NCBI GenBank assembly: GCA_001897835.1
Contig: MKUN01000006.1
Span: 10,118-74,117, forward strand
Reading direction: 5' to 3'
Origin: Bacteroidetes bacterium 46-16
GTDB taxonomy: Bacteria > Bacteroidota > Bacteroidia > Chitinophagales > Chitinophagaceae
Length of the DNA stretch: 64,000 nucleotides
Of this stretch, positions 1-64,000 are shown piece by piece (position 1 is the first letter of the stretch; each line of letters begins with the position of its first letter). Position numbers and translations under genes: made by a program. Below the pieces are notes generated by a model, which worked only from the letters and a program-made list of their open reading frames with translations, searched no databases and was not told where the DNA came from.

Positions 1-542
1 TGGCTCATTGCATCGGAGCGGTTGGGCGTAAGGCCTATGTGTATGGCATAGCCCGCTTCCGGTATCTTAAAATAATCTTTGGCCGGCATGCCTACAGGTG
101 CATCGGCAGGCAATATCATAATCCCTTCATGGCTTTTGCCCAGGCCTATCTCATCTTCCGCACATATCATCCCCTCACTGCGCTCACCACGTATCTTGGC
201 CTTTTTTATCAGGAACGCTTCCCCATCGGTAGGATGTACTGTAGCACCAACAGGAGCTACAACAACGCGCTGGCCTGCTGCTACATTGGGCGCACCGCAT
301 ACGATATGCAGGGCTTCGGCAGCACCGATATTCACCGTTGTAACACTTAATTTATCTGCATTAGGATGCTTTTCGCAGGTCAATACTTCACCGATCAGCA
401 GCCCTTCGAGGCCCCCCTTCACGCTTTCAGCCTTTTCCACTGCTTCCACTTCCAAACCTATGGACGTGAGGATATTACCCAATTCGGCCACAGGCAAGGC
501 TTCGGGCAGGTATTCCAATAACCAGCTATACGAAATGGTCAT
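1..542 (-). CDS. pheT: Phenylalanine--tRNA ligase beta subunit, N-terminal part (runs off window)
   Basis: The large subunit of the (alpha-beta)2 synthetase that charges tRNA-Phe in the cytoplasm. Only the first 180 codons are inside the window; the rest lies to the left of base 1. The reading frame begins MTISYSWLLEYLPE, the usual start of bacterial PheT, and the start ATG is at 540-542. It is followed by the EMAP-like tRNA-binding domain, with the family phrases CEKHPNADKL, HIVCGAPNV and GERSEGMICAEDE at about residues 45-125. The gene is transcribed away from dnaB, so the 420-base gap between them should carry both 5' regions. Identity is clear; nothing can be said about the catalytic half. 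Confidence 0.95.
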   Translation of the reverse strand, partial: MTISYSWLLEYLPEALPVAELGNILTSIGLEVEAVEKAESVKGGLEGLLIGEVLTCEKHPNADKLSVTTVNIGAAEALHIVCGAPNVAAGQRVVVAPVGATVHPTDGEAFLIKKAKIRGERSEGMICAEDEIGLGKSHEGIMILPADAPVGMPAKDYFKIPEAGYAIHIGLTPNRSDAMS

Positions 543-964
543 TTAATTCTATTGATTTTGCGCAAAGATAACCTATGATAATAGCAAATCGCATCCTTTT
601 TACGAAATGGGGGGCAAAGCATTTTTATCCACACGATTTGGGGATTACCTGTGTGTAGCCTGTTGATTGCAGTATAGGAATGTTTATACGAAGATGTACC
701 ATCTGGATAACGTAACTTTGCGGGGAATATTCAGGGGATAAAACTGTCAGTAACACGTGCAGGAGAAGATTATAATTATAAAGTCACCAAACTTTTGCGG
801 TTCAGTTTTTCCCGTTTACATTCGTTCACAAGCTGTGTTTTTAACCTTGTCTTAATGTTCCCATAACATTAAGGGAGTTTCCCCGAAACTTTGTAAAAAC
901 AATGTTACATGGCCTGCATCACACACAATATTAGGACTGATATATAACCTCGTTGAAGTAAAAA
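543..964. other. Divergent intergenic region between pheT and dnaB
   Basis: There is no credible gene in these 422 bases. They hold the 5' regions of both flanking genes. A TTG-N19-TACATTCG arrangement at 795-824 is the best promoter candidate for dnaB. A second box, TAACTTTG at 713-720, fits the -7 consensus but has no TTG at the right distance. No strong hairpin or repeat was seen. Confidence 0.6.
795..824 (+). promoter_or_regulatory. Candidate promoter of dnaB
   Basis: TTG at 795-797 is followed after 19 bases by TACATTCG at 817-824, one mismatch from the Bacteroidota -7 box TAnnTTTG. It would give a 5' untranslated region of roughly 130 bases. This is a pattern match only. Confidence 0.35.
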
Positions 965-2635
965 ATGGCTGTAAACATTAAGAAAGAGTTTGGTAATACC
1001 CGTAGCCGCAAACCCGACCTGACCACGCTGGTGTACGGAAAAATACCCCCCCAGGCGCCCGAATTAGAAGAAGCAGTTCTCGGTGCCGTAATGCTGGAAA
1101 AAGACAAACTTGCCGAAGTACTGGAGATCATACAGAGCGAAGAATGCTTTTATGTAGATGCCAACCAAAAGATATACGGGGCCATACGCCGCCTTTTTGA
1201 CAAGGGTATGCCGGTGGACCTGCTGACCGTAACGGAAGAGCTGCGCAAGAGCAATGAACTGGAAATAGTGGGCGGCGCTTATTACCTGACGCGCCTGACC
1301 ATGAGCGTGGTATCGAGTGCGCACGTAGAGGCCCATGCCCGTATCGTGATGGAAAAGTTCATACAACGCGAACTGATCCGTATCTCGGGAGAGGTGATCG
1401 GGAACGCTTACGAGGACAGCACCGATGTCTTTGACCTGCTGGACAAGGCGGAAAGCAACCTGTACGAGATAACTGATAAGCACCTGCGCAAGAACTTCAA
1501 AAGCCTTAAAGAAGTACTCGTAAAAACAGTACACGAGATAGAGGAAGCCAAGAACAAAAAGGACGACCTGACCGGGGTGCCATCAGGCTTTACGGCCCTC
1601 GATAAGCTCACATCGGGCTGGCAGAGGACCGACCTCATCATCCTGGCGGCACGCCCTGCCGTGGGTAAAACAGCCTTTTGTCTTAACCTGGCCATGAATG
1701 CGGCCATGATGCCTGAGCCCTTCCCCGTAGCCTTCTTCTCGCTGGAAATGGGTGCCGGGCAGCTGGTAAAAAGGATGCTGGCCGCGACGACCGAGGTAAG
1801 CATGGACGCCATCACCAAAGGGCGCATGCAGGAGCATGAGTTCATACAGATGACCCAGCGCATGAACAAGCTGGCATCGGCCCCGCTCTTCCTCGACGAC
1901 CAGGCGGCCCTCAATATCTTCGAGCTGCGGGCTAAAGCAAGAAGACTGAAACAAAAACATGACATTCAACTGATTATAATAGACTACCTGCAGTTGATGC
2001 AGGCCAGTATCGATAAAGGTGGCAACCGCGAACAGGAGATATCCAAGATATCGCGCGACCTGAAAGCACTGGCCAAGGAACTGGAAGTGCCGATCATAGC
2101 CCTGTCGCAACTGAACCGCTCGGTGGAGACCAGGAAGGAATCGAAAGTGCCCCAGTTGAGTGACCTTCGTGAGTCGGGCGCGATAGAACAGGATGCCGAT
2201 ATGGTCATGTTCCTGTACCGCCCCGAGTATTATGGCATCAATAACGACGAAATGGGGCAACCCATTGAGGGTGAGACCCATGTGCACATAGCCAAGCACC
2301 GTAACGGCAGCACCGATACGGTAAAAGTGCGCTTCATCAAAGAATACCAGAAATTCGTGGACCTGCCCGATAACGACTTCGGCGGCTTTGGCGGGGGCGG
2401 CAATTTTGGTGGTGGCGGAAGCGGAGGCGGCTTTAAGCCCTTTAACGACAACCCACAGGCGGGTATCCGCAAAGACCCCAGCGAATTCGGCGACTCAAAA
2501 CTGTTCATACAGGGCGGTTTCCAGACCCTGCAATCGAAGGCCAACAGCATGAACTGGGACGAGGAAGAGGGCAATGAACCGCCATTCAAAATGCCGCCCA
2601 ATACCGGCCCGTCAGATGAAGAACCACCATTTTAA
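965..2635 (+). CDS. dnaB: Replicative DNA helicase DnaB
   Basis: The hexameric 5'-3' helicase that unwinds DNA at the replication fork. The 556-residue product has the N-terminal primase-binding domain (about 25-130), a linker, and the RecA-like ATPase domain from about residue 195 (GVPSGFTALDKLTSGW). The P-loop reads ARPAVGKT with Lys235; IIIDYLQLM (Walker B) and LSQLNRSVETR...LRESGAIEQDAD (arginine finger region) are intact. It is longer than typical bacterial DnaB (about 450-500) because the last ~80 residues form a glycine-rich stretch (FGGFGGGGNFGGGG) and an acidic, proline-rich end. No intein. The ATG at 965 is preceded by A-rich sequence and no Shine-Dalgarno. A strong terminator follows. 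Confidence 0.97.
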   Translation: MAVNIKKEFGNTRSRKPDLTTLVYGKIPPQAPELEEAVLGAVMLEKDKLAEVLEIIQSEECFYVDANQKIYGAIRRLFDKGMPVDLLTVTEELRKSNELEIVGGAYYLTRLTMSVVSSAHVEAHARIVMEKFIQRELIRISGEVIGNAYEDSTDVFDLLDKAESNLYEITDKHLRKNFKSLKEVLVKTVHEIEEAKNKKDDLTGVPSGFTALDKLTSGWQRTDLIILAARPAVGKTAFCLNLAMNAAMMPEPFPVAFFSLEMGAGQLVKRMLAATTEVSMDAITKGRMQEHEFIQMTQRMNKLASAPLFLDDQAALNIFELRAKARRLKQKHDIQLIIIDYLQLMQASIDKGGNREQEISKISRDLKALAKELEVPIIALSQLNRSVETRKESKVPQLSDLRESGAIEQDADMVMFLYRPEYYGINNDEMGQPIEGETHVHIAKHRNGSTDTVKVRFIKEYQKFVDLPDNDFGGFGGGGNFGGGGSGGGFKPFNDNPQAGIRKDPSEFGDSKLFIQGGFQTLQSKANSMNWDEEEGNEPPFKMPPNTGPSDEEPPF

Positions 2636-2664
2636 ATAAGATGACTTACTAATTCGATATATAG

Positions 2665-2691
2665 GTCCCGCTGATAGGCGGGACTTTTTTT
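2665..2691 (+). terminator. Rho-independent terminator of dnaB
   Basis: Stem GTCCCGC (2665-2671) pairs with GCGGGAC (2678-2684) across a six-base loop and is followed by seven T. It lies 30 bases after the dnaB stop. Confidence 0.9.
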
Positions 2692-2729
2692 GCCTGCTCT
2701 AAATCATCTATTCTCCCATAGCTTTTTTG

Positions 2730-2737
2730 TAACTTTG
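2730..2737 (+). promoter_or_regulatory. Candidate -7 box of the cysteine desulfurase gene
   Basis: TAACTTTG matches TAnnTTTG exactly and lies 24 bases before the chosen start codon, just after the dnaB terminator. A clear -33 TTG at standard spacing was not found, and the preceding T-run belongs to other sequence. Its position argues that the frame extending upstream to 2690 is not translated. Confidence 0.45.
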
Positions 2738-2761
2738 CAAAAATTAAAAAATAGCTCATCA

Positions 2762-3892
2762 ATGTCCCGTATCTATTTAGATAATGCAGCTACTACAGCG
2801 CTCGACCCTGAAGTATTGGAAGCCATGATGCCCTTCCTTACCGAAAAGTTCGGCAACCCCTCATCGGTATATTCCTATGGCCGCGAGACCAAGATGGCCA
2901 TAGAGCAGGCACGCAAAACGGTAGCCCGCATATTGAATGCCAACCCGGGCGAGATATTCTTTACATCGGGCGGTACGGAGAGCAGCAATACGGCTATCAA
3001 TGCATCGGTGCACGACCTGGGCTGCAAGCACATCATCACATCGCCCATAGAGCACCATGCCACCCTGCATACCGTAGAATATATGGCCAATAGCGGGCAG
3101 GCAAAGCTGAGCTATGTAAAACTTACCCCCGAGGGGCATATAGACCTGCAGGACCTTGAAGAACTGCTGAAGCATAATGAGAAAACGCTGGTGACCCTGA
3201 TGCATGCCAATAACGAGATAGGTAACCTGCTGAAGATAAAAGCCGTGAGCGAGCTGTGCCAGAAGTATGATGCCATCTTCCACAGCGATACGGTGCAGAC
3301 CGTAGGGCACTACCCCATCGACCTGAAGAACATACAGATACACTTCATCAGTGCAGCCGGCCATAAGTTCCATGGCCCCAAAGGCGTGGGTATACTCTAT
3401 GTGAACGAGAACATCAACATCAAGCCCTTCATCAATGGTGGTGCACAGGAGCGCAATATGCGCGCAGGCACCGAAAACCTGTACGGTATCGTGGGCTTTG
3501 CCAAAGCGCTTGAAATGGCCACCGAACGCTATGAGCAGGACAGTGCTTATATCAAAGACCTGAAACAATACATGGCCCAAAAGCTGCAGCAGGAATTCCC
3601 GGCAGTGACCTTTAATGGCGATGCCAATGGCAGCAGTCTATACACTGTGCTCAATGCATCATTCCCTAAAACAGACAAGTCGGACATGCTGCTCTTTAAC
3701 CTCGATATGGCAGGCATATGCGTGAGCGGCGGCAGCGCCTGTACCAGCGGCGCCAGCAGTGTGAGCCATGTGATCAAGGCCCTGTACAACGGGCAATCGG
3801 AAAACATGGTACCGATACGCTTCTCCTTTTGCAGGCACAATACCAAAGAGGAGATAGACAGTGTAGTGGAAAAATTAAAGGGCCTGGTGTAA
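2762..3892 (+). CDS. Cysteine desulfurase, NifS/IscS family
   Basis: A PLP enzyme that takes sulfur from L-cysteine, giving alanine and an enzyme persulfide for Fe-S cluster or thio-nucleoside synthesis. The 376-residue product starts MSRIYLDNAATT, the classic N-terminus; the same frame is open to an ATG at 2690 but that extension lacks homology and overlaps the promoter box. The PLP lysine is K202 in GHKFHGPKG. The persulfide cysteine is C327 in GGSACTSGASSVSHV, an extended loop like the NifS/IscS group rather than the SufS group. No iscU, iscA or iscR lies beside it, so its partner cannot be read from context. IscS versus NifS cannot be settled from sequence alone. Confidence 0.92.
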   Translation: MSRIYLDNAATTALDPEVLEAMMPFLTEKFGNPSSVYSYGRETKMAIEQARKTVARILNANPGEIFFTSGGTESSNTAINASVHDLGCKHIITSPIEHHATLHTVEYMANSGQAKLSYVKLTPEGHIDLQDLEELLKHNEKTLVTLMHANNEIGNLLKIKAVSELCQKYDAIFHSDTVQTVGHYPIDLKNIQIHFISAAGHKFHGPKGVGILYVNENINIKPFINGGAQERNMRAGTENLYGIVGFAKALEMATERYEQDSAYIKDLKQYMAQKLQQEFPAVTFNGDANGSSLYTVLNASFPKTDKSDMLLFNLDMAGICVSGGSACTSGASSVSHVIKALYNGQSENMVPIRFSFCRHNTKEEIDSVVEKLKGLV

Positions 3893-3978
3893 GCCGTCCA
3901 TTGCGATTTTGACACTTTTCTTACAATAAGCGCAGTGCTTGTGCTGTACCTTAGCTTCTGTTAAACCAAACCCGATAA

Positions 3979-5604
3979 ATGCAAAAGCTAAGTTACCTCC
4001 TGTTGCTGATTTTCAGTTCTATCTATTGCCGGGCACAAACGGCCCCGTACCTGGTTAAGGATATCACCGTGGGTGCACAGGGAGATTTCATGCGCGATGG
4101 TGTCGACCTCAATGGCAAATTACTGTTCACCTACGGCGATCAACTCTGGATCACGGACGGTACAGAACCCAATACGGTATTCTTAAAAGCATTCTCATCT
4201 ATGAGCAACACACTTGTGGTCATGAGCGGCAAGGCCTATTTCGTTGCCGATGATTCGGTGCACGGCAATGAGCTATGGAGTACAGATGGCACTGCCTCGG
4301 GCACTGTAATGGTTAAAGACATCAACCCTAATGGGCGTGGGATAAAGGCGCAATGGGGAGAGGGCTCCCCTTTATGCCTGATGGACGGTAAGCTGTATTT
4401 CGCTGCCGATGATGGCGTACATGGCTTTGAGCCCTGGTATAGCGATGGAACAGCAAATGGAACACAGATGCTAAAAGACATCAATATCTCCGTTAGTAGT
4501 ATAGATACCTTTTTGATGAACATAGCCACTGTTAACGATGCTATATACTTTACAGCTAATAATGGTATCAGCGGACAAGAGCTATGGACTTCCGACGGTA
4601 CGCCTGCCGGCACACATTTGGTACGCGACCTCGATAATGACTCCAGCGGGGTGGGACCATATAAATTCATGCCTTATGCTAATAGACTAGTCTTCCTTAA
4701 ATATTATAATAACACGGCATCAGATACTGCATATATAACTGATGGAACGTTTATCGGAACACAGCCAATAGGGCCTGTCGAGATTGACTTCCCTCAACTT
4801 AATGACCATGCAATACGCGGTGACAGACTCTATTTTCTATGCACACCATCCTATGCCGGGCCATCTAAATTATATCGCACAGACGGTGTCAGTATTACAG
4901 CCATAGATACAACCTGGATACAAACGCCGAGTATGGTAGACAAGCGCGGATTTTCCAGTTCTTTCATTAATTTCAATGAATTACTTTTTTATTCCGGTAA
5001 AGCCTTGAGTGTACCCAGTATTTTAGGCATACGGGAAAATGAAGGCTACGCTACAGGATTTCAAATGCCATACGTCGGTCCCGACACGGCATCGTCTTAC
5101 CTGCCAACATCACTAACGCCGTTTGGGAGTAAAATATATTTTCGATATGCTAAACACCAGGCCGATATATGGATGACAAATAGCCTTACAACCCAAAAAA
5201 TAGCTTATCCTGACGACGACGTAACGCTAAACCTCTATATACCCATATTGCTACGCTGCCCCATGGTCCAGGTTGGTAATTCATTATATTTCACCGGCTA
5301 TTACAAAACAGATATTGGTCCTGAGCTGTATAAGATAGACCTGTTCCCGGCCAATGTTACACCAAACCAAGCCACAAAAACGGAGCTTAATATCTATCCC
5401 AACCCAGCCAGGGATATTCTCAATATCGATGGTACCGGCAGCTTAACTATTTATGATCTTTTGGGGCGCTGTGTCCATTCAGAAAACTTAGCCGCAAATG
5501 GTCATGCCCTGCTAAATATCAGCCTGTGGCCTTCCGGGATGTATACAGTGATAAACATGGACAGCAGCAGAAGCCGGTCGTACCGTAAATTTGTAAAGGA
5601 ATAA
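3979..5604 (+). CDS. T9SS-exported ELWxxDGT-repeat protein
   Basis: A predicted surface or secreted protein of unknown ligand. A signal peptide (MQKLSYLLLLIFSSIYCRAQ) is followed by at least five ELWxTDGTxxGT-type repeats, e.g. ELWSTDGTASGTVMVKDI and ELWTSDGTPAGTHLVRDL. These repeats are common in large bacterial surface proteins and probably build a beta-propeller. The last ~80 residues, from IYPNPARDILNI to YRKFVKE, are a T9SS type A sorting domain. The 541 residues stand alone: a new gene begins on the other strand 2 bases after the stop. The second half is poorer in recognisable repeats and looks more A/T-rich. Molecular function unknown. Confidence 0.88.
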   Translation: MQKLSYLLLLIFSSIYCRAQTAPYLVKDITVGAQGDFMRDGVDLNGKLLFTYGDQLWITDGTEPNTVFLKAFSSMSNTLVVMSGKAYFVADDSVHGNELWSTDGTASGTVMVKDINPNGRGIKAQWGEGSPLCLMDGKLYFAADDGVHGFEPWYSDGTANGTQMLKDINISVSSIDTFLMNIATVNDAIYFTANNGISGQELWTSDGTPAGTHLVRDLDNDSSGVGPYKFMPYANRLVFLKYYNNTASDTAYITDGTFIGTQPIGPVEIDFPQLNDHAIRGDRLYFLCTPSYAGPSKLYRTDGVSITAIDTTWIQTPSMVDKRGFSSSFINFNELLFYSGKALSVPSILGIRENEGYATGFQMPYVGPDTASSYLPTSLTPFGSKIYFRYAKHQADIWMTNSLTTQKIAYPDDDVTLNLYIPILLRCPMVQVGNSLYFTGYYKTDIGPELYKIDLFPANVTPNQATKTELNIYPNPARDILNIDGTGSLTIYDLLGRCVHSENLAANGHALLNISLWPSGMYTVINMDSSRSRSYRKFVKE

Positions 5605-5606
5605 TA

Positions 5607-5867
5607 TTACTTGTAAGTACAGGTAAAGCTCTGCCCGCTGTTATTGAGTACAGCGCTCATCTGCATCTCGCATTTGTTCTGTGCATTGCTGGCATTGGCA
5701 TCGGTAATGGTAAATACCCTGACCGGGTTATTCACCGCATTGCCCGTGGTAAGATATTGATTGACCGTACAAGTGCAAACATAGCTATTCGAAGTGGTCT
5801 TGTGGCAACTCGCCAGGATAGCCATTAAAGCCATGCAGGATACAGAAAGTGTAACTATTTTCTTCAT
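5607..5867 (-). CDS. Small four-cysteine lipoprotein
   Basis: A protein of 86 residues with a lipoprotein signal (MKKIVTLSVSCMALMAILASC; lipobox LASC), so likely lipidated and membrane-anchored. The mature part carries YVCTC, then AQNKC, then a last cysteine near the end (FTC). The same pattern occurs in the next gene upstream (5887-6162) and at 37468-37680. The even number of cysteines suggests two disulfides outside the cytoplasm. It starts 19 bases after the stop of the upstream paralogue, so the pair is probably one transcript. No function is recognised. Confidence 0.75.
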   Translation of the reverse strand: MKKIVTLSVSCMALMAILASCHKTTSNSYVCTCTVNQYLTTGNAVNNPVRVFTITDANASNAQNKCEMQMSAVLNNSGQSFTCTYK

Positions 5868-5886
5868 ACGGTTTTATTAAGCATTA

Positions 5887-6162
5887 TTATTCGAAGCGGC
5901 AATATACCGACTGGTATAAGGTATGGCCGGGATCGGGGTTGGTATTGTTGGCCTCCTGGTTACAGGCATTTTGTGCGGCCACATAGGTACTGGTAACGGT
6001 AAAAGTATATGGTATGGTATCGGTGGTTACGTTCCCTCTTTTGTATATATAGTTGCAATAGCAGGTATATGCCTTTACGGTATGGTCGGTGCTTTTAACG
6101 CAGGAAAATATAGTAATGCAACCTATTACTGCCAGCAGGCTTAATATCAGTATCTTCTTCAT
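5887..6162 (-). CDS. Small four-cysteine lipoprotein (paralogue)
   Basis: A protein of 91 residues with signal MKKILILSLLAVIGCITIFSC (lipobox IFSC). The mature part has YTCYC, AQNAC and a final VYC, matching the spacing of its neighbour, from which it has otherwise diverged. It is first of the tandem pair and lies 60 bases downstream of a tiny membrane-protein gene on the same strand. The pairing suggests local duplication. No function is recognised. Confidence 0.75.
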   Translation of the reverse strand: MKKILILSLLAVIGCITIFSCVKSTDHTVKAYTCYCNYIYKRGNVTTDTIPYTFTVTSTYVAAQNACNQEANNTNPDPGHTLYQSVYCRFE

Positions 6163-6222
6163 GAGGTATAAAAATAAACAGAAAATCGTAAAATCACCTA
6201 ATCCTTATTACAATTCTTTGCC

Positions 6223-6366
6223 CTAGCCTTCGGCCTCGGTATGGTCCTCCGCCTTAGCCGGGGCCGATTTGTGCACAACGAACCATATCCATCCGGCAGC
6301 AAGGAACAATACAATAAGTACCACCAGCCATAAAGGCATTTTTTTCTTCATTTCGGGTGATGCCAT
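6223..6366 (-). CDS. Small single-span membrane protein, 47 residues
   Basis: This short frame reads MASPEMKKKMPLWLVVLIVL, then FLAAGWIWFVV, then a charged end (HKSAPAKAEDHTEAEG). It has a lysine-rich start, one clear transmembrane helix (about residues 11-31) and a hydrophilic tail. This is a typical small membrane protein, not random sequence. Translation could also begin at Met6. Upstream on the same strand is a near-consensus promoter (TTG, 19 bases, TAGCTTTA), which would leave a very short leader. It may be co-transcribed with the two lipoproteins downstream. Function unknown. Confidence 0.55.
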   Translation of the reverse strand: MASPEMKKKMPLWLVVLIVLFLAAGWIWFVVHKSAPAKAEDHTEAEG

Positions 6367-6451
6367 AGCAAAATTTTGGCATAAAGCTATAAAATATGCT
6401 CATCTGTGCAATATATGAGCTGTTTTGGCAAAACATACTGATAGAGCGGAT

Positions 6452-6484
6452 ATAAAAAAAACGTCCCCGCTAAAAAGCGGGGAC
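6452..6484 (-). terminator. Terminator of the Bax-inhibitor-1 family gene
   Basis: GTCCCCGC (6463-6470) pairs with GCGGGGAC (6477-6484). On the minus strand the hairpin is followed by a run of T (A-run at 6453-6461 on the plus strand). It lies just beyond the stop at 6519. Confidence 0.88.
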
Positions 6485-6518
6485 CTGGTGTAAGTAAGAG
6501 GCACAACTTACGGTTTTC

Positions 6519-7268
6519 TTATTTTCTTCTGCCAAACAAACGAAGCAGGAACAGGAACAGGTTAATAAAATCGAGGTAGAGCGTCAGGGCGCCCAGTATT
6601 GATATCTTTTTAGTTTCTTCGATAGCAGTACCATCCATTGAGATGCCTTCACCAATGCGCTTCAGCTTCTGCACATCATAGGCGGTGAGGCCAGTAAATA
6701 CCGCAACGCCTATTACACTGATGAGGTAATCCATCATAGCGCTGCCCAGGAACATATTAATGATCATGGCCACGATGATACCGATAAGCCCCATGGTCAT
6801 TATGCGGCCAAAGGATGTAAGGTCCTTATCGGTTGTATAACCCATAAAAGCCATAATGCCGAACATAGCCGAGGCGGAAGCAAAACAGCCAATTACCGAG
6901 GAACCAACATATTGCAGTAATATGAAACTAAAGCTAATGCCCGTAATAGCGGCATACAATATGAACAGTACCGTAAGCGCCGAAGAGGAAAGCCTGCTGT
7001 AGCCAAATGACATGAGCAGTACAAAACCAATGGGGGCGAACATTGTGATCATACCCAAACCACTAAGGCTGTAACCTCGGCTGGTCTCTACCACTAATAA
7101 TGAAAGCAGGGAAGGCGTAGTAGCAAATAAATAGGCGAATACAGCAGATATCGCCAGTGCGGCGAACATCCACATAAATACATTAGCCATAAACTTTTTG
7201 GGTACTGCACGAGCACCCGACTCAATCACCGTATAGTCACTGAATTGCTGCGAATTGTAATTGTCCAT
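6519..7268 (-). CDS. Bax inhibitor-1 / YccA family membrane protein
   Basis: A protein of 249 residues with seven predicted membrane helices, belonging to the BI-1/TMBIM family (pH-sensitive calcium leak channels in studied members; the bacterial role is mostly unclear, with YccA linked to FtsH). Typical phrases are YDVQKLKRIGEG and the final LTLYLDFINLFLFLLRLFGRRK. The start ATG at 7266-7268 has an AAGGAG seven bases upstream, unusual in this window. A strong terminator follows. It stands as a single gene. Confidence 0.93.
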   Translation of the reverse strand: MDNYNSQQFSDYTVIESGARAVPKKFMANVFMWMFAALAISAVFAYLFATTPSLLSLLVVETSRGYSLSGLGMITMFAPIGFVLLMSFGYSRLSSSALTVLFILYAAITGISFSFILLQYVGSSVIGCFASASAMFGIMAFMGYTTDKDLTSFGRIMTMGLIGIIVAMIINMFLGSAMMDYLISVIGVAVFTGLTAYDVQKLKRIGEGISMDGTAIEETKKISILGALTLYLDFINLFLFLLRLFGRRK

Positions 7269-7405
7269 TCTGAATCTCCTTAAATAATTTTAGTAAAATT
7301 AAAACTTAAAAAACAATATTCCACATAAAAAAGAGTGAAAATTGCTGCCCGGCCCCTTAAAATGCTTTCTTTATAAATTATATGCTTAATCTTTTCAGGA
7401 TAACA

Positions 7406-7413
7406 TACCTTTG
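7406..7413 (+). promoter_or_regulatory. Candidate -7 box of the FkbM methyltransferase gene
   Basis: TACCTTTG is an exact match to TAnnTTTG and lies about 80 bases before the start codon. The -33 position holds TTA rather than TTG. Confidence 0.45.
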
Positions 7414-7490
7414 CAGGCTAAAATTAACGGCATGGCCCCGGTTCCCGATAGCCTATTGGCCCGTTTCTTTTTTTGACTTTTAAACAGGAA

Positions 7491-8207
7491 ATGAAAGCGT
7501 TTATCAAAAAACTGGTAAAAAAAATACCGATCGCCTTTACCCGAAACCAGCAGTACGACAAGCAGACCTTAAAGATCATTCAAAAGGTTTGCCAGCCCGG
7601 CAGCAATTGTATCGACATAGGTGCACACAAGGGCGAAGTACTGGACCAGATGCTGAAATATGCCCCCGGCGGTACGCATTATGCTTTCGAGCCTATCCCT
7701 GATCTTTATGAGCAGCTCAAGAAAAAGTATTCGGGTACACGCTGCGTGATATCACCCATAGCTTTAAGCAATAAAAAAGGTACTTCCTCCTTCAACTATG
7801 TAATAAGCAATCCATCTTACAGCGGCCTTGTAAAAAGGAAATATGACCGGGAAGGCGAAAAAGACACCCAGATAGAAGTACATACCGACCTGCTGGATGA
7901 AGTATTGCCTGCCGGCTACAAACCTACACTGGTAAAGATAGATGTGGAAGGCGGCGAGCTGCTGGTTATGGAAGGCGCCCGTAAAACGCTGGAACAATAT
8001 AAACCGGTGATCATCTTCGAACATGGCCTGGGTGCATCAGATTTTTACGGCTCCACACCTGAAAAAGTATTTAGCCTCCTAAGCGACTGCGGGCTGAAGG
8101 TATCACGCATGATCGATTGGCTGAATGGGAAAAGTCCACTGGGCAAAGAGCAGTTTTGTGATATATACCGCCGCAATTCGGACTATTATTTTATAGGACA
8201 TCCTTAG
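7491..8207 (+). CDS. FkbM-family SAM-dependent methyltransferase
   Basis: A Rossmann-fold O-methyltransferase of the FkbM family (238 residues); members methylate hydroxyls of polyketides, sugars or glycans. The SAM-binding motif is CIDIGAHKGEV near residue 45, the acidic motif YAFEPIPD follows, and KIDVEGGELLVMEGA is the family hallmark. The frame opens with a TTG at 7473, but the ATG at 7491 is the better start. It stands alone between a promoter-like box and a terminator, so its substrate cannot be inferred from neighbours. Confidence 0.88.
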   Translation: MKAFIKKLVKKIPIAFTRNQQYDKQTLKIIQKVCQPGSNCIDIGAHKGEVLDQMLKYAPGGTHYAFEPIPDLYEQLKKKYSGTRCVISPIALSNKKGTSSFNYVISNPSYSGLVKRKYDREGEKDTQIEVHTDLLDEVLPAGYKPTLVKIDVEGGELLVMEGARKTLEQYKPVIIFEHGLGASDFYGSTPEKVFSLLSDCGLKVSRMIDWLNGKSPLGKEQFCDIYRRNSDYYFIGHP

Positions 8208-8235
8208 CTGGTATAATTTTTACAGGTTCAAAGAG

Positions 8236-8257
8236 CAGGTTCAAAACCTGTTTTTTT
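8236..8257 (+). terminator. Terminator of the FkbM gene
   Basis: CAGGTT (8236-8241) pairs with AACCTG (8245-8250), followed by seven T. The hairpin is short but well placed, 28 bases after the stop. Confidence 0.75.
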
Positions 8258-8270
8258 ATTTTTCAATAAA

Positions 8271-8292
8271 TTTATTAGGTTTGTCTAATTAA
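8271..8292. promoter_or_regulatory. Candidate metal-regulator operator before the Nramp gene
   Basis: ATTAG (8274-8278) and CTAAT (8285-8289) form an inverted repeat, extendable to TTTATTAG / CTAATTAA, centred about 30 bases before the start codon. TTAGG...CTAA half-sites resemble operators of the DtxR/MntR family, which control Nramp transporters in many bacteria. No regulator gene is nearby, so this is an inference from pattern and position. Confidence 0.4.
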
Positions 8293-8310
8293 TATTTTTA
8301 GCTTTACAAA

Positions 8311-10188
8311 ATGAACCATAAACACCCGGACACGTCGCTAAGCGAGGTGCACCAAAGTATAGACCCGGCTAAAGCCAAAACACCCTGGCGGAAGATAGCG
8401 GCTTTCTTTGGTCCGGCCTACCTGGTGAGCGTGGGATATATGGACCCGGGTAACTGGGCCACCGATATTGCCGGTGGCAGCCAGTTTGGCTATAAACTGA
8501 TATGGGTGCTGCTGATGAGTAATATCATGGCCCTGCTGCTGCAATCCATCAGTGCAAGGCTGGGTATCGTGCAGGGGCGCGACCTGGCACAGTGCAACCG
8601 GGAGACCTATCCACGGGCTGTAAACTTTGCCCTTTATATACTGGCAGAAATAGCTATTGCCGCCTGCGACCTTGCCGAAGTGCTCGGTGTGGCCATAGGC
8701 CTCAACCTGCTGCTGGGTATCCCCCTTATATACGGCGTACTTATTACCCTGCTCGATACAGTACTGCTGCTCTATTTGCAAAAGCTGGGCATGCGCAAGC
8801 TGGAGGCCTTTATCATTGCGCTTATCTCCATCATAGGTATTTGTTTCATTACCGAGATCTTTTTATCCAAACCCGATGTGGGTGATATTGCCAAAGGCTT
8901 CGTGCCTTATATGCCCAATCATGCTGCGCTCTATATTGCCATCGGTATCATCGGTGCCACGGTAATGCCGCACAACCTGTACCTGCATTCAGCCCTCGTA
9001 CAAACGAGGAAGGTGAACCGTGATGACCGCTCTATCAAAAGAGCCCTGAAACTAAATACCATCGACAGTGCCATAGCCCTTAACCTTGCTTTCTTCGTCA
9101 ATGCAGCTATACTCATTATGGCCGGGGCCGTGTTCTATACCTCGGGCAATTTTGGTGTTGCATCCCTGCAGGATGCCTATAAACTGCTGACCCCGCTGCT
9201 GGGTAATAAATGGGCCTCACACCTCTTTGCTATAGCCCTGATAGCTGCCGGGCAAAGCTCTACAGTTACCGGCACACTGGCCGGGCAGATCATTATGGAA
9301 GGCTACCTGCGCCTGCGCATCAACCCGGTCATTCGCCGCCTCATCACCCGCCTGCTGGCCATAGTACCTGCTGTTATCGTATTACTGGTAGCAGGTGATC
9401 AAATGGTAGATGAGATGCTGGTGTTCAGCCAGGTATTGCTCAGTATGCAGCTCGCTTTTGCAGTGATCCCCCTCATCCTCTTTGTGAGTGACAAGCACAA
9501 AATGGGTAAGTTTGCCATAGGCACCTACACCAAAATAGCTTCATGGCTTATTGCAGCGGTGATCGTGGTGCTGAACCTGAAACTGGTAATGGAGACCGTA
9601 GAACAATGGATGGCCGCAACCGACAACCTGCTGGTCAAAGTTTTGATCCTTGCAGGCGTTGCAGGGCTTATCGCCCTGCTGCTGATCTCTTTCTTCTATC
9701 CCCTGCTGCGAAAACACAAAACCGCCGACAGTAATATACATGAGAACATACAGGTATCTTCTTTGCATACCGATGTACAGCCCTTCAGTAAAATAGCACT
9801 GGCCCTCGACTACAGCGATAAAGACCGCAAGGTGATACAATATGCCATGCAAATGGCAAATCCCGGCACTACCTTCATACTCATCCATATAGTGGAAAGT
9901 GTTTCGGCAAGGATGATGGGCAATGAGGCCCTGGACCAGGAAGCCCGCCGCGATGAGGAACAACTGGATAAATACGTACAGTTCTTTTCACAAAAACAAT
10001 TTACTGCTACCGGCGTACTGGGCTTTAAGAAACGCAGCCGGGAGATAGCCCGCATCATAAAAGAGAACGATTGCGACCTGCTTATCATTGGCAGCCACGG
10101 GCACAAGGCTGTTGGCGACTGGCTATTCGGCGAGACCATCAATTCGGTACGACACATGATACGCATACCGGTATTCATAGCGAGATAG
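8311..10188 (+). CDS. mntH: Nramp-family Mn2+/Fe2+ transporter with C-terminal universal stress domain
   Basis: A proton-coupled divalent metal importer of the inner membrane. Residues ~25-470 are the Nramp core with the two metal-binding motifs intact: DPGN at 45-48 (DPGNWATDIAGGSQFGY) and MPHN at 219-222. After the membrane part, residues ~490-625 form a soluble UspA-like domain with the nucleotide-binding signature GSHGH...GETINSV. The 625 residues are about 200 more than plain MntH. The Usp domain may sense ATP or stress and gate uptake; that role is inference. Upstream is a palindrome like a DtxR/MntR operator; downstream a bidirectional terminator. Mn versus Fe preference is not decidable here. 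Confidence 0.93.
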   Translation: MNHKHPDTSLSEVHQSIDPAKAKTPWRKIAAFFGPAYLVSVGYMDPGNWATDIAGGSQFGYKLIWVLLMSNIMALLLQSISARLGIVQGRDLAQCNRETYPRAVNFALYILAEIAIAACDLAEVLGVAIGLNLLLGIPLIYGVLITLLDTVLLLYLQKLGMRKLEAFIIALISIIGICFITEIFLSKPDVGDIAKGFVPYMPNHAALYIAIGIIGATVMPHNLYLHSALVQTRKVNRDDRSIKRALKLNTIDSAIALNLAFFVNAAILIMAGAVFYTSGNFGVASLQDAYKLLTPLLGNKWASHLFAIALIAAGQSSTVTGTLAGQIIMEGYLRLRINPVIRRLITRLLAIVPAVIVLLVAGDQMVDEMLVFSQVLLSMQLAFAVIPLILFVSDKHKMGKFAIGTYTKIASWLIAAVIVVLNLKLVMETVEQWMAATDNLLVKVLILAGVAGLIALLLISFFYPLLRKHKTADSNIHENIQVSSLHTDVQPFSKIALALDYSDKDRKVIQYAMQMANPGTTFILIHIVESVSARMMGNEALDQEARRDEEQLDKYVQFFSQKQFTATGVLGFKKRSREIARIIKENDCDLLIIGSHGHKAVGDWLFGETINSVRHMIRIPVFIAR

Positions 10189-10198
10189 GTCGGCTATA

Positions 10199-10236
10199 AT
10201 AAAAAAGCGCACCGCATACTGCGGCGCGCTTTTTTA
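10199..10236. terminator. Bidirectional terminator between mntH and the HAF-repeat gene
   Basis: AAAAAAGCGC-a-CCGCA and TGCGG-c-GCGCTTTTTT form a long stem with A/T runs on both sides, placed between two convergent genes. Confidence 0.9.
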
Positions 10237-10253
10237 TTGCCTATATTATACTG

Positions 10254-13142
10254 TTACTGTTTCAGTATCTTTTCCATATAAATATTCCTGCCTTTATCGT
10301 CGGCTATACGGATGAAGTATGTGCCGCGAGCAAGATCACCAAGTGATATTTGCTGCACATCAGCACCCGCTTTGAAGGTACGTTGCTCTTTATATACTTC
10401 CCTGCCCAGTATATCCAGCACAGCGATAGTATACAGGCCTTGTTGCGACCTGTTTATAGATACGGAGAGCTGTTTAGCAACCGGGTTAGGATATACTTTT
10501 ATGTAATCGGCATTGTGCTTTATTTCACCCAGTGCAACAGGCACGTAATTAACAAATAAAGTATCCTCGTAGCTGCCGTTATTGCCATCATCTACCAGTA
10601 CCACCACCTGCGTGCCATTAGGTCCGTCAAAGAAAGGAACTATCGTATGTGAGCTGTTCCCGCTAAGCGGAATACCGTCACTAATGAACTGGCGAACACT
10701 ATCCTGCCCTGCAGTATATAGCCACAGGTCATAAGTAGTATTGCCGGGAGTCAGTTTCGTTATCTTATAGATATATTGTGATGGGTTCTCGGTAAGCAAG
10801 GAGTCGCCCTGTACCACAGCAAGATTATGCACCAGTATATTTACGCCCTGCAAATAGTTATCCGACATCTCATTCAGGTAGCCATTCAGCGATTTGCCCG
10901 CTGCGTCATGCGTACCGTAAGACATAAAGTGGTTCCTGATAGTTGAAAAATCCGACTCCGTCGTTTGTGCGCTGCGTGATATGCCCATGTTGCGATGTGC
11001 ATTACCCTGGGTCCATATCATAGCGTTATTATTATATTGGTATGTTTCCAGGTCTACTTTTGCATTTGCGGCGGTATCCATAAAATAGAAATCAGGATGA
11101 TCGATATGTTCCGATTTTGACTGTACGGTGGTCAAAAATGTCGTGGTATTCGTATCCGTAGTGGCATTATAGATGGCTTCACCCGACTGATCGCTAAAAC
11201 GGTAATAATTGTCGTGCCCTGCCGCTACCTGCAAATAAGGGTCGACAGCAGCAGCAGTTGATTTCAATTTTGAATGCTGAACATGTGCAACCATCTCGTC
11301 GATACTTGCTTCATTAAAACATATCTCCTGGAAATCGCCATAAGCGCCACTGCCGGCATTCCCATTCCAGTTATACATACTGTTAGCGACCACATTGAAA
11401 AATTGAGTGGTGTCATCCGGGTAGTTAGAATCGTATACAAAAACAGAATCTGTGAGGTAAGTATTGTTATAATAAAAGGGTAAAAGTTGTGGCGTTTTGA
11501 TCTTATAAGGCAATATAGAATGGTAGCCAGCTACCCTTTTTATATAAATCGCTCTTGGATTCCGATGGCTTGCACTGGTATCCTGGTACGTATTCTTCAA
11601 GCGATACAGTCCTTGCCATACCCCCATGTCATACCTGCGACCTACGGCATAATCATCCAGGTGAAAATCGTTCTGTTTTACATACGTACGCTCTATAGCT
11701 CTTACCGCTGCAACATTGCTGTTCGTCATGCTATGAATATTTGCATTATAGGGCAAACCAAACCAGTCATGCAGCACGGTATCGTTCTTATATTTCATCA
11801 GGCTGGTGAATGCGAACCCATAACAATTGCCAGGGAAAGTATTCTGGGTATAGCTCGTACTGCTCATCATCCTGCTAAAGGCAAAGTGCCTCCATAAATT
11901 TTTATAGATACCCAGGTTAAGATAAGTAGGATTAGAAATCAATGTTGTGCTATCAACCTCGGCAGCAAAACTAGGCCAATCGATATTCCATGAGTTATTG
12001 AAGGCAAGGTTAGGGTACATGGCCAATATGAATGGATCGAGTATGGGCGAATTTATATTTGGATAATACGGATCGGAAGAGGCATAATTCAAATTGCCAT
12101 AGTAACCGTTGGTCCAAATGGCATTCGTACCGGTATTATTATTCAGCATCGTCCATGAGTGCTGGCTGAATGAATATCCTGGCAGGCGGTACTCATTGAT
12201 GTTGGGCCTGTAAATAAAACCTACCCAGACATTGCTGACAGGATGCAGGTACTGCCCTACGATCTCGCCTTTATTGTTAATGCCGTTAGCAACAGATTGT
12301 ATCGTATTGCTCTGAAATACTGAACTTAGCGAATGTACCTGCACTATACCGCTCGGTAATACCGGGCCCCAGAAAGCTACATAGGTACCATTGGCTGTTT
12401 TATATTCACCGCATACCACGCTATCATCATTCAAACCCCACAGCTTCATACTGAAGGCAGTATTCAGTACCAGGTAGGTCTGGTCCAGGTTATTGTACAG
12501 GAATGGTCCGTATGTGATGCCGCTGATATAAAAACCGGCCACCATGTTGTTATTATTGATACCTCCAGCGTAGGTGTTATAATACGTTGGTCCGTTCATA
12601 TACCTGCTTGCATCCCACTGCGCACAGGGGGGCGGTGGTGTAACACTGTCATGATCAACATACAGCCATCTTGAATTAACCCCCTGGTAATAACCCACTA
12701 TATCGTTGTAGTTATTGATATCTTTTGGATAAGCATTGGCCTGCTGTATATTATTGACCGCTACTGGAGTGGTATATTTAGCATTTATGGAGTCATAATA
12801 GGCTTTATAAACAAAAGTGCCTGTAACGTTTGTGAGATCGATACAAACAACATTATGCTCATTGATGCCGGTCACCTTGATGTTGTTACCTGCTGTGCCA
12901 ATTATCCTTATCAGTTTACCATCCGGATTGATGACAAAACCATTAGTAGACCCTGCAGAATCGTAGTAACCGGTCACAAATCCGTTATTATTAATATCCG
13001 TAAGATATGTATTCACGGTGCCTACAAAGAATGAGTCTAAACTCACCTCTTCTATTTGCTGTGCCAGCGATGAGGTGGACAGCAGCACAGCAAACAGAAA
13101 TATAGATATAGCCCTTGCAGGTTGCATTATGCTCTTTGTCAT
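10254..13142 (-). CDS. T9SS-exported protein with HAF-like repeats and a putative papain-like core
   Basis: A secreted protein of 962 residues. The chosen start gives MTKSIMQPARAISIFLFAVLLSTSSLAQ, a good signal peptide; a frame extension to 13187 is less likely, and Met at 13127 is an alternative. Residues ~45-310 hold at least five HAF-like repeats (DINNNGFVTGYY, GINNNNMVAGFY, GINNKGEIVGQY). The middle contains GNCYGFAF (Cys440), AGYHSILPY (His541) and FVYDSNYPD (Asp571); this order and spacing resemble the catalytic Cys, His and Asp/Asn of papain-fold peptidases. Protease activity is my inference. The last ~80 residues (VYPNPVAKQLSVSI ... MEKILKQ) are a T9SS type A sorting domain. Confidence 0.82.
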   Translation of the reverse strand: MTKSIMQPARAISIFLFAVLLSTSSLAQQIEEVSLDSFFVGTVNTYLTDINNNGFVTGYYDSAGSTNGFVINPDGKLIRIIGTAGNNIKVTGINEHNVVCIDLTNVTGTFVYKAYYDSINAKYTTPVAVNNIQQANAYPKDINNYNDIVGYYQGVNSRWLYVDHDSVTPPPPCAQWDASRYMNGPTYYNTYAGGINNNNMVAGFYISGITYGPFLYNNLDQTYLVLNTAFSMKLWGLNDDSVVCGEYKTANGTYVAFWGPVLPSGIVQVHSLSSVFQSNTIQSVANGINNKGEIVGQYLHPVSNVWVGFIYRPNINEYRLPGYSFSQHSWTMLNNNTGTNAIWTNGYYGNLNYASSDPYYPNINSPILDPFILAMYPNLAFNNSWNIDWPSFAAEVDSTTLISNPTYLNLGIYKNLWRHFAFSRMMSSTSYTQNTFPGNCYGFAFTSLMKYKNDTVLHDWFGLPYNANIHSMTNSNVAAVRAIERTYVKQNDFHLDDYAVGRRYDMGVWQGLYRLKNTYQDTSASHRNPRAIYIKRVAGYHSILPYKIKTPQLLPFYYNNTYLTDSVFVYDSNYPDDTTQFFNVVANSMYNWNGNAGSGAYGDFQEICFNEASIDEMVAHVQHSKLKSTAAAVDPYLQVAAGHDNYYRFSDQSGEAIYNATTDTNTTTFLTTVQSKSEHIDHPDFYFMDTAANAKVDLETYQYNNNAMIWTQGNAHRNMGISRSAQTTESDFSTIRNHFMSYGTHDAAGKSLNGYLNEMSDNYLQGVNILVHNLAVVQGDSLLTENPSQYIYKITKLTPGNTTYDLWLYTAGQDSVRQFISDGIPLSGNSSHTIVPFFDGPNGTQVVVLVDDGNNGSYEDTLFVNYVPVALGEIKHNADYIKVYPNPVAKQLSVSINRSQQGLYTIAVLDILGREVYKEQRTFKAGADVQQISLGDLARGTYFIRIADDKGRNIYMEKILKQ

Positions 13143-13212
13143 ATAAAATATTTTAGATTTCTTTAACAAATATAAACAATGGCTCATGCTAAAAACAGGA
13201 AAGCGTATTATT

Positions 13213-13253
13213 TTATGTGAAAGGCAAAAACTGTTATGCGAAAGGTAAAACCG
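13213..13253. repeat. Two direct 21-base repeats in a divergent promoter region
   Basis: TTATGTGAAAGGCAAAAACTG (13213) is followed without a gap by TTATGCGAAAGGTAAAACCG (13234). The units are 21 bases apart, two helical turns, between the HAF-repeat gene and recQ. This could be a tandem regulator site or chance A-rich duplication. Confidence 0.4.
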
Positions 13254-13400
13254 TAAATATTAATTATAACTCCTTGCATCTTTCTTTTAGTTTAATTAAC
13301 TTAACTGTCGTAAATTCGCAGTCCTTTTGAAAAACGCTTCTGTAAAAATCTCGTAAAATCTGCGGATGATTGATATTTACCTCAGGTAAAAACATATTGT

Positions 13401-15626
13401 ATGGGTGCAGGTAATATTACTGCGAAATCTAAATTGAACCTAAAAAAGGAGCTCCAACAGCATTTTGGCTTCGAGGCCTTCAAGGACGAACAGGAAAAGA
13501 TCATTAAAAGTATTCTTTCCGGTAACGACACATTCGTCATCATGCCCACGGGCGGGGGCAAATCGCTATGTTACCAACTGCCCGCATTGCTAAGTGATGG
13601 TGTGGCCATTATAGTCTCGCCGCTCATTGCACTGATGAAGAACCAGGTGGACCTGATACGCAGCTATAGCAGCCGCGACAATGTGGCCCACTTTCTCAAC
13701 TCAACACTGAGCAAGGCACAGCAGAAAAAAGTAAAAAGTGACCTGCTGGACGGCCGGACGAAAATGCTCTACGTGGCCCCGGAAACACTGACCAAACAGG
13801 AGAACATCTCGTTCTTCTCCGACATCAATATTTCTTTTGTTGCCGTAGATGAGGCGCACTGTATATCGGAATGGGGGCATGACTTCCGCCCGGAATATCG
13901 CAAGCTCCGCGACATGATAGACCAGATAGACCCCGATCTGCCCATCATAGCGCTTACGGCCACTGCTACGCCTAAGGTACAGGATGATATAGTTAAGAAC
14001 CTGGCCCTGCGGGAGCCTGAAATATTCGTATCATCGTTCAACAGGGCCAACCTGTATTACGAGATCGTACCAAAGGGCACTAAAGAGCAAACCCTGAAAA
14101 GCATTGTCAAGTTCATACACAGTATGAAGGGCAAAAGCGGCATCATCTACACACTGAACCGCAAAACCACGGAAGAACTGGCCAACACCCTGCAGGCCAA
14201 CGGCATTACTGCCGTGGCATACCATGCCGGGCTTGAAGGACCACTGCGCGCCCAGCGGCAGGACCAGTTCCTTATGGAGCAGGTGAATGTGATCGTGGCC
14301 ACTATTGCCTTTGGTATGGGTATCGATAAGCCCGATGTGCGCTTCGTGATACACTTTAACATGCCAAAATCGCTGGAGAACTACTACCAGGAGACCGGCC
14401 GTGCCGGCCGTGATGGGCTGGAAGGAAAGTGCATGCTGTACTATTCGCATAAAGATGTACAGAAACTGGAGCACCTTATGCGCGACAAGCCCCTGAGCGA
14501 ACGCGAAATGGGTGCTCAACTGATCGCAGAAACTGTAGCATATGTAGAAAGCGGAGTATGCCGCCGCAGGTTATTGCTGCACTACTTTGGTGAAGAATAT
14601 AGCCAGGAGAACTGCGGCAACTGCGATAACTGCCTGCGACCAAAAGAAAAACTGGACGTAAAGGACAGTGTGAAGATAGTGCTGGACACTATCAACGAGC
14701 TGGACGAGCGTTTTGGCATAGAATATATTGTCAATATCATCCTGGGCAGGGCCAACCCCCAGGTACATACCTTCCGCCACGAAAAATTAAAATCATTCGG
14801 CAGCGGCCTGGTAATGGGCATGGAGGCCAATTTCTGGAATTCACTCATCCGCCAGATGATGCTGGAAGGCATGGTGCGCAAGGACATAGAAGAGTACGGC
14901 CTGATGAAGATAACCGAGAAAGGCCGCAAGTTCCTCAAGAAACCATATGCGATCAAGGTGGCTATGAACCATCAGTACCAGGACGTAGCCGATGATGATG
15001 AAGAAGTAAGTAGCAGTGGAGGAAGCGCCTCGGCCGACCCTGTGCTCTTCGAAATGCTTAAAGACCTGCGCCGCCAGGTAGCCAAGGAAAAAGGCCTGCC
15101 ACCCTTCGTGATATTCCTCGAGAATTCACTGGAAGATATGTCGGTGAACTACCCTACTACACTGGAAGAGCTGGAAAAGATACAGGGGGTAAGTAAAGGC
15201 AAGGCCCTGCGCTATGGCAGGAAGTTCGTGGACCTGATCGCCAAATACGTGGAGGAGAACGACATTACCAAGCCTGATGACTTTGTAATGAAGAGCGTGG
15301 TGAACAAGAGCGGTATGAAGGTATTTATCATCCAGAATATCGACAAGAAGATACCGCTTGAGACCATTGCAAAAAATAAAGACCTCAGCCTGCAGGATCT
15401 CCTGATAGAAATGGAGACCATCGTAGCCAGTGGCACCCGGCTTAACCTTAACTATTGTATAGAACAGGAACTGGACGAATACGAGCAGGAGGATATTTTT
15501 GATTACTTCCGCGGCAGCCAGGACGATAATATGGATAGTGCCTACGAGGAATTTAAAGATCGGAACGTAAGCATTGAACAACTGCAAATGATGCGGATCA
15601 AATTCCTGAGCGAATTTGGCAACTAA
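13401..15626 (+). CDS. recQ: ATP-dependent DNA helicase RecQ
   Basis: A 3'-5' superfamily 2 helicase in recombination and fork repair. The 741-residue product has the helicase core with MPTGGGKS (Lys54), the DEAH box at 150-153, ALTATATPKV, and ENYYQETGRAGRDG (motif VI). The RecQ zinc site follows (C387, then CGNCDNC near 405-411), the winged-helix RQC region, and an HRDC domain at about 545-620. A further ~120 residues at the C-terminus contain a second helical segment (SVVNKSGMKVFIIQNIDKKIPLETIAKNK), as in longer Bacteroidota RecQ proteins. The gene is single, with a strong terminator after it. Confidence 0.97.
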   Translation: MGAGNITAKSKLNLKKELQQHFGFEAFKDEQEKIIKSILSGNDTFVIMPTGGGKSLCYQLPALLSDGVAIIVSPLIALMKNQVDLIRSYSSRDNVAHFLNSTLSKAQQKKVKSDLLDGRTKMLYVAPETLTKQENISFFSDINISFVAVDEAHCISEWGHDFRPEYRKLRDMIDQIDPDLPIIALTATATPKVQDDIVKNLALREPEIFVSSFNRANLYYEIVPKGTKEQTLKSIVKFIHSMKGKSGIIYTLNRKTTEELANTLQANGITAVAYHAGLEGPLRAQRQDQFLMEQVNVIVATIAFGMGIDKPDVRFVIHFNMPKSLENYYQETGRAGRDGLEGKCMLYYSHKDVQKLEHLMRDKPLSEREMGAQLIAETVAYVESGVCRRRLLLHYFGEEYSQENCGNCDNCLRPKEKLDVKDSVKIVLDTINELDERFGIEYIVNIILGRANPQVHTFRHEKLKSFGSGLVMGMEANFWNSLIRQMMLEGMVRKDIEEYGLMKITEKGRKFLKKPYAIKVAMNHQYQDVADDDEEVSSSGGSASADPVLFEMLKDLRRQVAKEKGLPPFVIFLENSLEDMSVNYPTTLEELEKIQGVSKGKALRYGRKFVDLIAKYVEENDITKPDDFVMKSVVNKSGMKVFIIQNIDKKIPLETIAKNKDLSLQDLLIEMETIVASGTRLNLNYCIEQELDEYEQEDIFDYFRGSQDDNMDSAYEEFKDRNVSIEQLQMMRIKFLSEFGN

Positions 15627-15645
15627 GCGCATGCACTAATATTCA

Positions 15646-15676
15646 AGTCCCGCAGATGAAAACTGCGGGACTTTTT
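15646..15676 (+). terminator. Terminator of recQ
   Basis: AGTCCCGCAG (15646-15655) pairs perfectly with CTGCGGGACT (15663-15672), followed by T residues. Confidence 0.9.
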
Positions 15677-15691
15677 ATTGCAGCATATCTT

Positions 15692-15719
15692 AAAAAAAAT
15701 ATCCCCGCATAGCGGGGAT
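15692..15719 (-). terminator. Terminator of ricT
   Basis: ATCCCCGC (15701-15708) pairs with GCGGGGAT (15712-15719). On the minus strand it is followed by a T-run (A-run at 15692-15699 on the plus strand), just after the ricT stop. Confidence 0.88.
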
Positions 15720-15741
15720 GTTGAAAGTATTATTGAGTTGA

Positions 15742-17166
15742 TCATTGTTGTTTATCGACAGGTTGTTTCGGTTTGGGATTCCTGTTACGGTTAGGGTTGT
15801 TGTTACCCTGGCCTTTGGGCTGGCCGCCCTGCCCCCTCTGTTGCTGGCTGCTGCCTTGTTTTTGCTGGCCACCTTGTCCTTTCTGCTGCTGGTTGCCTTG
15901 CCTTTGCTGACCACCCTGGCCTTTCTGTTGTTGGCCACCTTGCCTTTGCTGGCCGCTTTGTCCCTTCTGCTGCTGGCCGCCACCCTGTGCCCGCTGCGGG
16001 CGCTGCTGGTTATTACCACCGCCGCCACCTTGTTTATTACCCTTGTGTTTCTTCTTTTTATTGCCTTTTTCCAGTGCCCTAAGGCTTATCTGTCCCACAT
16101 CATTCACAAAGCCCATATCCACCTTCAGCCCGGCCTTATTACTGCTCACTTCCAGTTCCACAGGCTGCAGTTCATCAGGCTTTATACCCTGTTTGTTCTG
16201 TGCCAGTATCTCCTTTACTCTTTCTATGCTCAGTGGGTACTGCTTGCTGCTGTCCGAATAGCTGTACCACATCAGGTTTTTAAAGATATCCTTCTTTTGC
16301 AGGTTGGCATTGCCCCTCGTGGTCTGTATCGTTTCGGCATTATCGGGGAATACCCTCAGGGCATCCATATAAGTGTCCAGCTCATAATTAAGGCAGCACT
16401 TAAGCCTGCCGCACTGGCCCGAAAGTTTGGTCTGGTTGATGGATAAGTTCTGGTACCGCGCTGCTGTCGTATTCACCGATTTAAAATCGGTCAGCCAGGT
16501 GCTGCAACATAGTTCGCGGCCACAGGAGCCTATGCCCCCTACTTTGCCGCTTTCCTGCCGGGCTCCTATCTGGCGCATCTCAACTTTTACTTTAAACTCA
16601 GATGCATAAGCCTTTATCAGTTCGCGGAAATCGACACGTGAATCGGCTGTATAGAAGAAGGTGGCCTTTTTACCATCGGCCTGTACCTCTACTTCGCAAA
16701 GCTTCATTTCCAGCTTAAAGTTACGGGCTATGGCACGGGAACGCGTGAGCATTTCCGGCTCGCGTTCTTTCTGCTTATAATACACCTGCAGATCTTCATC
16801 GGTAGCCTTACGGGTAACACGCTTGAGCGTAGAGGGATCGTCGGCGCTGTATTTCTTCATTTGCAGCTTCACCAGTTCGCCAGTGAGGCTCACCTGGCCC
16901 AAATCGAAACCACCAATGCCTTCTACAGCCACCCACTCCCCTTTTTCGAGGATATTGTGGGTATTATTGCGAAAGAAGTCTTTCCTGCTTCCTTTGTTGA
17001 AGGTTACTTCTATTACCGGGTAAGGTTTTGCACTATCGTGCAGGGGTAAAGCGCTAAGCCAGTCAAAAACGTTCATACGGTTACAACCGCCTGTACTGCA
17101 TCCTCCGTTCCCTTTACATCCATTCGGTTTACCGTTAGCGCCTGTCCCACAGTTGCCACATCCCAT
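15742..17166 (-). CDS. ricT: PSP1-domain protein, RicT (YaaT) family
   Basis: A PSP1-family protein of 474 residues. In Bacillus, RicT (YaaT) forms the Ric complex with two Fe-S clusters that affects RNase Y, sporulation and competence; the role in Bacteroidota is not established. The N-terminus is rich in cysteine (GCGNCGTG, GGCSTGGC). The PSP1 core spans about 45-300 and has the two conserved cysteine patches GSCGRELCCSTWL and GQCGRLKCCLNYE. From about residue 380 the protein becomes a Q/G/K-rich tail with four near-identical 14-residue units. The holB-ricT order, 135 bases apart on the same strand, matches the holB-yaaT order of Firmicutes. Confidence 0.9.
   Translation of the reverse strand: MGCGNCGTGANGKPNGCKGNGGCSTGGCNRMNVFDWLSALPLHDSAKPYPVIEVTFNKGSRKDFFRNNTHNILEKGEWVAVEGIGGFDLGQVSLTGELVKLQMKKYSADDPSTLKRVTRKATDEDLQVYYKQKEREPEMLTRSRAIARNFKLEMKLCEVEVQADGKKATFFYTADSRVDFRELIKAYASEFKVKVEMRQIGARQESGKVGGIGSCGRELCCSTWLTDFKSVNTTAARYQNLSINQTKLSGQCGRLKCCLNYELDTYMDALRVFPDNAETIQTTRGNANLQKKDIFKNLMWYSYSDSSKQYPLSIERVKEILAQNKQGIKPDELQPVELEVSSNKAGLKVDMGFVNDVGQISLRALEKGNKKKKHKGNKQGGGGGNNQQRPQRAQGGGQQQKGQSGQQRQGGQQQKGQGGQQRQGNQQQKGQGGQQKQGSSQQQRGQGGQPKGQGNNNPNRNRNPKPKQPVDKQQ
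15805..15975 (-). repeat. In-frame tandem repeat (about 42 bases x 4) in the ricT tail
   Basis: Codons 398-454 encode QQQKGQSGQQRQGG and three close copies (units of 14, 14, 15 and 14 residues). This is an in-frame minisatellite, so the copy number may vary between strains. It lies outside the conserved PSP1 domain. Confidence 0.8.
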
Positions 17167-17301
17167 TTGTTCTATTTATGTTGCAGCCGGAAACAAATTC
17201 TCAATGCTATATTTATACAAAAGGCTTCAAATTTTACTTTTTGTAAAACTTACAGCCCATCTGTTGTTTACCTGCTTATGGTTAAAAAATAAATTGATAA
17301 T

Positions 17302-18435
17302 CTACAAAGTTAAGGCTTTGTTCTGTATAATGTATGTCAGCCGGATAGATAATGCGTGCAACTGCGTTTTGGAGTGTGCATTGCGCTCTATATAAAAGAT
17401 AGTATCTGTTATATTTTTCACCATACGTTCTATAGCATCGTAGGGCAAATTCATTTTCGCCAGCTTCAGTACAAAATCAGCCTCTTCAGGGGGCAAGGCA
17501 GGGGCCATCCCTTGTATGTACCTTGCACGTATGGCCTGCTCCAGCAATTGTATCACATAGTGCAAAAAGTTCTTTTGCTGCTCCCTGCCTGCTTTCGACC
17601 ATTCTTCGGAGAATTTTGCGATACCGGGGCCATTATTCGTGAAAACCACGTTGAACCACTGTTTTACTTCGGGGAAAAGGTCGTTATCGGTATGGCGTAC
17701 CAGCCTGAGCGCCTCTGTAAAGCTCCCGTTGGCCATATGTGCCACCTGGGAGGCCTTACGGGGGTCTGTAGCCAGGCGCTCCGACAGGGCCTGTGCAATA
17801 TCGGCAGCCGATAAAGGAGCCAGTCGCAGTATTTGCGTACGCGACAGGATAGTTGGCAAAATATCCTCGGTGTTTTCAGCCACGAGTATCAGTATCGTAT
17901 CTGCCGGAGGTTCTTCGATCAGTTTCAGCAATATATTACCTTCTTTACCCAAATACTCGGGGCGCCAGATGACTTGTATCTTATAACCACCTTCATACGA
18001 CTTTAAATAAAGCGTATCTATGATCTCCCGGCATTCTTCAGCAGTTATATTGCCCTGCTTGTTCTCTGCATTGATGAACTGGAGCCAATCGTAAGTACTT
18101 CCATAAGGTGTTTGTACCACGAACTCCCTGAAGTCTTGCATGTAATAGCGGCTCATAGCCTTGGTACCCGGCTTGGGCGGTATCGAGGGGAAGGTGATGT
18201 GCAGATCGGCGTGCTCCAGGCGTGCTGTCCTGTTGCAGCTTGGGCAATGCCCGCAGGCATCCCCGGCCTGCTTATTCTCGCAAAGTATGTATTGTGACAG
18301 TGCTAAAGCAAGTGCCAGGCCGCCTGTGCCCTCCGATCCGGCCAGCATCAGTGCATGCGGAAAATGACCATTCGACCACATCTTCAGTAATCCATCCTTT
18401 ACTGCCTGCTGCCCTACTACATTGCTCAATAACAT
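17302..18435 (-). CDS. holB: DNA polymerase III delta' subunit
   Basis: A clamp-loader subunit (377 residues) of the AAA+ fold. It begins LLSNVVGQQAVKDGLLKMWSNGHFPHALMLAGSEGTG, typical for HolB. The P-loop GSEGTGGLA lacks the lysine, as expected because delta' does not hydrolyse ATP. The zinc module is present (C...CGHCPSC, residues ~55-70). LIEEPPADTILILVAENTEDILPTILSRTQ is the sensor/SRC-like stretch, reading SRT instead of SRC. The frame is open nine bases further to a TTG, but the ATG at 18433-18435 is the natural start. It is the first gene of a pair with ricT. Confidence 0.92.
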   Translation of the reverse strand: MLLSNVVGQQAVKDGLLKMWSNGHFPHALMLAGSEGTGGLALALALSQYILCENKQAGDACGHCPSCNRTARLEHADLHITFPSIPPKPGTKAMSRYYMQDFREFVVQTPYGSTYDWLQFINAENKQGNITAEECREIIDTLYLKSYEGGYKIQVIWRPEYLGKEGNILLKLIEEPPADTILILVAENTEDILPTILSRTQILRLAPLSAADIAQALSERLATDPRKASQVAHMANGSFTEALRLVRHTDNDLFPEVKQWFNVVFTNNGPGIAKFSEEWSKAGREQQKNFLHYVIQLLEQAIRARYIQGMAPALPPEEADFVLKLAKMNLPYDAIERMVKNITDTIFYIERNAHSKTQLHALSIRLTYIIQNKALTL

Positions 18436-18527
18436 AATGGTCAAAAATAGGATGAAGAAAGAGAATAGTAAAACTGTTTTCTAAGCTTATTTATGGACAA
18501 GCTCTATATTTACCTTAAATTCACGGC

Positions 18528-19097
18528 ATGAAATGCACCCTTTCCATACTGCTATTGCTCCTGCTGGCTCTGCCTGCCAGTTCGCGCAGGATGCCTTTTG
18601 ATGATGACGGCAGGCTAAACTTCAGCAAAAGCATAGACGTACCGGAGCGCAGTGGCGATGAGATATCGCTCTATGCCGGCTCTTTTGCCAAAAAGAACAA
18701 TCTTACAGAGATCACTATAATAGACGATACTGCCGGTAAAGTAGTTAAAGCCAAAATATCATGGCCCTACAACGGGGGCAAGAAAAGCTGTATCGGTAAT
18801 ATGGCTATAGAGGGCCAGCTTATCGTGATATGCCGGAATCATGAAGCGACCCTGAATATTACCAATTTCACTTACAAACATTACTCAGCACACTCCGGTA
18901 CTATCAAAAGGATACGTGCCGACAGGAGCCGCGAGGCCTGCGACTCAACCGGGACCATTGAAATGCTGATGGACTGCCCCCAATGCAAAGGCTCGCAACG
19001 CCATATCTATAAGATGATCCGGAAGAACGCTAAAGAATACATCAGCAACTTCAAAGACCGCATGAAGGACCCCGAAGGCGAAAAAGTGAACTGGTAA
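18528..19097 (+). CDS. Secreted protein of unknown function
   Basis: A protein of 189 residues with a signal peptide (MKCTLSILLLLLLALPASS). The mature part is mixed alpha/beta. The segment LNITNFTYKHYSAHSG, with a preceding GDEISLYAGSFAKKN, is loosely like the small TBP-like-fold domain DUF4468 of Bacteroidota exported proteins, but I cannot confirm it. There are six cysteines in the mature part, including CPQC near the end. It is transcribed away from holB and ends in a perfect bidirectional hairpin. No function is assigned. Confidence 0.7.
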   Translation: MKCTLSILLLLLLALPASSRRMPFDDDGRLNFSKSIDVPERSGDEISLYAGSFAKKNNLTEITIIDDTAGKVVKAKISWPYNGGKKSCIGNMAIEGQLIVICRNHEATLNITNFTYKHYSAHSGTIKRIRADRSREACDSTGTIEMLMDCPQCKGSQRHIYKMIRKNAKEYISNFKDRMKDPEGEKVNW

Positions 19098-19110
19098 ATA
19101 TCATTTATAT

Positions 19111-19149
19111 AAAAACAGGAACGCCCGCTAAGCGGGCGTTCCTGTTTTT
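19111..19149. terminator. Perfect 19-base-pair bidirectional terminator
   Basis: AAAAACAGGAACGCCCGCT and its exact complement meet at a single central base (19130). A- and T-runs flank it, so it should stop transcription both ways. It isolates the SPFH operon from the gene before it. Confidence 0.93.
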
Positions 19150-19170
19150 ACTACCGCCAATTGTTAAAAA

Positions 19171-19202
19171 TTTGGCAGATTCATTTTCATAATATACTTT
19201 TG
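19171..19202 (+). promoter_or_regulatory. Promoter of the SPFH-Arc operon
   Basis: TTTG at 19171-19174, then 20 bases, then TACTTTTG at 19195-19202, an exact fit to the Bacteroidota -33/-7 consensus. The start site would fall inside the adjoining double palindrome. Confidence 0.75.
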
Positions 19203-19219
19203 ATATCAAAATGATATCA
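19201..19219. promoter_or_regulatory. Double TGATATCA operator
   Basis: Two copies of the perfect palindrome TGATATCA lie at 19201-19208 and 19212-19219, exactly 11 bases apart (one helical turn). They overlap the end of the -7 box and the expected start site, 11 bases before the SPFH start codon. The position fits a repressor site. The Arc-type ribbon-helix-helix protein of the same operon is the obvious candidate, since that family binds short tandem operators; this link is inference. Confidence 0.65.
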
Positions 19220-19230
19220 AATCTACGTAT

Positions 19231-20094
19231 ATGGAAAAAGTAATCAAACCCATGAATGGCTACTTAGCCCTTCTGTTATCGCTCGTATTGATGGCTGCTG
19301 CCGTCTACCTGTTTGCCAATACAGGTAATGAGCCAATGCTTTCGATCCCGGCAGTGATCTGCTTCATTGCCTGTATCTTTATCTGGAAGGGGCTGATGAT
19401 CATACAGCCTAACCATGCACGTGTGCTCAACTTCTTCGGTAAGTATGTGGGCTCCGTAAAGGCCAACGGGCTTTTCTTTGTCAACCCGCTGTACAGTACA
19501 TTCAAGCTCACCCAACGCGTGCAGAACCTTGCCGTGCCTACCCTTAAGGTGAATGATAAGATGGGCAACCCCGTGGAGATAGCCGCCGTGGTAGTATGGC
19601 AGATACAGGACACCTATAAGGCCGCCTACGAGGTAGCCGACTATATGGCCTATGTGCGCCTGGCCAGCGAGGCAGCCCTGCGCAGCCTGGCCACCGGCTT
19701 TGCCTATGATAATATAGAGGACGAGACCGCGACCATCACCCTGCGCGATGGCGGCGAGAAAGTGAATGAACTGCTGGAGAAGGAACTCAATGAACGCCTG
19801 ATGAATGCCGGCATCATTGCCCGCGAGGCCCGCATCAGCCACCTGGCCTATGCACAGGAGATAGCCGGTGCTATGCTGCAACGCCAGCAGGCAACAGCCA
19901 TAGTAGCTGCACGCTACAAAATAGTGGAGGGTGCCGTGGGAATGGTAGAGATGGCCCTTGAGATGCTAAGCGAGAAAGAAATAGTGCAACTCGATGAGGA
20001 AAAGAAAGCCACAATGGTGAGCAACCTGCTGGTAGTGCTCTGCGGCGAAAAAGGCGCCCAGCCGGTGCTCAATACCGGATCGCTGTATCAATAA
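19231..20094 (+). CDS. SPFH (band 7 / prohibitin-like) domain membrane protein
   Basis: A 287-residue member of the stomatin/prohibitin/flotillin/HflK group, oligomeric scaffolds of membrane microdomains. Two closely spaced N-terminal membrane helices (about 10-30 and 36-58) precede the SPFH domain starting at [19 protein letters not shown], and a helical C-terminal half with alanine/glutamate-rich sequence ([30 protein letters not shown]) follows. It is the first gene of a two-gene operon whose second gene encodes a tiny DNA-binding protein. Substrate or partner is unknown. Confidence 0.9.
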
Positions 20095-20109
20095 ACGAAT
20101 AGTAACAGG

Positions 20110-20286
20110 ATGAGTAAGAAAAGCTTTGTATTAAGGATCGATGAGGCCACTTATAAGGCCATTGAAAAATGGTCGGCGGATGAGTTCAGGAGTGTGAACG
20201 GCCAGATAGAATGGCTGATAGACAAGGCCCTGAGGGATGCCAAGCGAAAGGTTGCCAAGCCTAAAAACGAACCGCCTGCCGGGTAA
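20110..20286 (+). CDS. Arc-type ribbon-helix-helix DNA-binding protein, 58 residues
   Basis: The sequence opens MSKKSFVLRIDEATYKAIEK and continues through WSADEFRSVNGQIEWLIDKAL to a basic end. This is a complete Arc/MetJ fold: a beta strand (SFVLRID) for major-groove contact, helix A, the turn with SVNGQIE, and helix B. Such proteins bind as dimer pairs to adjacent operator half-sites. The gene starts 15 bases after the SPFH stop and is clearly co-transcribed. No toxin gene follows, so it is not an evident toxin-antitoxin antitoxin. It most likely autoregulates the operon through the TGATATCA pair at 19201-19219. Confidence 0.85.
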   Translation: MSKKSFVLRIDEATYKAIEKWSADEFRSVNGQIEWLIDKALRDAKRKVAKPKNEPPAG

Positions 20287-20317
20287 TGGTATATTTTACC
20301 ACAAGGGCTTTAACATA

Positions 20318-20356
20318 GATGTCCTCCACGGCTCAGCCATGGAGGACATCCTTTTT
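20318..20356 (+). terminator. Terminator of the SPFH-Arc operon
   Basis: GATGTCCTCCA (20318-20328) pairs with TGGAGGACATC (20340-20350), with an inner GGCT/AGCC extension and a T-rich tail. It sits between convergent operons. Confidence 0.85.
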
Positions 20357-20376
20357 ATTTACAGTATCGCGTACGC

Positions 20377-20751
20377 TTATGCTATTTCTACTTCAGCACC
20401 GGCTTCAGTAAGTTTAGCTTTCAGCTCTTCAGCTTCAGCTTTGCTCACGCCTTCTTTCACGTTCTTAGGTGCGCCGTCTACCAGTTCTTTAGCTTCTTTC
20501 AGGCCAAGACCGGTAAGTTCTTTCACGATTTTCACAACGTTCAGTTTAGAAGCGCCTGCAGCTTTCAATACTACATCGAAAGATGTTTTTTCTGCTGCTG
20601 CTGCTGCGCCACCACCGTCACCTGCACTTACTACTACTGCTGCAGCGGCTGGCTCTATACCATAATCTGCTTTTAATACATCAGCCAGTTCCTGTACTTC
20701 TTTCACAGTAAGGCCAACCAGTTGTTCTGCTAATACTTTAACGTCTGCCAT
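20377..20751 (-). CDS. rplL: 50S ribosomal protein L7/L12
   Basis: The stalk protein that recruits translation factors. The 124 residues show the N-terminal dimerisation helices ([27 protein letters not shown]), an Ala/Gly hinge near 35-53, and the C-terminal factor-binding domain ([38 protein letters not shown]). It is the last gene of rplK-rplA-rplJ-rplL. In most bacteria rpoB and rpoC follow; here the cluster stops and a convergent operon begins. Confidence 0.97.
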
Positions 20752-20885
20752 TTTATAATGTTTTTAAACGTTTTAAAAATGTTGTTTCTTTTATATTGTG
20801 ACTTGGAAGCCGAATTCAATTTGCAGTTTCCAGAAGCAGTATGCAGTTATGTACTACGTTCTGCTGCTGCGGGCTGCGGCCCTTA

Positions 20886-21473
20886 TTATTCTGCTGCGGG
20901 TGCTTCAGGAGCGGCATCATCGGCTGCCGGGGTTTCCGGGGCCTGTGGTGCTTCAGGAGCAGCTTCTTCTGCAGTGCTGCCACCGTTTTCGTGGTGGTGC
21001 AGTAATGCAGCCAGTACGCGCTTGGCAGGTGATTGCAGCAAGCCGATAACTTCGCCGATAAGCTCGTTCTTCGTCTTGATGTTTGTAAGCGCGGTCAGTT
21101 GGTTGTCGCCTACAAAGATATCGCCGTTGATGAATGCTGCCTTCAGTACGGGCCTTTCACCATTATTGCTTTTGCGGAAGCTGCTAATAATGAGTGCCGG
21201 CTCTTTGGGGCTGTCGCAAAACATAAGCGCAGTAACGTTGTTGAGCGATTCGAAAACGCCATTGTATTTCTCAGTGTCCAGGCTTTCGAGGGCCTTTTTG
21301 ATGAGGGTATTCTTGGCCACCTTCATTTCTACCTGCTTGTCAAAGCAGTGCCTGCGAAGGGTGCTCACCTGCTCCGCGTTCAGCGACTCGGTATCGGTGA
21401 TGTAAAAATTATTATACTGGTTGAATTTCTCCTTCAGTATTTCTATTGCTTCAGATTTTTGAGCAGGTGTCAT
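20886..21473 (-). CDS. rplJ: 50S ribosomal protein L10
   Basis: This protein anchors the L7/L12 stalk to the ribosome. The true start is the ATG at 21471-21473 (MTPAQKSEAIEILKEKFNQYNNFYITD); the frame is open further upstream to 21521 but that part covers a hairpin leader and has no homology. The product is 195 residues with the normal L10 core and stalk-binding helix (LIGEVIGLLQSPAKRVLAALLHH), then an Ala/Pro/Glu-rich tail of about 25 residues. L10-L12 often represses its own mRNA, and the leader hairpin is a candidate site. Confidence 0.96.
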   Translation of the reverse strand: MTPAQKSEAIEILKEKFNQYNNFYITDTESLNAEQVSTLRRHCFDKQVEMKVAKNTLIKKALESLDTEKYNGVFESLNNVTALMFCDSPKEPALIISSFRKSNNGERPVLKAAFINGDIFVGDNQLTALTNIKTKNELIGEVIGLLQSPAKRVLAALLHHHENGGSTAEEAAPEAPQAPETPAADDAAPEAPAAE

Positions 21474-21489
21474 AATTTTAATTTTTTGC

Positions 21490-21533
21490 CTCTTTCGCCA
21501 TACTCCCCTAGGGATGGCCATTTTTCGAAAGAG
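21490..21533 (-). promoter_or_regulatory. Structured leader before rplJ
   Basis: In the mRNA sense CTCTTTCG pairs with CGAAAGAG (plus-strand 21526-21533 and 21490-21497), and inside it GCCAT/ATGGC and CCC/GGG pair to make a long branched or bulged hairpin ending 16 bases before the L10 start codon. L10 leaders are autoregulatory binding sites in several phyla. No T-run follows, so it is not an ordinary terminator. The link to L10 is inference. Confidence 0.5.
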
Positions 21534-21591
21534 CTTTTAAAAAATTTTTTCCTTTTCTCCGCTTCCCTCATACGAGGCAATGTGGAGGTCT

Positions 21592-22284
21592 TTACGAAAC
21601 ACTTTTGGTATCAATGATCAGTCCCGGGCTCATGGTTGATGCCATGCTGATGCCTTTCAGGTAAGTTCCCTTAGCTGTGGAAGGCTTCATGCGCACCAGG
21701 GTATTGATCAGTTCCTGTGCATTTTCCGCTATTTTATTAGGCTCGAAGGATACACGGCCGATGGAAGCATGTATGATACCGGCTTTGTCTATCTTGAAAG
21801 CTATTTTACCACCCTTAACGTCGGTAACCGCAGTGGCTACGTCGTTGGTAACAGTGCCTGTTTTGGGGTTGGGCATCAGGTTGCGTGGACCTAATACTTT
21901 ACCAAGGCGACCGATCTTAGGCATTACTGCCGGTGTGGCCACGATAACGTCCACATCGGTCCAGCCGCCTTCTATCTTTTGTACAAATTCGTCGAGGCCT
22001 ACATAGTCGGCGCCGGCTGCTTTCGCTTCTGCTTCCTTATCAGGAGTGCAGAGTACCAGCACGCGCTTGGTTTTACCAGTACCGTGCGGCAGTGTAACGG
22101 TGCCGCGGATGGCCTGGTCGGCCTTCTTGGGGTCAACCCCAAGGCGTATGTGCATATCTACCGAGCTATCGAATTTGGTGCAGTTGATATCCTTCACCAT
22201 TTTGGCAGCGTCAGCAAGATTATATTGCTTGTTTTTATCGAGTTTAGCTTCTACAGCTTTTCTTTTTTTAGTGAGTGTTGCCAT
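21592..22284 (-). CDS. rplA: 50S ribosomal protein L1
   Basis: The L1 stalk protein (230 residues), which binds 23S rRNA near the E site and represses its own operon in many bacteria. Typical sequence: [23 protein letters not shown] at the start, [33 protein letters not shown], and [25 protein letters not shown]. It starts 31 bases after rplK, in the standard order. Confidence 0.97.
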
Positions 22285-22315
22285 TACTACAGTTTTTTTA
22301 ATACAGGTGAATCAA

Positions 22316-22756
22316 TTAAGCCCATGGAGCGGTTCCTTCTACGGTCAGCCCCATGCTGCGTGCAGTACCTGCAACCATTCTCATGGCGCTTTCCACTGTA
22401 AAGCAGTTAAGGTCGGCCATTTTATCTTTGGCGATCTCTTCTACCTGGGCCCAGGAAACTTTACCCACTTTTACGCGGTTAGATTCTTTGGAGCCTTTCT
22501 GGATCTTGGATGCCTCCATCAGCTGCACTGCGGCAGGAGGAGTTTTGATAACGAAGTCGAAAGACTTGTCTGCATAAACTGTGAGGAGCACGGGCAGCAC
22601 TTTGCCCATTTTGTCTTGTGTGCGTGCGTTGAACTGCTTGCAGAATTCCATGATGTTCACACCCTTAGAACCGAGTGCGGGACCAATTGGAGGGGCGGGA
22701 TTAGCCTGACCGCCTTTCACCTGCAGCTTCACGAAGCCAGTGATTTCTTTAGCCAT
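22316..22756 (-). CDS. rplK: 50S ribosomal protein L11
   Basis: The GTPase-centre protein that binds 23S rRNA and is needed for RelA activation. The 146 residues match the family throughout ([47 protein letters not shown]). It is the first gene of the cluster and has its own promoter; secE and nusG, usually directly upstream, are absent. Confidence 0.97.
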
Positions 22757-22853
22757 TTAAACTTTTTTGGTGTTAACGAATTGATTGTTGTGGTTGCCCA
22801 CTTCAACTCTCCCAATGCAACCTAATAAAAGAGCAATTTGAGAAATTGGAGTG

Positions 22854-22884
22854 CAAAGGTAGGGGAATTAAATATCTGAACCAA
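22854..22884 (-). promoter_or_regulatory. Promoter of rplKAJL
   Basis: Read on the minus strand: TTG (22884-22882), 20 bases, TACCTTTG (22861-22854). Both boxes and the spacing are consensus for Bacteroidota. The start site would lie about 90 bases before rplK, leaving room for an L1 or L11 control element. Confidence 0.75.
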
Positions 22885-23120
22885 GATTTACATGATTTTT
22901 TTAATTTTCATGATCTTTTGCATTTCCCGCCGGCTTCTGCTGAAGGTAAAACATGTTTCATAAGCGGTTTATCCATAATTTTAATCGTAAAATCACTGAA
23001 TTTCACTACACTATGCAAAATACTTGATTTGGATAGCACTTCCGATCCACTTCCTGTTCAGTTCCGTTTTACTTCCGAAGCAGAAATATTGTTTTTTCAT
23101 TATTTCTCATTGCCCCTCCC

Positions 23121-23213
23121 TTTCATTATTTCCTGTTCCTCACCTAGCTAATAACCTGGAATGCCCACCTGGAGGGACACATATGCGGAATAATTATTTC
23201 CCATTATTACCTG
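23121..23213 (+). repeat. Dispersed intergenic repeat, copy A
   Basis: Two blocks are shared with copy B at 59900-60018 (opposite strand): TTTCATTATTTCCTGTT (23121-23137) and a 33-base block at 23181-23213 that contains GGAATAATTATTTCC and TTATTACCTG, with 29 of 33 bases identical. Spacing between the blocks differs (60 versus 86 bases). The core GGAATAATTATTTCC is nearly palindromic. Confidence 0.6.
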
Positions 23214-23434
23214 CTTTTTTGAACAAGGAGTTTCCGGGTTAGCAGGTAACCCGTGTTTGTGCATCATCATAATAGTTCATAGTTTGAAGTATTAATGCCA
23301 CATGCAAGATACGATGCTGAGGCAGGGCTGGCCAAATTTTGGGAATAAATTGAGACAGGGTTGAAATTGTTGATATGAGGTAATGTATTTTAAAAGGGAA
23401 AGGCTGGCTTCCTTCCAAAATTTAAATAAATGCC

Positions 23435-23451
23435 TGATATTTGAGGCGCAT
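23435..23451 (+). promoter_or_regulatory. Motif shared by the two MORN genes, copy 1
   Basis: TGATATTTG, three bases, then CGCAT, ending 9 bases before the start codon. The same arrangement lies before the second MORN gene at 31373-31389. TATTTG may act as a variant -7 box, but no TTG lies at the usual distance. Confidence 0.4.
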
Positions 23452-23460
23452 ATTTCCTAT

Positions 23461-25956
23461 ATGAATCGGACTATCAGGTTATTAAGCCTCATCTTAATAT
23501 ATTTTTTACCATTAATATGCTTTGCACAAGAGCCTACTGTTTACATCAGCAATGAGCGTAAGGTATGTGATAAGGAGCATGCCTCCTGTTACCGCGTAGT
23601 GACCAGAATAAATGAAAACAGTTACAAGGTAGAAGAGTTTTACATGAATGGCCACCTGCAGATGAGCGGCCATTATACCAAAGTGCTGGATGTGGATATA
23701 GACACCGGGATCAATCCATATAAGTCGGGGCTTTTTACTTATTACGAAGATGGGTCGGGCAGTAAGACGATGGAAGGGGAATATGAGGGAGGCAGGAGGA
23801 ACGGGAAATGGAGGGAATACTATAAGGACAGCAAGCAGATGAAAGCACAATACGAATACGAACGAGGTGTTGTGAATGGCAAATCGACCTATTATGATTC
23901 GGCGACAGGGGCAGCCTATATCATTGGCTATTGCAAAGACGGGCAAAGAGCTGGCAAATGGAAAATATATGACCCCCGAAGTGACAAGCTGAGCCGTGTT
24001 ATTGACTATGGCAACGACCCATCACAGGCAAAGTTTACCGAATATTATGAGAATGGCATAGTGCAAACTGAAGGGAGCTACCTGGATGATGAAAAAACAG
24101 GTGAATGGAAATACTATGCTAAAGATGGAAGGCTGGTACAACTGGAAACATACAAGAATGATGTACTTAACGGGCCAATGTACAAGTACCAATTACTTAT
24201 CACACCGATATATGTGGTATCCGGTTATTCTTCAAATGTGACACATGCTCAAAACAACGTACTGGTTACTACGGGAAACTACGAAAATGGTCTTGCTTCG
24301 GGCACATGGAAGAGCTATAATGTAAGGACCGGTAAGTTACAGAGCACATCTACATATCAAAGTGGTAAAATGACCGGCCCCTATTGCAGCTACTACGGCG
24401 ATCATGTAAAAGAAAAAGGATACTATAAAGACAGTATCAAAACAGGCAAATGGGACAAATACTACACTAATTCGGACAAGGTGTTCATCACTGCGAATTA
24501 TGAGAACGGTAAACGCAATGGCATAGCCTGGCAATATGACGAAGAAGGACATACCCTGTTTGAAGCCAATTATAAAGATGGTAAGCTGAACGGTATCCTA
24601 AAGTCGTATAGCGGGAATGACAGCCTGAAAGCAATGGAAACATACAATGACGGCATACTGGAAGGACCAGCCACTTATTTTGATCCATTAACCGGTAAAA
24701 AGACAAAAGAGCTATCCTACTTTACCCAAAACTCTGACATCATCCATTTCAACGGCTACTATGCCGACTATTACAATCCCGGGATCATAAAGTCGGAAGG
24801 CACATTCAGAATGGGCGAAAAAAACGGGGAATGGAAATTTTATTCACCAACTGGCCAACTTACATCGGTCAAGAACTTTAAAGAAGGTTTATTGGGAGGA
24901 GCGGTGACCTTTTATTACCTGTCCGGAAAAAAATCCAGTGAAGGCCATTATGTAAATAATAAAAAAGACGGGACATTCAAATTCTATTTTGAAGATAGCG
25001 ACACCGTATCGGCAATAGAAAACTATAAGGAAGATACTTTGGACGGGGATTGCGCTTATTATCACAGGAACGGCAATATTGAAAGCATGGGCGTCTGTGC
25101 AAATGGCGCAAAGGCAGGCACCTGGAAATACTATTATGCCAATGGCACTCTGAAAGGAAGCGAAAATTATACTATTGAAGGTGCAAACGGCTGGATAGTG
25201 ACCTATGACTCGACAAATGGCAGAAAGCTGAACGAAGGTATGTATACAAAGAGCAAGAGAAACGGCCATTTCAAATACTACTTTCCGGGTACAGATAGTG
25301 TGATGGCGATTGAAAACTACGAAGAAGGGATACTGAATGGTGGTGCTGCTTACTATTATTCTCCCGGCCATAAAAAAAGCGAGGGTAATTTTGTAGCAGG
25401 GCGGCTACATGGCCAATGGAAGTTTTATTACGGTGACGGAAAACTCCAGTCAATTGAAATATATTCCTACCAGCAACTGGAAGGTAGAGCTGTCTACTAT
25501 GATTCTGCAACAGGCCAAATAGATCATACGGGCGATTATTTCGGCAATGTGAAAGCAGGCGAGTGGATCTATTATTTCCCCGCGAGTGAAATGGTCTCAA
25601 AAACGATAAATTATAAAGATGGTCTCTTAAATGGCGAAATGACTGAATATGCCAGGGATGGTAAAATAGTATATAAGGGCAGCTATGCAAATGATGCTAA
25701 AACGGGCGAATGGCTTTGCTATTACAGCGACAGCAAAACACCGTGGATATCAATAAACTATGCTAACAACGTGACTGATGGCGCGTTACAAATATTCTAT
25801 AAAGATGGCAAAACCATGGCCAGCGAGCAGTACAGCGCCGGCATCAAAAGCTCAGGTGAGTACTATGACGAGAGCGGAGCCCCTCAAAAGCAACTTAAGT
25901 CGAAAAACTACCTGCAAGCATTAGAACAGGTAAAGGAGATACAACGCAAATATTAA
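23461..25956 (+). CDS. Secreted MORN_2-repeat protein (paralogue 1)
   Basis: An exported protein of 831 residues built almost wholly of MORN_2 units (pattern YY.NG....EG.Y..G...G.WKYYY), as in YwqK-family proteins. The start is the ATG at 23461 (MNRTIRLLSLILIYFLPLICFAQ, signal peptide); the frame is open 26 codons further upstream but that part shows nothing. It has no T9SS sorting domain or lipobox, so it may be periplasmic. The N-terminal 70 residues and a central block (NGYYADYYNPGIIKSEGTFRMGEKNGEWKFY) are strongly conserved with the 728-residue paralogue at 31401. MORN repeats form a beta meander that binds lipids or proteins; the partner is unknown. Confidence 0.85.
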   Translation: MNRTIRLLSLILIYFLPLICFAQEPTVYISNERKVCDKEHASCYRVVTRINENSYKVEEFYMNGHLQMSGHYTKVLDVDIDTGINPYKSGLFTYYEDGSGSKTMEGEYEGGRRNGKWREYYKDSKQMKAQYEYERGVVNGKSTYYDSATGAAYIIGYCKDGQRAGKWKIYDPRSDKLSRVIDYGNDPSQAKFTEYYENGIVQTEGSYLDDEKTGEWKYYAKDGRLVQLETYKNDVLNGPMYKYQLLITPIYVVSGYSSNVTHAQNNVLVTTGNYENGLASGTWKSYNVRTGKLQSTSTYQSGKMTGPYCSYYGDHVKEKGYYKDSIKTGKWDKYYTNSDKVFITANYENGKRNGIAWQYDEEGHTLFEANYKDGKLNGILKSYSGNDSLKAMETYNDGILEGPATYFDPLTGKKTKELSYFTQNSDIIHFNGYYADYYNPGIIKSEGTFRMGEKNGEWKFYSPTGQLTSVKNFKEGLLGGAVTFYYLSGKKSSEGHYVNNKKDGTFKFYFEDSDTVSAIENYKEDTLDGDCAYYHRNGNIESMGVCANGAKAGTWKYYYANGTLKGSENYTIEGANGWIVTYDSTNGRKLNEGMYTKSKRNGHFKYYFPGTDSVMAIENYEEGILNGGAAYYYSPGHKKSEGNFVAGRLHGQWKFYYGDGKLQSIEIYSYQQLEGRAVYYDSATGQIDHTGDYFGNVKAGEWIYYFPASEMVSKTINYKDGLLNGEMTEYARDGKIVYKGSYANDAKTGEWLCYYSDSKTPWISINYANNVTDGALQIFYKDGKTMASEQYSAGIKSSGEYYDESGAPQKQLKSKNYLQALEQVKEIQRKY

Positions 25957-26050
25957 AGAGCTTGTGAAACGCAAGAACAGGAGGTATCTTGCTACCTTAT
26001 GAATTAAATCATAAAGCCAGCTGAAAATAACTAACCTGATACATTCCTCA

Positions 26051-26824
26051 ATGAAACGAGCACAATATCTTTTTATTCTTTTTATTCTTTTTCTCCTCGT
26101 ATCCCTTTTCTCATGTAAAAAGGATAGCGGCAAGAAATTCACCATTGATAACCGCAGCAACAGCAAAGATCTGGCTGTAGCGGTGTATGCATCGGAAAGC
26201 GACTATGTGAACAGTACGAATGCCATAGCCAGCGGAATGGCCCCTGCTAATGATGTATTTACTTTTCCGGCTTCGAAGCTAAACAAGGGGGGCACCTATT
26301 ATGTAGATGCCTACAGCAATGACTACCTATATACCAACTGGGTGAATGGCGATACAGCTATTATAGGGCGTGAAAACGAGACGCCCCGGAAATTTGCCTA
26401 CAGCGGCGAGGACATGTACAGCATCGTGAACGTAAGCATCAACCCAACCAATGCCCGCATATCGCTGCTCAACAGCACAGGTAGCAGCAGCCAATGGAAG
26501 GCCATAGATGCGCTGGACCTGGACGACGGGCACAGCATATGGTGGAGCCTGAGTGATGCAGAACAGTATGCAACGATCAGCATCAGCAAAAACACTACAG
26601 GCAGCTACTCTTACCTGGCCGGTACGGATACCGTGAACACAGCTTTCAGTTTCGGGGATATTGTAGGCTACCCCCTGTTTTCGCTGCTCCCGAATGAAAA
26701 CTACCTTCATTTTTTCGTGGTAAATACTAATGTGCACCCGACCATAGGAAATAATCAGCCACCAACTATCGACACGGTAGTGGCACTGATAAACGGCAAC
26801 CTGTATGTGCTAAAGCGGCAGTAA
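26051..26824 (+). CDS. Hypothetical lipoprotein
   Basis: A protein of 257 residues with a lipoprotein signal (MKRAQYLFILFILFLLVSLFSC). The mature part is predicted mainly beta, rich in Ser/Thr/Asn, resembling the DUF4397-like or fimbrillin-type lipoproteins of Bacteroidota without a motif I can name. It follows the first MORN gene by 94 bases on the same strand; no terminator is visible between them, so co-transcription is possible. Confidence 0.7.
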   Translation: MKRAQYLFILFILFLLVSLFSCKKDSGKKFTIDNRSNSKDLAVAVYASESDYVNSTNAIASGMAPANDVFTFPASKLNKGGTYYVDAYSNDYLYTNWVNGDTAIIGRENETPRKFAYSGEDMYSIVNVSINPTNARISLLNSTGSSSQWKAIDALDLDDGHSIWWSLSDAEQYATISISKNTTGSYSYLAGTDTVNTAFSFGDIVGYPLFSLLPNENYLHFFVVNTNVHPTIGNNQPPTIDTVVALINGNLYVLKRQ

Positions 26825-26922
26825 TACACCTCATGCCCCTGGCTGCATCATCCTAGTAAATAGCCTGTTAATCATTTAACGTTTTCTTCACTTTTGGTGC
26901 AACCCAATAGGTGTTTTCACTC

Positions 26923-26953
26923 TTGACAGCGATCAGCGACAAGCGTAGGTTTG
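26923..26953 (+). promoter_or_regulatory. Promoter of the T9SS cargo gene at 26984
   Basis: TTG (26923-26925), exactly 20 bases, TAGGTTTG (26946-26953): full consensus for the Bacteroidota housekeeping sigma factor, 30 bases before the start codon. Confidence 0.78.
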
Positions 26954-26983
26954 ATGTATTGTTCACCATAAAATACATAAGCT

Positions 26984-28696
26984 ATGAAAAAACAGTTCCT
27001 AAGGAAGCTTTTGCTTCGCACAGGTGTTTGCGTATTATCGCTCACCTGCCTGTTTTCAACCAAGGTATCCGCGCAGTTCAACCCGCCTACTGCATTTGAG
27101 GATACTTATCCTGCAACACCCTCAATAGGCCTCACCGGCCACACCTCCGCTTATTCTTTCTCTGGAGCTACGATACCTGGCTACGGCCCCATAGACCTGG
27201 TACTGGCAGGATGGGATGACGCAAACCCGCTGCAGCCGGAAGGTGTATCGTGGCGTTACCTGCAAATGGGTAATCCTACGGCTGTGCTTGCGCAGGGCAC
27301 TATTCCCTACAGCAATGTGCGGGACCTGGAAGTAGGCTGGCTGGATGTGCCGGGTGACCCCGAGATGCTCGTGGCCTACTACCTTAACGGTACAGGACAT
27401 ATGCTGGACGTGTACAGCATGTCGACAGGTACACCTGTATTATCGTACACGAACGTACTCTCGACCATGCCCAACTATACCCGCATCAGCATGGACTGCC
27501 ATGTGCCGCCTTATGCCATGGCTGTGGCCTGGGAAGATGTTGGTGGTATCAATACAGTTGTGGGTCTCAATAACGCACCCATCACCTTCAGCAATATACT
27601 GACGCTGACCGGCACTGCGGGCGAAACAGGTGTGGACCTTGCTTTTGTGCATACCAGCACAGGTCTTATGCTGCAAACCGCCTACTACAACCCGACCACA
27701 GGTAACATCACAGAATCTATGTTTGACTTCTGGACGGCATTGGGCACACTGGGTACCACCATCACCCCTACTGTGAATGATATAAACCCGGTAGGTGTTT
27801 GTAATGGCGTACAGCAGGACGACCCCAAAGCACCAAAACCCATCCGGGTATGCCCATACATCAATATAGACGGCCCCGGCCACTACAATGTAGATAACTG
27901 GGCCTATACCTACACTACGGACAATAATAATATCTCCGTGCGCCTGATGGACCTGAACACAAGTCCCTTTGCATCGACAGTGATCGTAAACAATGGCAGT
28001 GTGTGGGGCGGTATGACCACAAACGGCAACCAGAACATCAACCCCTTCTGCTATTACAATCGTATGAACTGCATGAATACGGGCATAGTGGTAGCCTGGT
28101 ACACGAATGCCATAGACCCGATGACCGGATCGACCGCAGGTTATATAGGGCTTAACATGAACGAGAACGGCACAGCACTGGTATCGGCCCCCGACTACCT
28201 TACTGTTGCCAATAACCCAACATGGGCCTCGCCCACCCCGGTACTATCGATCAGCAAGCAAGATGACCAGTTGCAATACATGTACACCGTGTTCCCGGAA
28301 ATGGACCCCTTCGGTAATTTCCAGCTTGAGAACAAGTATCCTCCCTTCTGCGTGAACTCTTTCAAGCAGGCGGGACAGGAACATAGTGAAGTGACCTGCA
28401 ATGATGAAGCAAAACGGGCGGCCTTCCTGGACGCACACAGCAAAGTAGCCGTGTACCCGAACCCATATACATCATCATTTAACCTGAGCATACCGGCAGA
28501 TTACCAGCAAGACGAACTGACGGTAACTGTGAGCGACCTGCTGGGTGTAAGCGTGGGCCAATACAAGGGTGCGGCCAACCATGCCAATACCTACCTGGCC
28601 CAACTGAGCAAGGGCCTGAGCAATGGTACCTACCTGGTACATGTGAACATAAACGGCAAGCTGAAACAAACCATGAAAGTGACGAAACTGCAATAA
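26984..28696 (+). CDS. T9SS-exported protein, propeller-like
   Basis: A secreted protein of 570 residues: signal peptide (MKKQFLRKLLLRTGVCVLSLTCLFSTKVSAQ), a long beta-rich middle with repeated strands about 45-50 residues apart (DLVLAGWDD, MLVAYYLNGTGHMLDVY, AMAVAWEDVGG), suggesting a beta-propeller, and a T9SS type A sorting domain (VYPNPYTSSFNLSI ... LKQTMKVTKLQ). It has the clearest promoter in its neighbourhood and its own terminator. Ligand or activity unknown. Confidence 0.85.
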   Translation: MKKQFLRKLLLRTGVCVLSLTCLFSTKVSAQFNPPTAFEDTYPATPSIGLTGHTSAYSFSGATIPGYGPIDLVLAGWDDANPLQPEGVSWRYLQMGNPTAVLAQGTIPYSNVRDLEVGWLDVPGDPEMLVAYYLNGTGHMLDVYSMSTGTPVLSYTNVLSTMPNYTRISMDCHVPPYAMAVAWEDVGGINTVVGLNNAPITFSNILTLTGTAGETGVDLAFVHTSTGLMLQTAYYNPTTGNITESMFDFWTALGTLGTTITPTVNDINPVGVCNGVQQDDPKAPKPIRVCPYINIDGPGHYNVDNWAYTYTTDNNNISVRLMDLNTSPFASTVIVNNGSVWGGMTTNGNQNINPFCYYNRMNCMNTGIVVAWYTNAIDPMTGSTAGYIGLNMNENGTALVSAPDYLTVANNPTWASPTPVLSISKQDDQLQYMYTVFPEMDPFGNFQLENKYPPFCVNSFKQAGQEHSEVTCNDEAKRAAFLDAHSKVAVYPNPYTSSFNLSIPADYQQDELTVTVSDLLGVSVGQYKGAANHANTYLAQLSKGLSNGTYLVHVNINGKLKQTMKVTKLQ

Positions 28697-28711
28697 ACAA
28701 TAACCATTAAC

Positions 28712-28748
28712 AAGCGGGCATTGCTGAAAAGCGGTGCCCGCTTTTGTT
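28712..28748 (+). terminator. Terminator of the T9SS cargo gene
   Basis: AAGCGGGCA (28712-28720) pairs with TGCCCGCTT (28735-28743), with a T-rich end. Confidence 0.8.
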
Positions 28749-28783
28749 TGCAGCAATAATAACATTTGCCTATTTTACGGTAC

Positions 28784-30151
28784 ATGCCAGCCGAAACTCA
28801 AAACAAAATAAAACCGCAGCTCCGGCTCTTCGACATGACAATGGTAGTGGCGGGGCTGGTGATCGGCATGGGTATTTTCCGTACACCGGCTGCGGTAGCA
28901 CAGATGGCCGGCACGCCCGCGATCTTCTTCCTGGCATGGATAACTGGGGCTGTGGTGAGTTTCATAGGAGGCATCACCTTTGCCGAGATCGGCTCACGCT
29001 ACCCTGCGGCAGGTGGTTTTTACAAGATACTCTCGCACTGCTATCATCCCTGCTTTGCCTTTATGGTGAACTGGGTAGTGATACTGAGCAATGCGGGAGC
29101 GATGGCCGCAGTGGCTATCATGGGGGCAGAATATATAGCCCCGGTACTGCTGCCAAAGGTGGCACATGAGCAGGCGGTAATGATGATAACGGTAGCATCG
29201 CTACTGGTACTATACCTGATGAATATGCGGGGCTACAAAACCAGCGCCAGGCTGCTGAACGGGCTGATGGTGATAAAGCTGGGCATGCTGGCCCTGCTGA
29301 TCGCGGCGGTATTCTTTGTGAATGGCGATGCCACTGCGCCAGTTGGGGCTGTGCCTTCACCTGTTACAGGCAATATGTTCAGGGCCTTCCTGCTCTGCTT
29401 CATACCTGTATTCTTCACTTATGGCGGATACCAGCAGACCATGAACTTCGGCAAGGATGTGGCCGATGCACGGCGCACCATGCCAAGGGCTATATTTTAC
29501 GGCATAGCCATCATACTAACGGTGTACCTGAGCGTGAACTATTCTTTTTACAAGGTGCTGGGACTTAAGGGGCTGGCAGGCTCTACCACAATCGCAGCCG
29601 ATGTATCGGGTGTGATGCTGGGGCCTGTGGCTTATAAACTGGTGGCAGTAACCATGTTCCTGAGTGTAATGGCCTATGTTAACGTGGGCCTGATGAGCAA
29701 CCCGCGCGTATATTTTGCCATGGCCGAGGATAAGGTATTGCCCCCTATCTTCAAGCGCATTAACAGCAAGACGCAGGTGCAGGAGTTTGCACTAAGCGTG
29801 TTCTGTGCTTTTATACTGGTCACCTTATTTTTTCTGAACTCCTTTCAAAAGATACTGGAGCAGGTAATGTTCTTCGACAGTATCGGTTTTATGGCAGCTG
29901 CAGCATCGATCTTCATATTGCGGCAGCGTGCCAAAAAAGAGGGTGAGCCCAAAGACATCTACAAGATCAGGGGCTACCCCATCCTGCCCACCTTCTTCAT
30001 ACTGGTGTACCTGGGTGTAAACATCAGTGTGTTCTATGCCAACCCGATGGCAGCATTTACGGGATTTATACTCTTCATCGGCGGGATCCCGCTGTATTAT
30101 TTAATTAGATTTGCCGTAAACAGGAACAAAGCTATAACAGAACAAGTATGA
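28784..30151 (+). CDS. APC-family amino acid permease
   Basis: A 455-residue inner-membrane transporter with about twelve helices, of the amino acid-polyamine-organocation superfamily. Helix 1 carries the GLVIGMGIFRTPA substrate-binding break and the loop FAEIGSRYPAAGGFY is typical. The start is taken at the ATG at 28784 (MPAETQNKIKPQLRLFDMTM); the frame opens six codons earlier. Its stop overlaps the start of the next gene by four bases (ATGA), so the two are translationally coupled. The substrate is probably an amino acid handled by the downstream PLP enzyme; which one is unknown. Confidence 0.9.
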   Translation: MPAETQNKIKPQLRLFDMTMVVAGLVIGMGIFRTPAAVAQMAGTPAIFFLAWITGAVVSFIGGITFAEIGSRYPAAGGFYKILSHCYHPCFAFMVNWVVILSNAGAMAAVAIMGAEYIAPVLLPKVAHEQAVMMITVASLLVLYLMNMRGYKTSARLLNGLMVIKLGMLALLIAAVFFVNGDATAPVGAVPSPVTGNMFRAFLLCFIPVFFTYGGYQQTMNFGKDVADARRTMPRAIFYGIAIILTVYLSVNYSFYKVLGLKGLAGSTTIAADVSGVMLGPVAYKLVAVTMFLSVMAYVNVGLMSNPRVYFAMAEDKVLPPIFKRINSKTQVQEFALSVFCAFILVTLFFLNSFQKILEQVMFFDSIGFMAAAASIFILRQRAKKEGEPKDIYKIRGYPILPTFFILVYLGVNISVFYANPMAAFTGFILFIGGIPLYYLIRFAVNRNKAITEQV

Positions 30152-31314
30152 CCGACCGCGCACAACTTAAATCGCAGTTCTTACTGGACCCCGGGATCGC
30201 GTATCTCAACTTTGGTTCATTCGGGGCATGCCCAAAACCAATATTCGGGGATTATCAAAAGTGGCAACTGCTGCTGGAGCGGGAGCCTGTGCAGTTCATA
30301 GCCATGAACAGCAGTGCCAACCTGGAAACGTCGCGCAAGGCTCTGGCGGCTTATATCCATTGCGATGCGGACGACCTGGTGTACACCAGCAATCCATCGT
30401 ATGCCATCAATATCATCGCCAAAAGCCTGGAGCTAAAAGCAGGAGATGAAATACTGAGCACTGATATAGAATACGGCGCAATGGACCGTACCTGGAACTA
30501 TTATTGCAGGAAGGCCCGGGCGAAGTATGTGCGCCAGCCCATAAGGTTACCTGTGCAATCGAAAGAAGATATCATCAAGCAGTTCTGGAAGGGCTATAAT
30601 GAGCGGACGAAAGCCATTTTCATATCGCAGATCACGAGTGCCACGGCATTGATACTACCGGTGAAAGAGATATGCGCAATGGCCAAAGAGCGCGGCCTGC
30701 TGACCATAGTGGACGGGGCGCATGTGCCCGGCCATATAGCCCTGGACCTTGCTGAATTGGAAGCCGATATATACACGGGCGCCTGCCATAAGTGGATGAT
30801 GACGCCCAAGGGCTGCTCCTTCCTGTATGTAAAAAAAGAATACCAGCCTTTATTTGATCCCCTGGTGGTGAGCTGGGGCTATGAAGCAGCGATGCCATCG
30901 CATTCGCAATTCCTCGACTATCACCAGATGCAGGGCACAAGGGATTTTTCAGCATTCCTTACCGTGCCTAAAGCTATCGACTTCATGAAAGAACATGACT
31001 GGTGGACAGTGGCTGCAAACTGCAGGAAGATGGTGCAAGATAATGTGGCGCGCTTCTGCGAACTGCTCGGTTCTAAACCTTTATGCCCAGTTACTGATGA
31101 TTTCCTCGGGCAGATGTGCAGCATACCGATAAAGACAGCAGCACCGGAACAGTTACAAAGACATCTTTTCGAACATTATAAAATAGAGGTGCCGGTAATG
31201 CGGCAGGATGAGCAAATCTTCCTGCGCTACTCCATCAATGCCTTCAATACACAGGATGACCTGGACAGGCTTTATGAGGCAATAAGCGAAATAATAAAAG
31301 CGGGGGAACTCTAG
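30148..31314 (+). CDS. Class V aminotransferase-fold PLP enzyme
   Basis: A PLP-dependent enzyme of 388 residues from the class V group that includes isopenicillin-N epimerase, cysteine desulfurases and kynureninase. It opens with YLNFGSFGACPKPIF, as in epimerase-like members. TIVDGAHVPGHIALDL gives the PLP-contacting Asp and His, and the Schiff-base lysine is in ACHKWMMTPKGCSFLY. No cysteine of the desulfurase type is present. The four-base overlap with the permease gene suggests uptake and conversion of one amino acid. The exact reaction is not decidable by eye. Confidence 0.87.
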   Translation: MTDRAQLKSQFLLDPGIAYLNFGSFGACPKPIFGDYQKWQLLLEREPVQFIAMNSSANLETSRKALAAYIHCDADDLVYTSNPSYAINIIAKSLELKAGDEILSTDIEYGAMDRTWNYYCRKARAKYVRQPIRLPVQSKEDIIKQFWKGYNERTKAIFISQITSATALILPVKEICAMAKERGLLTIVDGAHVPGHIALDLAELEADIYTGACHKWMMTPKGCSFLYVKKEYQPLFDPLVVSWGYEAAMPSHSQFLDYHQMQGTRDFSAFLTVPKAIDFMKEHDWWTVAANCRKMVQDNVARFCELLGSKPLCPVTDDFLGQMCSIPIKTAAPEQLQRHLFEHYKIEVPVMRQDEQIFLRYSINAFNTQDDLDRLYEAISEIIKAGEL

Positions 31315-31372
31315 ACCCAAAGGATAATTGATACCATACTACTACTCTTATATGGTTTTAACTATAAAAAAA

Positions 31373-31389
31373 TGATATTTGCATCGCAT
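31373..31389 (+). promoter_or_regulatory. Motif shared by the two MORN genes, copy 2
   Basis: TGATATTTG, three bases, CGCAT, ending 11 bases before the start codon; the same as at 23435-23451 with identical internal spacing. Confidence 0.4.
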
Positions 31390-31400
31390 TTAGATTTATT

Positions 31401-33587
31401 ATGAAATACTCTATCAGGATATTATGCATATTCTATTATATAACCCCTATTTTTTGTCACGCACAGACAGATACAACCTTCCTCAATAGTGAATGGAAAG
31501 AAACGGACAAAGTCAATGCGAACTATTACCGGCTAAGAACCAAATTAGGGGATAGGCAATATGTTGTAGAAGACCATTACCTGGACGGCCAGATTCAAAT
31601 GCGAGGGCATTACAGCCAGTTCGTACCAGCCAATGAAGATAGTATAGGCAATCCTGCACATAATGGTATTTTCGTTTATTACGACAACTACTCCAATACC
31701 AAAACGGCTGAAGGGGAACTATCCCTGGGAAAAAAGACAGGAAGATGGAAGGATTATTTTGTAAATAGCGAATACCTGAAAGCCGAATATGAATTTAACG
31801 ACGGTCAATTAGATGGGAAAGCAGTCTATTACGACTCACTGACCCATAAAGTAATGTTAGAAGGCTACTATACTGCAAATAAACAAACGGGAAAATGGAA
31901 AACTTACTATGTGCCCTCTGGCAAACTGGCAAAGAAGTTTTTTTTTGGAGATGGAGAAGCAATAGGTTCTGCCAAATATTTTTATGAAAGCGGCGAACTC
32001 ATGGCTGAAGGTAAATGCAATGAACATACAGGACGGGAAGGGGAATGGACCTACTATGATAAGTATGCTTTTGTTACCAAAACTGAAACTTTTTTGCACG
32101 ATACACTAGATGGCCGCTGTCGCAAATATAAAGTATGGTTTTCAAGCCGTTCATATGCAAATTGCTTATGGCAGGAGTATTATTATAAACAGGGAGTACT
32201 ATGTGATACGGTTAAAGTTTTTGATATAAATACGGGGAAATTGAAATATAGCGCGGTGATGAAGGATGGCAAATTAGATGGAGCATATTCATTATACAAC
32301 CAAAATCATTTAGAGAAGACTGGGAATTTTAAAGACAGTCTCAGGATGGGTACCTGGAAAGAGTTTTATCCTGGGACAGATAAAATACAGAGCGAGGCGA
32401 ACTATACAAATGGTAAACTGGATGGTATAATGACTACGTTTGATAAAGATGGGCATAAAAAAAGTGAATTGCATTATGAAAAAGGATGGCAAAGTGGCAC
32501 ACAAAAAAAATACTATGGAAACGGCAAACTTAAATCAGTGGAAACATGGGACTATAATGAACCTGAAGGGCCGGCAATTTATTATGATTCAGTAACAGGG
32601 CAACCCAACCGGGAACTAACTTATTTCACAGACAAAACCAACTTAATGGAATTGAATGGCTATTGTGCCAACTACTATGAACCAGGGATCATAAAAACTG
32701 AAGGAATTCTAATGTATGGCGAAAAGAACGGGGAGTGGAAATTTTATGACGAATATGGCAGATTGAGTTCCATAAAGTATTTCGAGAGAGGATTACTTTC
32801 CGGGTCTTTTATACAATATTATACCCGTACAGGTAAAAAAGCTGTAGAGGGATATTTTGTTAATAATAAGAGAGAAGGGCTATTCAAGTATTATTTTAAA
32901 AATTCGGATAGCCTGTCCTGTCTTGAGCGTTATCGAAATGATAGCATGGAGGGACATTTTGTTTATTACCATGAACCCGGAATTATAAAAAGCAAAGGTG
33001 ATTACAAAGCAAATGTGAGGGAAGGCAAATGGGAATTCTATTATTATAATGGGCAAATGAAAAGTACTGAATATTATAAGGGGGGTATAAAAAACGGCCC
33101 TGCCAGATATTATGATTCTGTGAGCGGAAACCTGATAGAATCTGGCAACTATTTGAACGACTCAGCAGATGGTGAGTGGATATTTCAACAAACAGTTGAA
33201 CCCATTCGATCTGTCATTGTACACTTTACTAACGGACAGGCTAATGGATCGTTAATTGTATATGACGCCAATAAACGCCCCATACTTAAAGGGAATTACA
33301 ACCACGACAAAAAGGACGGGCTATGGGCAGGGTATTATCCCCAAAGTAATCAAATACTGATACAAGCAAATTTTAAAAACGATATCCTTACGGGGGATAT
33401 GGACATCTACTATCCCAATAGTAAAAAGATGATATCACAAACATATGATAGTGATGGACAAAAGACCTCTGAAAAATATTTTGATGAAAACAACAGACCA
33501 CTGGAACAACCGGATCTGAAAATGCGTCTTACCATCGACAAAGAAATGAAAGGACTCGCCGGATATATTTTAAATACACCGGAATAA
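31401..33587 (+). CDS. Secreted MORN_2-repeat protein (paralogue 2)
   Basis: A protein of 728 residues. A signal peptide (MKYSIRILCIFYYITPIFCHAQ) is followed by MORN_2 units almost to the end (GEKNGEWKFYDEYGRL, REGKWEFYYYNGQMKS). It aligns with the 831-residue paralogue at 23461 in the N-terminal segment (YVVEDHYLDGQIQMRGHY versus YKVEEFYMNGHLQMSGHY) and in the central NGYCANYYEPGIIKTEG block, but has fewer units. The last 25 residues are not MORN-like (MRLTIDKEMKGLAGYILNTPE). The DNA is visibly more A/T-rich than the flanking permease and aminotransferase genes. Function unknown; no sorting domain or lipobox. Confidence 0.84.
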   Translation: MKYSIRILCIFYYITPIFCHAQTDTTFLNSEWKETDKVNANYYRLRTKLGDRQYVVEDHYLDGQIQMRGHYSQFVPANEDSIGNPAHNGIFVYYDNYSNTKTAEGELSLGKKTGRWKDYFVNSEYLKAEYEFNDGQLDGKAVYYDSLTHKVMLEGYYTANKQTGKWKTYYVPSGKLAKKFFFGDGEAIGSAKYFYESGELMAEGKCNEHTGREGEWTYYDKYAFVTKTETFLHDTLDGRCRKYKVWFSSRSYANCLWQEYYYKQGVLCDTVKVFDINTGKLKYSAVMKDGKLDGAYSLYNQNHLEKTGNFKDSLRMGTWKEFYPGTDKIQSEANYTNGKLDGIMTTFDKDGHKKSELHYEKGWQSGTQKKYYGNGKLKSVETWDYNEPEGPAIYYDSVTGQPNRELTYFTDKTNLMELNGYCANYYEPGIIKTEGILMYGEKNGEWKFYDEYGRLSSIKYFERGLLSGSFIQYYTRTGKKAVEGYFVNNKREGLFKYYFKNSDSLSCLERYRNDSMEGHFVYYHEPGIIKSKGDYKANVREGKWEFYYYNGQMKSTEYYKGGIKNGPARYYDSVSGNLIESGNYLNDSADGEWIFQQTVEPIRSVIVHFTNGQANGSLIVYDANKRPILKGNYNHDKKDGLWAGYYPQSNQILIQANFKNDILTGDMDIYYPNSKKMISQTYDSDGQKTSEKYFDENNRPLEQPDLKMRLTIDKEMKGLAGYILNTPE

Positions 33588-33591
33588 CTTA

Positions 33592-33617
33592 ATAAGGGAG
33601 CATTTTTGCTCCCTTAT
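33592..33617. terminator. Terminator-like hairpin between convergent genes
   Basis: ATAAGGGAGCA and TGCTCCCTTAT form a perfect 11-base stem around TTTT. No long T-run follows on either strand, but the position just after the MORN stop fits a terminator. Confidence 0.6.
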
Positions 33618-33636
33618 GCAAACCATATAAAATATA

Positions 33637-34485
33637 TTACTGTTTCGCCCAATTAAGCGTCCGAATGTTTCTTCCACCCTGCATTATCGAGATAAAATAA
33701 GTACCATTCGCAAGGTCGGAAACATCCAACGAGGTATTTAGTGCTTGCACTTCCTGCCTGCGGATGCTGCGGCCATATGCATCGGACAAGGTTATTACGC
33801 TGGGTTTATTATCGGGCATTTGCAGGTTCAGGGTGCCTGATGACGGGTTGGGGAAGAGCTTAATGTTATTAGTGTAAGCAGCAGGACCATTCACCGAATT
33901 GACCGTATCACCGGTCATGTTGATGTTATCGACGTTAGGTACGAACCAATCGTTGGTAGCGATGTATTTAAAGGCTATATACGTGCTGCCGTTGTATGGT
34001 GGTATGGCAAAGCCCCCTGTATCGCGCCAGTTATTACTGCTGGATGCCCATGCAGTAAGATCGGCAAGTAAGACAACAGTATCGGCCAGCGCAGGATCTG
34101 GCGATCCGGTAAGGTAGTAGATGCCAAAATGATCTTGTGCCGTAAAGGTATCGGTAATGGAATATAGGTTTATTTTCAGCGAATCGAGATGGCCACCGCC
34201 ATAAAAATGAAAAGGCGGCGATACATACCAGTCCGTAACAGTATCCGTACCGGGATTACCAACCGGGTAATCGTGCGACAGCGCATTGGGTGCAGAATAC
34301 CCACCAGCCCCTATATTCCAGGGAAAGTAGCCTGTAGCACCTTTGGTGAATTGCTGCCAGCCAGCCTGCTCAGGGGCATTATCGAAGCCCGAATAATAGG
34401 GCAAGGTGGTTTGGGCATTGATGACAGAAACCGTCGATAAAGAGCAAAAAAGCAAGAGGGACAAGTGAAGTAGTGTCTTTTTCAT
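33637..34485 (-). CDS. T9SS-exported protein with a choice-of-anchor-J-like domain
   Basis: A secreted protein of 282 residues. The start used is the ATG at 34483-34485 (MKKTLLHLSLLLFCSLSTVSVINAQ, signal peptide); the frame runs 22 codons further up without sense. The N-terminal domain (YYSGFDNAPEQAGWQQ ... DWYVSPPFHF ... TYIAFKYIATNDWFVPNVDNINM) looks like the choice-of-anchor J / cleaved-adhesin jelly roll, which often binds carbohydrate or protein. The end (LFPNPSSGTLNLQM ... IRTLNWAKQ) is a T9SS type A sorting domain, close in sequence to that of the protein at 35341 (both have a YGR-I/C-I-RR turn and end RTLNWAKQ / KTLTWTKE). Confidence 0.83.
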   Translation of the reverse strand: MKKTLLHLSLLLFCSLSTVSVINAQTTLPYYSGFDNAPEQAGWQQFTKGATGYFPWNIGAGGYSAPNALSHDYPVGNPGTDTVTDWYVSPPFHFYGGGHLDSLKINLYSITDTFTAQDHFGIYYLTGSPDPALADTVVLLADLTAWASSSNNWRDTGGFAIPPYNGSTYIAFKYIATNDWFVPNVDNINMTGDTVNSVNGPAAYTNNIKLFPNPSSGTLNLQMPDNKPSVITLSDAYGRSIRRQEVQALNTSLDVSDLANGTYFISIMQGGRNIRTLNWAKQ

Positions 34486-34860
34486 GTTAATGTGTTTTTT
34501 TGGTGTAACAATAAGTAAGTGCAAGCGCCTTGTGGGCGTTTGTATTAACATAGACGGTAAAAAAGGCTTTAAGCACTAAAAAAATAACAAATAGATTTTA
34601 CAACCATGCAAGCACAACAGATAGCATCAAAATAAATTAATACAGTAGCAGATGAACGCAATAAAATAGTTCTTATCATTGCAACATGATAATGCCGATA
34701 AAATATACACGATGCTGGAAACATGCTGCGCATGCTGCGAAGTGTACGGTATTACTATCCTGATATAAATACAAAAGAACATAGTAAGAGGTCCTTCGGC
34801 ACAAGCGGAGGGCCTCTTTTCATTTAGCATCATTTATCAAAAAAAGTAAAAGACAAAGTC
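34486..34860. other. Gene-free region with an orphan terminator
   Basis: There are 375 bases between divergent genes. I see no protein-coding content. The right part holds a strong terminator-like hairpin (34787-34820) with no gene in front of it on the plus strand. A repeated ATGCTG/CATGCTGCG cluster lies near 34711-34740. It may contain a small RNA or a leader of the thioesterase gene. Confidence 0.5.
34787..34820 (+). terminator. Orphan terminator or attenuator before the thioesterase gene
   Basis: AGAGGTCCTTCG (34787-34798) pairs with CGGAGGGCCTCT (34806-34817) including two G-U pairs, followed by TTTT. It lies 40 bases upstream of the next start codon and after no known gene, so it must end either a small RNA or an attenuated leader. 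Confidence 0.6.
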
Positions 34861-35271
34861 ATGAAACTGATCAACAAAAAAATATGCATGGGCAAGGACA
34901 TAGGCATACACGGCAATATGTTTGGCGGCATACTGATGGCATGGATAGATGAGGCAGCCGCTGCATTTGCCACAGAGTATTGTTGCACCCCCAATATGGT
35001 GACCCTGCGCGTGGGAGAACTGATATTCAAAAAACCGATAAAAAGCGGCAACCACATACGTATATATGGCGATGTGACCCACATGGGTAAGACATCCATA
35101 ACGCTGAATATAGAAGTACGCAAGTACAACCTGTATAGCGGCGAGGATACGGTGGTATGCGTTACCTCAATAACCTTTGTACGGATAGATGATGATGGCA
35201 ACCCAACCCCTATAGGCGAAACGGTGCGCAATAAACATACCTTGTCCACTGAAGCCTGTGCCACAGGATGA
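34861..35271 (+). CDS. Hotdog-fold acyl-CoA thioesterase
   Basis: A hydrolase of 136 residues that cleaves acyl-CoA to free acid and CoA, of the YciA/BFIT-like hotdog group. The motif GNMFGGILMAWIDEAAAAFA holds the helix and catalytic Asp, and NHIRIYGDVTHMGKTSITLNIEV is the central strand pair; VTSITFVRIDDDG closes the fold. A single-gene unit with a bidirectional terminator. Its acyl-chain preference is unknown. Confidence 0.88.
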   Translation: MKLINKKICMGKDIGIHGNMFGGILMAWIDEAAAAFATEYCCTPNMVTLRVGELIFKKPIKSGNHIRIYGDVTHMGKTSITLNIEVRKYNLYSGEDTVVCVTSITFVRIDDDGNPTPIGETVRNKHTLSTEACATG

Positions 35272-35284
35272 TATGGAATGGCAT

Positions 35285-35321
35285 AAAAAACTATCCGGGA
35301 GCTGTGAAGCCCCCGGATAGT
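35285..35321. terminator. Terminator between convergent genes
   Basis: ACTATCCGGG (35290-35299) pairs with CCCGGATAGT (35312-35321). The A-run at 35285-35290 gives T on the minus strand, so it mainly ends the T9SS gene at 35341. Confidence 0.8.
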
Positions 35322-35340
35322 AAACATGCTCACAAATCAT

Positions 35341-36534
35341 TTATTCTTTTGTCCAGGTCAATGTTTTAATGGTACGATGATCCTGTAATATGGCCATGAA
35401 ATAAGTGCCTTTAGCCAAGCCTGATATATCAAATGTGGCCTGCCGCGTATTTATATCGACACGGCGGATGCAACGGCCATAAGTGTCGTACAGGAGCAGG
35501 CTGCGGGCTTTATCATCAGCCATAACGATATTCAATGTTTCAGAAGCCGGGTTGGGGAATACCAATATTTGTTCTGCCCCGGGAACCATGTTCCTCACAG
35601 ATGTGGCGCCAGAAGCAAAGGCAAGAAAATGGGGGCTGGATGATATATCGAAGGCCGTGATAAGCGCACCCGTGTTCTCATCATAAACTGTAAGAGAATC
35701 TTTAAAATGGTTCACGACCCAAAGTTCCTGGCGCGAGGGATGGCGATATAATTCAAAAGGCTCCCGTGTGCCGGTGTTGATAGAATCGGTAAGTGCCATT
35801 GTTGCGGCGTTGAATATATATATAACAAAAGCATTGGGCGATGACACAAATACTTTGCTGCTATCGTGCGACACTTCAGCAGTATAAGGTGTAACCGGCA
35901 TTGCTGCAGATGAGTCGATCACCGTTTTTGTTGCAGCGTCTACTTTATATAGCTTATTGGTAACAGAAGAGGAGAGATAGGCAAGGCTGCCACCGGTGGT
36001 AAAGCGTGCGCCCAAGCCATCGAAAGATGATACCGGCATATTCAACGGAGTACCGGAAAGGCCAGATGTATAGTCTATAATATATATCTTACCATCTGCA
36101 AGGCCCCAGATCTCTTTTTCACCCGGGCGCTCGCTTAGCATATGTATAGAAGGGAAATTTGCTGAATCGACGATGGCCTTTGTTGCTGTATTTATACGAT
36201 ACATTTCATCGTTATCGCCAACAGCAAAAAGGGTACTGTTCTCGTTCATGGCTGTGATGTCATATAAGTTCACGGCCATAGAATCGATGATAGCGCTGGT
36301 GGCCACATCGATAAAATAGAGCTGTTGCGTAGTAAATGAGGAAGCAAAGAAACGGGGCTCGTTCTTTGATGCACAAACAAACTGGTAATTGCCTAAACCG
36401 ATATTGCCTGTATGGGTATAAGTAGTGCCGTTGATAGCAGCCATACCCGTTACGAAGCCGCTGCTAATAACCGGCTGGGCACGAACTGTATTTAATGCCA
36501 GGCTGGTGATAATAATGGTGAAGATGTGTTTCAT
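35341..36534 (-). CDS. T9SS-exported YncE-like beta-propeller protein
   Basis: A secreted protein of 397 residues. Start ATG at 36532-36534 (MKHIFTIIITSLALNTVRAQ, signal peptide), chosen over an upstream extension. The middle has repeated blades of the YncE/surface-layer type: SFTTQQLYFIDVATSAIIDSM, EMYRINTATKAIVDSANFP, KLYKVDAATKTVIDSSA, YIFNAATMALTDSINTG, LTVYDENTGALITAFD. The end (VFPNPASETLNIVMADDKAR ... KTLTWTKE) is a T9SS type A sorting domain. Probably a surface binding protein; the ligand is unknown. Confidence 0.87.
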   Translation of the reverse strand: MKHIFTIIITSLALNTVRAQPVISSGFVTGMAAINGTTYTHTGNIGLGNYQFVCASKNEPRFFASSFTTQQLYFIDVATSAIIDSMAVNLYDITAMNENSTLFAVGDNDEMYRINTATKAIVDSANFPSIHMLSERPGEKEIWGLADGKIYIIDYTSGLSGTPLNMPVSSFDGLGARFTTGGSLAYLSSSVTNKLYKVDAATKTVIDSSAAMPVTPYTAEVSHDSSKVFVSSPNAFVIYIFNAATMALTDSINTGTREPFELYRHPSRQELWVVNHFKDSLTVYDENTGALITAFDISSSPHFLAFASGATSVRNMVPGAEQILVFPNPASETLNIVMADDKARSLLLYDTYGRCIRRVDINTRQATFDISGLAKGTYFMAILQDHRTIKTLTWTKE

Positions 36535-36632
36535 TGTATCCTTTTTTGTGTGCATAAAAGTACAGCAGCACAAAAAGCAGGAGCATACACATAAGGGGGT
36601 ATTTTACAGTAAGTGGCAGCACGGATACCGCC

Positions 36633-36839
36633 CTAAGCCAGCAGTACTTTTTTTAGCCAGCGCAGTGATGTTGCAACTGCGAAAAGCGAAAGGAAGATAC
36701 CTGCAGTATAAAGCGAGCCTACAACAAAATAGCCGGTGATGGAAGGCAATGTAAACAGGAAGGGGCCTTTATCGAGTGAGAAAAGGATGGTGGTTAACAA
36801 AACAGCAGCTAATAATATCAAAGAAACATGTTTTTTCAT
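36633..36839 (-). CDS. Small membrane protein, 68 residues
   Basis: The frame reads MKKHVSLILLAAVLLTTILF followed by SLDKGPFLFTLPSITG and a second hydrophobic stretch (YFVVGSLYTAGIFLSLFAVATSL) ending in RWLKKVLLA. Two membrane helices with basic ends and an in-frame ATG make a real small membrane protein likely. No family recognised. It lies upstream of the propeller gene, same strand, 98 bases away. Confidence 0.55.
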   Translation of the reverse strand: MKKHVSLILLAAVLLTTILFSLDKGPFLFTLPSITGYFVVGSLYTAGIFLSLFAVATSLRWLKKVLLA

Positions 36840-36919
36840 AGCCAGTATTTTTATTCAAGTTAATGCAATACGGCTAACCAGCAAAAAATGAAGAATACTT
36901 AAAAATCATTAAAACCTAA

Positions 36920-36950
36920 TTGTGTTCAAAAAACATCTCTATACATTTTG
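36920..36950 (+). promoter_or_regulatory. Candidate promoter of the VOC gene
   Basis: TTG (36920-36922), 19 bases, TACATTTTG (36942-36950), one base longer than the TAnnTTTG box. It lies about 28 bases before the start codon. Confidence 0.4.
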
Positions 36951-36978
36951 TACATTGCTTTAAGCAAAATAGTTATGT

Positions 36979-37371
36979 ATGATATTTAAAAATGCAGTAA
37001 GCTGGTTCGAGATACCGGCTACAGACCTTGCCAGGGCACAAAAGTTTTATGAAGCCATATTTGACATCAGCATGATCGCGATGGATTTCCCCAACATTAA
37101 AATGCGCCTGTTCCCGCTCGAGGACCAGATGGGCGTGGGCGGTGCAGTATGCGACAGCGGGGGCTTCCATAAACCGTCTGCAACCGATGGCCCACTGATA
37201 TACCTGAATGCCAACCCGGATGTGCAAAATATACTTGATAAAGTAGAAGCTGCAGGGGGCAATATACTAGTGCCCAAAACCGAAATAAGCCCTGAGCATG
37301 GGTATATGGCCGTGATACTGGATACCGAGGGTAACCGGATAGCCCTGCATGCTATACCAGTGGCCGGATGA
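36979..37371 (+). CDS. VOC (glyoxalase/bleomycin-resistance) family protein
   Basis: A protein of 130 residues with two beta-alpha-beta-beta-beta modules. It opens NAVSWFEIPATDLARAQKFYEAIFD and ends HGYMAVILDTEGNRIALHAIP. Related proteins are lyases, dioxygenases or drug-binding proteins. This subgroup (phrases such as WFEIP.TD..RA..FYE.IF) is common in Bacteroidota and mostly uncharacterised. Function not assigned beyond the fold. Confidence 0.87.
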   Translation: MIFKNAVSWFEIPATDLARAQKFYEAIFDISMIAMDFPNIKMRLFPLEDQMGVGGAVCDSGGFHKPSATDGPLIYLNANPDVQNILDKVEAAGGNILVPKTEISPEHGYMAVILDTEGNRIALHAIPVAG

Positions 37372-37467
37372 CAATCGGGATATACAAAGCATTTGTAAGT
37401 CAAAAGCTTTGGGTTTTGGTATTTATTATATAAATTGGAAACCTGTAATAATAAAAATACCACGCTT

Positions 37468-37680
37468 ATGAAGAAGATAGTAATAGCCTGTGTTGCAAGC
37501 TTTATATGTGCCACTGTTTTAAGCTCCTGCGCTAAAAGGCAATATGAATGTACCTGCACTTATGACAATCATGCAACGGTGCACCTGTCAGGTATATACC
37601 GCAGTAAAAAAGACGCCAAGAACTGGTGTGCTAACTACGAAGAAGCCGTAGAAGGCACTACCTGCGGCATAACGAATTAA
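37468..37680 (+). CDS. Small four-cysteine lipoprotein (third member)
   Basis: A protein of 70 residues, from the ATG at 37468 (MKKIVIACVASFICATVLSSC, lipobox LSSC). The mature part has YECTC, AKNWC and TTC near the end, matching the cysteine layout of the pair at 5607-6162, 30 kb away. It is smaller, with a shorter middle. Likely disulfide-bonded and membrane-anchored outside the cytoplasm. No function recognised. Confidence 0.75.
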   Translation: MKKIVIACVASFICATVLSSCAKRQYECTCTYDNHATVHLSGIYRSKKDAKNWCANYEEAVEGTTCGITN

Positions 37681-37700
37681 TAGGATAACCACAGTATAAT

Positions 37701-37733
37701 AAAAAATGCCCCGCAAATTGCGGGGCATTTTTT
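37701..37733. terminator. Bidirectional terminator between two lipoprotein genes
   Basis: AAAAAATGCCCCGCA and TGCGGGGCATTTTTT form a perfect 15-base stem with a three-base loop, between convergent genes. Confidence 0.92.
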
Positions 37734-37734
37734 A

Positions 37735-38049
37735 TTATAGGCCTTTCTGTTTATTCTTAGCGGCCTTAATACTATCTAATAGCTTATCATTATCTGAACC
37801 ATGTTTTATTTCATGCCCTTTGGGAGGTGCAGTAGTTTCAGCGGGCTGCTGCCTTATATGGTTAGTTACAGGGCTATCCGGGATCTTCTCCGTGACCGCT
37901 TCGGGTACAGCCCCCGTGGCTGTATCCTGCGAAGTTACAGCTTCCTGTTTCTGCTCGCGCTCACCAACGGGTTGACATCCCGAGCAAATAAGGAGTGAAA
38001 ATAAGACTGTAAGTGCGTGCTTACCTATTACTGATGACCATCTGCTCAT
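37735..38049 (-). CDS. Small lipoprotein overlapping the T9SS gene end
   Basis: A protein of 104 residues with a short signal and lipobox (KHALTVLFSLLICSGC). The mature part is hydrophilic, Glu/Lys/Thr/Pro-rich and probably unstructured. Its ATG at 38047-38049 lies 29 bases inside the preceding T9SS gene in another frame; no other start is available before the signal peptide. It may be translationally coupled to that gene. No function recognised. Confidence 0.65.
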   Translation of the reverse strand: MSRWSSVIGKHALTVLFSLLICSGCQPVGEREQKQEAVTSQDTATGAVPEAVTEKIPDSPVTNHIRQQPAETTAPPKGHEIKHGSDNDKLLDSIKAAKNKQKGL

Positions 38050-39889
38050 GTTTAATCATGCTTGTTTTGTTAAAAATATTCAGGAAGTAAGTACCTGCAC
38101 TTAAATTGGCTTTATTAAATGTAAATAGATTCTTCCCTGAAGTAGCATTACCATCGAACAAGTCTTTTACTACCTTACCCTGAATGTCGGTAATGTTTAT
38201 ATTTATATGCATGTTAGCATCCAGTTCGAACTCTACCCTGTAATTATCAACAACAGGATTGGGATAAACTTTGGCTTTATACTCATCTTTTTGTATATTA
38301 TCAATGCCCGTGGTAAAGCCAATCTTTGCTATCCACTGCGACCAATAATGTGAATTGTTACCGTACATGCCTGCCATCCATACACTTGAGGGGTTATCAT
38401 TGTACTTCCTGCAAATACCGGTGTAATCGCCCCAACGCTCTGAGGGATTGCTATTCCAGGTATGATGTATATAACTTTGCCCAGCCTTCACAAGGGTAGA
38501 GTTTGACCAATTTCCAGCATCATCGCAAGCCACCACACGGGTTTCGGGATATATTGCAGCGCTGCTACGCTCGAATGCTATGATAACAGACTTATCAGAA
38601 GTATTGGCGCCGATAGATGCCACAGCAGGGTAACAATAATCATAAGAACCAGCAAGCCCAAATGTGCTGGATACGTTAGTAGCGTTGCTCACAGTTAGCC
38701 TATTGTAATTGATACCATTCCACCCACTACCAATATCGCTATGGAAAACAAAATGGATGATACCATTCAGGTAAAAGCCATCGAGTGAGCGGCAATCGCC
38801 AGCATCCAGCATCGACGCTGAACCCTGTTGCTGTGCATCGCCTGCCGTACTGTAATTTGTCGTATTTACATTATATAAGTTGAGCTGTGCAGTACCCGAA
38901 GCAATGTTATTGGTGACCTGGTATAAATTTATATTGGTGCTGCCATTCGTTGCTCCTGCAGTAGAAACAAGGTTCAGCCCGGGTCCATAACTGCCCTGCT
39001 GGCCCCAGGAAAGTGGTAATATAGTGAAGGGGTTGCCATTTATATTGTACCAATAATTCCAGTTTACATTAGCGCCCGCGTAGCAAGGTGCTTTAGGCAC
39101 CTGGTATATCACGGCCTGGTTGAATTGCCCGCTGAACTCGTTGAAGAGGTTCCCTGTAACGAACAGTTCATCGTTGGAGATACCCAGTTTTGGATAATCG
39201 AACCATGAACCATCTGAAAGAGGGTTGCCTGTGAATGCATAAAAATACCAGCCATCCTGTGGATTATTCGTTTTGGAAAAACCGAGTATAACTGCTGAGT
39301 TAACAGAAGTGGCATCGCAGGTCTGTGCATATGTAATAAACCTGTCGGCCACATTGTCGTAAATGACCTTGGGATCACAAATATTATTGACGAGGGACAA
39401 ATTATTGATCAGGTTGTACATCGACTGTGAATACAGTAAAGAGCCATTCACATCGTAATAGCCCACCTTTGAATTGACGAAGGCCACGATAATACCGTTA
39501 TTTGATATAGCCACTGTATTATCGAGCGGAGAACTGGTACCACCATTATCCACACCAGCAAAATTATTGCTGATCACAGGGTCGGCTGCTGTTGATTTAG
39601 CTTCTGCTGTGCCTTCACTGCTTTGTTTCAGCCTGTTCTTGACCTCCTTTATTTTCTCCAGCATTTCATTATCCTCGCTCTCATTGCGGGATACCTCGTG
39701 GTAAAGGAAAGGCTGCCAGCTCTTATCGAGGGAGGGTGGATTACTGAAGCCAAGAAATTTGGCGGTCATAAGAGGGGACTTTGTTGCAGCATTTTCAATG
39801 CCCGGTACAGTTACGCGCTCCAATTTATTTTGCGCATGCACTGCCATGGCAGATACCGCCATAATAAACAGGGGTAATATTATTTTCAT
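38021..39889 (-). CDS. T9SS-exported protein, unknown function
   Basis: A secreted protein of 622 residues. Signal peptide MKIILPLFIMAVSAMAVHAQ, then a ~90-residue helical pro-region with an Asn/Glu-rich segment (NESEDNEMLEKIKEVKNRLKQ), then a beta-rich domain (FAGVDNGGTSSPLDNTVAISNNGIIVAFVNSKVGYYDVNG) that resembles sialidase- or propeller-like surface proteins. The end (VYPNPVVDNYRVEFELDANMH ... MIKHEQMVISNR) is a T9SS type A sorting domain. A lipoprotein gene overlaps its 3' end by 29 bases. Confidence 0.85.
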   Translation of the reverse strand: MKIILPLFIMAVSAMAVHAQNKLERVTVPGIENAATKSPLMTAKFLGFSNPPSLDKSWQPFLYHEVSRNESEDNEMLEKIKEVKNRLKQSSEGTAEAKSTAADPVISNNFAGVDNGGTSSPLDNTVAISNNGIIVAFVNSKVGYYDVNGSLLYSQSMYNLINNLSLVNNICDPKVIYDNVADRFITYAQTCDATSVNSAVILGFSKTNNPQDGWYFYAFTGNPLSDGSWFDYPKLGISNDELFVTGNLFNEFSGQFNQAVIYQVPKAPCYAGANVNWNYWYNINGNPFTILPLSWGQQGSYGPGLNLVSTAGATNGSTNINLYQVTNNIASGTAQLNLYNVNTTNYSTAGDAQQQGSASMLDAGDCRSLDGFYLNGIIHFVFHSDIGSGWNGINYNRLTVSNATNVSSTFGLAGSYDYCYPAVASIGANTSDKSVIIAFERSSAAIYPETRVVACDDAGNWSNSTLVKAGQSYIHHTWNSNPSERWGDYTGICRKYNDNPSSVWMAGMYGNNSHYWSQWIAKIGFTTGIDNIQKDEYKAKVYPNPVVDNYRVEFELDANMHININITDIQGKVVKDLFDGNATSGKNLFTFNKANLSAGTYFLNIFNKTSMIKHEQMVISNR

Positions 39890-39912
39890 AACAATAAATT
39901 TAAATTGCTAAT

Positions 39913-39943
39913 ACAAGGTACAACAATCCTTGTCAAATGCAAA
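39913..39943 (-). promoter_or_regulatory. Candidate promoter of the T9SS gene at 38021
   Basis: Read on the minus strand: TTTG (39943-39940), 19 bases, TACCTTGT (39920-39913), close to the consensus TAnnTTTG, 23 bases before the start codon. Confidence 0.5.
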
Positions 39944-40125
39944 TGAATTTTTTATGAAAATTTGCTACAATAGCGATAATTATCAACCAGTTAGCACAAA
40001 AAATAAGCTTGCATGGTTTGCAATATCTATAAGATGATAAGCGCAATCAGCGGAGCAATGGGATACAATAATACGTCCCTATACAGGAGTATCTTAAAAA
40101 AGAAACAGATTGGAAATGGTAAAAT

Positions 40126-40500
40126 TTATGAATTGAAGCGCCTGTTGAAACCGCCGCTATTGGGCCTGTTGCCACCACCGCTGAAACGGCTTCCACCACC
40201 GCCGCCGCGATTGCCACCACCACCACGGCCAAAACGACCACCACCACCGCCACCAGACTTGTTCTGCTTCGCTTCTTTAACAGAAATGACACTACCTTCG
40301 AAATAGGTCATATCCAGGTTGTCAACGGCATCGTAAGAATGGAATTTATCAGCCATCTCCACAAAACCAAAACCTTTAGGCAGGCCGGTAGCTGCATCAA
40401 TGATTATTTTTACAGACACTATTTCTCCAAACTGTGCAAATAATGTTCTCAGGCTGCTTTCGCTTGTTTCAGGGCTTAAATTACCTACAAACAGGTTCAT
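40126..40500 (-). CDS. RRM RNA-binding protein with RGG-like tail
   Basis: A protein of 124 residues. One RNA recognition motif covers residues 1-80: RNP-2 is LFVGNL, RNP-1 is KGFGFVEM. The rest is a Gly/Arg/Asn/Phe-rich tail (GGGGGGRFGRGGGGNRGG, SRFSGGGNRPNSGG), as in bacterial Rbp and plant glycine-rich proteins. Such proteins are often cold-induced RNA chaperones; here that is only family knowledge. Single gene, no strong terminator found. Confidence 0.93.
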   Translation of the reverse strand: MNLFVGNLSPETSESSLRTLFAQFGEIVSVKIIIDAATGLPKGFGFVEMADKFHSYDAVDNLDMTYFEGSVISVKEAKQNKSGGGGGGRFGRGGGGNRGGGGGSRFSGGGNRPNSGGFNRRFNS

Positions 40501-40615
40501 AAAATATTTTTTAAAAGGGTACCGTTATTAACAGTCCACAAGCTACGATGAAAAATTAAATAAACATAGATAAATATTTAGCCGAATGGCGTTTAAGCCT
40601 TTTACTTACATTAGC

Positions 40616-43612
40616 ATGATGAAAAGCCCAATAATATTAGCGCTATTAATATTTATATCCTGCAGTTTATCGGCCACACCTTATTGGCAACAAAAAGTAG
40701 ATACCAAACTTCAGGTAACCCTTGATGACAAGCGGCATGTACTGCTTGGTTATGAAGAACTGGACTATACCAATAACTCACCTGATACCCTGAGATATAT
40801 TTACATGCACCTCTGGCCCAATGCCTATGAACACGACCATACTCCATTTGCCGAGCAGCAAACACAAAACGGGGAGAAAGCCTTTTATTATGCCAAATCG
40901 AAGGACAGGGGATATATAGACAGTCTCTCCTTTTTAATAGACGGGGAAAAAGCAGAATATCATAATACAGAGATGATGCCCGATGTGGCCCGTATAGACC
41001 TTCCCCATGCCCTGCCACCGGGCGGGCACATGCACATTTCCACCCCTTTCGGGGTGAAGATACCCAGGATATTTTCGCGGCTGGGGCATACCAAACAGGC
41101 CTATTTCATATCTCAATGGTTCCCTAAACCGGCAGTATATGACCGTAAAGGCTGGCACCCCATACCTTACCTGGACCAGGGAGAATTTTACAGCGAGATC
41201 GGCAGCTACGAGGTAAGCATTACGCTGCCAAAGAATTATATAGTGATGGCAACAGGCAACTGCAGCGATAATGCTGAAATAAAGTGGCTCGACAGCCTGG
41301 CGCAACTGCCATTGCCCAGCGATACTTTATACAGGAAGGGCTGGCCTGCCAGCGATGAACAAATGAAGACACTGCACTACCATGAAGACAATGTACATGA
41401 CTTTGCATGGTTTGCCGACAAGCGCTGGATCGTGCGGAAAGATACCACTACCGTACCGGAGACAGGTAACGTAGTAGTGGCCTATGCTGCTTTTTTGCCG
41501 GTGGATAAGAAAAAATGGCTTAAGGGTACGGACTACCTGAAAGCCACAGTACAGCACTATGGCAAATGGGTAGGCCCATATCCTTACAAGACCATAAAAG
41601 CGGTAGAAGGCGATATGCATGCAGGCGGTGGCATGGAGTATCCTACGGTAACGATCATTGACCGCGCTGCATCCAGCGAGCTGCAAACGGTAATAGTGCA
41701 TGAGGCCGGGCACAACTGGTTTTACGGTATCCAGGCCACAAACGAGCGCGACCATGCCTGGATGGATGAAGGCATCAATACCTTTTATGAACATAAAACC
41801 GTTAATGCCCTTGGCGCCGAAAAAATAAAAACCAAAGCAAAAGGGATCAGCATAAACATAAACAGCAGTACCGAAGACCTGCTATACTATGAAGCAGCAT
41901 CGGTACGTACCGACCAGGCGATAGACCAAAACGCTGCGAACTTTACCGAACTGAACTATGGCGGCGATGTATATATCAAAACAGCGCTGATGCTAAAATG
42001 GCTGGAGCAATACATGGGCGAGGATAAGTTTGAAGCTGGCATGCATGAATACTATAACACATGGAAGCATAAGCATCCTTACCCGGAAGATATGCAAGCT
42101 ATCATGCAAAAGCACAGTGACAAATCGCTCGACTGGTTCTTTAAAGACATACTCAATACTGACAAAAGGATAGACTATGCACTAAGGAACATACATATGG
42201 GCAATGGTGTTACTGAAGTACAGGTAAAAAATAAAAGCGGCGTGAACGCACCCGTACGCGTAGATGCTTATAAGGGAGACAGTATAGTAGCGAGTGGATG
42301 GTCGATGCCCTTTACGGATGCAGCCACCGTAGAAGTGCCTGCAATAAATTACAGCAAACTGAAAATATCTGATGACATACCGGATGTAAAGCGGGCCAAT
42401 AACAGCAATCATGGAGGCTTGAAATTAGGGGTCATAGCTGGACTGAACAGGAGTGAAAAAGAACGCCTGTTCGTAGCACCGGCACTGGGTTACAATAATT
42501 ATGACGGTTTTCAACTAGGGCTGCTGTTCCACAATATAACGATACCAGAGAACAGGTTCCGCTTTGCACTGGCACCCATGTATGGTTTTAATGACGGGCA
42601 ATTTACCGGCACCGGCAGCATGAGCTATACCTGGTACAGCAGGGGCCTGTTCAGCAATATCACTTTACAGGTTGATGGCAAGAGCTTTAATTATGCCAGT
42701 ACAAGCCAGAATATCACAGACCCGCTCTACGCACGCTATATTAAGATAGCACCTTCTCTGGTATTCACTTTTAATGAACATAACCTGCGCAGTCCGGCAG
42801 TAAGCAGCATTACCCTAAAGGCCTATTCGATATCGGAGGATATCTTCAACTTTAATCTGGACCCGGCAGACAGCCTGTATAAACCCAGTATAGCCACGCA
42901 ACAAAAGGTGTACGGCCTGCTGCGTTTCGACCATAAGAACAGCCGTACATACAACCCCTTCAACTATAATTTTGAGGGGCAAATGGGTGCAGACTTTGCA
43001 AAAATAAATATAGAGGGCAATGTGCGCATAGACTATATGCTGCCGAAAAAAGCACTGTATGTAAGGGGTTATTTTGGTAAGTTCTTTGATATAGGCAACA
43101 ACCCTGCCGCCGCCAGCAGGTATTACCTGAACAGCACCTTCACGGGGCCCAATGATTACCTGTATGACGATACTTATATAGGCCGCAGTGCGCAGAACGG
43201 TTTTACCGCACACCAGGTGTCGATACGGGAAGGGGGCTTTAAGATACCCACCCCACTCTATACCGACCCGGTAGGCCGCAATGACAACTGGCTCGCTGCC
43301 ATCAACCTGGAAAGCGATATACCTAAGATACCACTAATACGCCTATTCCTGGATGCGGGCACTTATGCCAATGCCGCACAGCAAAATGCCAGCACCAACA
43401 AATTCATTTTTGACGGCGGCATAGAGCTTCATATGCTTTTTGATGCAGTAAAAGTGTACCTGCCCCTGGTTATGAGCAAAGACTTCAGCGACTATATGAA
43501 AAGTATGTACCCTGGCAAGGTGGTACAGAACAGCATTGTTTTCAGTATAGAGCTAAGGAACTGGGACTGGCTTAAAGCACCATCGAAACTGCTCCGGCGA
43601 CTCTCGAACTAG
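40616..43612 (+). CDS. M1-family metallopeptidase with barrel-like C-terminal half
   Basis: A protein of 998 residues, starting at 40616 or the next ATG (MMKSPIILALLIFISCSLSA, signal peptide); the frame is open ten codons earlier. Residues ~30-500 are the M1 aminopeptidase region: GGMEYP in place of GAMEN, zinc site HEAGH at 362-366, third ligand Glu385 (HExxH-18-E). From about residue 600 to the end the sequence changes to alternating aromatic and polar strands (GYNNYDGFQLGLLFHNITIP, SYTWYSRGLFSNITLQVDG, VFSIELRNWDWLKAPSKLL), which looks like an outer-membrane beta-barrel. This would anchor the peptidase in the outer membrane; that part is inference. Confidence 0.88.
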   Translation: MMKSPIILALLIFISCSLSATPYWQQKVDTKLQVTLDDKRHVLLGYEELDYTNNSPDTLRYIYMHLWPNAYEHDHTPFAEQQTQNGEKAFYYAKSKDRGYIDSLSFLIDGEKAEYHNTEMMPDVARIDLPHALPPGGHMHISTPFGVKIPRIFSRLGHTKQAYFISQWFPKPAVYDRKGWHPIPYLDQGEFYSEIGSYEVSITLPKNYIVMATGNCSDNAEIKWLDSLAQLPLPSDTLYRKGWPASDEQMKTLHYHEDNVHDFAWFADKRWIVRKDTTTVPETGNVVVAYAAFLPVDKKKWLKGTDYLKATVQHYGKWVGPYPYKTIKAVEGDMHAGGGMEYPTVTIIDRAASSELQTVIVHEAGHNWFYGIQATNERDHAWMDEGINTFYEHKTVNALGAEKIKTKAKGISININSSTEDLLYYEAASVRTDQAIDQNAANFTELNYGGDVYIKTALMLKWLEQYMGEDKFEAGMHEYYNTWKHKHPYPEDMQAIMQKHSDKSLDWFFKDILNTDKRIDYALRNIHMGNGVTEVQVKNKSGVNAPVRVDAYKGDSIVASGWSMPFTDAATVEVPAINYSKLKISDDIPDVKRANNSNHGGLKLGVIAGLNRSEKERLFVAPALGYNNYDGFQLGLLFHNITIPENRFRFALAPMYGFNDGQFTGTGSMSYTWYSRGLFSNITLQVDGKSFNYASTSQNITDPLYARYIKIAPSLVFTFNEHNLRSPAVSSITLKAYSISEDIFNFNLDPADSLYKPSIATQQKVYGLLRFDHKNSRTYNPFNYNFEGQMGADFAKINIEGNVRIDYMLPKKALYVRGYFGKFFDIGNNPAAASRYYLNSTFTGPNDYLYDDTYIGRSAQNGFTAHQVSIREGGFKIPTPLYTDPVGRNDNWLAAINLESDIPKIPLIRLFLDAGTYANAAQQNASTNKFIFDGGIELHMLFDAVKVYLPLVMSKDFSDYMKSMYPGKVVQNSIVFSIELRNWDWLKAPSKLLRRLSN

Positions 43613-43635
43613 TTATAATACATCTGCAGCATAAC

Positions 43636-43668
43636 AAAAGCCCCCGATACGGATACCGGGGGCTTTTT
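43636..43668. terminator. Bidirectional terminator after the M1 gene
   Basis: AAAAGCCCCCG (43636-43646) pairs with CGGGGGCTTTT (43657-43667), flanked by A and T runs; it serves both the M1 gene and rplS. Confidence 0.92.
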
Positions 43669-43688
43669 CGTCCTGAAATAAGGAAATA

Positions 43689-44048
43689 TTATGCGTGGTG
43701 TATTTGCTTCTTTTCTTTGATACGTGCAGACTTACCACTACGCTCGCGCAGATAGTACAGTTTAGCGCGCTTCACGCGGCCTGTTTTGTGCAGTACGATA
43801 GAATCGATATTGGGTGAATACAGCGGGAATACACGCTCTACACCTACACCATCAGAAATCTTACGAACGGTGAAGGTCTGGGTAAAACCGCGGCCCTGGC
43901 GCTTTAAAACATCGCCCTTGAACGACTGGATACGTTCTTTAACACCTTCAATGATCTTATAATTAACGGTAATATTATCACCCGCTTTAAATTTCGGGAA
44001 TTCTTTCTTACCTGTCAGTTGCTCGTGTACAAAAGCTAAAGCTTCCAT
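43689..44048 (-). CDS. rplS: 50S ribosomal protein L19
   Basis: A protein of 119 residues at the 30S-50S interface. Typical sequence: [77 protein letters not shown]. It is the last gene of rimM-lipoprotein-trmD-rplS, 66 bases after trmD. Confidence 0.97.
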
Positions 44049-44114
44049 TTTCTACTATTGTTTTGGGTCTGCAAAATTAATGCAAAATACGGTGATAACA
44101 AAAATATTTCTTTA

Positions 44115-44804
44115 TTATTCTTTATCGCCTTCTTCCAGCAGCCCCGGGCGGCGTTCCGCAGTGCGCTTCAGCGATTGTTCATGCCGCCAGGCATCTACCT
44201 TTTTCGGGTCGCCTGATAAGAGTATATCAGGCACCTTCCAACCCCTGAAATCGGCCGGGCGGGTATATACGGGGGGCGCCAAAAGCCCGTCCTGGAAGGA
44301 ATCGAATAGAGCCGAGGTCTCATCATTGAGCACACCGGGTATCAGCCGGCCTACGGCATCGACCACTATTGCGGCAGCCAGTTCTCCCCCACTCAGCACG
44401 TAATCGCCTATGGACAGCTCCATGGTCAAATAATGTTCACGGATACGCTCGTCAATACCCTTATAATGACCGCAGATTATAATTATATTTTTCTTAAGCG
44501 ATAATTTATTGGCAGTTTTCTGATCAAAAAGGGGGCCATCAGGGGTCATGTATATTATTTCATCATACTTCCGCTCCGCCTGTAGTTTTTCCACAAGGAT
44601 GGCCAGTGGCTCAGGCATCATGACCATACCTGCCCCACCACCAAACTGGTAATCATCTACCTGGCCCTGTTTGTAAGGGGTATGATCGCGCAGGTTATGG
44701 GTATAAACTTCCAACAGGCCTTTGGCCTGTGCCCGCTTCATAATAGAATGGCTGAAGGGGCTCTCGAGCAGCTCCGGCAGGACGGTTATGATATCAATAC
44801 GCAA
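44115..44804 (-). CDS. trmD: tRNA (guanine-N1)-methyltransferase TrmD
   Basis: Methylates G37 of tRNAs that read CNN codons, preventing +1 frameshifts. The 229 residues have the trefoil-knot SAM site ([43 protein letters not shown]). It begins [21 protein letters not shown], the standard N-terminus, but the codon is TTG (44804-44802) and no in-frame ATG is available at that position. The start lies 6 bases after the lipoprotein stop. A weak start codon in a coupled cluster may hold its expression down. Confidence 0.96.
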
Positions 44805-44810
44805 CTTATA

Positions 44811-45065
44811 TTATTTATCAAGCCTTATGACCTGGCCCCGTTTATTATTATCCAGGCCCCTGTCGCGGGTTTCATTAATGTCTATTGCACTCTTCTTGGA
44901 CTGCTGTTGCATAGTATGCTCCTGGGCAGCTTGTTGTGGTGCTTGCTGTCCCTGCATATCCTGACCCTGAACATTTTGCCCCATCTTACGGCTATGGCCA
45001 CAAGAGGTAACCAATATAATAATGATGGCAAGCAAAGAGCGGCCGATGATTTTGTACCTGGTCAT
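44811..45065 (-). CDS. Small lipoprotein lodged between rimM and trmD
   Basis: A protein of 84 residues: signal and lipobox (MTRYKIIGRSLLAIIIILVTSC), then a Gln-rich low-complexity middle (GQNVQGQDMQGQQAPQQAAQ) and a charged end. Its ATG shares one base with the rimM stop (TAATG) and trmD follows after 6 bases, so all three are coupled. An envelope lipoprotein inside a translation operon is unusual. No function recognised. Confidence 0.75.
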   Translation of the reverse strand: MTRYKIIGRSLLAIIIILVTSCGHSRKMGQNVQGQDMQGQQAPQQAAQEHTMQQQSKKSAIDINETRDRGLDNNKRGQVIRLDK

Positions 45066-45574
45066 TAGCTTAAATATACTTCTAATAGCCCTTCGGGCAA
45101 ATTCATTTTTATGATCTTCATTTTAAGGTCTATTTGCTGAACGGTCTGCTCAACCAGGGGTAGCAGCACTTCCTTATTCTTATAAGTAAGTTTCGCCAGC
45201 CATTGTGTAGGCGCTTCCATCACATCTTCTATAATACCCAAATCGCCATGATTTTTATCAATAACCTTAAAGCCTATCCAGAGCAAAGGTGAATCCTGCG
45301 CATGTTTGGCCAATACATCCTCTTTCACATATACATGTTTGCCCACCAGCCTGCGTGCAGCCTCCACCGTTGCTATGTCTTCAAAGTTCAACAGATACTC
45401 CTCATTGTTCGTGGCCTTCACCTGCGTCAAAAAAAAGGGGATGTGACTATTCTTATTCATTTCGACGAATAAAATATCCTCCTTTTTCAGCCATTCGGAA
45501 TGACCGATAATATGGGTCATGATGACCGAACCGCCGAGGCCATGAGTAGCCACTATTTTACCAATCCTGAGCAT
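45065..45574 (-). CDS. rimM: 16S rRNA processing protein RimM
   Basis: A 30S assembly factor with an N-terminal RimM barrel and a C-terminal PRC barrel. The real start is the ATG at 45572-45574 (MLRIGKIVATHGLGGSV, the family N-terminus); four codons upstream begin with TTG. Product 169 residues, ending EVLLPLVEQTVQQIDLKMKIIKMNLPEGLLEVYLS. The usual upstream partner rpsP is absent; a T9SS gene with its own terminator lies there instead. Confidence 0.95.
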   Translation of the reverse strand: MLRIGKIVATHGLGGSVIMTHIIGHSEWLKKEDILFVEMNKNSHIPFFLTQVKATNNEEYLLNFEDIATVEAARRLVGKHVYVKEDVLAKHAQDSPLLWIGFKVIDKNHGDLGIIEDVMEAPTQWLAKLTYKNKEVLLPLVEQTVQQIDLKMKIIKMNLPEGLLEVYLS

Positions 45575-45621
45575 TTGGGGCAGCAAAGATAAGAAAAACC
45601 CTACCCTAATGGAGCTATAAT

Positions 45622-45649
45622 AAAACGGGCATCATAAGACGCCCGTTTT
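45622..45649 (-). terminator. Terminator of the T9SS gene at 45671
   Basis: AAAACGGGC (45622-45630) pairs with GCCCGTTTT (45641-45649), with T-rich sequence on the minus strand. It separates the T9SS gene from rimM. Confidence 0.82.
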
Positions 45650-45670
45650 GCTTATTCAAGATCGTACGTT

Positions 45671-48034
45671 TTACATCTTCACTAACTTCTTTACCGTACT
45701 GCCTCCTGTACCTTTAAATGTAATGTAGTAGATGCCTGCCGGCAGGGATTTAACATTCACCTTAGCCTGTCCGTTGCTGATGTGTTGCAGCAATACCTGC
45801 TGGCCCATGCTGTTGGTGATGGCCAATGAGGAGTATGCGCCCTTTTCTGTCATCACCATCAACTCAGTGGTCGCCGGGTTAGGGAACATATCGATCCTGC
45901 TTTGCTGGTTGATGCCAGCCGCATTTAGCGGCTGACCAATGATATTCTCGGTGGTATTGGTCATGACCACTTCATTATCATCAAAATAAATACCGGCCCG
46001 GTTGTGTATCAGGGTACCATCGGGCAGGCCATTCTTTGCATTGATGGTATAAGTGAACATACCCGTACAATTTTCAGGGTGATGTACACTGTCCGGCAGG
46101 TTGATATTCGGGAAGTCAAATTTTATGATATTATGTATACCATCACTGTATTTCACAATATTCATAAACGCCGAAGCAGCCTTTATTTGCAAGCTATTAA
46201 AGTCGAGTTCAGCAGGTATGGTATCCAGTACATAAATATTTGTGGCCGTATCGTTACCTGTATTCTCAAACTCGATGGAATAGGTAAGCTTCGTGCCTGC
46301 AGCAATATAACCATCCGGGTTCACCTGTATATGGTTAGGATCGAAGGAGCCGGTAATGGTATCATGTATGATCACGGTATTGTTGGTCGTATCCATGTCA
46401 CCTGTTGCAGGCGTTACTGTTATCATGTAATCAACGGGGGTACCCACTACAAACCATGGCAGTGGCCTTTCTATAGAGCCGTGCAAGGCAGGCGTGGGCG
46501 CCGTAAGTGCCGAGAGGCTATTGATATCCCAGGTAATAGTAGAGGCGGTGTGCCCAACTGCGGGGGGTGTACTGCCACTATAGGCATAACCGGGATCGAA
46601 AGTAACGGTGACCGTAGCATTCTGCGGCGCGCAGTAGGTATTGCTGACCAGCATATCGATATTGCCGGTATGCCGGCCTGAAATAGTTGTTGCCGAAATT
46701 GCAAGGTCGAAATCGGAAGGGTTACCGCAGACTATGGCAAAAGATTGCGGTGCAATGTTGTTGGCGGTTTGCAGCGTGTTGCTTATCACACCCGATTGCG
46801 GGCAGTTTATGGAATAGCCCGGGGCTAAGGAAACCGGTTTAAAATCGTAGACGTCACCGGTATTACCGTATGTCGTATAATAAAAGCCCGAGGTAGCCGG
46901 TATGGTATCAACAGGCACGCCATTCGAATCGACCTCTGTAAGTGAAGGTTGAACGATATCGAGCTCACCTGCATCCTGTACACAATTACTGTTGGCATCG
47001 TAGAAGAAGCCGATATAAATGGTATTGCATAATACATGCTCATATGAGAACTGTATAGAGTCGATAGCCGCTGCGCCATTATACAGAACCATTTTAACAC
47101 TGTAGGTACCTGAAAATGCATACACGTGATCAAATGTTGCATGACCGCCGAAATTACCGCTTGTTACAGCGGCTGAGTCTGTACCGGCATCACCATACCA
47201 TGTCTTCACCCCCATGCCGGGTGTATATATTGCCGTGTTCGCTACAAGGTGGGGACCTGAACAATTATGGTAACTGCTAACAGAGAAGTTATTCCCGGCA
47301 GCGGCAACCGGTGGTGTCCAGCGGTAAACCTGGCCGGAGGCCGGCTTTTGATCAATATCTGTTGTAAAGAGCGCTGATGAAGGTGTTGGGCTTGCTGTTG
47401 CATCAGAAAGCGTTTGCCAGTCGCTGGTGCTATTGAACAGGCCTATTGTAGCACCACCACTCAATGTATCATAAGGCGTAGGACCCTGGTCGTACTGAAA
47501 GTCGATCACATTATCCGTCTCATAGAGCGATACCTGCATTGAGATAGCATTGGTAGCACTGGAGCTGCTCCAGCGCCAGCCGCTATATTCAAACTTGAAT
47601 ATCCTGTTAGGCGCGGTACCCAGCAGGCTGTATGTAGCGGTTGCACTATCACCACCCAGGTCATCCCATAAAGGCATCAGCATGGGCCCAATGCTATCGG
47701 CAACGAGTGTGTCGTTAATAAGGTCATTGGCTGTAAAAGGTTTAAAACTCAATTGCCCGTTGGAACTGACAGTTATATCATTATATGATCCATTAGCAAA
47801 ATTGAAAGTGAAACCAAGGTTGATGGTCGTGTCATGGTTGTTCTGCTGTATCGTTGCCAGTGGTGAACCGGCTAATGCTGTATATGCCGTATTGAATGCA
47901 GAAAAGGAATAAGATGCTACAGTTTGCGCATGCAGTGCGGTAACGCCGCATGTGAGCATAAAGCATATTGTACAAATGAGACCTTTTGCACTTGTCGAAG
48001 CATTGCGATTTCGGGTAATTTTTTTTGTATTCAT
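45671..48034 (-). CDS. T9SS-exported protein with a conserved-repeat (DUF11/DUF7619-like) domain
   Basis: A surface protein of 787 residues. Signal sequence ends TCGVTALHAQ. The N-terminal ~210 residues form a beta-sandwich (NNHDTTINLGFTFNFANGSYNDITVSSNGQLSF). A PKD-like segment follows (about 260-330), then a spacer. Residues ~550-690 (SFDPNHIQVNPDG ... LTYSIEFENTGNDTATNIYVLDTIP ... HNRAGIYFDDNEVVMTN) match the conserved-repeat domain found before sorting signals in Bacteroidota. The end (MFPNPATTELMVMTEKGA ... TVKKLVKM) is a T9SS type A sorting domain. Probably an adhesin-like cell-surface protein; no activity is assigned. Confidence 0.86.
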   Translation of the reverse strand: MNTKKITRNRNASTSAKGLICTICFMLTCGVTALHAQTVASYSFSAFNTAYTALAGSPLATIQQNNHDTTINLGFTFNFANGSYNDITVSSNGQLSFKPFTANDLINDTLVADSIGPMLMPLWDDLGGDSATATYSLLGTAPNRIFKFEYSGWRWSSSSATNAISMQVSLYETDNVIDFQYDQGPTPYDTLSGGATIGLFNSTSDWQTLSDATASPTPSSALFTTDIDQKPASGQVYRWTPPVAAAGNNFSVSSYHNCSGPHLVANTAIYTPGMGVKTWYGDAGTDSAAVTSGNFGGHATFDHVYAFSGTYSVKMVLYNGAAAIDSIQFSYEHVLCNTIYIGFFYDANSNCVQDAGELDIVQPSLTEVDSNGVPVDTIPATSGFYYTTYGNTGDVYDFKPVSLAPGYSINCPQSGVISNTLQTANNIAPQSFAIVCGNPSDFDLAISATTISGRHTGNIDMLVSNTYCAPQNATVTVTFDPGYAYSGSTPPAVGHTASTITWDINSLSALTAPTPALHGSIERPLPWFVVGTPVDYMITVTPATGDMDTTNNTVIIHDTITGSFDPNHIQVNPDGYIAAGTKLTYSIEFENTGNDTATNIYVLDTIPAELDFNSLQIKAASAFMNIVKYSDGIHNIIKFDFPNINLPDSVHHPENCTGMFTYTINAKNGLPDGTLIHNRAGIYFDDNEVVMTNTTENIIGQPLNAAGINQQSRIDMFPNPATTELMVMTEKGAYSSLAITNSMGQQVLLQHISNGQAKVNVKSLPAGIYYITFKGTGGSTVKKLVKM

Positions 48035-48044
48035 GATATTAGTT

Positions 48045-48218
48045 TTAAGTCAGATCATTTTTTACAAACTTCCTCATCTCCTTGCCATGCGGGCCTATCA
48101 TACTGATGTAATAGGTACCTGCGGATAGAGACTTTATATTTGCTACTGTTTGTTTGCTATTAATATCGCCCTGTAGCATTACCTGCCCCATACTATTGGT
48201 GATAGTGAAGGATGTAGC
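48045..48218 (-). pseudogene. Orphan remnant of a T9SS sorting domain
   Basis: On the minus strand 57 codons read FTITNSMGQVMLQGDI ... VANIKSLSAGTYYISMIG ... EMRKFVKNDLT then stop. This is the C-terminal part of a type A sorting domain and resembles the end of the adjacent 787-residue protein (LAITNSMGQQVLLQ ... VKSLPAGIYYITFKG). An in-frame stop precedes it directly, no start codon or upstream domain exists, and the PNP motif is lost. It is the tail of a lost T9SS cargo gene, lying 10 bases upstream of the intact one. DNA divergence suggests it is not a recent duplicate. Confidence 0.8.
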
Positions 48219-48367
48219 TTATATCAAATATACACACTATACATCAAAAAAACATATGGGTCTGAAATAATATTGTACAAAAAATTACAATTGATTGATG
48301 ATTAATTCCTTTCGATTAAAAAAACAGGGTAGTATAAGAAATGGCGCCAGAACGCTATATTTATAGC

Positions 48368-49633
48368 ATGGAGCGCTTCACAGGCATTTTAGGCATACTA
48401 CTCATATTGGGTATTGCCTTTCTTTTTTCCAACAATAAGAAAAGCATCAATATCCGCCTGGTAATAAGCGGACTGGCCCTGCAATGGTTCATTGCTATAC
48501 TGGTATTCAAAATACCGGCGGTCAATCACTTCTTCCAGTTCCTGGGCAAGGGTATGGAAAAGATAGAAGGTTTTGCCAAGCAGGGAGCCAACTTTGTGTA
48601 CGGCGGCATAGGTGCCTATGATTTCACAGGGGCAGTCACCAATTATAGTGCGCCCGGCACTTTCGTGTTCGCTTTCAACATCACCGCAACTATCATACTG
48701 GTGTGTGTACTGGTGGCTATACTATACTACTTAGGTATTATGCAACGCATCGTGGCAGTAATAGCGCGGGCCATGAATTTTGTAATGCGGGTAAGTGGTG
48801 CCGAGGCCCTCAGCAATGTGGCCAGCGCATTCGTAGGGCAGGTTGAAGCACAGGTAATGATACGTCCCTACCTGGCCACTATGACCCGCAGCGAACTGCT
48901 TGCATCCATGAGCGGCAGCCTGGCCTGCATAGCTGGCGGCATACTGATCGTATATGCCAATATGGGCCTGCGTGCCGGGCTCAATATTACCCCGCAACTG
49001 ATAGCGGCCAGCCTGATGGCTGCACCGGGAGCACTGGTGATATCCAAGATCGTATTCCCGGAAACAGAACAATCGCAAACAATGGGCAAGGTGAAGCTGG
49101 AAGTGAAAAGCGGTTATAGCAATCTTATCGATGCCATAAGCCACGGGGCTGCAGATGGTTTTAAAATTGCCATGAACGTAATAGCCATGCTGATCGGTTT
49201 TATAGCACTGATCGCATGCCTCGACTGGATACTGTTGAAATGCGGGCATATCTTCAACCCTGATTTTAACCTGAGCCTCAATTGGATATTCGGGAAGATA
49301 TTTTACCCCTTTGCCTGGGCCATGGGTGTGCCTGCACAAGATGTGAACAATGCAGCTACCCTGCTGGGACAAAAGCTAACGATCAATGAATTTGTGGCAT
49401 TCAGTAAAATGACGAGCCATGAACTGCCCATACTTAGTCACAAAGGGCTTACTATCGTTACCGTAGCTATATGCGGTTTTGCCAACTTCAGCAGTGTGGG
49501 TATGCAAATAGGCGGCATAGGTGCACTGGCCCCTGAACGCCGTACCGACCTGGCCAAGCTAGGGATGAAAGCATTGCTTTGCGGTACGCTGGCTTCTTAT
49601 CTTTCTGCTTCTATAGCAGGTATATTGATATAG
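48368..49633 (+). CDS. nupC: Concentrative nucleoside transporter (CNT/NupC family)
   Basis: An ion-coupled nucleoside importer of the inner membrane, 421 residues. Start taken at the ATG at 48368 (MERFTGILGILLILGIAFLFSNNKK), nine codons into the open frame. Family motifs are present: GVALSNVA-type ALSNVASAFVGQVEAQVMIRPYL and the C-terminal NFSSVGMQIGGIGALAPERR. About nine membrane helices. Its stop abuts, with no gap, the stop of a gene on the other strand. Substrate (pyrimidine or purine) is not decidable. Confidence 0.93.
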   Translation: MERFTGILGILLILGIAFLFSNNKKSINIRLVISGLALQWFIAILVFKIPAVNHFFQFLGKGMEKIEGFAKQGANFVYGGIGAYDFTGAVTNYSAPGTFVFAFNITATIILVCVLVAILYYLGIMQRIVAVIARAMNFVMRVSGAEALSNVASAFVGQVEAQVMIRPYLATMTRSELLASMSGSLACIAGGILIVYANMGLRAGLNITPQLIAASLMAAPGALVISKIVFPETEQSQTMGKVKLEVKSGYSNLIDAISHGAADGFKIAMNVIAMLIGFIALIACLDWILLKCGHIFNPDFNLSLNWIFGKIFYPFAWAMGVPAQDVNNAATLLGQKLTINEFVAFSKMTSHELPILSHKGLTIVTVAICGFANFSSVGMQIGGIGALAPERRTDLAKLGMKALLCGTLASYLSASIAGILI

Positions 49634-50128
49634 TTAAAAATAGCCGAGATATAAACGGGAGTGTGTAGCAAATTCAATGTTCACCTCGTCACCGGCCTGG
49701 AGCCTGTAATAATCGGTTTCCTGTACTTCAATACTTAATTTATTGGTAGAGTCAAGATAAAGGAAATAGGCATTGTTCTGCGGCATGTACAGCTTCCTTA
49801 CCACGTGAGCGCACTCTACCGTCTTTGTCCGGCTCTTGATATCAGCCTGTATCTTACGCAGGTTTACACGATATGCGCTCCATACGGCAGCGCCAGAAAT
49901 TGTGAGCAATACACAGGCGCTTACAAAAAAACGGGGCAATGAAAAAGCATTGGGGGCACCTTCGAAAGCGCGATACCAAGCCCCGGCAAAAGGTATGATA
50001 AAGCTCATGATCATGAGAAAAGAGAAGACCCGGAAATACTGCTTACGCTCTTTCTGCTCTTTCCTCACCAGGAAGATGATCTCTTCTACTTCAAGCGGTT
50101 CATTATATTTTTCCAGTTCATCCGCCAT
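49634..50128 (-). CDS. Uncharacterised two-span membrane protein
   Basis: A protein of 164 residues. An acidic N-terminus (MADELEKYNEPLEVEEIIFLVRKEQ) leads into two membrane helices (about 35-52 and 64-86) and a soluble C-terminal domain with beta character (YMPQNNAYFLYLDSTNKLSIEV, RLQAGDEVNIEFA). It ends base to base with nupC, tail to tail, with no terminator between. It lies just downstream (2 bases) of the carboxypeptidase gene on the same strand, so the two are probably co-transcribed. No family recognised. Confidence 0.75.
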   Translation of the reverse strand: MADELEKYNEPLEVEEIIFLVRKEQKERKQYFRVFSFLMIMSFIIPFAGAWYRAFEGAPNAFSLPRFFVSACVLLTISGAAVWSAYRVNLRKIQADIKSRTKTVECAHVVRKLYMPQNNAYFLYLDSTNKLSIEVQETDYYRLQAGDEVNIEFATHSRLYLGYF

Positions 50129-50130
50129 GT

Positions 50131-51648
50131 TTATCCTTTTAAATCATACACGGCGGTATATTTGGCCTTAGCATAATTCATAAAAGAAGTAAAATCAAGC
50201 CCGCGCCCGGTAATACGTTCGCACAATTCTTCTGAAGTATAATGCCTGCCATGCACGTGCACCCGGGTGCGTAGCCAATGAAGAAGTTTTTTGAAGTCGC
50301 CCTGCTTTATTTCGCCCTGTAGGCCGGGGATATCTTTTGCAGCCTGCTCAAAGAACTGTGCCGCATAGAAACTGCCCAGCGAATAAGTGGGAAAATAACC
50401 AAAACTGCCATGGCACCAATGAACATCCTGTAATACACCCTGCATATCACCGGGAGCGGATACGCCAAGATATTGTTTGTAATAATCATTCCACACCTCA
50501 TTCAAACCTTCAGCAGACAATGTACCGCCGATCAGCTTTTTTTCGATCTCATAGCGTATCAGCACATGGAAATGATAGCTTAGTTCATCGGCCTCGGTGC
50601 GTACCAGCGATGCTTCAACCTTATTCATGCCTTTATAAAAAGTGTCTAAAGACACATCTTCGAGCGACTGTGGAAAATATTGTTGCAGTTTAGGATAAAA
50701 ATACTCCCAGAAATTAAGGCTGCGGCCTACACTATTTTCCCACAAACGCGACTGCGACTCGTGTATGGCCAGCGATGCTGCTGTGCCAAGAGGCATGCCA
50801 TATTCACCGGAAGGAAGCCCTTGTTCATAAAGAGCGTGGCCACCTTCGTGTATACTGCTCCACAACATGGATGCAAAGTTGTCTTCATCCACACGCGTGG
50901 TCACCCGGACATCTTCGGAAGAGAAGGATGTAGTAAAGGGGTGTTCGGAATAGTCCTGCCGGCCGGCATCCAGGTCATAGCCCATTCGTCTCAGCACAGT
51001 CATCGAAAAATCCCATTGCTGCTGTTTGGGGTAATGCCGGGTAAAGAAACTGCTGTCATCAACCTGCTGCGCCTGTTCAATACTCTTCAATAAAGGGGGC
51101 AATTGTTCTTTCACTTGCTCAAATACCGGGTCGAGCATAGCCACCGTAGCACCTTTCTCATATTCATCGAGCAAGGCATTATAAGGGTGCGCTTCATAAC
51201 CATACAGGTCGGCCTGTTTACGTTTCAGGTCGATCATTTTGCTTAACTCATTCTTATAGACACTGTACTTATTCTCACGCCGGGCCTGTATCCAGGCATT
51301 GTAGCTATTACTGGTTTGCCGGGTGAGCTCTTCAACAAAGGCGGGGGGCAGTTTACGGTTCTTCTCATAGTCTTCAAGGCTCAGGCGCACATTGCTCTTT
51401 TCGTCATCATCCAGATCATCTTTTGCCGCAAGTTCATGCAATAACTCGCCATATTGCTCAGAGGTAAGCAGTTCATGCGCCTGCGATGCCAGGGTAGCCA
51501 GTTGCCTGCCCCTGCTTTCAAAACCTTTAGGTGGCATATACACTTCCTGGTCCCAGCCAAGCACTGCCGCCGCGAATTGTATATCTGCGGCCTTTTGTGT
51601 CATCTCCTTATACTGTGTATATAATTCCTTACTATTCTTGTTCTGCAT
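50131..51648 (-). CDS. M32-family carboxypeptidase
   Basis: A zinc carboxypeptidase of the Taq/Pfu family that removes C-terminal residues from peptides in the cytoplasm. The 505-residue product starts at the ATG at 51646-51648 (MQNKNSKELYTQYKEM); the frame is open ten codons further into the intergenic gap. The zinc site HEGGH is at 267-271, followed by LYEQGLPSGEYGMPLG and HESQSRLWEN, all hallmark phrases; DVRVTTRVDEDNF is the DxRxT region. No signal peptide. It follows the RelA/SpoT gene by 29 bases. Confidence 0.95.
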   Translation of the reverse strand: MQNKNSKELYTQYKEMTQKAADIQFAAAVLGWDQEVYMPPKGFESRGRQLATLASQAHELLTSEQYGELLHELAAKDDLDDDEKSNVRLSLEDYEKNRKLPPAFVEELTRQTSNSYNAWIQARRENKYSVYKNELSKMIDLKRKQADLYGYEAHPYNALLDEYEKGATVAMLDPVFEQVKEQLPPLLKSIEQAQQVDDSSFFTRHYPKQQQWDFSMTVLRRMGYDLDAGRQDYSEHPFTTSFSSEDVRVTTRVDEDNFASMLWSSIHEGGHALYEQGLPSGEYGMPLGTAASLAIHESQSRLWENSVGRSLNFWEYFYPKLQQYFPQSLEDVSLDTFYKGMNKVEASLVRTEADELSYHFHVLIRYEIEKKLIGGTLSAEGLNEVWNDYYKQYLGVSAPGDMQGVLQDVHWCHGSFGYFPTYSLGSFYAAQFFEQAAKDIPGLQGEIKQGDFKKLLHWLRTRVHVHGRHYTSEELCERITGRGLDFTSFMNYAKAKYTAVYDLKG

Positions 51649-51677
51649 GTGTGATTTTAATAAGATAATGTATGCCA

Positions 51678-53936
51678 TTAACCGGCACCGGGGCCTTCAA
51701 AACGTTCTACTTTAGTGATGCCTTCCAGCGAACCCAATTGCTGGCACAGCACATCGAGCTCTTCCCTGTCGTGCACATATACCATTATGTTGCCTTCAAA
51801 TATGCCATCTTTACTATCAATACTTAAGGAGCGCATATTCATTTTCAGTTCGCCCGATATTACGTTGGTGATCTTTTGTATCACACCCACGTCATCGAGG
51901 CCAATGATACGAACGCCGCTGAGGAAGGATATCTCTTTATTCTTCGCCCACTTTGTCTTTACTACCCTGTGGCCATAGTGCGCCAGTAGCTGTGTGGCAT
52001 TGGGGCAATCGGTACGATGTATCTTCAAGCCTTCGCCCGATGTGATAAAGCCAAATACATCGTCGCCTGGTATCGGCTGGCAGCATTGTGCCAGTTTATA
52101 TAGTATTTTGTCCGAGCTTTCACCAAATATGATGAGCTCGGCACCCTTAGCCTGTTTTTGCCTATGGGTTTCTTCATCGGCAACAATATGCTTCGTGTCC
52201 GTCTTTATCTCCCGGGGTGGCTGCTGCAACTTATCGCCATGTACCGTAAAATCTTTAAGATCTTTAAGGTCTATACTGCCTACAGCTATGGCGTAATACA
52301 GGTCGAGCGGCGATGGCTTTTTATAATGGCTGCATAACTCTGCAATATTGTGCTGCGACATGGCCGCTTTCATATGTTCCAGCTTGCGCTGCAGCATACC
52401 TTTGCCGTCATCCGCGATCCGCCGTTTCTCTTCTTTCAGGTAATATTTTATCCTCGATTTGGCTTTTGCAGTGGTCACAAAGGCCAGCCAGTCTTCCGAA
52501 GGGCGCTGTTTCGATGAAGAGATCACCTCTACCTGGTCACCGCTTTTAAGCGGGTGGCTTAAGGGCACAAGGCGGTAATTTACTTTAGCACCTATGCAAT
52601 GCGCACCTAATTCAGAGTGTATATCGAATGCGAAATCGAGGGCCGTAGCCCCTTTGGGCAGCACCCTCATCTCACCTTTAGGTGTATAGATATACATCTC
52701 TTCGGTGAACAGATCAAGCTTAAAATCCTGAAGGAAGTCGAGCGTATCGGTATCGGGGTTGTTCAGGATATCGCGCAGGTGGTGCAGCCAGCTATCCAGC
52801 TTGCTTTCCTGCTGCTGCGATGCACCTTCTTTATACTTCCAGTGTGCCGCAAGGCCTTTTTCCGCTATCTCGTTCATCCGCGACGAACGTATCTGCACTT
52901 CCACCCAGCGGCCACCCTGCCCCATTACCGTAGTATGCAGGGCCTCGTAGCCATTACCTTTGGGTACACTTATCCAGTCGCGCAGGCGCTCGGGACTAGG
53001 GCGGTAGAAATTGGTAACTATCGAATATACCTTCCAGCAATCCTCTTTCTCCCTTTCTGCTGTGGAATGCAGTATGATGCGTATAGCAAACAGGTCATAC
53101 ACTTCTTCGAAAGCCACATGCTTGGTACGCATCTTGTTCCATATGGAGTGTATGGCTTTGGGCCTCCCATATATCTCGAATTCAAAGCCATTGCGCAACA
53201 GTTCTTCCTTCACGGGTTTGATGAATTCATTGATATACCGGGTACGGTCGCGCTTGGTCTCTTTGAGGCCCTTAGCTATTTCCATGTACACTTCGGGCTG
53301 CGTATACTTTAGGGCCAGGTCTTCCAGTTCCGATTTTATCTCGTAAAGGCCAAGGCGGTGCGCAAGGGGAGCATATATATATGTGGTTTCAGAAGATATT
53401 TTGAGCTGTTTCTCCCTGCTCATACTGCCAAGTGTGCGCATGTTGTGCAGGCGGTCGGCCAGTTTTATCAGTATCACGCGCGGATCTTCTGCCAGCGTCA
53501 GCAATATCTTCCTGAAGTTCTCGGCCTGTATGGTGGTCTCGGCTTTGAGGTCCACTACATTCGATATCTTGGTGAGCCCGTCTATTATCTTCGCAAATTT
53601 TTCGCCAAATTCCTGCTCTATCTCTTCGAGTGTCACCTCCGTATCTTCCACCACATCGTGCAGCAGGGCGCATATTGCCGATGTAACACCCAAGCCTATC
53701 TCCTCCACTACTATACGTGCTACTGCCACAGGGTGCAGTATATAAGGCTCACCCGACTTGCGGCGCATGTCCTTATGCGCATCGGCCGCTATCTCGAAGG
53801 CACGGCGCAATAACCTTTTATCACCTTTCTTGATGCGCTGTTTCAGCGCGCGCAGCAGGGCGCGGTATTCCCTGAGGATCAGCTTTTTCTCCTCTTCTTC
53901 GTTCTTACTATATGCCTGCGTGATTACTGTTTGCAT
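51678..53936 (-). CDS. Bifunctional (p)ppGpp synthetase/hydrolase, RelA/SpoT family
   Basis: A long RSH protein of 752 residues that makes and breaks the alarmone (p)ppGpp. The HD hydrolase domain is intact (YILHPVAVA near 65, HD at 93-94 in LLHDVVEDT, DRLHNMRTL at 161-169). The synthetase domain follows (GRPKAIHSIWNKM near 257, RDWISVPKGNGYEALHTTV near 319-337), then TGS (about 405-470) and a C-terminal ACT domain (GVRIIGLDDVGVIQKITNVISGEL). Both catalytic halves look complete, as in Rel/SpoT rather than E. coli RelA. It starts MQTVITQAYSKNEEEEKK at an ATG. Confidence 0.95.
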   Translation of the reverse strand: MQTVITQAYSKNEEEEKKLILREYRALLRALKQRIKKGDKRLLRRAFEIAADAHKDMRRKSGEPYILHPVAVARIVVEEIGLGVTSAICALLHDVVEDTEVTLEEIEQEFGEKFAKIIDGLTKISNVVDLKAETTIQAENFRKILLTLAEDPRVILIKLADRLHNMRTLGSMSREKQLKISSETTYIYAPLAHRLGLYEIKSELEDLALKYTQPEVYMEIAKGLKETKRDRTRYINEFIKPVKEELLRNGFEFEIYGRPKAIHSIWNKMRTKHVAFEEVYDLFAIRIILHSTAEREKEDCWKVYSIVTNFYRPSPERLRDWISVPKGNGYEALHTTVMGQGGRWVEVQIRSSRMNEIAEKGLAAHWKYKEGASQQQESKLDSWLHHLRDILNNPDTDTLDFLQDFKLDLFTEEMYIYTPKGEMRVLPKGATALDFAFDIHSELGAHCIGAKVNYRLVPLSHPLKSGDQVEVISSSKQRPSEDWLAFVTTAKAKSRIKYYLKEEKRRIADDGKGMLQRKLEHMKAAMSQHNIAELCSHYKKPSPLDLYYAIAVGSIDLKDLKDFTVHGDKLQQPPREIKTDTKHIVADEETHRQKQAKGAELIIFGESSDKILYKLAQCCQPIPGDDVFGFITSGEGLKIHRTDCPNATQLLAHYGHRVVKTKWAKNKEISFLSGVRIIGLDDVGVIQKITNVISGELKMNMRSLSIDSKDGIFEGNIMVYVHDREELDVLCQQLGSLEGITKVERFEGPGAG

Positions 53937-54058
53937 AAAAAATGGGTACTACTGTAAATTACGAAAAAAAGGAAGATATTTCTTAAACATAATGTTATAA
54001 AGCAATAGGTATTGCCTATGATGCCGCATCCATCAATAAGGAGTGATAAGCCCTTAAC

Positions 54059-57000
54059 TTACTTATAATTCTCGTTATAGAAATTAAGGTAAGGCCCGTC
54101 TGTTTTATCGGCAAGCAGCTTCAGGTAGTTCGTTGCCGATATGATGAGCACCTTGTATTCGCCGGGCTTATATTCCCTGAATATCTGTGCTTTGGCCTTC
54201 AAGGCATTCATATAGCTTTTGGCTGCCGCAGCATTATCAAATTTCTTAATAGCTACAACGCCAAGGCCTACATTAAGCATGTCGATATTAGTGGCCAGGT
54301 GCTCTTTGCTGTACTGGAAGGTATTGAAATCACCTATAGCTGCCTTTACGCCCATCGACCTGGCCTCGTAACCCGGAAATACGAAAACACAGTAATGCTC
54401 ATCCTGTGGCTTGTAAGTATATTTATCCGGGGGCGAAAGTTTTACGGCATTTTTCATATCCACATCCTTATTGGCTGCTGCCGGCTTATCTTTCGCATTA
54501 CCGGTAGCTGCACTATCTGCAGGCATAGCCGGTATTTTCGCCTCTGTTTCTTTCATGGTGTCTGTAGGCAGTATGTGCTTTACTTCCTTCGGCTTCACCC
54601 TGTCTATATAGCGCAGCACCGCCTCGGCCCACTCACGGAGCGAATCGTTCACATTGGTCTTCAGAAAGTCATTCAGCAGGGTATCTGCGGTATTATATTC
54701 ACCGGTGCCTGCCAATGCCGAGCCCTCTACGATAGTAAGGCGGCCATTGTATTTGGGGTCGGGATATTTCTTCCTGGCCACCCTTACCCGCTGCAATACC
54801 TCGGTGTACTGGCGCTTCATCAGCAGATCATAAGTAGCATCATAGTACTCCTGTAAAGACTGCAATTTGTCGCCATCCATACCGGCACCATCTTCCGAGG
54901 AAGGCCGTACCAGTTCTGCATACTGCGAGTTCGGGTACTGTTTCAGCAGCTGTGCACTATAACCGCTTGCCGCATCAAACTTGTTTTGGCGTATAGCTAC
55001 CAGGTAGCGCAGGTAAAGGTCATGCGCTTTGTGCTCATGCTGGGGGTAACGGTAGTCAAGGGTGTCCAGTGCTTTTATGGCAAGGGGATAATCCTCCAGC
55101 TGTATCACATATGCATTGGCCAGGTCAATATAGGCACGTTGTACCAACCTCCTGGCCTTATCCTTTTGCGCATCAGTATTCGGTATCAGCGCCAGCAGGC
55201 TTTCCTCGGTAGGTATTCCGTTTTCATCTACCTCCAGGGCTGCAGCGTCATTATCCTCAGAGCCGGGCTGTTGTGCATTCACATTGCTGTTGCTCACAAA
55301 TCCTATGGCCGATATCCTTCTCCAGTTGTCGGTAAGCGGGCGGTTACCCCATTTTCTTTTAAAATCGTTATAGCCCTGCTGTACCAGCGCGGGATTTGAG
55401 AAATACCAGGCAACCACTGGTTCTGCATTCCCCACTTGCTCCGCAGCCACCACACCGGCATTCTCTGCACGATATATACTGTCGGCCCTGCGGTCTTCCA
55501 GCATCCTGATATACCTGCGCACCGCACTGCGCTGTTCTCTTTCGTCGAGGGCTGCCAGTGCCAGCAGGCTATCCTGCACATGTATGGTCATTACAGGGCC
55601 TGCCACATCGCCCAGTACCGGGCTGCGGCGCAGGGCCAGGTCCACTTCCTTATCATCCTGCACATACTTCGAGTAGGCCCCTGCACTGTCATAGGCTGCT
55701 TTAGCCGCTATGTAATCTTCTTTATTATAGTATATGCTTCCCAGGTGGGCATAAGATATGGCCTTCTGTTTTTTAGTGGCTTTAGGTGACTTGATACCCT
55801 TGTCGAGGTAGGTTATCGCCTCATCGGCATTACCCGTTTTTAGCGAGAACATACCCAGCAGGTAATATACCTGGTCGTAATAAGGTGCATATTTCCCATC
55901 TTTCAGCAAATGCTTCATGGACGATACTACCTCTCCCTGTTGTTTGCCATCTCCAATCGACATGATACAATCGGCCATGTGCTTACGGGTGTAAAAATCC
56001 ATTTCTATTTTCGGATGCAGGTCCAGCACTTGCTGATAGCTGGCTATAGCAGCTGAATCTTCATGACGCGACTGGTATATCTGCCCGGCCAGGAAAGCAC
56101 AACGCTGGCGGAGCATATTACTCAGTTCAGCATCCTGCGATGCCACGGTCAGTTGACCGCTTGCTGCTTTATAATTGCCTTCTTTCAGCTTTATATTGGC
56201 TTTCTCAAGTGCCAGCCTGCCCTTAAGCGATTCGGGGAAATTAGGGTCTGCCTCTACAAGGTCCAGCACCGATTCAGCATTACCTGTTTCATTGATCTGT
56301 GTAAAGGTGCGTGCCAGCCACAATATAGCCTCGTTATGCACGCTCTGGTGCTTCAGGAAGTCCAGCATCGATTTCTTGTCTTCTTCCAGTATCGATGGCC
56401 CTTCGCCTTTGTTGCTTTTATGCTCTTTTTCTTTTTTCTTGTTTTGCTCGTAAATACTTACCGTATAGCGGAAAGCAATAATTGCATTCTGGTAATCGCC
56501 CTTGTAATAATAGGCTTCGCCGAGCAGCATATACAGGTCATCACCCCATTTGGTGCGGGGATCGTGTATCTGTATACCCACCGATACCTTGTGGATAATA
56601 CTGTCCATATCGGGCGCTATGGCCGATGAGTCCCGGTCGGGGTTGAAGGGGAAAAGGGCGATCAACGAATCATAATTCTCTTTGTTGATCCGCTGCATGT
56701 TCAGCAGCGCCTCGTCCATCTTTTTATTGGCATTAAAGTAATAATTGTAGCGGGTAAAGGTGTTCTGTATCTGCCTTCTTGGTACCCCCCACCGCTTTTT
56801 AAGCATGCTCTCATTGCTCCATGCCTTATGTTTCTTCTCTATCTTCAGTTTTAGTGCCAGGTCCAGCTTTTGCTGTTTTTCCTTTTCTTTTACCTTCCGG
56901 GCTTTTTCTTTCTTTTCCTTTACTTTGGCAAGGCTGTCGGTACGGGCCTGCCGTATCGCTTTCATACTATCCAGCGCTTTTTTGCGCACCGCGGTTATAC

Positions 57001-57616
57001 TGTCCGTATATTGTTTTCTTGCATCCCTTATGCTGTCGCTTATTGCTTTACGCGCGGCTATCATACTATCGCTATAGGCTTTGCGCACGGCACGTATGCT
57101 ATCCAGCCTCGTCTGCCGCAATACGGCCACACTGTCCTTATAGCGTTTACTTTCCCGGTATTTCCTCTTTGCAGCGAGTTTTTCAGCCCGCGCCTTCTGC
57201 ACCGCTTTTATACTATCTGTTCGCTCCTTACGCTCAGCCCTTACACTGTCGATCACATGCTGGCGGGCAGTTTTTATAGAATCCAGGCGGCTTTGGCGCA
57301 CCTCCTTTATACTATCCAGGCGGTGTTGCCGGAACTTTGCTACGCTATCTTTATAATGCTTGCTGTTACGGTACTTCCTGATAGCGGCCAGGCTGTCGGT
57401 CACCTTTTTGCGGGCCGCGGTCATGCTGTCTATCCGGTGCTGGCGCGCTGCTCTTATACTGTCCTGCGTATGCTTTTGCGCAGCATGGAGGGCCTCAAGG
57501 GCAGCTTTTCGGGCGCGGGCAGCACTATCTGCATTCGCCTTCTGTGCCCATACAGGCTGTGTAGCGAAAATAGATAAAAAAGAAAATATTAATACTAAAA
57601 CTAATTTATTGCGCAA
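54059..57616 (-). CDS. TPR protein, PorW/SprE-like T9SS component, with an N-terminal 11-residue repeat array
   Basis: A periplasmic protein of 1185 residues. The start codon is TTG (MRNKLVLVLIFSFLSIFATQPVWAQ, signal peptide, no lipobox); no ATG is available. Residues 45-240 form an array with Asp-Ser every 11 residues. From ~285 the sequence matches the PorW/SprE pattern: FTRYNYYFNANKKMDEAL, then NKENYDSLIALFPF, then DPRTKWGDDLYMLLGEAYYYKGDYQNAIIAF, then TPR repeats to ~640 and another block near 850-1060. The C-terminal ~100 residues (YCVFVFPGYEARSMGVKAAIGDFN) form a small alpha/beta domain. PorW/SprE is needed for T9SS secretion in Porphyromonas and Flavobacterium. Assignment is by motif; the array is unusual. 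Confidence 0.8.
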   Translation of the reverse strand: MRNKLVLVLIFSFLSIFATQPVWAQKANADSAARARKAALEALHAAQKHTQDSIRAARQHRIDSMTAARKKVTDSLAAIRKYRNSKHYKDSVAKFRQHRLDSIKEVRQSRLDSIKTARQHVIDSVRAERKERTDSIKAVQKARAEKLAAKRKYRESKRYKDSVAVLRQTRLDSIRAVRKAYSDSMIAARKAISDSIRDARKQYTDSITAVRKKALDSMKAIRQARTDSLAKVKEKKEKARKVKEKEKQQKLDLALKLKIEKKHKAWSNESMLKKRWGVPRRQIQNTFTRYNYYFNANKKMDEALLNMQRINKENYDSLIALFPFNPDRDSSAIAPDMDSIIHKVSVGIQIHDPRTKWGDDLYMLLGEAYYYKGDYQNAIIAFRYTVSIYEQNKKKEKEHKSNKGEGPSILEEDKKSMLDFLKHQSVHNEAILWLARTFTQINETGNAESVLDLVEADPNFPESLKGRLALEKANIKLKEGNYKAASGQLTVASQDAELSNMLRQRCAFLAGQIYQSRHEDSAAIASYQQVLDLHPKIEMDFYTRKHMADCIMSIGDGKQQGEVVSSMKHLLKDGKYAPYYDQVYYLLGMFSLKTGNADEAITYLDKGIKSPKATKKQKAISYAHLGSIYYNKEDYIAAKAAYDSAGAYSKYVQDDKEVDLALRRSPVLGDVAGPVMTIHVQDSLLALAALDEREQRSAVRRYIRMLEDRRADSIYRAENAGVVAAEQVGNAEPVVAWYFSNPALVQQGYNDFKRKWGNRPLTDNWRRISAIGFVSNSNVNAQQPGSEDNDAAALEVDENGIPTEESLLALIPNTDAQKDKARRLVQRAYIDLANAYVIQLEDYPLAIKALDTLDYRYPQHEHKAHDLYLRYLVAIRQNKFDAASGYSAQLLKQYPNSQYAELVRPSSEDGAGMDGDKLQSLQEYYDATYDLLMKRQYTEVLQRVRVARKKYPDPKYNGRLTIVEGSALAGTGEYNTADTLLNDFLKTNVNDSLREWAEAVLRYIDRVKPKEVKHILPTDTMKETEAKIPAMPADSAATGNAKDKPAAANKDVDMKNAVKLSPPDKYTYKPQDEHYCVFVFPGYEARSMGVKAAIGDFNTFQYSKEHLATNIDMLNVGLGVVAIKKFDNAAAAKSYMNALKAKAQIFREYKPGEYKVLIISATNYLKLLADKTDGPYLNFYNENYK
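56936..57463 (-). repeat. 11-residue (33-base) Asp-Ser repeat array in the PorW-like gene
   Basis: Asp of a Asp-Ser-(I/M/L/V) motif falls at residues 52, 63, 74; 90, 101, 112, 123, 134; and 161, 172, 183, 194, 205, 216, 227. Within each of the three runs the spacing is exactly 11. The units are of the kind RLDSIKTARQH. A 23-residue stretch starting KYRNSKHYKDSVA recurs as KYRESKRYKDSVA at ~151, showing a block duplication. Such a hendecad period favours a long straight coiled coil. Confidence 0.85.
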
Positions 57617-57727
57617 GCTAAATTACCCTTTATTACATTAACTAAATAACGCGAAAAATATTATAATTGCATAGCTTTCCCGGAAAAATTCTCAACACCT
57701 GCAATTGCTTCAAAAATAGGCAAAAAT

Positions 57728-57745
57728 GCATAACTTAAGCTATGC
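57728..57745. promoter_or_regulatory. 18-base near-palindrome between porW-like and the M23-like gene
   Basis: GCATAACTTAAGCTATGC is symmetric at 16 of 18 positions. It lies in the divergent promoter region, just upstream of a possible TATTTTTG -7 box for the minus-strand gene (57718-57711). A dimeric regulator site is possible. Confidence 0.4.
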
Positions 57746-57851
57746 CTCATCACAGGCTTTGCTTAATTTACCGGATAATTAAACCATATTGTTCACAATT
57801 ATAAAAAACGTGCAGCATATTCGCATCATAAATGCGTTATAATACAGGAAC

Positions 57852-58337
57852 ATGAGCAAGCTGGCTTTCATACGTTCGGGCATTTTAAAGAAGCTGAATA
57901 TTAATTACAGGGTAGTATTTATCGATGATGAGTCTTTGCAGGAAGTAGCCAGCTTTAAACTAACGATGCGCAAGCTGTACATTTTGCTTAGTACGCTCTT
58001 TGTGGTCATTGTAACGCTTACCGTATGTGTGCTGCTGCTTACGCCGCTTAAGTACTATGTGCCCGGCTATGGCAGCGACAAGACGCATATGCAGGTGATC
58101 AGGCTGAAGCGCAACATGGATTCATTATCCGATCTTGTAGCTGCCCAGCAGCTATATGAAGATAATATAAAGAATATCGTACGCGGCACTTATAATGGCC
58201 AACCCGACACTACGAAACTCGACCTCAACCAGGTGCGTAAAGAAGAGATGAGCATCTTTCCGCAAACGGATGAGATAAAAAAGAAAGCGATAGAAGAAGT
58301 AAGGCAGGAAAACAAGGCTAAGAAGAATGCGAAATAA
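57852..58337 (+). CDS. Membrane protein resembling the N-terminus of Bacteroidota M23 peptidases, catalytic domain absent
   Basis: A protein of 161 residues. The sequence INYRVVFIDDESLQEVASFKLTMRKLYIL, the membrane helix (about 44-66) and LLTPLKYYVPGYGSDKTHMQVIRLKRNMDSL are the typical N-terminal anchor of Bacteroidota M23 endopeptidases (family pattern FKLS...TPL+.YIPGY). After that comes a coiled segment (NMDSLSDLVAAQQLYEDNIKNIV) and a charged end, with no HxxxD or HxH motif: the LytM domain is missing. The next gene starts 9 bases later, so it is complete as it stands. It may have a scaffold role in cell-wall assembly. Confidence 0.75.
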   Translation: MSKLAFIRSGILKKLNINYRVVFIDDESLQEVASFKLTMRKLYILLSTLFVVIVTLTVCVLLLTPLKYYVPGYGSDKTHMQVIRLKRNMDSLSDLVAAQQLYEDNIKNIVRGTYNGQPDTTKLDLNQVRKEEMSIFPQTDEIKKKAIEEVRQENKAKKNAK

Positions 58338-58346
58338 GGCACGGTA

Positions 58347-58556
58347 ATGAGTGAAGATAAAAACGGGAACATCATGCGTTATGCAGGGCTTGCAAGTACC
58401 TGGCTGGTGTCGTTGCTGGTTGCTGTATGGCTGGGCTATAAGTTGGATGAATGGCTGAAATGGAAATTCCCGCTCTTCATTATTTTATTGCCCGTAGTGA
58501 TGCTTATCGCACTGCTCTGGCAGATCATAAAAGAATTTGGTAACCCGAAAAAATGA
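58347..58556 (+). CDS. AtpZ/AtpI-family protein
   Basis: A two-helix membrane protein of 69 residues (MRYAGLASTWLVSLLVAVWLGYKLDEWL ... FIILLPVVMLIALLWQII). AtpZ/AtpI proteins precede the F1Fo ATP synthase genes and help assemble the c-ring or transport Mg2+. It starts 9 bases after the M23-like gene and overlaps the next gene by four bases (ATGA). The atpB gene that usually follows is not in the window. Confidence 0.85.
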   Translation: MSEDKNGNIMRYAGLASTWLVSLLVAVWLGYKLDEWLKWKFPLFIILLPVVMLIALLWQIIKEFGNPKK

Positions 58557-58933
58557 AAAAAGTATTTATACCGGTAGTCATCATCATTTTTGCCATTCTG
58601 GGTATCGGCAGCTATATGCTGCACAATACCGAGCCTGCTTATGATTTTACGGTACTGCTCACCGGCAATGTGATCATGGCCGCTTTATCGCTGCTTACAT
58701 ACTTCATCGTTACCGGGCAGTTGCGAAAAAACCCCGCGGCCTTTGTGCGCGGCGTATCAGCCTCTACCTTCATCAAGCTGCTGGTGTGCATGGGGGGTAT
58801 ACTTACTTACGTACTCGTGAAGCAGGGCAAAGGCATCCATAAGCCTTCGCTCTTTATGCTATTGGGTATCTATGCGGTTTATACGATAACAGAGACCTGG
58901 CTGCTTTCCAGGTATGTACGGAACACTAAGTAA
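58553..58933 (+). CDS. ATP synthase subunit I-like membrane protein
   Basis: A protein of 126 residues with four membrane helices (about 4-22, 33-55, 70-92, 98-118). In Bacteroidota a small four-span protein of this type lies between AtpZ and atpB, so this is probably the subunit-I-like protein; the family call rests on topology and position. Its start overlaps the AtpZ stop (ATGA), and the SprT-like gene begins one base after its stop. No F1Fo subunit gene follows. Confidence 0.65.
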   Translation: MKKVFIPVVIIIFAILGIGSYMLHNTEPAYDFTVLLTGNVIMAALSLLTYFIVTGQLRKNPAAFVRGVSASTFIKLLVCMGGILTYVLVKQGKGIHKPSLFMLLGIYAVYTITETWLLSRYVRNTK

Positions 58934-58934
58934 T

Positions 58935-59597
58935 ATGAAAAAGGAAACATCATTCAGCTACCTGGAGCTTTTCCTGCCGCCCGATACCTTCCCTATGGTG
59001 GCGCCCTATTTCCGCGATCATACCGTGTACCTCACCCTTACACACGAGCGTAAAACTGTGTTGGGTGATTACCGCCACCCTACTATCGATCAGCCCTATC
59101 ACCGCATCAGTGTCAATGCCAATCTCAACCCATACAGTTTCCTGATCACCCTTATACACGAGCTGGCCCACCTGCTCACCTTTGTGCACTTCAAGCACGA
59201 TCATAGCCCCCACGGTAAAGAGTGGAAAACACAGTTCCGCCACATGTTGCTGCCATTTATGGGCAAGCGCATCTTTCCGCCCGAGGTGGAGAAGGCTTTA
59301 TATAACTACCTGCACAACCCCGCTGCCAGTACCTGTACCGACCCCGGCCTGTATAAAGCATTATACCTTTACGACCAGCGCAAGCCCGGCTTCCGCCTGG
59401 TGGATGAGATACAACTCGGCCAGCGTTTTATGACCGAGGATGGCCGTGTGTTCGAGAAACTGGAGCAACTGCGCACCCGCTGCCGTTGCAAGGATGTAAA
59501 GAACGGCAGGCACTATTTCTTTCCCGGTATAGCCGAAGTAAAGATGATTCGTGCCAATCATGTAATGGCCTGTAGCAATAAGAAGGTGACGAGATAA
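58935..59597 (+). CDS. SprT-like zinc-metalloprotease-fold protein
   Basis: A protein of 220 residues with the SprT/Spartan motif: TLIHELAHLLTFVHFKHDHSPHGKEWK (HExxH with a third histidine). The start is the ATG at 58935 (MKKETSFSYLELFLPPD), just after the previous stop; the longer frame overlaps that gene. The C-terminal part has CRCKDVKNGRHYFFPG, as in the zinc-ribbon end of other SprT-like proteins. Spartan cleaves DNA-protein crosslinks in eukaryotes; the bacterial role is unclear. It is the last gene of a four-gene operon. Confidence 0.87.
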   Translation: MKKETSFSYLELFLPPDTFPMVAPYFRDHTVYLTLTHERKTVLGDYRHPTIDQPYHRISVNANLNPYSFLITLIHELAHLLTFVHFKHDHSPHGKEWKTQFRHMLLPFMGKRIFPPEVEKALYNYLHNPAASTCTDPGLYKALYLYDQRKPGFRLVDEIQLGQRFMTEDGRVFEKLEQLRTRCRCKDVKNGRHYFFPGIAEVKMIRANHVMACSNKKVTR

Positions 59598-59899
59598 GCC
59601 CTACGATATTCACAGCCCTGGGAGGCACAAGCACGCTCGTAAAAACAAAAAAGCACAAGAGCATTCCTGTCATGCTGAACCCTGTCGAACCATGACTGTA
59701 TATGGTCAATGATAAAATTTCAGTTCTATCACAACTTATCCCCATTTTAGCTAAGCCCTGCTTTTGCTTCGTAACTTTGACAGTGTTAAAACCCTTTGGG
59801 TCTGGCAATAAATTTCTTTGATATTTATAAACTCTTTTTATGTATCTCTACCTAATTTGCGTTACACCTCCGCTCCTTTCCACCTCGCCTCTTAGGAAA

Positions 59900-60018
59900 C
59901 AGGTAATAACCGGAAATAACTATTCCCCATATACATCGCACCCATCAAGCATTTCATCCCCCTCCACATCCTGGCGGAGGAAATAATAAAGACCCGGCAA
60001 AACAGGAAATAATGAAAA
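59900..60018 (-). repeat. Dispersed intergenic repeat, copy B
   Basis: On the minus strand this holds TTTTCATTATTTCCTGTT (60018-60001) and then, after 68 bases, a 33-base block (59932-59900) with GGAATAGTTATTTCC and TTATTACCTG, matching copy A at 23181-23213 in 29 of 33 positions. Both copies sit in the longest gene-free stretches of the window. Confidence 0.6.
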
Positions 60019-60189
60019 TATATAATTTCTCATGTAGAAGAAAAGAAGAAGCTACAAGAAGTTACCGGAAGCAATATTCACATCAGGCAGCGCATCATAA
60101 GCAACTGAAAATGAACAACAAAAGCAAAATGATCTTCAAAAACTGCTTCCGGAATTACATTTTCTCAAAAACCGGAGACCCTACCTATC

Positions 60190-60216
60190 AACCTGTCAAC
60201 TTATGAACCTGTCAAC
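60190..60216. repeat. Short direct repeat AACCTGTCAAC
   Basis: AACCTGTCAAC occurs at 60190-60200 and 60206-60216, with a partial third copy (AACCTGCCAA) following. The unit is about 16 bases including the spacer. Confidence 0.5.
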
Positions 60217-60287
60217 CTGCCAAAAAATACCCCAAATTTCCCCCATCTCGATTTTGCCTAATATACCCTAACACTCGCTGTAATTTG

Positions 60288-60295
60288 TACATTTG
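60288..60295 (+). promoter_or_regulatory. Candidate -7 box of the M13 peptidase gene
   Basis: TACATTTG is an exact TAnnTTTG match 21 bases before the start codon. No TTG lies at the usual distance. Confidence 0.4.
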
Positions 60296-60316
60296 TTGCT
60301 TTAAAAATAAAAAAGG

Positions 60317-62362
60317 ATGAATATCAAACACACACTTCTTGCAGGCGCGGCCGTTGTGGCCATGGCCTCATGCCAGCAATCGGGTGGCTCAGGCGAGGGC
60401 AATGCCGTTAAACTGCTCAACCCGGCTAATATGGACACAACCATAAACCCGGGCGACGATTTCTTTAATTACGCCAATGGCGCATGGCTTAAAAATAATC
60501 CCATCCCCGACGACAAAACACGCTGGGGCAGTTTCGACGAACTGGGCGAGAACAATTACAAGGCTCTCCGCAGCCTGCTCGAAGATGCTGCAAATAACAA
60601 AAGTGCTGCTGCCGGCAGCAACGACCAGAAAGTGGGCGACTTTTACCGTAGCGGTATGGATAGTGCTGCTATCGATAAGGCAGGCATTAGCCCTCTTAAC
60701 GGTATCATGACCCGTATTGACAACATTAAGGATGCCAACAATGTACTGAGCGAGATAGCTATGGAGCATGCAGAAGGTATAGGCCCGCTCTTCGGCTTCT
60801 ATGTATCGCCCGATGATAAAAATGTTACGAAAGAGATATGCCAGTTCGCACAAGGCGGCCTGGGCATGCCCGACCGCGATTACTATTTTGAGAAAGACGA
60901 ACGCACTGCCAAAATACGTGATGCATATAAAGACTACCAGGTAAAACTGCTCACCATAATGGGCGAAGACAGCACTACAGCCAAAAAAGATGCTGCTGAC
61001 ATCTACAAGCTGGAAGAAGCACTGGCAGGAGCATCTATGACCAGGGTTGAAATGCGCGATCCCTATAAGCTATACAACAAGTACAACATAGAAGGCATCA
61101 ACAAAGTGACCCCGAATATAGAATGGAACGGCCTCATGCAGGACCTGAGGGTAAGCGGCCAGGACAGCATCATAGTAGGTATGCCTAAGTTCTTTGCCGA
61201 AGTAAGCAAACAACTGAAAGCTACACCTGTGGACGTTTGGAAGAAATACCTGAAGTTCCACCTGGTAAATAGCATGTCGCCCTTCCTGAGCAGCAATATC
61301 GACGAAGCACACTTTGCATTCTACGGTACCGCCGTTCGTGGCCAGAAAGCTCAGCGCCCCCGCTGGAAGCGAGTATTGAGCGTAATAGATGGCTCCATAG
61401 GCGAACTGCTGGGCCAGATGTACGTAGACAAATACTTCAAGCCAGAAGCAAAGAAACGTATGCTGGAACTGGTGAACAACCTGCAGGAAACATATGCCGC
61501 ACGCATCAAACGTCTCGATTGGATGAGCGAGGGCACCAAGCAGAAAGCACTGGCCAAGCTCAATGCATTTACCAAGAAGATAGGCTATCCTGACAAATGG
61601 AAAGACTACAGCAAGGTAACCATAGCTGGTAACGACTATGTAAAAAATGTCATTGCATCATCACAGTTCGAGTACAATTACAACATAGCAAAACTGGGTA
61701 AGCCTGTGGACAAAACAGAATGGGGCATGACACCGCCTACAGTTAATGCCTACTACAACCCTGCATTCAACGAGATCGTTTTCCCGGCAGGCATCTTGCA
61801 GTACCCCTTCTTCGATATGAGCGCCGACGACGCGGTTAACTACGGTGGTATAGGTGCTGTGATAGGCCACGAGATGACCCACGGCTTCGACGACCAGGGC
61901 CGCCTTTATGATGCAGATGGCAACCTCAACAATTGGTGGACATCAGACGACTCGGCCCACTTCATGCAGAAAGCCAACATGGTAGTTGATCAGTTCGACA
62001 AAATGATCGTAATAGATACCATGCATGCAAACGGCAGCCTCACAGAAGGCGAAAACCTCGCCGACCTCGGTGGTCTTAACATCGCTTACGAAGCATTCAA
62101 GAAGACAAAACAAGGCCAGGGCGAAGATAAGATAGACGGCTTCACCCCCGACCAGCGTTTCTTCCTGAGCTGGGCCCAGGTATGGCGTGCCAATACCCGC
62201 CCCGAAGAGATGGCCATGCGTCTTAAGACCGATCCGCACTCGCCTGTGCAACTGCGTTGTAACATGCCTATAAGCAATATGGAAGCATGGTATAAAGCAT
62301 TCAACATACCCAACACTGCCAAAATGTTCCGCCCTGAAAATGAAAGGGCAAGGGTTTGGTAG
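60317..62362 (+). CDS. M13-family zinc endopeptidase lipoprotein (PepO-like)
   Basis: A neprilysin-type peptidase of 681 residues. The signal ends in a lipobox (VAMASC), so it is a lipoprotein, probably in the outer membrane. The zinc site is HEMTH at 518-522 in VIGHEMTHGFDDQGR; the third ligand is Glu579 in ENLADLGG; NAYYNP and NEIVFPAGILQ are substrate-binding motifs of the family. The C-terminus MFRPENERARVW replaces the usual C.VW end. M13 enzymes cleave oligopeptides. Single gene with a strong terminator. Confidence 0.95.
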   Translation: MNIKHTLLAGAAVVAMASCQQSGGSGEGNAVKLLNPANMDTTINPGDDFFNYANGAWLKNNPIPDDKTRWGSFDELGENNYKALRSLLEDAANNKSAAAGSNDQKVGDFYRSGMDSAAIDKAGISPLNGIMTRIDNIKDANNVLSEIAMEHAEGIGPLFGFYVSPDDKNVTKEICQFAQGGLGMPDRDYYFEKDERTAKIRDAYKDYQVKLLTIMGEDSTTAKKDAADIYKLEEALAGASMTRVEMRDPYKLYNKYNIEGINKVTPNIEWNGLMQDLRVSGQDSIIVGMPKFFAEVSKQLKATPVDVWKKYLKFHLVNSMSPFLSSNIDEAHFAFYGTAVRGQKAQRPRWKRVLSVIDGSIGELLGQMYVDKYFKPEAKKRMLELVNNLQETYAARIKRLDWMSEGTKQKALAKLNAFTKKIGYPDKWKDYSKVTIAGNDYVKNVIASSQFEYNYNIAKLGKPVDKTEWGMTPPTVNAYYNPAFNEIVFPAGILQYPFFDMSADDAVNYGGIGAVIGHEMTHGFDDQGRLYDADGNLNNWWTSDDSAHFMQKANMVVDQFDKMIVIDTMHANGSLTEGENLADLGGLNIAYEAFKKTKQGQGEDKIDGFTPDQRFFLSWAQVWRANTRPEEMAMRLKTDPHSPVQLRCNMPISNMEAWYKAFNIPNTAKMFRPENERARVW

Positions 62363-62379
62363 CAGAACCGATATAACAT

Positions 62380-62418
62380 AAGAAAGCGCCCTGCATACTC
62401 TATGCGGGGCGCTTTCTT
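62380..62418. terminator. Bidirectional terminator between the M13 and MarC genes
   Basis: AAGAAAGCGCCCTGCATA pairs with TATGCGGGGCGCTTTCTT over 18 positions (one G-U), three-base loop, between convergent genes. Confidence 0.9.
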
Positions 62419-62468
62419 AAATATTACCACTGGGGTAATGGCCTATATTATTCACTGAAGCAAGACGG

Positions 62469-63050
62469 CTAAAACCCTACATTGCCCCTGAATATCTTGA
62501 TAGCTATGGCGAGCAGTATCACCCCAAAGAATTTACGGATGATGGCAATACCCGATGGTCCCAGTATGCGCTCTATACGGTTGATGGAGCGCAGGATAAG
62601 GAACACAAAAATAAGGTTGACCATGATCGCTATAAGGATATTGTAAGCATTGTAATCGGCCTTGAGCGACATCACAGTTGTAAGTGTCCCCGAGCCGGCT
62701 ATAATCGGGAAGGCGATAGGTACTACCGTTCCCGATTTGCTATCGCCATCATGCTTGAAGAAATCGAAGCCAAGCACCATCTCCAGGCCGAGAATAAAGA
62801 TAACTATAGAGCCTGCGATGGCGAAAGAATGTATGTCGAGGCCCATGAAATTGAGCATCTGCTCACCCACAAAAAAGAAAGCTAATATGAGCGCACCAGA
62901 TACTAATGTGGCCTGCGTAGCACTGATATCACCCATCTTCCGCTTCAATGAAAGGATAATGGGTATGGACCCTAATACATCTATCACGGCAAAAAGTGTG
63001 AAACTCAGCGTAACGATCTCGGAAAAATCCAATTTATTGCTCCAGTTCAT
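62469..63050 (-). CDS. MarC-family integral membrane protein
   Basis: A membrane protein of 193 residues with six predicted helices, of the MarC (UPF0056) family. Typical segments: FTLFAVIDVLGSIPIILSL near the start and AFPIIAGSGTLTTVMSL in the middle. The start is the ATG at 63048-63050 (MNWSNKLDFSEIVTL); five codons further up begin with TTG. MarC was once linked to antibiotic resistance, but that was not upheld; its function is unknown. Confidence 0.92.
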   Translation of the reverse strand: MNWSNKLDFSEIVTLSFTLFAVIDVLGSIPIILSLKRKMGDISATQATLVSGALILAFFFVGEQMLNFMGLDIHSFAIAGSIVIFILGLEMVLGFDFFKHDGDSKSGTVVPIAFPIIAGSGTLTTVMSLKADYNAYNILIAIMVNLIFVFLILRSINRIERILGPSGIAIIRKFFGVILLAIAIKIFRGNVGF

Positions 63051-63157
63051 AGAACGAATATACAATCAATACTACATGAACGCTATAAAGAGAACTTATT
63101 TAAGAATATGATTTTATAAGCCCAATCCGCTATTTTTATGCCCTCAAATAACCATAC

Positions 63158-64000
63158 ATGTCATTGAAAGATTATAAACATACAGCAGCCGACCGTTTTA
63201 TGCGTTATGTGCAGGTGGATACTCAGAGTGATCCTGCATCACCCTCGCAGCCATCAACAGAAAAACAAAAAGATCTTAGCCGCATATTGGTAGAAGAGCT
63301 GAAGCAAATAGGCATCAGCGATGCGGAACTGGATGAACATGGTTATGTATATGCCACTATACCCGCCACCACGCAAAAACAGGTGCCGGTACTTTGCTAC
63401 TGCTCACATGTAGATACAGCCCCCGACTGCAGCGGTACAGGCGTGAAGCCCATACTGCATATGAATTACGACGGGAAAGACATCGTATTGCCCGACGACC
63501 CTACTGTTGTCATCACAACAAAAGAACATCCTTACTTAAAAGAACGTATTGGCGATGATATCATAACCGCATCGGGCACCACGCTGCTGGGCGCCGATGA
63601 TAAGGCGGGTGTGGCGATCATCATGGACCTTGCGGCATACCTAATACAACACCCGGAGATACCGCATGGTAAAATACGCATCCTCTTTACCCCTGATGAA
63701 GAGATAGGTCGCGGCGTAGCCAAAGTGGATATGAAAAAACTCGGTGCCCAGTTCGGCTATACGCTGGATGGTGGTGAGCGCGGTCACCTGGAAGGAGAGA
63801 CCTTCTCGGCCGATGCCGCAACAGTCGTATTCAATGGCGTGAGCGCACACCCCGGCTATGCCAAAGACAAGATGGTGAACGCTATCAAAGTAGCCTCAGC
63901 CTTCATTGATCTGCTGCCACGCAATGAATGGTGCCCGGAAGTAACAGAAGGCATGCAGGGCTTTGTACACCCGGTGCATATGGAAGGCGTGCTCGAAAAG
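63158..64000 (+). CDS. pepT: Peptidase T (tripeptidase), N-terminal part (runs off window)
   Basis: A dizinc aminotripeptidase of the M20 family that removes the N-terminal residue of tripeptides. The first 281 codons are inside the window and stay open to the edge. It begins MSLKDYKHTAADRFMRYVQVDTQSDP, the PepT N-terminus. The metal motifs are present: CYCSHVDTAPD, LLGADDKAGVAIIM and FTPDEEIGRG; the dimerisation domain starts near 215. The C-terminal ~130 residues lie beyond base 64000. Confidence 0.95.
   Translation, partial: MSLKDYKHTAADRFMRYVQVDTQSDPASPSQPSTEKQKDLSRILVEELKQIGISDAELDEHGYVYATIPATTQKQVPVLCYCSHVDTAPDCSGTGVKPILHMNYDGKDIVLPDDPTVVITTKEHPYLKERIGDDIITASGTTLLGADDKAGVAIIMDLAAYLIQHPEIPHGKIRILFTPDEEIGRGVAKVDMKKLGAQFGYTLDGGERGHLEGETFSADAATVVFNGVSAHPGYAKDKMVNAIKVASAFIDLLPRNEWCPEVTEGMQGFVHPVHMEGVLEK

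Follow-up and report, generated by a model that had tools for sequence, protein, structure and literature searches.

The window, i.e. the whole stretch of 64,000 nucleotides of Bacteroidetes bacterium 46-16 DNA analysed here, carries on the minus strand (54059..57616) a porW/sprE homologue ORF with a TTG start which encodes a protein of 1185 aa. The PorW/SprE profile of NCBIfam (NF052312) matched this protein with an E-value of 2.9e-127 and 426.2 bits (cut-off 250), and phmmer matched 8gl8_I, the 870-aa SprE of Flavobacterium johnsoniae, with an E-value of 4.6e-18 and a best stretch at residues 732-955. The PorW/SprE identity given in an earlier note on this DNA was thus borne out, and judged by its sequence the window protein is a PorW/SprE homologue, though not the type of lipoprotein described for this family. 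Profile and phmmer matches placed the PorW/SprE core at about residues 271-1007 (54596..56806, minus strand), with TPR repeats (PF13181, E-value 8.9e-12, 44.6 bits, cut-off 25.7). The C-terminal region (54062..54427, minus strand; residues 1064-1185) is present in relatives, which matched it separately at about residues 1062-1185, and strands and helices were predicted there in an AlphaFold2 run. The same genome encodes the T9SS translocon SprA (TIGR04189, 2610 bits), and a Por_Secre_tail protein is encoded within the window.

Upstream of the core, residues 30-234 (56915..57529, minus strand) form an array of 16 D-S-(I/L/M/V/A) sequons with a spacing of 11 residues inside runs. A Lys/Glu-rich linker (56807..56914, minus strand; residues 235-270) joins the array to the core, and the predicted helix extends into it as far as residue 267, with low confidence past about 260. 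Asp-Ser pairs were found at residues 52, 63 and 74, at 90, 101, 112, 123 and 134, and at 161, 172, 183, 194, 205, 216 and 227, which makes 15 pairs in runs of 3, 5 and 7 over residues 52-227 (positions 57463-56936), exactly where the earlier note had placed them; one further pair, at residue 30, lies outside the three runs. Of the 15 intervals between successive pairs (16 pairs in all), 12 measured 11 residues, a count that did not occur in 100,000 residue shuffles (maximum 2) or in 100,000 rough random placements of 16 DS units (maximum 6). The strictly spaced array is confirmed as real. The gaps between the runs were 16 and 27 (11+16), and residues 48-234 carry a net charge of +31 (53 K/R, 22 D/E).

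Two similar boxes, KYRNSKHYK (57350..57376, minus strand; residues 81-89, inside the 16-residue gap) and KYRESKRYK (57137..57163, minus strand; residues 152-160), lie 71 residues apart, and the best self-match of the array was likewise at an offset of 71 (60/134 residues identical, vs 66/194 at offset 11). The boxes stood 71 residues apart in the window protein and in eight of the 12 other relatives checked; the exceptions were L002 with 120, L060 and L062 with one box, and L061 with none by the pattern used. The block duplication noticed earlier was therefore upheld. At the DNA level the two blocks were identical at 82/141 positions, and Tandem Repeats Finder did not find a 33-base tandem array, its only match being an unrelated 25-base stretch, which indicates that the repeat is old and not a product of recent slippage.

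D(S/T)(A/I/L/V/M/T) has been described as the O-glycosylation sequon of Bacteroidota (available parts of PMC8729774 and PMC12871550). On comparison of motifs, the D-S-hydrophobic unit of the array is this sequon, which the earlier note overlooked: all 16 array DS pairs fit it, and the whole protein has 27 sequons. The sequon itself is a short motif and a common one. The N-terminal parts of 31 relatives contained 489 D[ST] pairs, which were followed by A/I/L/V/M/T in 470 cases, by S in 6 and by another residue in 13. The third residue was A/I/L/V/M/T/S in 459 of the 461 in-register slots (28 were dropped) and in 68 of the 88 slots that lack D[ST], seven of which kept S or T without D; because such slots come from related proteins and cannot be treated as independent, p-values are only indicative. 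Position 6, which lies outside the sequon, was also hydrophobic in 294/354 D-S slots vs 38/87 slots without D-S (distinct 11-mers). Since position 6 covaries too, the D-S slots may belong to a structural unit of larger extent, and the coupling of the third residue was counted as support only and not as proof.

Sequon statistics were obtained from a 464-kb sample of the own genome, with exported and cytosolic classes assigned by a crude hydrophobicity rule. Exported ORFs (115, PorW left out) contained 320 sequons against 134.9 expected (2.37-fold) and 158 cytosolic ORFs contained 130 against 112.3 (1.16-fold; 1.34 for the D-T form), while the exported-set controls gave 0.62 for E[ST], 0.98 for [ST]D and 1.01 for N[ST]. 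Serine outnumbered threonine 485 to 4 in the arrays, compared with 161 S and 154 T in the other exported sequons of the sample, and the sequon alone therefore does not explain the array. The O-glycosylation locus of Bacteroides is located beside metG (PMC12871550, available text). A flippase/glycosyltransferase locus of this type was not found here among ten ORFs beside metG (nine downstream of it and one on its opposite side, one of the ten having no Pfam match).

An AlphaFold2 run with two sequences gave array blocks mostly at pLDDT 70-84. The structure prediction proposed earlier for the array did return long helices, three of them, of about 58, 68 and 109 residues, with breaks at the two KYRxSKxY boxes. 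The rod of 25-30 nm inferred in the earlier note is thus probably right in being helical, but its length would hold only if the three predicted helices lay end to end. A single continuous coiled-coil rod was not supported, both runs breaking the helix at the boxes. For the hendecad coiled coil, positions 3 and 6 of the 11-mer were hydrophobic; what would be the third core position (10) was mixed and most often Arg (93/356), and a canonical hendecad coiled coil is therefore not well supported. Arg was conserved at position 7 and Lys frequent at position 8. On the earlier note's view the array would be structural only, a hendecad rod or coiled coil in which D, S, the hydrophobic residue 3 and Arg 7 serve packing or capping and stay unmodified. 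The helical prediction, the near absence of Thr, the covariation of position 6 and the conserved Arg 7 all agree with it. However, D (about -154 degrees) and S (about -56 degrees from the hydrophobic centre) lie outside any core, and E occupied position 1 in 25 of the 88 slots without D[ST] but was combined with S/T in only 4 of them, vs 461 D[ST] slots, which is hard to explain were D merely a surface helix residue. A Foldseek search with the N-terminal model found a single, meaningless match (E 7.6) and no solved coiled coil, which is weak evidence in view of the modest confidence of that model; the full-length model (mean pLDDT 55) was excluded from fold comparison. Overall, a purely structural array appears rather unlikely.

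A putative signal sequence, read from the sequence, covers residues 1-24 (57545..57616, minus strand) and is followed by Q25 (WA-Q, with WAQ at residues 23-25); relatives have similar N-termini. The hydrophobic character of this N-terminus and the homology to PorW/SprE of the periplasm may point to export from the cytoplasm. The N-terminal region contains no Cys and the window protein consequently no lipobox. A lipobox has been reported for all PorW/SprE members (PMC8754138, in the text available) and is implied by the name of the NF052312 model. By a simple regex, it was absent from 29 of 31 array rows in which the signal region is present and from 25 of the 27 family members read that have no array, i.e. 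from 54 of 58 readable family N-termini. In most of the family members read, PorW thus does not seem to be a lipoprotein, contrary to the generalisation in the available text of PMC8754138. The two departures seen earlier at this N-terminus are accordingly real but not particular to this protein, since array-less members also lack the lipobox and TTG stood at the equivalent place in 7 of 16 ORFs compared, the window ORF included. The simple story that the array compensates for a lost lipid anchor was rejected on the same array-less members. An amphipathic 11-mer helix, comparable to the 3-11 helices of alpha-synuclein, could bind a surface and hold this PorW, which carries no lipid, on the outer membrane, on LPS or on peptidoglycan. 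The positive net charge, the conserved Arg 7 with frequent Lys 8, the hydrophobic positions 3 and 6 and the missing lipobox would suit such a helix. Its hydrophobic stripe is narrow, though, surface binding needs no strict D-S, and the array does not track anchor loss, so that this explanation is improbable.

Reading of the array extended to 33 related proteins. Each has 8-25 sites, and together they make up a single clade (support 100/98), all lying on one side of one tree branch; spacing was less regular in L060-L062. The earlier note had asked whether close homologues carry the array with known structure: homologues do carry it, but 8gl8_I, the only SprE/PorW-named chain returned by the PDB search, matches in the core. 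Across 12 pairs of relatives, D was kept in 160/175 and S in 159/175 aligned slots (91%), both together in 154/175 (worst pair 8/12), and the remaining positions other than Arg 7 in 44-61%. Silent differences affected 71/160 kept D codons and 82/159 kept S codons (44-52%); that D and S are retained even though silent changes affect roughly half of the codons indicates selection on both residues. Arg 7, which O-glycosylation alone would not explain, was nearly as conserved (156/175). A nearly neutral low-complexity expansion maintained by slippage, which the variable site number and the irregular L060-L062 might suggest, is highly unlikely in view of this conservation, the 71-residue super-repeat found across genera, the lack of a detected 33-base tandem repeat and the confinement of array rows to one side of one branch. 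A search of 39 genomes (own and relatives) with the array gave matches in nine at E ≤ 0.001. Every match listed was in a PorW-sized open frame (1157-1252 aa), and a mobile module was rejected. The own genome had one array match at E ≤ 10, and none of 355 other ORFs in the 464-kb sample had at least three D[ST] in register at periods of 7-19. The genome contig scan gave two relatives, one of which, L039, matched L002 along the compared ORF.

The array probably represents tandem sites for O-glycosylation along the long helical extension that PorW carries here. Once Sec had exported the protein and its signal peptide had been removed, the mature N-terminus would be a basic helix that the KYRxSKxY boxes divide into three. 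As 11 residues correspond almost exactly to three helix turns, the serines of one run would align on one face, where the general O-glycosylation machinery in the periplasm of Bacteroidota would place a glycan on each D-S-hydrophobic site and produce a helix with a regular glycan row beside its hydrophobic stripe. Under this proposal, the spacing follows from helix geometry and the fixed D-S from the sequon. We infer that the attachment point of the core would be the outer-membrane SprA translocon, as for SprE of F. johnsoniae, with the extension projecting from the N-terminal side of the core. Its most likely role would be that of a glycan-protected stalk or spacer, keeping PorW stable and soluble and setting its distance to the surroundings. 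More tentatively, the clade may have evolved a helix-ruled glycan array, in which a T9SS subunit stalk bearing 8-25 O-glycans at three-turn intervals on one face, hinged or folded at 71-residue units, forms a structural periplasmic glycan brush; glucuronic acid in the core of the glycan may form a pair with Arg 7. What O-glycans do in Bacteroidota is largely unknown according to the available text of PMC12871550. With as many as 25 similar sites at or close to the register, this subunit of a secretion machine would offer a clear test object for that question, on which occupancy, spacing, the helix context of the transferase and the effect on stability and secretion can be tested.

Serine-rich-repeat glycoproteins and mucin-like stalks also carry many O-glycans on an extended segment, which is Ser/Thr/Pro-rich and non-helical, whereas the present array is basic, predicted to be an alpha helix and has one site per three turns. 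The array was not described in titles or abstracts among the literature matches listed, in a search mostly outside subscription journals. F. johnsoniae SprE shares the homologous core and is described in the available part of PMC10994853 as an O-glycosylated TPR scaffold on SprA, a legend there including, among eight residues that were changed, S538 (glycosylation identified) and T550 (glycosylation predicted); it differs in the 870-aa length of chain 8gl8_I and, by that description, in being called a lipoprotein, and an array is not mentioned there. PorW of Porphyromonas gingivalis belongs to the same family as the window protein and is named among the outer membrane (OM)-associated proteins with the most O-glycosylation sites found or predicted (PMC8729774, available text); as described in the part of PMC8754138 at hand, it differs in its lipobox and in a C-terminal D6 domain that binds PorN. 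Finally, Bacteroidota O-glycosylation substrates share the D-S-hydrophobic sequon in exported proteins, with sites in soluble regions and no fixed helical period mentioned in the available text of PMC12871550, whereas the sites here stand in register along one predicted helix.

The ORF at 54059-57616 on the minus strand (1185 aa, TTG start) was identified as a porW/sprE homologue. It scored 426 bits (E 2.9e-127; cut-off 250) with the NCBIfam equivalog NF052312 (T9SS PorW/SprE), contained TPRs according to Pfam and had SprE (8gl8 chain I, E 4.6e-18) as its top PDB match, which confirms the name given in the earlier note. SprA (TIGR04189) was present in the same genome with 2610 bits. The divergent neighbour at 57852-58337 on the plus strand encodes 161 aa with one hydrophobic segment and no Pfam match; we take it to resemble Bacteroidota M23-peptidase-like proteins in their N-terminal portion, the peptidase domain being absent. 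Elsewhere in this genome, a cassette near metG (L111:10167-15433, contig C53) included a 5-hmdU DNA kinase helical domain, a thymidylate-synthase-like protein, Nmad2, a TPR-S protein and a Thoeris ThsB TIR-like protein, and looks like DNA hypermodification and defence genes.

Residues 52-227 of PorW contained 15 Asp-Ser pairs in runs of three, five and seven with a spacing of exactly 11 inside the runs, as had been read from the sequence earlier, and one further pair preceded the runs at residue 30. Twelve neighbouring gaps equalled 11, compared with at most 2 in 100,000 residue shuffles and at most 6 in 100,000 rough random placements of the DS units. The between-run gaps were 16 and 27 (11+16), and both held a box, KYR(N/E)SK(H/R)YK. 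Among the 49 segments of exactly 16 residues in the arrays of 31 relatives, position 9 was Tyr in 47, position 12 was Ser in 47 and position 15 was Tyr or Phe in 48. The array matched itself best at an offset of 71 (5×11+16; 60/134 identical), and the box-to-box distance was also 71, both for the window protein and for 8 of 12 other relatives checked, the exceptions being L002 (120), L060 and L062 (one box each) and L061 (no box). The suspected block duplication is real. However, it is old, since the duplicated blocks were just 82/141 identical as DNA and Tandem Repeats Finder found no 33-base tandem array. Long open frames opposite the array on the plus strand (56821-57279, 56870-57577 and 57360-57641) are probably a by-product of its regular codons and not genes.

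AlphaFold2 prediction of residues 25-420 with two sequences gave helices at about 26-83, 86-153 and 159-267 with a pTM of 0.21; pLDDT was mostly 70-84 in the array blocks and 55-64 around the second break, and the breaks coincided with the two boxes. The full-length prediction (three sequences) placed the breaks identically with low confidence. Because AlphaFold2 readily predicts long charged helices, this is modest evidence for a helical array. If straight, the helices would measure about 9, 10 and 16 nm (at 0.15 nm per residue). With three helix turns taking 11 residues, serines belonging to the same run would share a face, D lying at about -154 degrees and S at about -56 degrees relative to the hydrophobic centre.

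Exported Bacteroidota proteins are described as glycosylated at D(S/T)(A/I/L/V/M/T) in the available text of PMC8729774 and PMC12871550, and all 16 array Asp-Ser pairs fitted this sequon. The whole PorW had 27 sequons, the highest among 355 ORFs sampled from 464 kb of this genome (20 stretches of 20 kb plus the window). With classes assigned by a hydrophobicity rule rather than a trained predictor, sequons numbered 320 observed vs 134.9 expected in exported ORFs (n=115, PorW excluded), 130 vs 112.3 in cytosolic ORFs (n=158) and 81 vs 55.4 in ORFs with further transmembrane segments (n=81). Control motifs in the exported class gave ratios of 0.62 for E[ST], 1.01 for N[ST], 0.98 for [ST]D and 0.56 for D[ST] followed by a polar residue; the D-T form alone gave 1.34 in the cytosolic class. 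The excess in exported ORFs is read, from these counts, as the mark of a general O-glycosylation system in this organism. A T9SS cargo-type protein at 45671-48034 on the minus strand (787 aa; Por_Secre_tail, DUF7619) had 13 sequons.

Counts over relatives, here and in what follows, are not independent. Across 12 pairs of relatives with 175 aligned slots of 11 residues, D was kept in 160, S in 159 and both in 154 (from 8/12 in the worst pair to 22/22 in the best). Arg at position 7 was kept in 156 and the remaining positions in 77-106. Silent differences were found in 71/160 D codons and 82/159 S codons, 6 of the latter 82 crossing AGY/TCN. D[ST] pairs in 31 proteins were D-S in 485/489, followed by A/I/L/V/M/T in 470, S in 6 and another residue in 13. 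The third residue was A/I/L/V/M/T/S in 459/461 in-register D[ST] slots (28 dropped) and in 68/88 slots without D[ST]. Of the latter 88, 19 kept Asp alone and 7 Ser/Thr alone. The three residues D, S and the third thus tend to be gained and lost together, as a sequon predicts. A sequon by itself does not require a hydrophobic position 6, however, and this was found in 294/354 distinct 11-mers with D-S vs 38/87 without. Unlike the array, other exported sequons of the sample showed little such preference (0.40 vs a background of 0.34) and about equal Ser and Thr (161:154). It was concluded that two constraints act on the array, an amphipathic helix that sets the period and a sequon that sets the D-S. 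Arg at position 7 came close to the sequon in conservation and occurred in slots with and without D-S alike (R/Q/K in 340/354 with vs 83/87 without).

The window protein had matches at E ≤ 0.001 in 57/59 genomes of relatives and, in a wider family draw, in 140/147 genomes (G072 at 6e-4 only). The array alone matched in 9/39 genomes, all listed matches lying in frames of PorW size. The array was read in 33 proteins (L001-L012, L041-L054 and L056-L062), leaving out L039 (same as L002 over the compared ORF) and L055 (a fragment without the N-terminus). Array-less N-termini were read in 27 family members. Twelve of these were complete proteins and 15 came from a set of 18 short pieces, the other three pieces having no readable start. 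One array-less member, L065, had a short cluster of three D-S-A that lacked the 11-residue period. Among the matches listed, alignments of other family members began past residue 240 of the query. In a maximum-likelihood tree of the PorW core (33 array rows, 12 array-less family rows and 6 from other families; 51 in total), the array rows grouped behind a single branch with support of 100/98. They had 8-25 N-terminal sequons (mean 14.9) and the 12 array-less rows 0-1. L060-L062, with less regular spacing, were sister to the other 30 array rows in the midpoint-rooted drawing. A distant Dysgonomonas PorW (L040:4878-8582) had a short Lys/Glu-rich C-terminal segment with DSI-ESL-DSI at 11-residue spacing, which may be a small counterpart of this design that arose by convergence.

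The earlier note had also regarded the missing lipobox and the TTG start as departures. The N-terminus indeed has no Cys, but a simple regex likewise found no lipobox in 25/27 array-less family rows. It was absent from 29/31 array rows whose signal region could be read (L046 and L048, for which the available DNA does not cover it, were left out) and from 54/58 readable family N-termini overall; the four matches could be genuine lipoboxes or simply cysteines of normal signal peptides. The pattern matched in 2/6 rows from other families. The statement in the available text of PMC8754138 that a lipobox is common to all PorW members thus seems not to hold in this family, judging from the regex. 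As for the TTG, 7/16 rows listed, that of the window protein included, had it at the equivalent place (L001, L002, L003, L005, L006, L044 and L051).

The extension, N-terminal to the PorW core, would have its base at the translocon and reach out into the periplasm. We propose that it is a glycosylated helical stalk that would protect PorW and set its distance to neighbours, with occupancy, orientation and effect all inferred. The net charge of residues 48-234 was +31, and pairing of these basic residues, including Arg at position 7, with glycan hexuronic acid is possible, since a trisaccharide containing a hexuronic acid is common to the O-glycans of most species characterised, according to the available text of PMC12871550. 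In that of PMC8729774, P. gingivalis PorW is listed with the OM-associated proteins for which most O-glycosylation sites have been found or predicted.
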